NCBI GenBank assembly: GCA_020350725.1
Contig: CP070719.1
Span: 707,196-717,810 of the forward strand
DNA: 10,615 nt
DNA from: a bacterium
GTDB lineage: Bacteria; BMS3Abin14
Direction of reading: 5' to 3'
In this document: positions 1 through 10,615 of the stretch, in pieces
How the letters are laid out: each line of letters opens with the position of its first letter
Position numbering within the stretch: position 1 is the first letter of the stretch
Position numbers and translations under genes: made by a program
Notes under the pieces: generated by a model
The model's input: only the letters and a program-made list of their open reading frames with translations
Told to the model about the DNA's origin: nothing
The model's database searches: none

Positions 1-1172
1 ATCAGGATCGGCTTGAGGAATTCCACGGTGTCGCCGTCCCCGACCCAGTCCCCGGCAAGGAGATCCCTCAACTTGACGGCGCCGTCCTCGCAGCCGTACC
101 TGGATCGGATGGATTCGCCCTCGGCCGCTGTCAGGATGGCCTCCCCATCGTCAGCGAGTCCGGCCTCGACCCACCTTCGGAAACCCGGTACCGGCGACAG
201 GGTCGCGAAGTGTTTCAGGGCCGGCATCTCCCTGGAGAGCTGTTCCACAACGGTCTTGATGAGGAAGCTGCCGAGGTGGATACCGGTCAGCCCGGGCTGA
301 GTGCTGGTGATGGAGTAGAAGATGGCTGTGTCGGCCCTGTCGAGTGCCGGCTCAGGGTCCTCACTTTCCAGGAGCTCCTGAATGTTGTCGCTCATGCCGT
401 TGACAAGGGCCACCTCGACGAAGATCAGGGGCTCGAGGGGCATCTTGTTGTGGAAGAAGGCAAAGCACCGTCGGTCGGAGGTGAGTCGCCTTCTCAGGTC
501 GTCCCAGGAGCGTATCTGGTGGACCGCCTCGTAGGCGATGAGTTTTTCCAGGAGGGCCGCGGGCGAATCCCAGGTGATCTCCTTGAGGTCGAGGAGGCCG
601 ACGTCGAACCAGGCGGCGAGGATCTCCTTCAGGTCAATGGAAAGCCTGTAGAGGAAAGGGTCCTCCTCAACTATGGGCAGCAGGTCCGCGCGCATGTCGA
701 TGAGAAATTTGATTCCGTTGGGCAGGGAGCTGAATTGCCGGAGCAGGCCAAGCCGGGGAGGGACGAGGGCTTCCTTGAGAGCGATCTCGGCCCGCACGCG
801 ATCCTCGGTCGTCTCGGCTTTCCCCAGGGAGGACAGACATTCCAGGAGAGCCCCCTCATCGACGTCGAAATCGTGGGCCAGAACATGGTGGAACATCCTG
901 CGTCCCTCCGGAGAGAGGTTGAGGTAGATCGATCCCAGTTCCACGGCCCGCGAGCGGGACGAGGCCTCACCCCGTTTGGTGTGGACACAGTCGCTGATAA
1001 CCGCCCTTATGTGTTCCCTGCCCTCACCGGAAAGACTCAACCCTTCCGTCCCGGCGAAGGTGGCCCGGGCGAGGGTCTTCAGATTATTCCAGGCCTTTTT
1101 CAGTTCACCTTTGGTCAACCGATGGAAGACGGCCAAGGATCTCTTTCCGGATTCGTCGCGCGTTTCGGGCAT
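1..1172 (-). CDS. matA: Malonyl-CoA decarboxylase (3' end cut by window edge)
   Basis: Converts malonyl-CoA to acetyl-CoA and CO2, the last step of malonate use in this operon. I translated 390 residues from the ATG at 1172. Family landmarks, compared from memory with the human enzyme, are LPNGIKFLIDMRADL (150-164), EAVHQIRSWDDLRRR (215-229), EPLIFVEVAL (247-256), AIFYSITSTQPGL (283-295, with the presumed catalytic serine in FYSI) and LSPVPGFRRW (325-334). The reading frame stays open to base 1. The C-terminal part, roughly 60 to 80 residues including the catalytic His (NPVANFHLQNG region in human), lies outside the window. AGGAGG at 1184-1179 is 6 nt from this ATG; a second in-frame ATG at 1175 is only 3 nt away and so less likely. 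It follows the malonyl-CoA synthetase gene by 117 nt. Function is well supported by sequence and context. Confidence 0.93.
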   Translation of the reverse strand, partial: MPETRDESGKRSLAVFHRLTKGELKKAWNNLKTLARATFAGTEGLSLSGEGREHIRAVISDCVHTKRGEASSRSRAVELGSIYLNLSPEGRRMFHHVLAHDFDVDEGALLECLSSLGKAETTEDRVRAEIALKEALVPPRLGLLRQFSSLPNGIKFLIDMRADLLPIVEEDPFLYRLSIDLKEILAAWFDVGLLDLKEITWDSPAALLEKLIAYEAVHQIRSWDDLRRRLTSDRRCFAFFHNKMPLEPLIFVEVALVNGMSDNIQELLESEDPEPALDRADTAIFYSITSTQPGLTGIHLGSFLIKTVVEQLSREMPALKHFATLSPVPGFRRWVEAGLADDGEAILTAAEGESIRSRYGCEDGAVKLRDLLAGDWVGDGDTVEFLKPIL

Positions 1173-1193
1173 CATTGCCCTCCTTTTAATAAA

Positions 1194-1273
1194 GGCGTCC
1201 GGAATTCAGGAGTCAGGATGAGGACCGCTTCCAGGGTCTGGGTTTCGTTCCCAGACACTGTATCCTGGACGCC
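1194..1273. other. Structured gap between matB and matA
   Basis: The only sizeable gap inside the operon (117 nt). GTCTGGG at 1236-1242 pairs with CCCAGAC at 1250-1256 around a 7-nt loop. Further out, GGCGTCC (1194-1200) is matched by GGACGCC (1267-1273). No U-tract follows on the minus strand, so it is not a convincing terminator. It could be an mRNA processing or stability element that sets a different level for matA, or chance. Inference only. Confidence 0.3.
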
Positions 1274-1289
1274 GGGTACTGATTTCTGC

Positions 1290-2846
1290 CTACCCCTCGT
1301 CCCTCTGACCCTTTTCTCCTCGGGAAAACAGCTCCTTCACCGCTTCGTTGAGGACTTTACCCATAGTGTTCCTGGGCAGATGGTCCACGAAGAGGATCTC
1401 CTTGGGGCATTTCCAGTCGTGAAGATGGACCCTGCAGTGGGCCTTGACGGCATCGGCTGTCACCCGGGTCCCGGCAGGCGGGACCACCGCGGCGACGACT
1501 TTCTCGCCCCACTCCTCGTCAGGGAGGCCCACCACCGCGGACTCGACCACGCCAGGGAGCTGATTGATCACACCCTGGATCTCCTTCGGGGAGATGTTCT
1601 CCCCTCCCGAAATGATGATGTGCTTGAGGCGGTCGGTGATGTAATAGTAGCCGTCCTCGTCGACCTTTCCCAGGTCGCCCGACCGGAACCAGCCGTCCAC
1701 GAATGCCTCAGCGGTCTCCCGGGGTTTGCGCCAATATCCCGGGGTGATGGACGGCCCCTTGAGCCACAGTTCTCCCTCTTCCCCCGGAGCAACGTCCTCG
1801 AGGGTCTCCGGATCGACGATCCGCGCCTCCAGACCGGGAAGGGGCAGGCCGATGGTCCCTGGCTTCCGGACACCCCTGTAGGGATTGGAAAAGTTCATGC
1901 CGGTCTCCGACATCCCTTCGCGCTCCACGGGCTCCTTACCGAAAAACTCCTTTATCCGGGCAAAATCCTCCACCAGGAGGGGTGCGGATCCGGAGGTCCA
2001 CAGGCGGATGTGGGAGAAGTCGGGTCGCCTTTCGCCCAGCCATGCCATCAGTTTGGCGTACATCTGGGGCACAGCCATGAAAACCGAACAGGCGTGATCC
2101 CCCCCCTTTCGGGCCAGGTGGTCGATAACGGTCTTGGGGACGAATCTGTCGAGCATGACCACATGGACCCCCGACATGAGAGCTGTCTGAAGGGCGAAAC
2201 AGAGCCCGTGGACGTGAAAAAGGGGGAGAGCGTGGCACAGGACGTCCGATGCGGTGATCTCCCAGATGTCGATGACATTCCTGGCATCGTGGACCAGGTT
2301 CCCCTGGGTGAGGACGGCCCCCTTGGGATCGCCTGTGGTACCTGAAGTGTAGATGATCAGTCCGGGGTCATCCGCCTCCAGGTCCACCCTGGGATCGCCG
2401 ACCGGACCAACCGGAAACGGGTCCTGATCCTGGTAGGGTCTGTCCGGATCCACGGTCAGGATTCGCATCCCCGGATCGATGTGCCGGATCGTCTTCTCCT
2501 GATCGGGCCCGCACAGGATGAGGGAGGCGTCCGCGTCCGCCATCAGATACTCCATCTCCGTCTCTTTGAATCCGGGGTTCAGGGGGACGGCGATGGCGCC
2601 GACCCTCTGGAGGGCGAGGTAGGACACCACGAAGGACAGGGATTTTTCAAGGTACAGGATGACCCTGTCCCCCTTGCCCACCCCCATGTCCCTGAAGCCG
2701 CTGGCGAACCGGATCGAGTCCCCGGCCAGGTCGGAATAGGATATCTGGGTCTCCACCCGGCCGTCACGGAAGAAGGTGACGGCCGTTTTATCACCCCAGG
2801 TGGAGAAGCTTCGATCAAAGCAGTCTGTCAGGGTTTCGCCCGTCAT
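1290..2846 (-). CDS. matB: Malonyl-CoA synthetase (AMP-forming acyl-CoA ligase, MatB/ACSF3 type)
   Basis: A cytoplasmic enzyme of the ANL superfamily that activates malonate with ATP and CoA to malonyl-CoA, feeding the decarboxylase encoded next. It has 518 residues, normal for the family. Visible motifs are the P-loop YTSGTTGDPKG (166-176), PLFHVHGL (208-215), the A5 motif EGMSET (310-315) followed by GMNFSNPYRGVRKPGTIG (316-333), SGD (389-391), YYITDRLKHIIISGGENISP (401-420) and the C-terminal NTMGKV with the adenylation lysine K497. The REGMSETGMN.SNPY stretch is typical of malonyl-CoA synthetases rather than acetyl- or long-chain acyl-CoA synthetases (from memory of MatB sequences). The start ATG has GGAGG a few bases upstream and lies 25 nt after the permease stop, so it is co-transcribed. 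A related methylmalonyl-CoA synthetase activity is possible, but the decarboxylase neighbour favours malonate. Confidence 0.93.
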   Translation of the reverse strand: MTGETLTDCFDRSFSTWGDKTAVTFFRDGRVETQISYSDLAGDSIRFASGFRDMGVGKGDRVILYLEKSLSFVVSYLALQRVGAIAVPLNPGFKETEMEYLMADADASLILCGPDQEKTIRHIDPGMRILTVDPDRPYQDQDPFPVGPVGDPRVDLEADDPGLIIYTSGTTGDPKGAVLTQGNLVHDARNVIDIWEITASDVLCHALPLFHVHGLCFALQTALMSGVHVVMLDRFVPKTVIDHLARKGGDHACSVFMAVPQMYAKLMAWLGERRPDFSHIRLWTSGSAPLLVEDFARIKEFFGKEPVEREGMSETGMNFSNPYRGVRKPGTIGLPLPGLEARIVDPETLEDVAPGEEGELWLKGPSITPGYWRKPRETAEAFVDGWFRSGDLGKVDEDGYYYITDRLKHIIISGGENISPKEIQGVINQLPGVVESAVVGLPDEEWGEKVVAAVVPPAGTRVTADAVKAHCRVHLHDWKCPKEILFVDHLPRNTMGKVLNEAVKELFSRGEKGQRDEG

Positions 2847-2871
2847 GGATCCCTCCGCCGCCGATCAGGTG

Positions 2872-4209
2872 TCAGCCGATCATCTTGTTCGGCAGCCACA
2901 GGGCCAGTTCGGGGAAGACAGTGACCAGGACGATCACCAGGATCTCGATGATGATAAAGGGCACGACCCCCAGGAGGATGTGAGACATGGGAATATCCGG
3001 GGCGATATTCTTGACTATGTACAGATTGAGACCCACCGGGGGGGTGACGAGACCGATCTCCAGGTTGACCGTCATGATGACGGCGAACCATATGGGATCG
3101 AACCCCAGACCGGTGATGACCGGCATGAGCATGGGGGCCACCATGAGGATCACCGCCGCAGGGGGAATAAAACAGCCAAGCAGGAGGAGCAGAAGATTGA
3201 TGAAGACCAGGATACCGTACTTGCCGAGGGGAAGCTTGAAGATCAGTTCTCCCAGGGTCTGGGTTGCGTACAGGTCGGAGGACACGTAGGAGAAGAGCAG
3301 GGCCGCCGCCATGATCATGAGGATCATGGAGCTCTCATTGAGGGTTTTGACCAGGATCTCCCAGAGTTTCCTCGGCTGATAGATCCGGTAGATAGTCATG
3401 ACGAAAAACAGGGACAGGACGGCCCCCAGCCCCGCCGCCTCGCTGGGGGTGGCCCAGCCGCCGTAGAGGGAACCCATGATGCCGATAATGATCAGGACGA
3501 AGGGCAGGACCTTCCCCAGGGCCCTGAATCTCTCTCCCCAGCTGTAGACCCTGTCATCCTCGTGCTCCCTGATGTAGTAGAGGGAACCCGGTTTGGCCGG
3601 CACGTACTTGCGGTAGAAAAAGACCCCTCCCACCCACAGGCAGCTGAGGAACACCTCCAGAAGACCCGGTATGACGCCGGCGATGAAGCACTTGCCTATG
3701 GAGGTCTCCGTGGCCACACCGTAAAGGATCATGGTGATGCTGGGTGGAATGAGGATGCCGAAGGTCCCCGCATGGGCGATGAGCCCCGTGCTGAGGGCCG
3801 GCGAGTAGCCCCGCTTTCTCATCTCCGGGATGCCCACCCCGCCGATGGCCGCGGCCGTGGCCGGGCTTGACCCGCAAAGGGCTGCGAATATGCCGCAGCC
3901 GATCATGTTGGCGATACCCAGGCCGCCGGGGATCCTGTGCAGCCATTTGTGCAGGGCCTCGTACAGATCCCGGCTGGCATTGGAAGCGGCTATGGGTGCA
4001 CTCAGGAAGATGAACAGGGGGATGGCCAGGAGGGCAAAGCTGTCCATGCTGCCGTACAGGACGTAGGGGACGGTGGACAGGGTGTGGGGGGAGAAGATGA
4101 GGATGAAGGTCAGGGAAATACCGGCCAGGCCGGCCCATATGGGGATGCCGGACATGAGGACGAGGAAAGCGCTGCCGAACAGCAGGGCGGCCATGAGGTA
4201 ATCATTCAC
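2872..4209 (-). CDS. matM: TRAP transporter large permease (DctM family), probable malonate transporter
   Basis: The large membrane subunit of a tripartite ATP-independent periplasmic transporter, which forms the ion-coupled translocation path. It has 445 residues with about a dozen hydrophobic segments, the standard size. DctM signatures include GGVGIPEMRKRGY (123-135), GTFGILIPPSITMILYG (148-164), YGGWATPSEAAGLGA (249-263) and NLEIGLVTPPVGLNLY (382-397). The start is a GTG at 4209-4207 with GGGAGGG upstream. It overlaps the end of the small permease gene by 8 nt (GTGAATGA), indicating translational coupling. Substrate is inferred from context: the downstream genes encode malonyl-CoA synthetase and decarboxylase, matching the matPQM TRAP system described in Sinorhizobium meliloti. 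The sequence alone would only say organic acid TRAP permease. Confidence 0.93.
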   Translation of the reverse strand: MNDYLMAALLFGSAFLVLMSGIPIWAGLAGISLTFILIFSPHTLSTVPYVLYGSMDSFALLAIPLFIFLSAPIAASNASRDLYEALHKWLHRIPGGLGIANMIGCGIFAALCGSSPATAAAIGGVGIPEMRKRGYSPALSTGLIAHAGTFGILIPPSITMILYGVATETSIGKCFIAGVIPGLLEVFLSCLWVGGVFFYRKYVPAKPGSLYYIREHEDDRVYSWGERFRALGKVLPFVLIIIGIMGSLYGGWATPSEAAGLGAVLSLFFVMTIYRIYQPRKLWEILVKTLNESSMILMIMAAALLFSYVSSDLYATQTLGELIFKLPLGKYGILVFINLLLLLLGCFIPPAAVILMVAPMLMPVITGLGFDPIWFAVIMTVNLEIGLVTPPVGLNLYIVKNIAPDIPMSHILLGVVPFIIIEILVIVLVTVFPELALWLPNKMIG

Positions 4210-4816
4210 GGGGACCCTCCCCCGGGTCTACCTCCCGACCCTCGCTGTCCTCCTCCTCGCCGTGGGGGATCTCCAGTCCGCGCAGCTCGGACCGCTCCAC
4301 CTCATCTGCGATGTCGCCCCTGATCAGCTCTGTTATCTTCTCGCCGATGTGGACGAGGTACTGGAGAAAAAGGAGCGTCATCCCGAGGGGCAGAAACAGG
4401 TAGGGAATCCAGAGGGGCGGACCCCAGAGGGACTCTGAATGCTCCTTGTACTTGACCGATTCCCACCACATGGGCCAGGAGTACCACGCCAGAATGACCA
4501 CCAGGGCACACGCCAGGATGGACACGACGATGAGGACCAAGGCCCTCGCCCTTGGGGAGAGGTGGATGACGACAAGGTCCACGTTGAGATGATGCTCGTT
4601 CTTCTGGACGAAGGGGGCCCCGGCGAAAACCGCGAAAATGAGCAGGAAAACGGAGGCCTCGATCTGCCAGATGGTGGAGATGCCGAGCAGCTTTCGGACG
4701 ACGACTCCCTCGGTAACAATAAAGGCCGCGGCAACGATACACATTGCCGCGACCCATCCAGTGACAGAACTCAGACCGTTAACCAACCATACAAGTCTTT
4801 TGACAATCTGTCTCAT
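4202..4816 (-). CDS. matQ: TRAP transporter small permease (DctQ family), probable malonate transporter
   Basis: The small membrane subunit of the TRAP transporter, which works as a complex with the large permease. It has 204 residues. Four hydrophobic segments are visible at about 17-38, 50-70, 91-112 and 134-156, with the DctQ-like HLNVDL motif after the second (76-81). The C-terminal tail from about 168 is strongly acidic and hydrophilic (EEEDSEGREVDPGEGPRE at the end). This makes the protein somewhat longer than many DctQ proteins and probably faces the cytoplasm. Start ATG at 4816; TAAGGAAG just before it means the stop codon of the upstream gene forms part of this ribosome binding site (6-nt gap). 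Its end overlaps the large permease start by 8 nt. DctQ proteins diverge quickly, so assignment rests on topology and position as much as on motifs. Confidence 0.9.
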   Translation of the reverse strand: MRQIVKRLVWLVNGLSSVTGWVAAMCIVAAAFIVTEGVVVRKLLGISTIWQIEASVFLLIFAVFAGAPFVQKNEHHLNVDLVVIHLSPRARALVLIVVSILACALVVILAWYSWPMWWESVKYKEHSESLWGPPLWIPYLFLPLGMTLLFLQYLVHIGEKITELIRGDIADEVERSELRGLEIPHGEEEDSEGREVDPGEGPRE

Positions 4817-4822
4817 TCTTCC

Positions 4823-5845
4823 TTATTTCATGGCATCCAGGGCAAGATCCAGAAGCTCCTGACCGCCTTCCACGTTGTCGGCGAAATCCTTCCAGGCCGT
4901 TTCCCTGGCAAACTCAAGCCATGTGTTGAACTCGTCTTGGGTCATATAGTGTATATCCACTCCGGCTTTGGTGTATTCTGTGATCAGGGTGTCCACCAGG
5001 GATTTGAAGTTCTGATAGACCCAGTTCTCGTGCATCCATTCAGCCACCTCCAGAAAGACCTTCCGTTGATCCTCGCTGAGCCGGTTCCAGGTCTTCTCGG
5101 AGATGATGAGGTTCTCGGCCATGTACCATATGGAGTAGTCCCTGGGGGCGTTGATGAACTTGAGGACCTCATAGAGCTTGTAGGAGACGAAGGATGCTGA
5201 AGAGGTCAGCATGGTGTCCAGAACGCCTGTGGAAAGGGCATGATAGGTCTCAGAGGAGGGCATGCTGGTAACGGAGGCTCCTGCCTGCTGCATCATGAAC
5301 TCGAACTTCTTACCGGCCGCCCGCAGCTTCGTTCCCTTGACATCGGAGGGAACCCTTATTTGTCTGACCTTGCTGCCCAGACCGCCGTCGAACCAGGCCC
5401 AGACGAGGTTGCGCACTTCACTGTCCAGCATAAGGCCTTCAACCTTCTTGCCGATGGCCTTGTCCTTCCAGGTGATACCCTGCTGTATGTTGGCCACGGA
5501 ACAGGGCATGAGGGTTATGGACAGCTGGGGGACCTTGCCGGAGGCGTAGTCCAGGGGGAAAACGGACATGTCCAGGGCGCCTTTCCGCAGGGCATCCCAT
5601 TGTTCCCGCGCCTTGAACAGCGACTGGGCAGGATAGTGCCGGAAGGTCACTTCACCGTTGGTCCTTTCGGTTACCATCTCCCCGAAGACCCGTGCCATGC
5701 GGTCCCTGACGTCCCCGGCCGCGAACTGGTGGGAGACCTTCAGCTCAATGGGTTTGGCAGCCGCCGGAACGGGCAATACGAGGAGAACTCCCGCCAGAAA
5801 CAGAACCGCGACAATTCCCGTAATCGCTTTCTTTTGCCTTTTCAT
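4823..5845 (-). CDS. matP: TRAP transporter periplasmic solute-binding protein (DctP family), probable malonate-binding
   Basis: Captures the substrate in the periplasm and delivers it to the QM permease. I start it at the ATG at 5845 (340 residues), preceded by AAGGAGG 5 nt away. A TTG 21 nt upstream in frame is open but has no comparable site. Residues 1-30 form a classic signal peptide: a KRQKK basic start, a hydrophobic core, then PVPAAA before KPIELKVSHQF. The mature part follows the DctP fold, with FRHYPAQSLF (68-77), RKGALDMSVFPLDYASG (87-103) and DVKGTKLRA (168-176). That last stretch contains the conserved arginine (R175) that in this family contacts the substrate carboxylate. It is the first gene of the operon. 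Malonate is inferred from the two enzymes downstream. Confidence 0.92.
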   Translation of the reverse strand: MKRQKKAITGIVAVLFLAGVLLVLPVPAAAKPIELKVSHQFAAGDVRDRMARVFGEMVTERTNGEVTFRHYPAQSLFKAREQWDALRKGALDMSVFPLDYASGKVPQLSITLMPCSVANIQQGITWKDKAIGKKVEGLMLDSEVRNLVWAWFDGGLGSKVRQIRVPSDVKGTKLRAAGKKFEFMMQQAGASVTSMPSSETYHALSTGVLDTMLTSSASFVSYKLYEVLKFINAPRDYSIWYMAENLIISEKTWNRLSEDQRKVFLEVAEWMHENWVYQNFKSLVDTLITEYTKAGVDIHYMTQDEFNTWLEFARETAWKDFADNVEGGQELLDLALDAMK

Positions 5846-5869
5846 TACCGCCTCCTTCTCGGTCAAAGG

Positions 5870-5925
5870 ACGCCGGGACGGTCGGACGGTGAATCCGTCC
5901 TAAAAAATCTTACGGTTCCCGGCGT
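5870..5925 (-). promoter_or_regulatory. Nested hairpin in the malonate operon leader
   Basis: An outer 9-bp stem pairs 5870-5878 (ACGCCGGGA) with 5917-5925 (TCCCGGCGT). Inside it, GGACGG at 5884-5889 pairs with CCGTCC at 5895-5900 around a 5-nt loop. The structure ends about 14 nt before the matP ribosome binding site and lies within the predicted leader of about 130 nt. No U-tract follows toward the gene, so it does not look like an intrinsic attenuator. It could influence mRNA stability or translation, or bind a regulator. I do not recognise a known riboswitch class. Confidence 0.45.
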
Positions 5926-5983
5926 GGAAATATCACTGGATTTAAGGGGTCCCCTCCAGAGAGGATGGGAATACCGTGACCGC

Positions 5984-6012
5984 ATTATAATTACCAAACA
6001 TTGTTATGGCAA
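5984..6012 (-). promoter_or_regulatory. Sigma70-type promoter of the malonate operon
   Basis: On the minus strand, TTGCCA (6012-6007) and a perfect TATAAT (5989-5984) are separated by exactly 17 nt in an AT-rich patch. The predicted transcription start is near 5977, giving a leader of about 130 nt before matP. Just downstream, AGGGG-T-CCCCT (5945-5955) is an 11-nt inverted repeat inside the transcribed leader that could serve as an operator. Confidence 0.72.
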
Positions 6013-6244
6013 TTAAAACATGGGTGATCTGGACCGGTTCCAGGAAAAGAGCAGGTAATGGATAATGGAGAAAACACCCTTAGTCCTGAGGGTCAGGGGA
6101 CGGGTGACAGATAAAATCCGTCCTGGGTTGCATGTGCCAATTGGCAGGTAAGAGCGCGGTCCATTTTCCACAGAGAACGCATCTCCAAGGACTGCCTTTA
6201 AATTTATCTCTCAGGACTCCAGCTCTCTTTCCAATTTATACTCT
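6013..6244. other. Intergenic stretch with a 12-bp perfect palindrome
   Basis: A 232-nt stretch without a convincing gene, between the malonate operon promoter and the 3' end of the diguanylate cyclase gene. It contains the perfect palindrome TGCCAATTGGCA at 6135-6146, about 125 bp upstream of the -35 box, which could be an operator for an unlinked regulator. CCTGA/TCAGG near 6085 forms a short hairpin. I see no U-tract terminator for the cyclase gene, so read-through toward the malonate operon cannot be excluded. Confidence 0.4.
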
Positions 6245-7450
6245 CTAATCTTTACCTTCTGTTTCCTTTTCCCCGTACATGTCCTTGTCCGCCTCCCTGA
6301 TCAGGGTCTCCAGGGACATGGGGGCGACGGGATCGAACTCGGCGAACCCGATGCTGACGGACAGGGTGTAGTCCCCCTTTATCAGGGTGTTCTTACCGTC
6401 CACGTTCCCCGTGACCCGGGGGTGGATAAGGTCCCTGTTAGAGAGGGAGGATTTGGGGAGGAAAACGACGAATTCGTCCCCTCCGTAACGGGCCACGATA
6501 TCGGACCCCCTGAAGGAGCTGAGGAGGGCCTCGGCCGTCAGGACGAGGGCATTGTCTCCCTCATCGTGACCGAACCGGTCATTGATCTGCTTCATGCCGT
6601 CCAGGTCGATGAAAAGGAGAAGGGCCTTTTCGGTGAACCGCTCGGCCCACTCCATCTGCTGCCTCGTCAGGGCGAAAAAGGCCCGCCTGTTGTTCAGGCC
6701 GGTCAGTTCGTCGACAAGGGCGAGATTTTTGAATTCCTCTACCTGGCGGGACTTTTCGGTGAAATACATGGTCAGGGATCCCAGGACGGCCAGACCGAGC
6801 AGCCAGATCACGCCGAACGCGGCTTTCGTCTGGCTGCGGAAATCGGCGTGGGATTGGATGAGGTCCTGGACCGGGAAGGTCACACTGATGCCTCCCCGGA
6901 TGTCTCCCTCTGCGTACCCCTGCCGGGAGTGACACTTCAGACAGGTGCCATCCACCCTGAGCGGTTCCATGTAACGGAAGAGGCTGGTCCCATTCTCGTC
7001 GGTGGTGTGATCGGCCATGTAGGCCGACCCCTTTTCGAAGCTTGCCAATGCGGACTCCTCCCAGGGGAGGGGCTCGTTGCCTGGCCGCAGGGGTTTCAGA
7101 CTGGTGATCCGGATGATGACGCCCCGCTTGCGCCGGCCGATCTCGGCCAGCTGGCGGGTCATGTAGGCGGGATTGATGAGGGTCAGTTCCTGTCCGTCCG
7201 TGGTCACCAGGTCCCGATCGGGGACGTCGAGATAGGGATTGGGGCGGGTCCGATCGTCAACCTTTACGTAGACTCCTCCGTAGGAGGCGTTCCAGCTGCG
7301 GGCGTCAACCACCTGCTGGAAGAGAGCCCTGGCCTGAGCGAGGGCCAAGCGCCGGGCGTCCTCCTCGTCCATCAGAACCACCTGCCGGTAGACGACGAGG
7401 CATAGGGCCGTCCAGGCGACGGCAATTGTGAGGACAAGAATGCGTCGCAT
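6245..7450 (-). CDS. Membrane diguanylate cyclase with periplasmic CXXCH (Tll0287-like/DUF3365) sensor domain
   Basis: Predicted to make cyclic di-GMP from two GTP in response to a periplasmic signal. It has 401 residues. Segments are TM1 at about 4-21; a periplasmic domain at about 28-208 with RPNPYLDVPD (69-78), INPAYMTRQL and a haem-c motif CLKCH (170-174) followed by RQGYAEGDIRGGISVTFP; TM2 at about 211-230; and a GGDEF domain from LVDELTGLNNRRAFF (245-259). The active site is intact as RYGGDEF (321-327). RGSD (314-317) is the RxxD product-inhibition site at the right spacing, so feedback inhibition is expected. The sensor matches the Tll0287-like/DUF3365 family, known for single-haem redox or gas sensing. 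The ATG at 7450 is the first possible start (in-frame stop 9 nt upstream). It lacks a clear Shine-Dalgarno sequence and follows a pyrimidine-rich leader. The signal is unknown. Confidence 0.92.
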   Translation of the reverse strand: MRRILVLTIAVAWTALCLVVYRQVVLMDEEDARRLALAQARALFQQVVDARSWNASYGGVYVKVDDRTRPNPYLDVPDRDLVTTDGQELTLINPAYMTRQLAEIGRRKRGVIIRITSLKPLRPGNEPLPWEESALASFEKGSAYMADHTTDENGTSLFRYMEPLRVDGTCLKCHSRQGYAEGDIRGGISVTFPVQDLIQSHADFRSQTKAAFGVIWLLGLAVLGSLTMYFTEKSRQVEEFKNLALVDELTGLNNRRAFFALTRQQMEWAERFTEKALLLFIDLDGMKQINDRFGHDEGDNALVLTAEALLSSFRGSDIVARYGGDEFVVFLPKSSLSNRDLIHPRVTGNVDGKNTLIKGDYTLSVSIGFAEFDPVAPMSLETLIREADKDMYGEKETEGKD

Positions 7451-7501
7451 CGGTAGTCATAAAATAAAGGGAAAAGGGGAAAGATTAAAGGGTAAACGTG
7501 A

Positions 7502-7550
7502 AATACCCGATCCCTCCGGCCCATAAAGGGCGCTCAGGGGACCGGGTATT
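7502..7550 (-). terminator. Strong hairpin between small protein gene and cyclase gene
   Basis: AATACCCG at 7502-7509 pairs with CGGGTATT at 7543-7550. After one mismatch the stem continues with TCCC/GGGA, and GCCC/GGGC folds in the centre. It lies 31 nt past the stop of the small protein gene and 51 nt before the cyclase start. On the minus strand it is followed only by TTCACGTTTACCCTTT, a broken U-tract, so a leaky terminator fits best. Regulation of the cyclase leader is the alternative. Confidence 0.5.
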
Positions 7551-7581
7551 ATTGATTTCGGCCCTGTCAGGCGTTCGCCGG

Positions 7582-7884
7582 TCAGCAGTTGGTGGGCTCG
7601 AGTATGTGTTCGCCGTATTTCAGATCCGGACCCTTAACCATTTCCTTCTCAACCCACTCTCTCGCCTCGTGTTCCAGCTGTTTTCTCAGCTCCTCCTCGG
7701 CGTAGGCGGTGGCGTCCTCAACGTGTCTCCTGGCACCGTCGTCTCCACAAACCAGCGAAGAGATTTCCGCCTGGTTCTCGATCTCCCTCTTCGCATGCTC
7801 CATGCGGACCTTCAACTCCTTCTCGATCCAGGCATCAGCCTCTTTCCTCAACCTCTCGCGGTTCAGATCGTTGCTGTTTGTCAT
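7582..7884 (-). CDS. Small, highly charged helical protein with internal duplication, function unknown
   Basis: I do not recognise this 100-residue protein. I start it at the ATG at 7884, with AAGGAG 8 nt upstream; a TTG 27 nt further up is open but has no such site. The protein is rich in Glu, Lys, Arg and Ala and is predicted mostly helical. It has no signal peptide or membrane segment, so it is probably cytoplasmic. Two segments look duplicated: ADAWIEKELKVRMEHA (16-31) and ATAYAEEELRKQLEHEA (58-74), sharing A.A..E.EL....EH. They are separated by a loop containing CGDDGARR (46-53), and the protein ends in a cysteine (PTNC). It has its own promoter and a hairpin after its stop, so it looks like a single-gene unit. 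Real coding is supported by the ribosome binding site, promoter and amphipathic repeats. Confidence 0.72.
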   Translation of the reverse strand: MTNSNDLNRERLRKEADAWIEKELKVRMEHAKREIENQAEISSLVCGDDGARRHVEDATAYAEEELRKQLEHEAREWVEKEMVKGPDLKYGEHILEPTNC

Positions 7885-7956
7885 TTCATTGTCTCCTTTT
7901 TCAGCCCCCAACCGGGGATGCGGTTAATTGATTCTCCTGACTATAAATTAATCATT

Positions 7957-7985
7957 ATTTTAGAATTGTCTAATGGTTTCGGCAA
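7957..7985 (-). promoter_or_regulatory. Sigma70-type promoter of the small charged protein gene
   Basis: TTGCCG (7985-7980), a 17-nt spacer and TAAAAT (7962-7957) on the minus strand, in the most AT-rich patch of the neighbourhood. The predicted leader is about 65 nt and includes a small CCCC/GGGG hairpin (7904-7917) before the ribosome binding site. Confidence 0.55.
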
Positions 7986-8033
7986 AAAAATCCTGTTACC
8001 AACCCGATCATTGATCCAGGGTCCAGAAAGATC

Positions 8034-8144
8034 GTTCCCGGTTCACGGTTATAGATTGCTTCACGCGGTTTCCTGTTCGCAATGACAACCGCCTTTTCCC
8101 CGCGTCTCCCTCTGGACGCTGGCCTCTGGGCTCTGGACTCATTT
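8034..8144 (+). repeat. Composite heptad repeat element, copy A
   Basis: Three GTTCMCG-type heptads (8034-8054; the last is the variant GTTATAG) run directly into an ATTGC...GCAAT module (8054-8086, shared last G). A pyrimidine-rich tail follows, then four heptads of consensus CTGGNCN at 8112-8139. The 33 bases 8112-8144 are identical to 8387-8419 in copy B. The 34 bases 8076-8109 are identical to 10516-10549 in copy D. Copy A lacks the GTGATTN array found in the other copies. Confidence 0.88.
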
Positions 8145-8181
8145 GTCCCCGCGTCCGCTTCTCACCTGCCCTGCCTGCCGT

Positions 8182-8209
8182 GAGCCTGTCGAACGGAGCC
8201 TGTCGAAGG
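8182..8209 (+). repeat. Tandem 14-mer, GAGCCTGTCGAA type
   Basis: GAGCCTGTCGAACG is followed immediately by GAGCCTGTCGAAGG: two 14-bp units, twice the 7-bp period seen elsewhere in the region. The core GAGCCTGTCGAA resembles dispersed repeats seen in many environmental genomes (from memory). Confidence 0.7.
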
Positions 8210-8220
8210 GTTGGGAAAAA

Positions 8221-8465
8221 GCCGTGATTGGTGATTCGTGATTAGTGATTCGGAAAGACGAGTTCCCGGTTCCCGGTTCACAGTTAGAGATTGCTTCACA
8301 CAGGCATCGGTTCGCAATGACAACCGCTTGTTCGCCCCCTCTCCCCATCGCCGAAGCGCCCCATCGGTTAGGTCCCTGCGTCCCCCCTGGACGCTGGCCT
8401 CTGGGCTCTGGACTCATTTTTCCCCTTCTCCCCCTCTCCTCACCGCCCTATCGCCCCCTCGGGTA
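8221..8465 (+). repeat. Composite heptad repeat element, copy B
   Basis: In order: four GTGATTN heptads (8224-8251); a short linker; four GTTCMCR-type heptads (8262-8289; the last is the variant GTTAGAG); an ATTGC...GCAAT module (8289-8321); CCCCATCG-type octads; four CTGGNCN heptads (8387-8414); and four octads ending CCCTATCG, CCCCCTCG, then GGGTA (8430-8465). The first 39 bases (8221-8259) equal 10325-10363 in copy D. The region fills most of the gap between the small protein gene and the DUF481 gene. Open frames through it are products of the repeat. Confidence 0.9.
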
Positions 8466-8495
8466 GGTCCCCGCACTCGCCCTCCACCCTACCGG

Positions 8496-8524
8496 TTGCC
8501 GGTCCCGGGTTCCTCCGTTATAGT
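8496..8524 (+). promoter_or_regulatory. Sigma70-type promoter of the DUF481 gene
   Basis: TTGCCG (8496-8501), 17 nt, TATAGT (8519-8524). The predicted start is near 8531, giving a leader of about 60 nt. The promoter lies directly after repeat copy B. Its -10 box is embedded in GTTATAG, the same heptad seen in copy A at 8048-8054. Confidence 0.5.
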
Positions 8525-8591
8525 TAAAAGGAATTCTGCCCGCTTAACAGAGATCCCAAGCCATGTCCGGATATCCCGGGGGAGGGTGAAA

Positions 8592-9314
8592 ATGAAAAGA
8601 TCAACCGTGTTCGTTTTGATCCTGGGCATTCTTGCCTGTCCTGCCGCCGTACGGGCACAGGAGGACAGGGTCAGCGATCAGGCCGAGCTTTCCTACGTGG
8701 AGACAACGGGGAACACCGAGACGGTAAGTCTGGCGGCCAAAAACGTTCTGAAGTACACGTTTTCAGAGAAACTCCTGGGCACCTGGTCCCTTGGAGCCCT
8801 ACTTGTCGAGACCGATGACGTGACCACAGCCGAACAGTACTCCACGAGGGTGCGGCTGGATTACGTTCTCAGTGACCGGCTCTACTCCTTCGCCGACGCC
8901 GGCTGGTTCCAGGACGAACCCGCGGGTGTCAGCAGCCGAGTCGACGTGGGGGCGGGGGCTGGTTACTGGTTCCTCACCGGCCCGGAGCACAAGCTTCAGG
9001 GCGAGGCAGGTCTGACGCAGACCACCGAGGAGTTCACCGACGGCACGGACAACGACTTCCTGGGCGGACGCCTCTTCGGCAAGTACGCCTACAGCTTCCG
9101 GGAAAAGAACGAACTCTCCCAGTCTCTGGAGTACCTCCTGGATTTCGACGACACGGACAACTACGCCGTCAACTCCGAGACCGCCTTTACCAGCGTGATG
9201 ACGGACGTCCTGTCCCTGAAGACCAGCTATGTCATCAACTTCGACAACGAGCCGCCTCCCGGCTCCGAGGACACCGATACCAAGCTCAGCGTCACCCTGG
9301 TGGTGAACCTGTAG
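8592..9314 (+). CDS. DUF481 (YdiY-like) outer-membrane beta-barrel protein
   Basis: An exported protein of 240 residues. Residues 1-22 (ending CPAAVRA) form a signal peptide, then QEDRVSDQAELSYVETTGNT begins the mature chain. The rest alternates polar and hydrophobic residues in beta-strand style, with DUF481 landmarks: SYVETTGNTET near the start, YVLSDRLYSFADAGWFQDE, RVDVGAGAGYWFLTGPEHKL, GKYAYSFREKNELSQSLEYL and a C-terminal LKTSYVINFDNEPPPGSEDT. It ends TLVVNL, a hydrophobic barrel-type terminus. The family is known as salt-induced outer-membrane proteins; the exact function is unsettled. The start ATG has GGAGG 6-7 nt upstream. The frame is open for another 354 nt upstream, but that part is repeat DNA and lacks a signal peptide, so I exclude it. 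It is a single gene with its own promoter and no clear terminator. Confidence 0.88.
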   Translation: MKRSTVFVLILGILACPAAVRAQEDRVSDQAELSYVETTGNTETVSLAAKNVLKYTFSEKLLGTWSLGALLVETDDVTTAEQYSTRVRLDYVLSDRLYSFADAGWFQDEPAGVSSRVDVGAGAGYWFLTGPEHKLQGEAGLTQTTEEFTDGTDNDFLGGRLFGKYAYSFREKNELSQSLEYLLDFDDTDNYAVNSETAFTSVMTDVLSLKTSYVINFDNEPPPGSEDTDTKLSVTLVVNL

Positions 9315-9327
9315 GGAGGGAGAACCT

Positions 9328-9447
9328 GTTCACGGTTCACGGTGGGGAAACCGCCGTGATTGGTGATTCGTGATTAGTGATTCGGTAGCGAATCCAAAAC
9401 CCAAAGTCCAAAATCCAAAAGAACAGTTCGCGGTTCACGGTGGGGAA
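9328..9447 (+). repeat. Composite heptad repeat element, copy C
   Basis: Two GTTCACG heptads (9328-9341), GTGGGGAAACCGCC, four GTGATTN heptads (9356-9383), then four ARTCCAA-type heptads (9391-9418), and again two GTTCRCG heptads with GTGGGGA (9426-9446). It lacks the ATTGC...GCAAT module. The 51 bases 9335-9385 match 10307-10357 in copy D with one mismatch. CGGTGG/CCGCCG (9340-9356) can form a 6-bp hairpin after the DUF481 gene, but no U-tract follows. Confidence 0.9.
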
Positions 9448-9496
9448 TCAGATCTACCTGTCACTCGTCACCTTTTCTGGGCCTGCGGTGCGGCCT

Positions 9497-10084
9497 CTAC
9501 TGAATGCCTCCCATCCGGGTGATAAGGGTGATGGCGTCTTCATGGTTGTTAACAATGGCAAAGGACAATGGAGTGGCGCCGTTCGCCGTCCTGGCATTGA
9601 TATCTGCTCCCTTGGAATAAAGAAACTTCAGGGTCCGGCAGCATCCGGAGATGGCGGCATGGTGCATCACGGTAAAACCCCTACGATCCGTGGCATTGAG
9701 GTTCCTCCAGGGTGTGTACAGGATCTGGACCATCTCGAAGTTGCCAGCTTTCGAAGCCACCATCAGGGGTGTGGTGCCGTCAAAGGAAGAACAGTCCGCA
9801 TCCGCTCCGTTCTCGAGGAGAAGCCTGACTATGTTGATGTCGTTCAGTTCCACGGCCAGGTGCAGGGGCCTGATTCCACCCCTGCTTTTGCAGTCCAACC
9901 TTCGGGGGTCCAGGTCAATAAGAAAAGCAGCCCTGTCGCAATCGCCCTCCGCGATGGCCTCGAAGATCTGTGAGGAACCTTTGGCCAACGTCGGTAGAAA
10001 AAGGAGCAGACAGGCACCCACAAAACCTGACCACCACAACTTTGTCAGCGTTCGATAGCGAGTCTGAAACGGAAGAACGGCCAC
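9497..10084 (-). CDS. Exported ankyrin-repeat protein
   Basis: A 195-residue protein with an N-terminal hydrophobic segment at about 15-34 (LTKLWWSGFVGACLLLFLPTLAKG|SS) that looks like a signal peptide, so it is probably periplasmic. Ankyrin repeats follow: a degenerate cap at 37-66, then GGIRPLHLAVELNDINIVRL (69-88) with LLENGADADC; DGTTPLMVASKAGNFEMVQ (102-120); RGFTVMHHAAISGCCRTLKF (135-154) with SKGADINART; and NGATPLSFAIVNNHEDAITL (168-187). Such repeats bind partner proteins; the partner is unknown. The start is a GTG at 10084 with a G-rich AGGGGGG about 9 nt upstream. No ATG exists before residue 109. The start codon lies in a hairpin. The gene is less GC-rich than the malonate genes and sits between repeat copies C and D, suggesting an accessory gene. 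Confidence 0.85.
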   Translation of the reverse strand: MAVLPFQTRYRTLTKLWWSGFVGACLLLFLPTLAKGSSQIFEAIAEGDCDRAAFLIDLDPRRLDCKSRGGIRPLHLAVELNDINIVRLLLENGADADCSSFDGTTPLMVASKAGNFEMVQILYTPWRNLNATDRRGFTVMHHAAISGCCRTLKFLYSKGADINARTANGATPLSFAIVNNHEDAITLITRMGGIQ

Positions 10085-10110
10085 TGTTAGTCACCCCCCT
10101 GACACAGTGG
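10081..10110 (-). promoter_or_regulatory. Stem-loop over the ankyrin gene start codon
   Basis: CCACTGT (10081-10087) pairs with ACAGTGG (10104-10110). After a 2-nt TA bulge on one side, GTCA (10090-10093) pairs with TGAC (10100-10103), closing a loop of six C (six G in the mRNA). In the transcript the GTG start codon (10084-10082) lies in the 11-bp stem and the G-rich Shine-Dalgarno candidate in the loop. This fits translational control; a DNA operator is the alternative. Confidence 0.55.
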
Positions 10111-10131
10111 TTGGGCTACTGATATTGCATA

Positions 10132-10159
10132 ATTTTACCATAAATCCGATCGATGTCTA
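10132..10159 (-). promoter_or_regulatory. Candidate sigma70-type promoter of the ankyrin gene
   Basis: TAGACA (10159-10154), 16 nt, TAAAAT (10137-10132) on the minus strand. Each hexamer has one mismatch to consensus. The predicted leader is about 40 nt and includes the stem-loop over the start codon. Confidence 0.42.
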
Positions 10160-10306
10160 TTCGGGGGAAAAACTGGTGGTGAGATTCGGAGGAAAAACCC
10201 TGCCATCCTCATCCTCTCTGGTGATCCGATCCCTCGACCCTACCCTTGTCCCGGGCTACCTCATCTCCGGCTTTGAGCTTTCCGGATAGAAATATGGAAA
10301 ACGAGA
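10160..10306. other. Spacer without a recognised feature
   Basis: A 147-nt stretch between the ankyrin gene promoter and repeat copy D. TCCGG/CCGGA near 10266-10286 could pair weakly. An open frame crosses it on the plus strand (GTG at 10107 to 10289) but has no ribosome binding site and no recognisable sequence. Confidence 0.35.
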
Positions 10307-10615
10307 GTTCACAGTGGGGAAACCGCCGTGATTGGTGATTCGTGATTAGTGATTCGGAAAGACCAGTTCACGGTTCACGGTTCACAGTTAAAGATTGCTT
10401 CACGCGGTTTCGGTTCGCAATGACGACCGCTCGTTCTCCCCATCGCCCCCTCGCATTTCCGCGTCTCCGCGTCTCCGTGTCCGCATATTACGGGATTGCT
10501 TCACGCGGTTTCCGGTTCGCAATGACAACCGCCTTTTCCCCGCGTCTCCGCGTCTCCGTGTTCCTGCGTCCGCTTTTCGCCCCATCGCCCCACCGCCCTC
10601 TCGCCCCCTCGGGTA
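10307..10615 (+). repeat. Composite heptad repeat element, copy D (runs off the window)
   Basis: The longest copy. GTTCACA-GTGGGGAAACCGCC, four GTGATTN heptads (10328-10355), a linker, four GTTCACR-type heptads (10366-10393; the last is the variant GTTAAAG), an ATTGC...GCAAT module (10393-10424), a pyrimidine-rich tail with GTCTCCGY octads (10463-10478), a second ATTGC...GCAAT module (10494-10526), again GTCTCCGY octads (10544-10559), and four octads of type CCCCNTCG (10580-10611). The element probably continues past the window edge. Translated frames such as VIANR...KQS come from the repeat and are not genes. Confidence 0.9.

Follow-up and report, generated by a model that had tools for sequence, protein, structure and literature searches.

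Intergenic heptamer arrays of unrelated sequence share a four-unit preference, and in relatives their units are replaced at conserved sites

The question raised by this locus was why short tandem arrays with unrelated units should share a period of 7 or 8 bp and a length of about four units. The window, which is the whole stretch of 10,615 nucleotides that was analysed, comprises bases 707196-717810 of a 2,777,163-base single-contig genome. Three intergenic clusters of arrays were located in its last 2.6 kb, at about 8034-8484, 9323-9452 and 10301-10615, and were placed around two genes. An earlier note suggested one generating process for these arrays. The features are as follows (TRF, Tandem Repeats Finder).

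8034-8050, plus strand: GTTCMCR array, 2.4 units, seen in the sequence; begins the 77-nt dispersed repeat D1
8110-8140, plus strand: CTGGNCN array, 4.4 units (TRF)
8224-8250, plus strand: GTGATTN array, copy 1, 3.9 units (TRF); copy of D3/D4
8262-8284, plus strand: GTTCMCR array, about 2.6-3 units (sequence and TRF; TRF 8262-8279)
8387-8415, plus strand: CTGGNCN array, 4.1 units; copies 8110-8140 including flanks (TRF and copy comparison)
8421-8460, plus strand: degenerate period-8 tract CCCCNTC(G) (TRF); D2
8592-9314: DUF481 gene
9328-9343, plus strand: GTTCACG array, 2.3 units, 13 bp past the stop codon of the DUF481 gene (TRF)
9356-9382, plus strand: GTGATTN array, copy 2, 3.9 units (TRF and copy comparison)
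9391-9420, plus strand: ARTCCAA array, 4.3 units (TRF); about 16 others in the 800 kb sample
9427-9441, plus strand: GTTCRCG array, 2 units, seen in the sequence
9497-10084, minus strand: ankyrin-repeat gene
10328-10354, plus strand: GTGATTN array, copy 3, 3.9 units (TRF and copy comparison)
10366-10389, plus strand: GTTCACG array, 3.4 units (TRF)
10458-10481, plus strand: TCCGCGTC period-8 array, 3.0 units (TRF)
10540-10570, plus strand: CCGCGTCT period-8 array, 3.9 units (TRF)
10577-10611, plus strand: TCGCCCCN period-8 array, 4.4 units, reaching the window end (TRF)

The arrays named in the earlier note, different short arrays of period 7 and 8, were recovered by TRF. Its statement that most of them stop at four units was true of most, though not of all: GTGATTN, CTGGNCN, ARTCCAA and two period-8 arrays gave 3.9-4.4 units. 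However, the others gave 2.3-3.4 units, as seen for GTTCMCR and for the array at 10458-10481. Copies of 51 nt, 84-98% alike, contained all three GTGATTN arrays, and copies of 56 nt, 88% alike, contained both CTGGNCN arrays. Four copies of a 77-nt unit, whose core is GATTGCTTC..GCAATGAC, were also present. When the window region was compared with the genome sample by BLAST, tens of extra copies of each block were found, and the arrays of this genome moved within composites having conserved flanks. Because the same composite repeats recur in the window, its arrays were non-independent draws. This meant that part of the uniformity of the window is plain duplication by dispersed copying of composites.

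The arrays were then considered across the genome. Forty evenly spaced stretches of 20 kb (800 kb) were examined with a scoring scan for periods 4-11, with first-order Markov-shuffled sequence as the control; the whole genome was covered by pattern search only. The sample yielded 145 period-7 and 24 period-8 arrays, and each of the periods 4-6 and 9-11 gave at most 5. The shuffled sequence gave no array for any period from 4 to 11, which ruled out a chance origin. Longer periods such as 14 were partly multiples of 7. The 145 period-7 arrays had 45 distinct consensus heptamers. In the pattern search, the 20-mer pattern GTGATTNGTGATTNGTGATT had 139 matches in the genome and its reversed control had 2, and GTGATTN arrays were dispersed from 0.28 to 2.77 Mb.

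Using a simple home-made gene caller, we found that 164 of 168 arrays were intergenic, as were 56 of 60 in G008, a relative of genus g3. Over-representation and a dispersed intergenic location, which characterise heptameric intergenic repeats (STRR / long SSR), were both observed. Convergent, divergent and tandem gene gaps held arrays roughly in proportion to their intergenic space. G008 showed a mild excess close to stop codons (18 versus 9 at random). Placement restricted to terminators or promoters was ruled out, as arrays were found in all gene contexts. Rfam covariance models gave no match at E <= 0.5, indicating no known RNA family.

The number of units showed a clear peak. Among the 145 period-7 arrays, 22 had three units, 97 four, 17 five, 4 six and 5 more, with the longest arrays reaching 10 units. 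Run lengths of the cores in the sample were not monotonic: CTGG.C gave 21, 4 and 45 runs of two, three and four, and GTGATT gave 34, 4, 14 and 2 runs of two to five. Since a threshold detector could itself favour four, geometric array lengths with 5-15% substitutions were simulated and run through the identical detector. Four units accounted for at most 38% in 12 simulations, as against 67% in this genome and 69% in G008, so the peak was not a detection artefact. When each heptamer was counted once, the median was four in 28 of 45. Shared ancestry as the sole cause of four units held for part of this genome but was rejected for G008, which has 26 heptamers among 48 arrays. The preferred period and number that the earlier note had proposed to check by a genome scan were therefore present, and unit counts neither spread broadly nor did periods resemble the shuffled control.

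The results from relatives were consistent with those from the window's genome. In 200 kb of G008, 48 period-7 arrays were found, of which 33 had four units. Array density per 100 kb was 16 in G002, 10.5 in G004, 7 in G003 and 4.5 in G001, and no arrays were found in 53 kb of G009. Related genomes carried arrays with other heptamers under the same four-unit rule. A four-unit GTGATTN pattern was present in at least 118 stretches in named genomes; the matches listed included Bacteroidales, Lysobacteraceae, Verrucomicrobiota, cyanobacteria, Chloroflexota, Desulfonema and others. The other arrays among these listed matches were mostly of period 7 (135), with four units commonest and five next. Thus the same rule was seen beside GTGATTN arrays in many phyla among the matches listed, and the idea that such modules were peculiar to one place was not borne out. 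Since period and copy number are shared genome-wide and in relatives with other heptamers, a sequence-independent cause is supported, and the proposal of one process was borne out in part. These results showed that period 7 and four units were imposed independently of the unit sequence.

Inverted pairing was examined with the same arrays. In G008, 19 of the 48 arrays (40%) had their heptamer repeated in an inverted array within 400 bp, and none had a direct partner; the flanks of other arrays, used as the control, gave 3%. Of 13 neighbouring array pairs in G008, 9 were inverted. In the window's genome, inverted partners were not enriched (17% versus 19% background), so that the hairpin model described below rests on the relatives. 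Direct neighbours there reached 37% against the 19% background, in keeping with the composite repeats.

Orthologous intergenic regions were compared among three species of genus g3 (G008, G002 and G011), two of them with fragmented assemblies, whose coding DNA was mostly 72-83% identical. Thirty-nine comparisons over 28 intergenic regions were available. With G008 scored first and G002 or G011 second, arrays were absent from both in 23 comparisons, present only in the second in 0, only in G008 in 3 and in both in 13 (Fisher p = 7e-8). Counted per distinct region, the numbers were 17, 0, 2 and 9 (9/11 versus 0/17; p = 8e-6), and with both regions of at least 150 bp they were 12, 0, 1 and 12 (p = 3e-6). 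The units, in contrast to the sites, were seldom alike. A single-base unit difference was found in just 3 of the 13 shared cases, and the rest resembled randomly paired loci in a shuffled null. At L195:246-516, the same two genes enclosed inverted pairs of CAGCACG in G008, GATCTCA in G002 and AGTCCAG in G011. At L198:6504-6748, three different inverted pairs, one per species, lay between common conserved flanks. At five loci, the arms matched each other far better within a species than between species. For hand-picked loci, the mean pairing energy was -36.4 kcal/mol within species and -15.3 kcal/mol when arms were swapped between species. The spacers between the arms were mostly unalignable across species. 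We showed that the presence of an array at a given intergenic site was conserved between g3 species, while the unit sequence had been replaced in both arms. The window's own clusters lay in intergenic regions with no orthologue in any relative compared; family relatives of the window's genome all belong to other genera and none to the same genus.

We tentatively propose, with somewhat less than an even chance of being right, that the arrays are intergenic hairpin-arm modules rewritten by slippage and template switching at fixed intergenic sites. Each module of about 28-31 bp would be made up of a 7-bp or, less commonly, 8-bp unit repeated about four times. Slippage during replication, in steps of 7 bp, may write or homogenise this stretch, and template switching from one inverted arm to the other (quasi-palindrome correction) may copy the new unit into the partner. 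The stem would then persist while its sequence turns over. Template switching between inverted arms is a known process (PMC8794818, PMC8604942, PMC7202029) and is reported to homogenise the arms of inverted repeats and to make or maintain stems (PMC8794818, PMC8604942). About four units might be kept by selection for stem size or by a limit on the copying tract. As a guess at function, a hairpin in the transcript or the DNA at gene borders might insulate neighbouring genes. In the window's genome, the same kind of module has also been amplified as dispersed composites of the form GTGATTN - GTTCMCR - GATTGCTTC..GCAATGAC - CCCCNTCG - CTGGNCN, which explains why the clusters at 8034-8484, 9323-9452 and 10301-10615 are nearly identical. 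In a wider form of the proposal, an active process present in many bacteria would write matched inverted pairs of four-unit heptamer arrays at set intergenic positions and from time to time rewrite both arms with another, unrelated heptamer, passing on the geometry but not the sequence; we consider this generalisation unlikely. Two observations speak against the rewriting model itself: slippage alone gives no preferred number of four, and unalignable spacers are explained just as well by exchange of the complete cassette.

Such whole-cassette replacement is the strongest rival, and we judged it somewhat unlikely. It holds that miniature arm-spacer-arm elements bounded by heptamer arrays are mobile, and that a recombinase or transposase blind to the heptamer inserts or replaces them at preferred intergenic positions. 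At L198:6504 and L195:246, conservation of the flanks ran right to the edges of the arrays, yet arms and spacer were wholly different in the three species, as cassettes would predict. The travelling composites with conserved flanks also agree with mobility, as does the finding that the window's genome has two genes for Y1 (IS200/RAYT-like) transposases. However, the array-poor relatives G003 and G001 carry Y1 transposases as well, and a link between the arrays and Y1/RAYT transposases was ruled out because the genes occur in array-rich and array-poor relatives alike. No target-site duplications were seen among relatives about 20% diverged, where array-free orthologous regions exist. At L192:6465, an exception among the spacers, 15 bp beside the right arm were kept despite the changed heptamer. 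A recombinase blind to the sequence of its own ends would also be unusual.

Polymerase slippage as a neutral process, with a footprint of 7 bp and involving neither function nor pairing, was quite improbable and is already weakened. Rehm 2015 (PMC4692102) credits the slippage hypothesis to earlier work. It accounts for the sequence independence and the intergenic location, and arrays of up to 10 units are in line with it, but the lengths peak at four rather than falling from the shortest, the presence of arrays at orthologous sites is conserved though their sequence is not, and a new heptamer is common to two separated arms. The earlier note had offered slippage or templated copying with a fixed footprint as examples; slippage alone leaves inverted pairs with co-changing arms unexplained.

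A third possibility is that each array offers four sites to which regulatory RNAs, or proteins that bind DNA or RNA, attach, as has been suggested for TAACTGA in Beggiatoaceae; this was considered very improbable. Family cores are fixed and 1-2 positions vary, as in GTGATT followed by N (all four bases occur) and CTGG[N]C[N], which agrees with this reading. However, one binding protein would hardly suit genomes in which dozens of unrelated heptamers occur and are replaced at orthologous sites, and the arrays occur in every gene context.

G-quadruplex formation, which requires four G-tracts, is the published reason for four units in GGGNATC repeats (Rehm 2015, PMC4692102). The arrays of the window's genome shared the four-unit preference of those repeats but not their four G-tracts: 58 of the 145 lacked GG or CC in the unit and just 11 had GGG. 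Heptamers without GG or CC preferred four units equally, in 36 of 58 arrays in this genome and 15 of 22 in G008, and so G-quadruplexes, although the best-known explanation, cannot be the general cause and are extremely improbable as the explanation here.

Earlier work has documented heptameric intergenic repeats as such, a preference for four units, and arrangement in inverted pairs. In the open-access literature searched, no report was found of dozens of unrelated heptamers under a single four-unit rule or of concerted two-arm replacement at fixed sites. Replacement in concert and a four-unit rule that does not depend on G-quadruplexes appear to be new, and the evidence suggests that geometry, not sequence, is what the underlying process or constraint acts on. 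Because position and pairing persist while the sequence is replaced, these arrays form a natural system for testing how template switching maintains hairpins, and homologous intergenic structures will escape searches based on sequence.

REP/REPIN elements form inverted pairs with arms of about 25-30 bp in intergenic DNA. Their arms have a conserved palindromic sequence and an associated RAYT, whereas the arms here are tandem heptamers mostly unrelated in sequence between loci or species, and Y1 genes were not tied to array density. Among the closest systems are the GGGNATC and GGGGA(C/T)T heptameric repeats of Xanthomonas and Nostoc (Rehm et al. 2015, PMC4692102). Heptamer over-representation and a clear four-unit preference are both described there. 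These repeats are likewise intergenic with period 7, often form convergent inverted pairs (70-75 cases per genome) and, with some variation in sequence, recur in the same gene gaps of two species. However, they comprise one G-rich heptamer family per genome, attributed to G-quadruplexes, unlike the dozens of mostly not G-rich heptamers and the wholesale two-arm replacement found here. The STRR of heterocystous cyanobacteria are likewise dispersed short tandem heptamers of several sequences (Calothrix, cited in PMC4692102), but the organism and units differ. DRT10 is an enzyme that also writes short tandem repeats, as cDNA (PMC12632851); no link with these arrays was found, and its products are extrachromosomal 9-nt repeats copied from one ncRNA. 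The TAACTGA direct repeats of marine Beggiatoaceae (PMC4679880) are intergenic heptamer arrays too, with 2-6 copies and 169 sets per genome, across unrelated lineages. Unlike the present arrays, they consist of one heptamer, located mostly immediately upstream of start codons, and related heptamers are seldom repeated.

The AAGAGAT arrays were found at eight places (L060:13105, L066:14308 and L070:6317 among the stretches examined, and five more). They were almost identical, TAAGAGATAAGTGATAAGAGATAAG, and their flanks were conserved too, which indicated that this family was a dispersed repeat. The composites of the window, which join several arrays, contained a near-palindromic module within them. 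The features of the window were as follows.

1-5866, all genes on the minus strand: malonate-type cluster (Pfam)
8054-8095, 8289-8328, 10393-10430 and 10495-10532: near-palindromic module GATTGCTTCACGCGGTTTCGGTTCGCAATGAC
8182-8210: tandem 14-bp pair, GAGCCTGTCGAACG / GAGCCTGTCGAAGG

Across the 800-kb sample of the genome, the module recurred tens of times. We take it to be similar to the GTCATTGCGA...GAAGCAATC repeats found across many unrelated bacteria, and the 14-bp pair is presumably similar to the CTTCGACAGGCTC repeats of many bacteria.

In G008, a relative from the same family, the period-8 array ACCTAGAT reached 14 units (L199:14021). Therefore, long arrays exist. Along the single contig of the window's own genome, the density of GTGATTN arrays was high at approximately 0.28-1.36 Mb, with few outside that range.

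The malonate-type cluster comprised malonyl-CoA decarboxylase, an acyl-CoA synthetase of the AMP-binding type and the three components of a TRAP transporter (DctM, DctQ, DctP).
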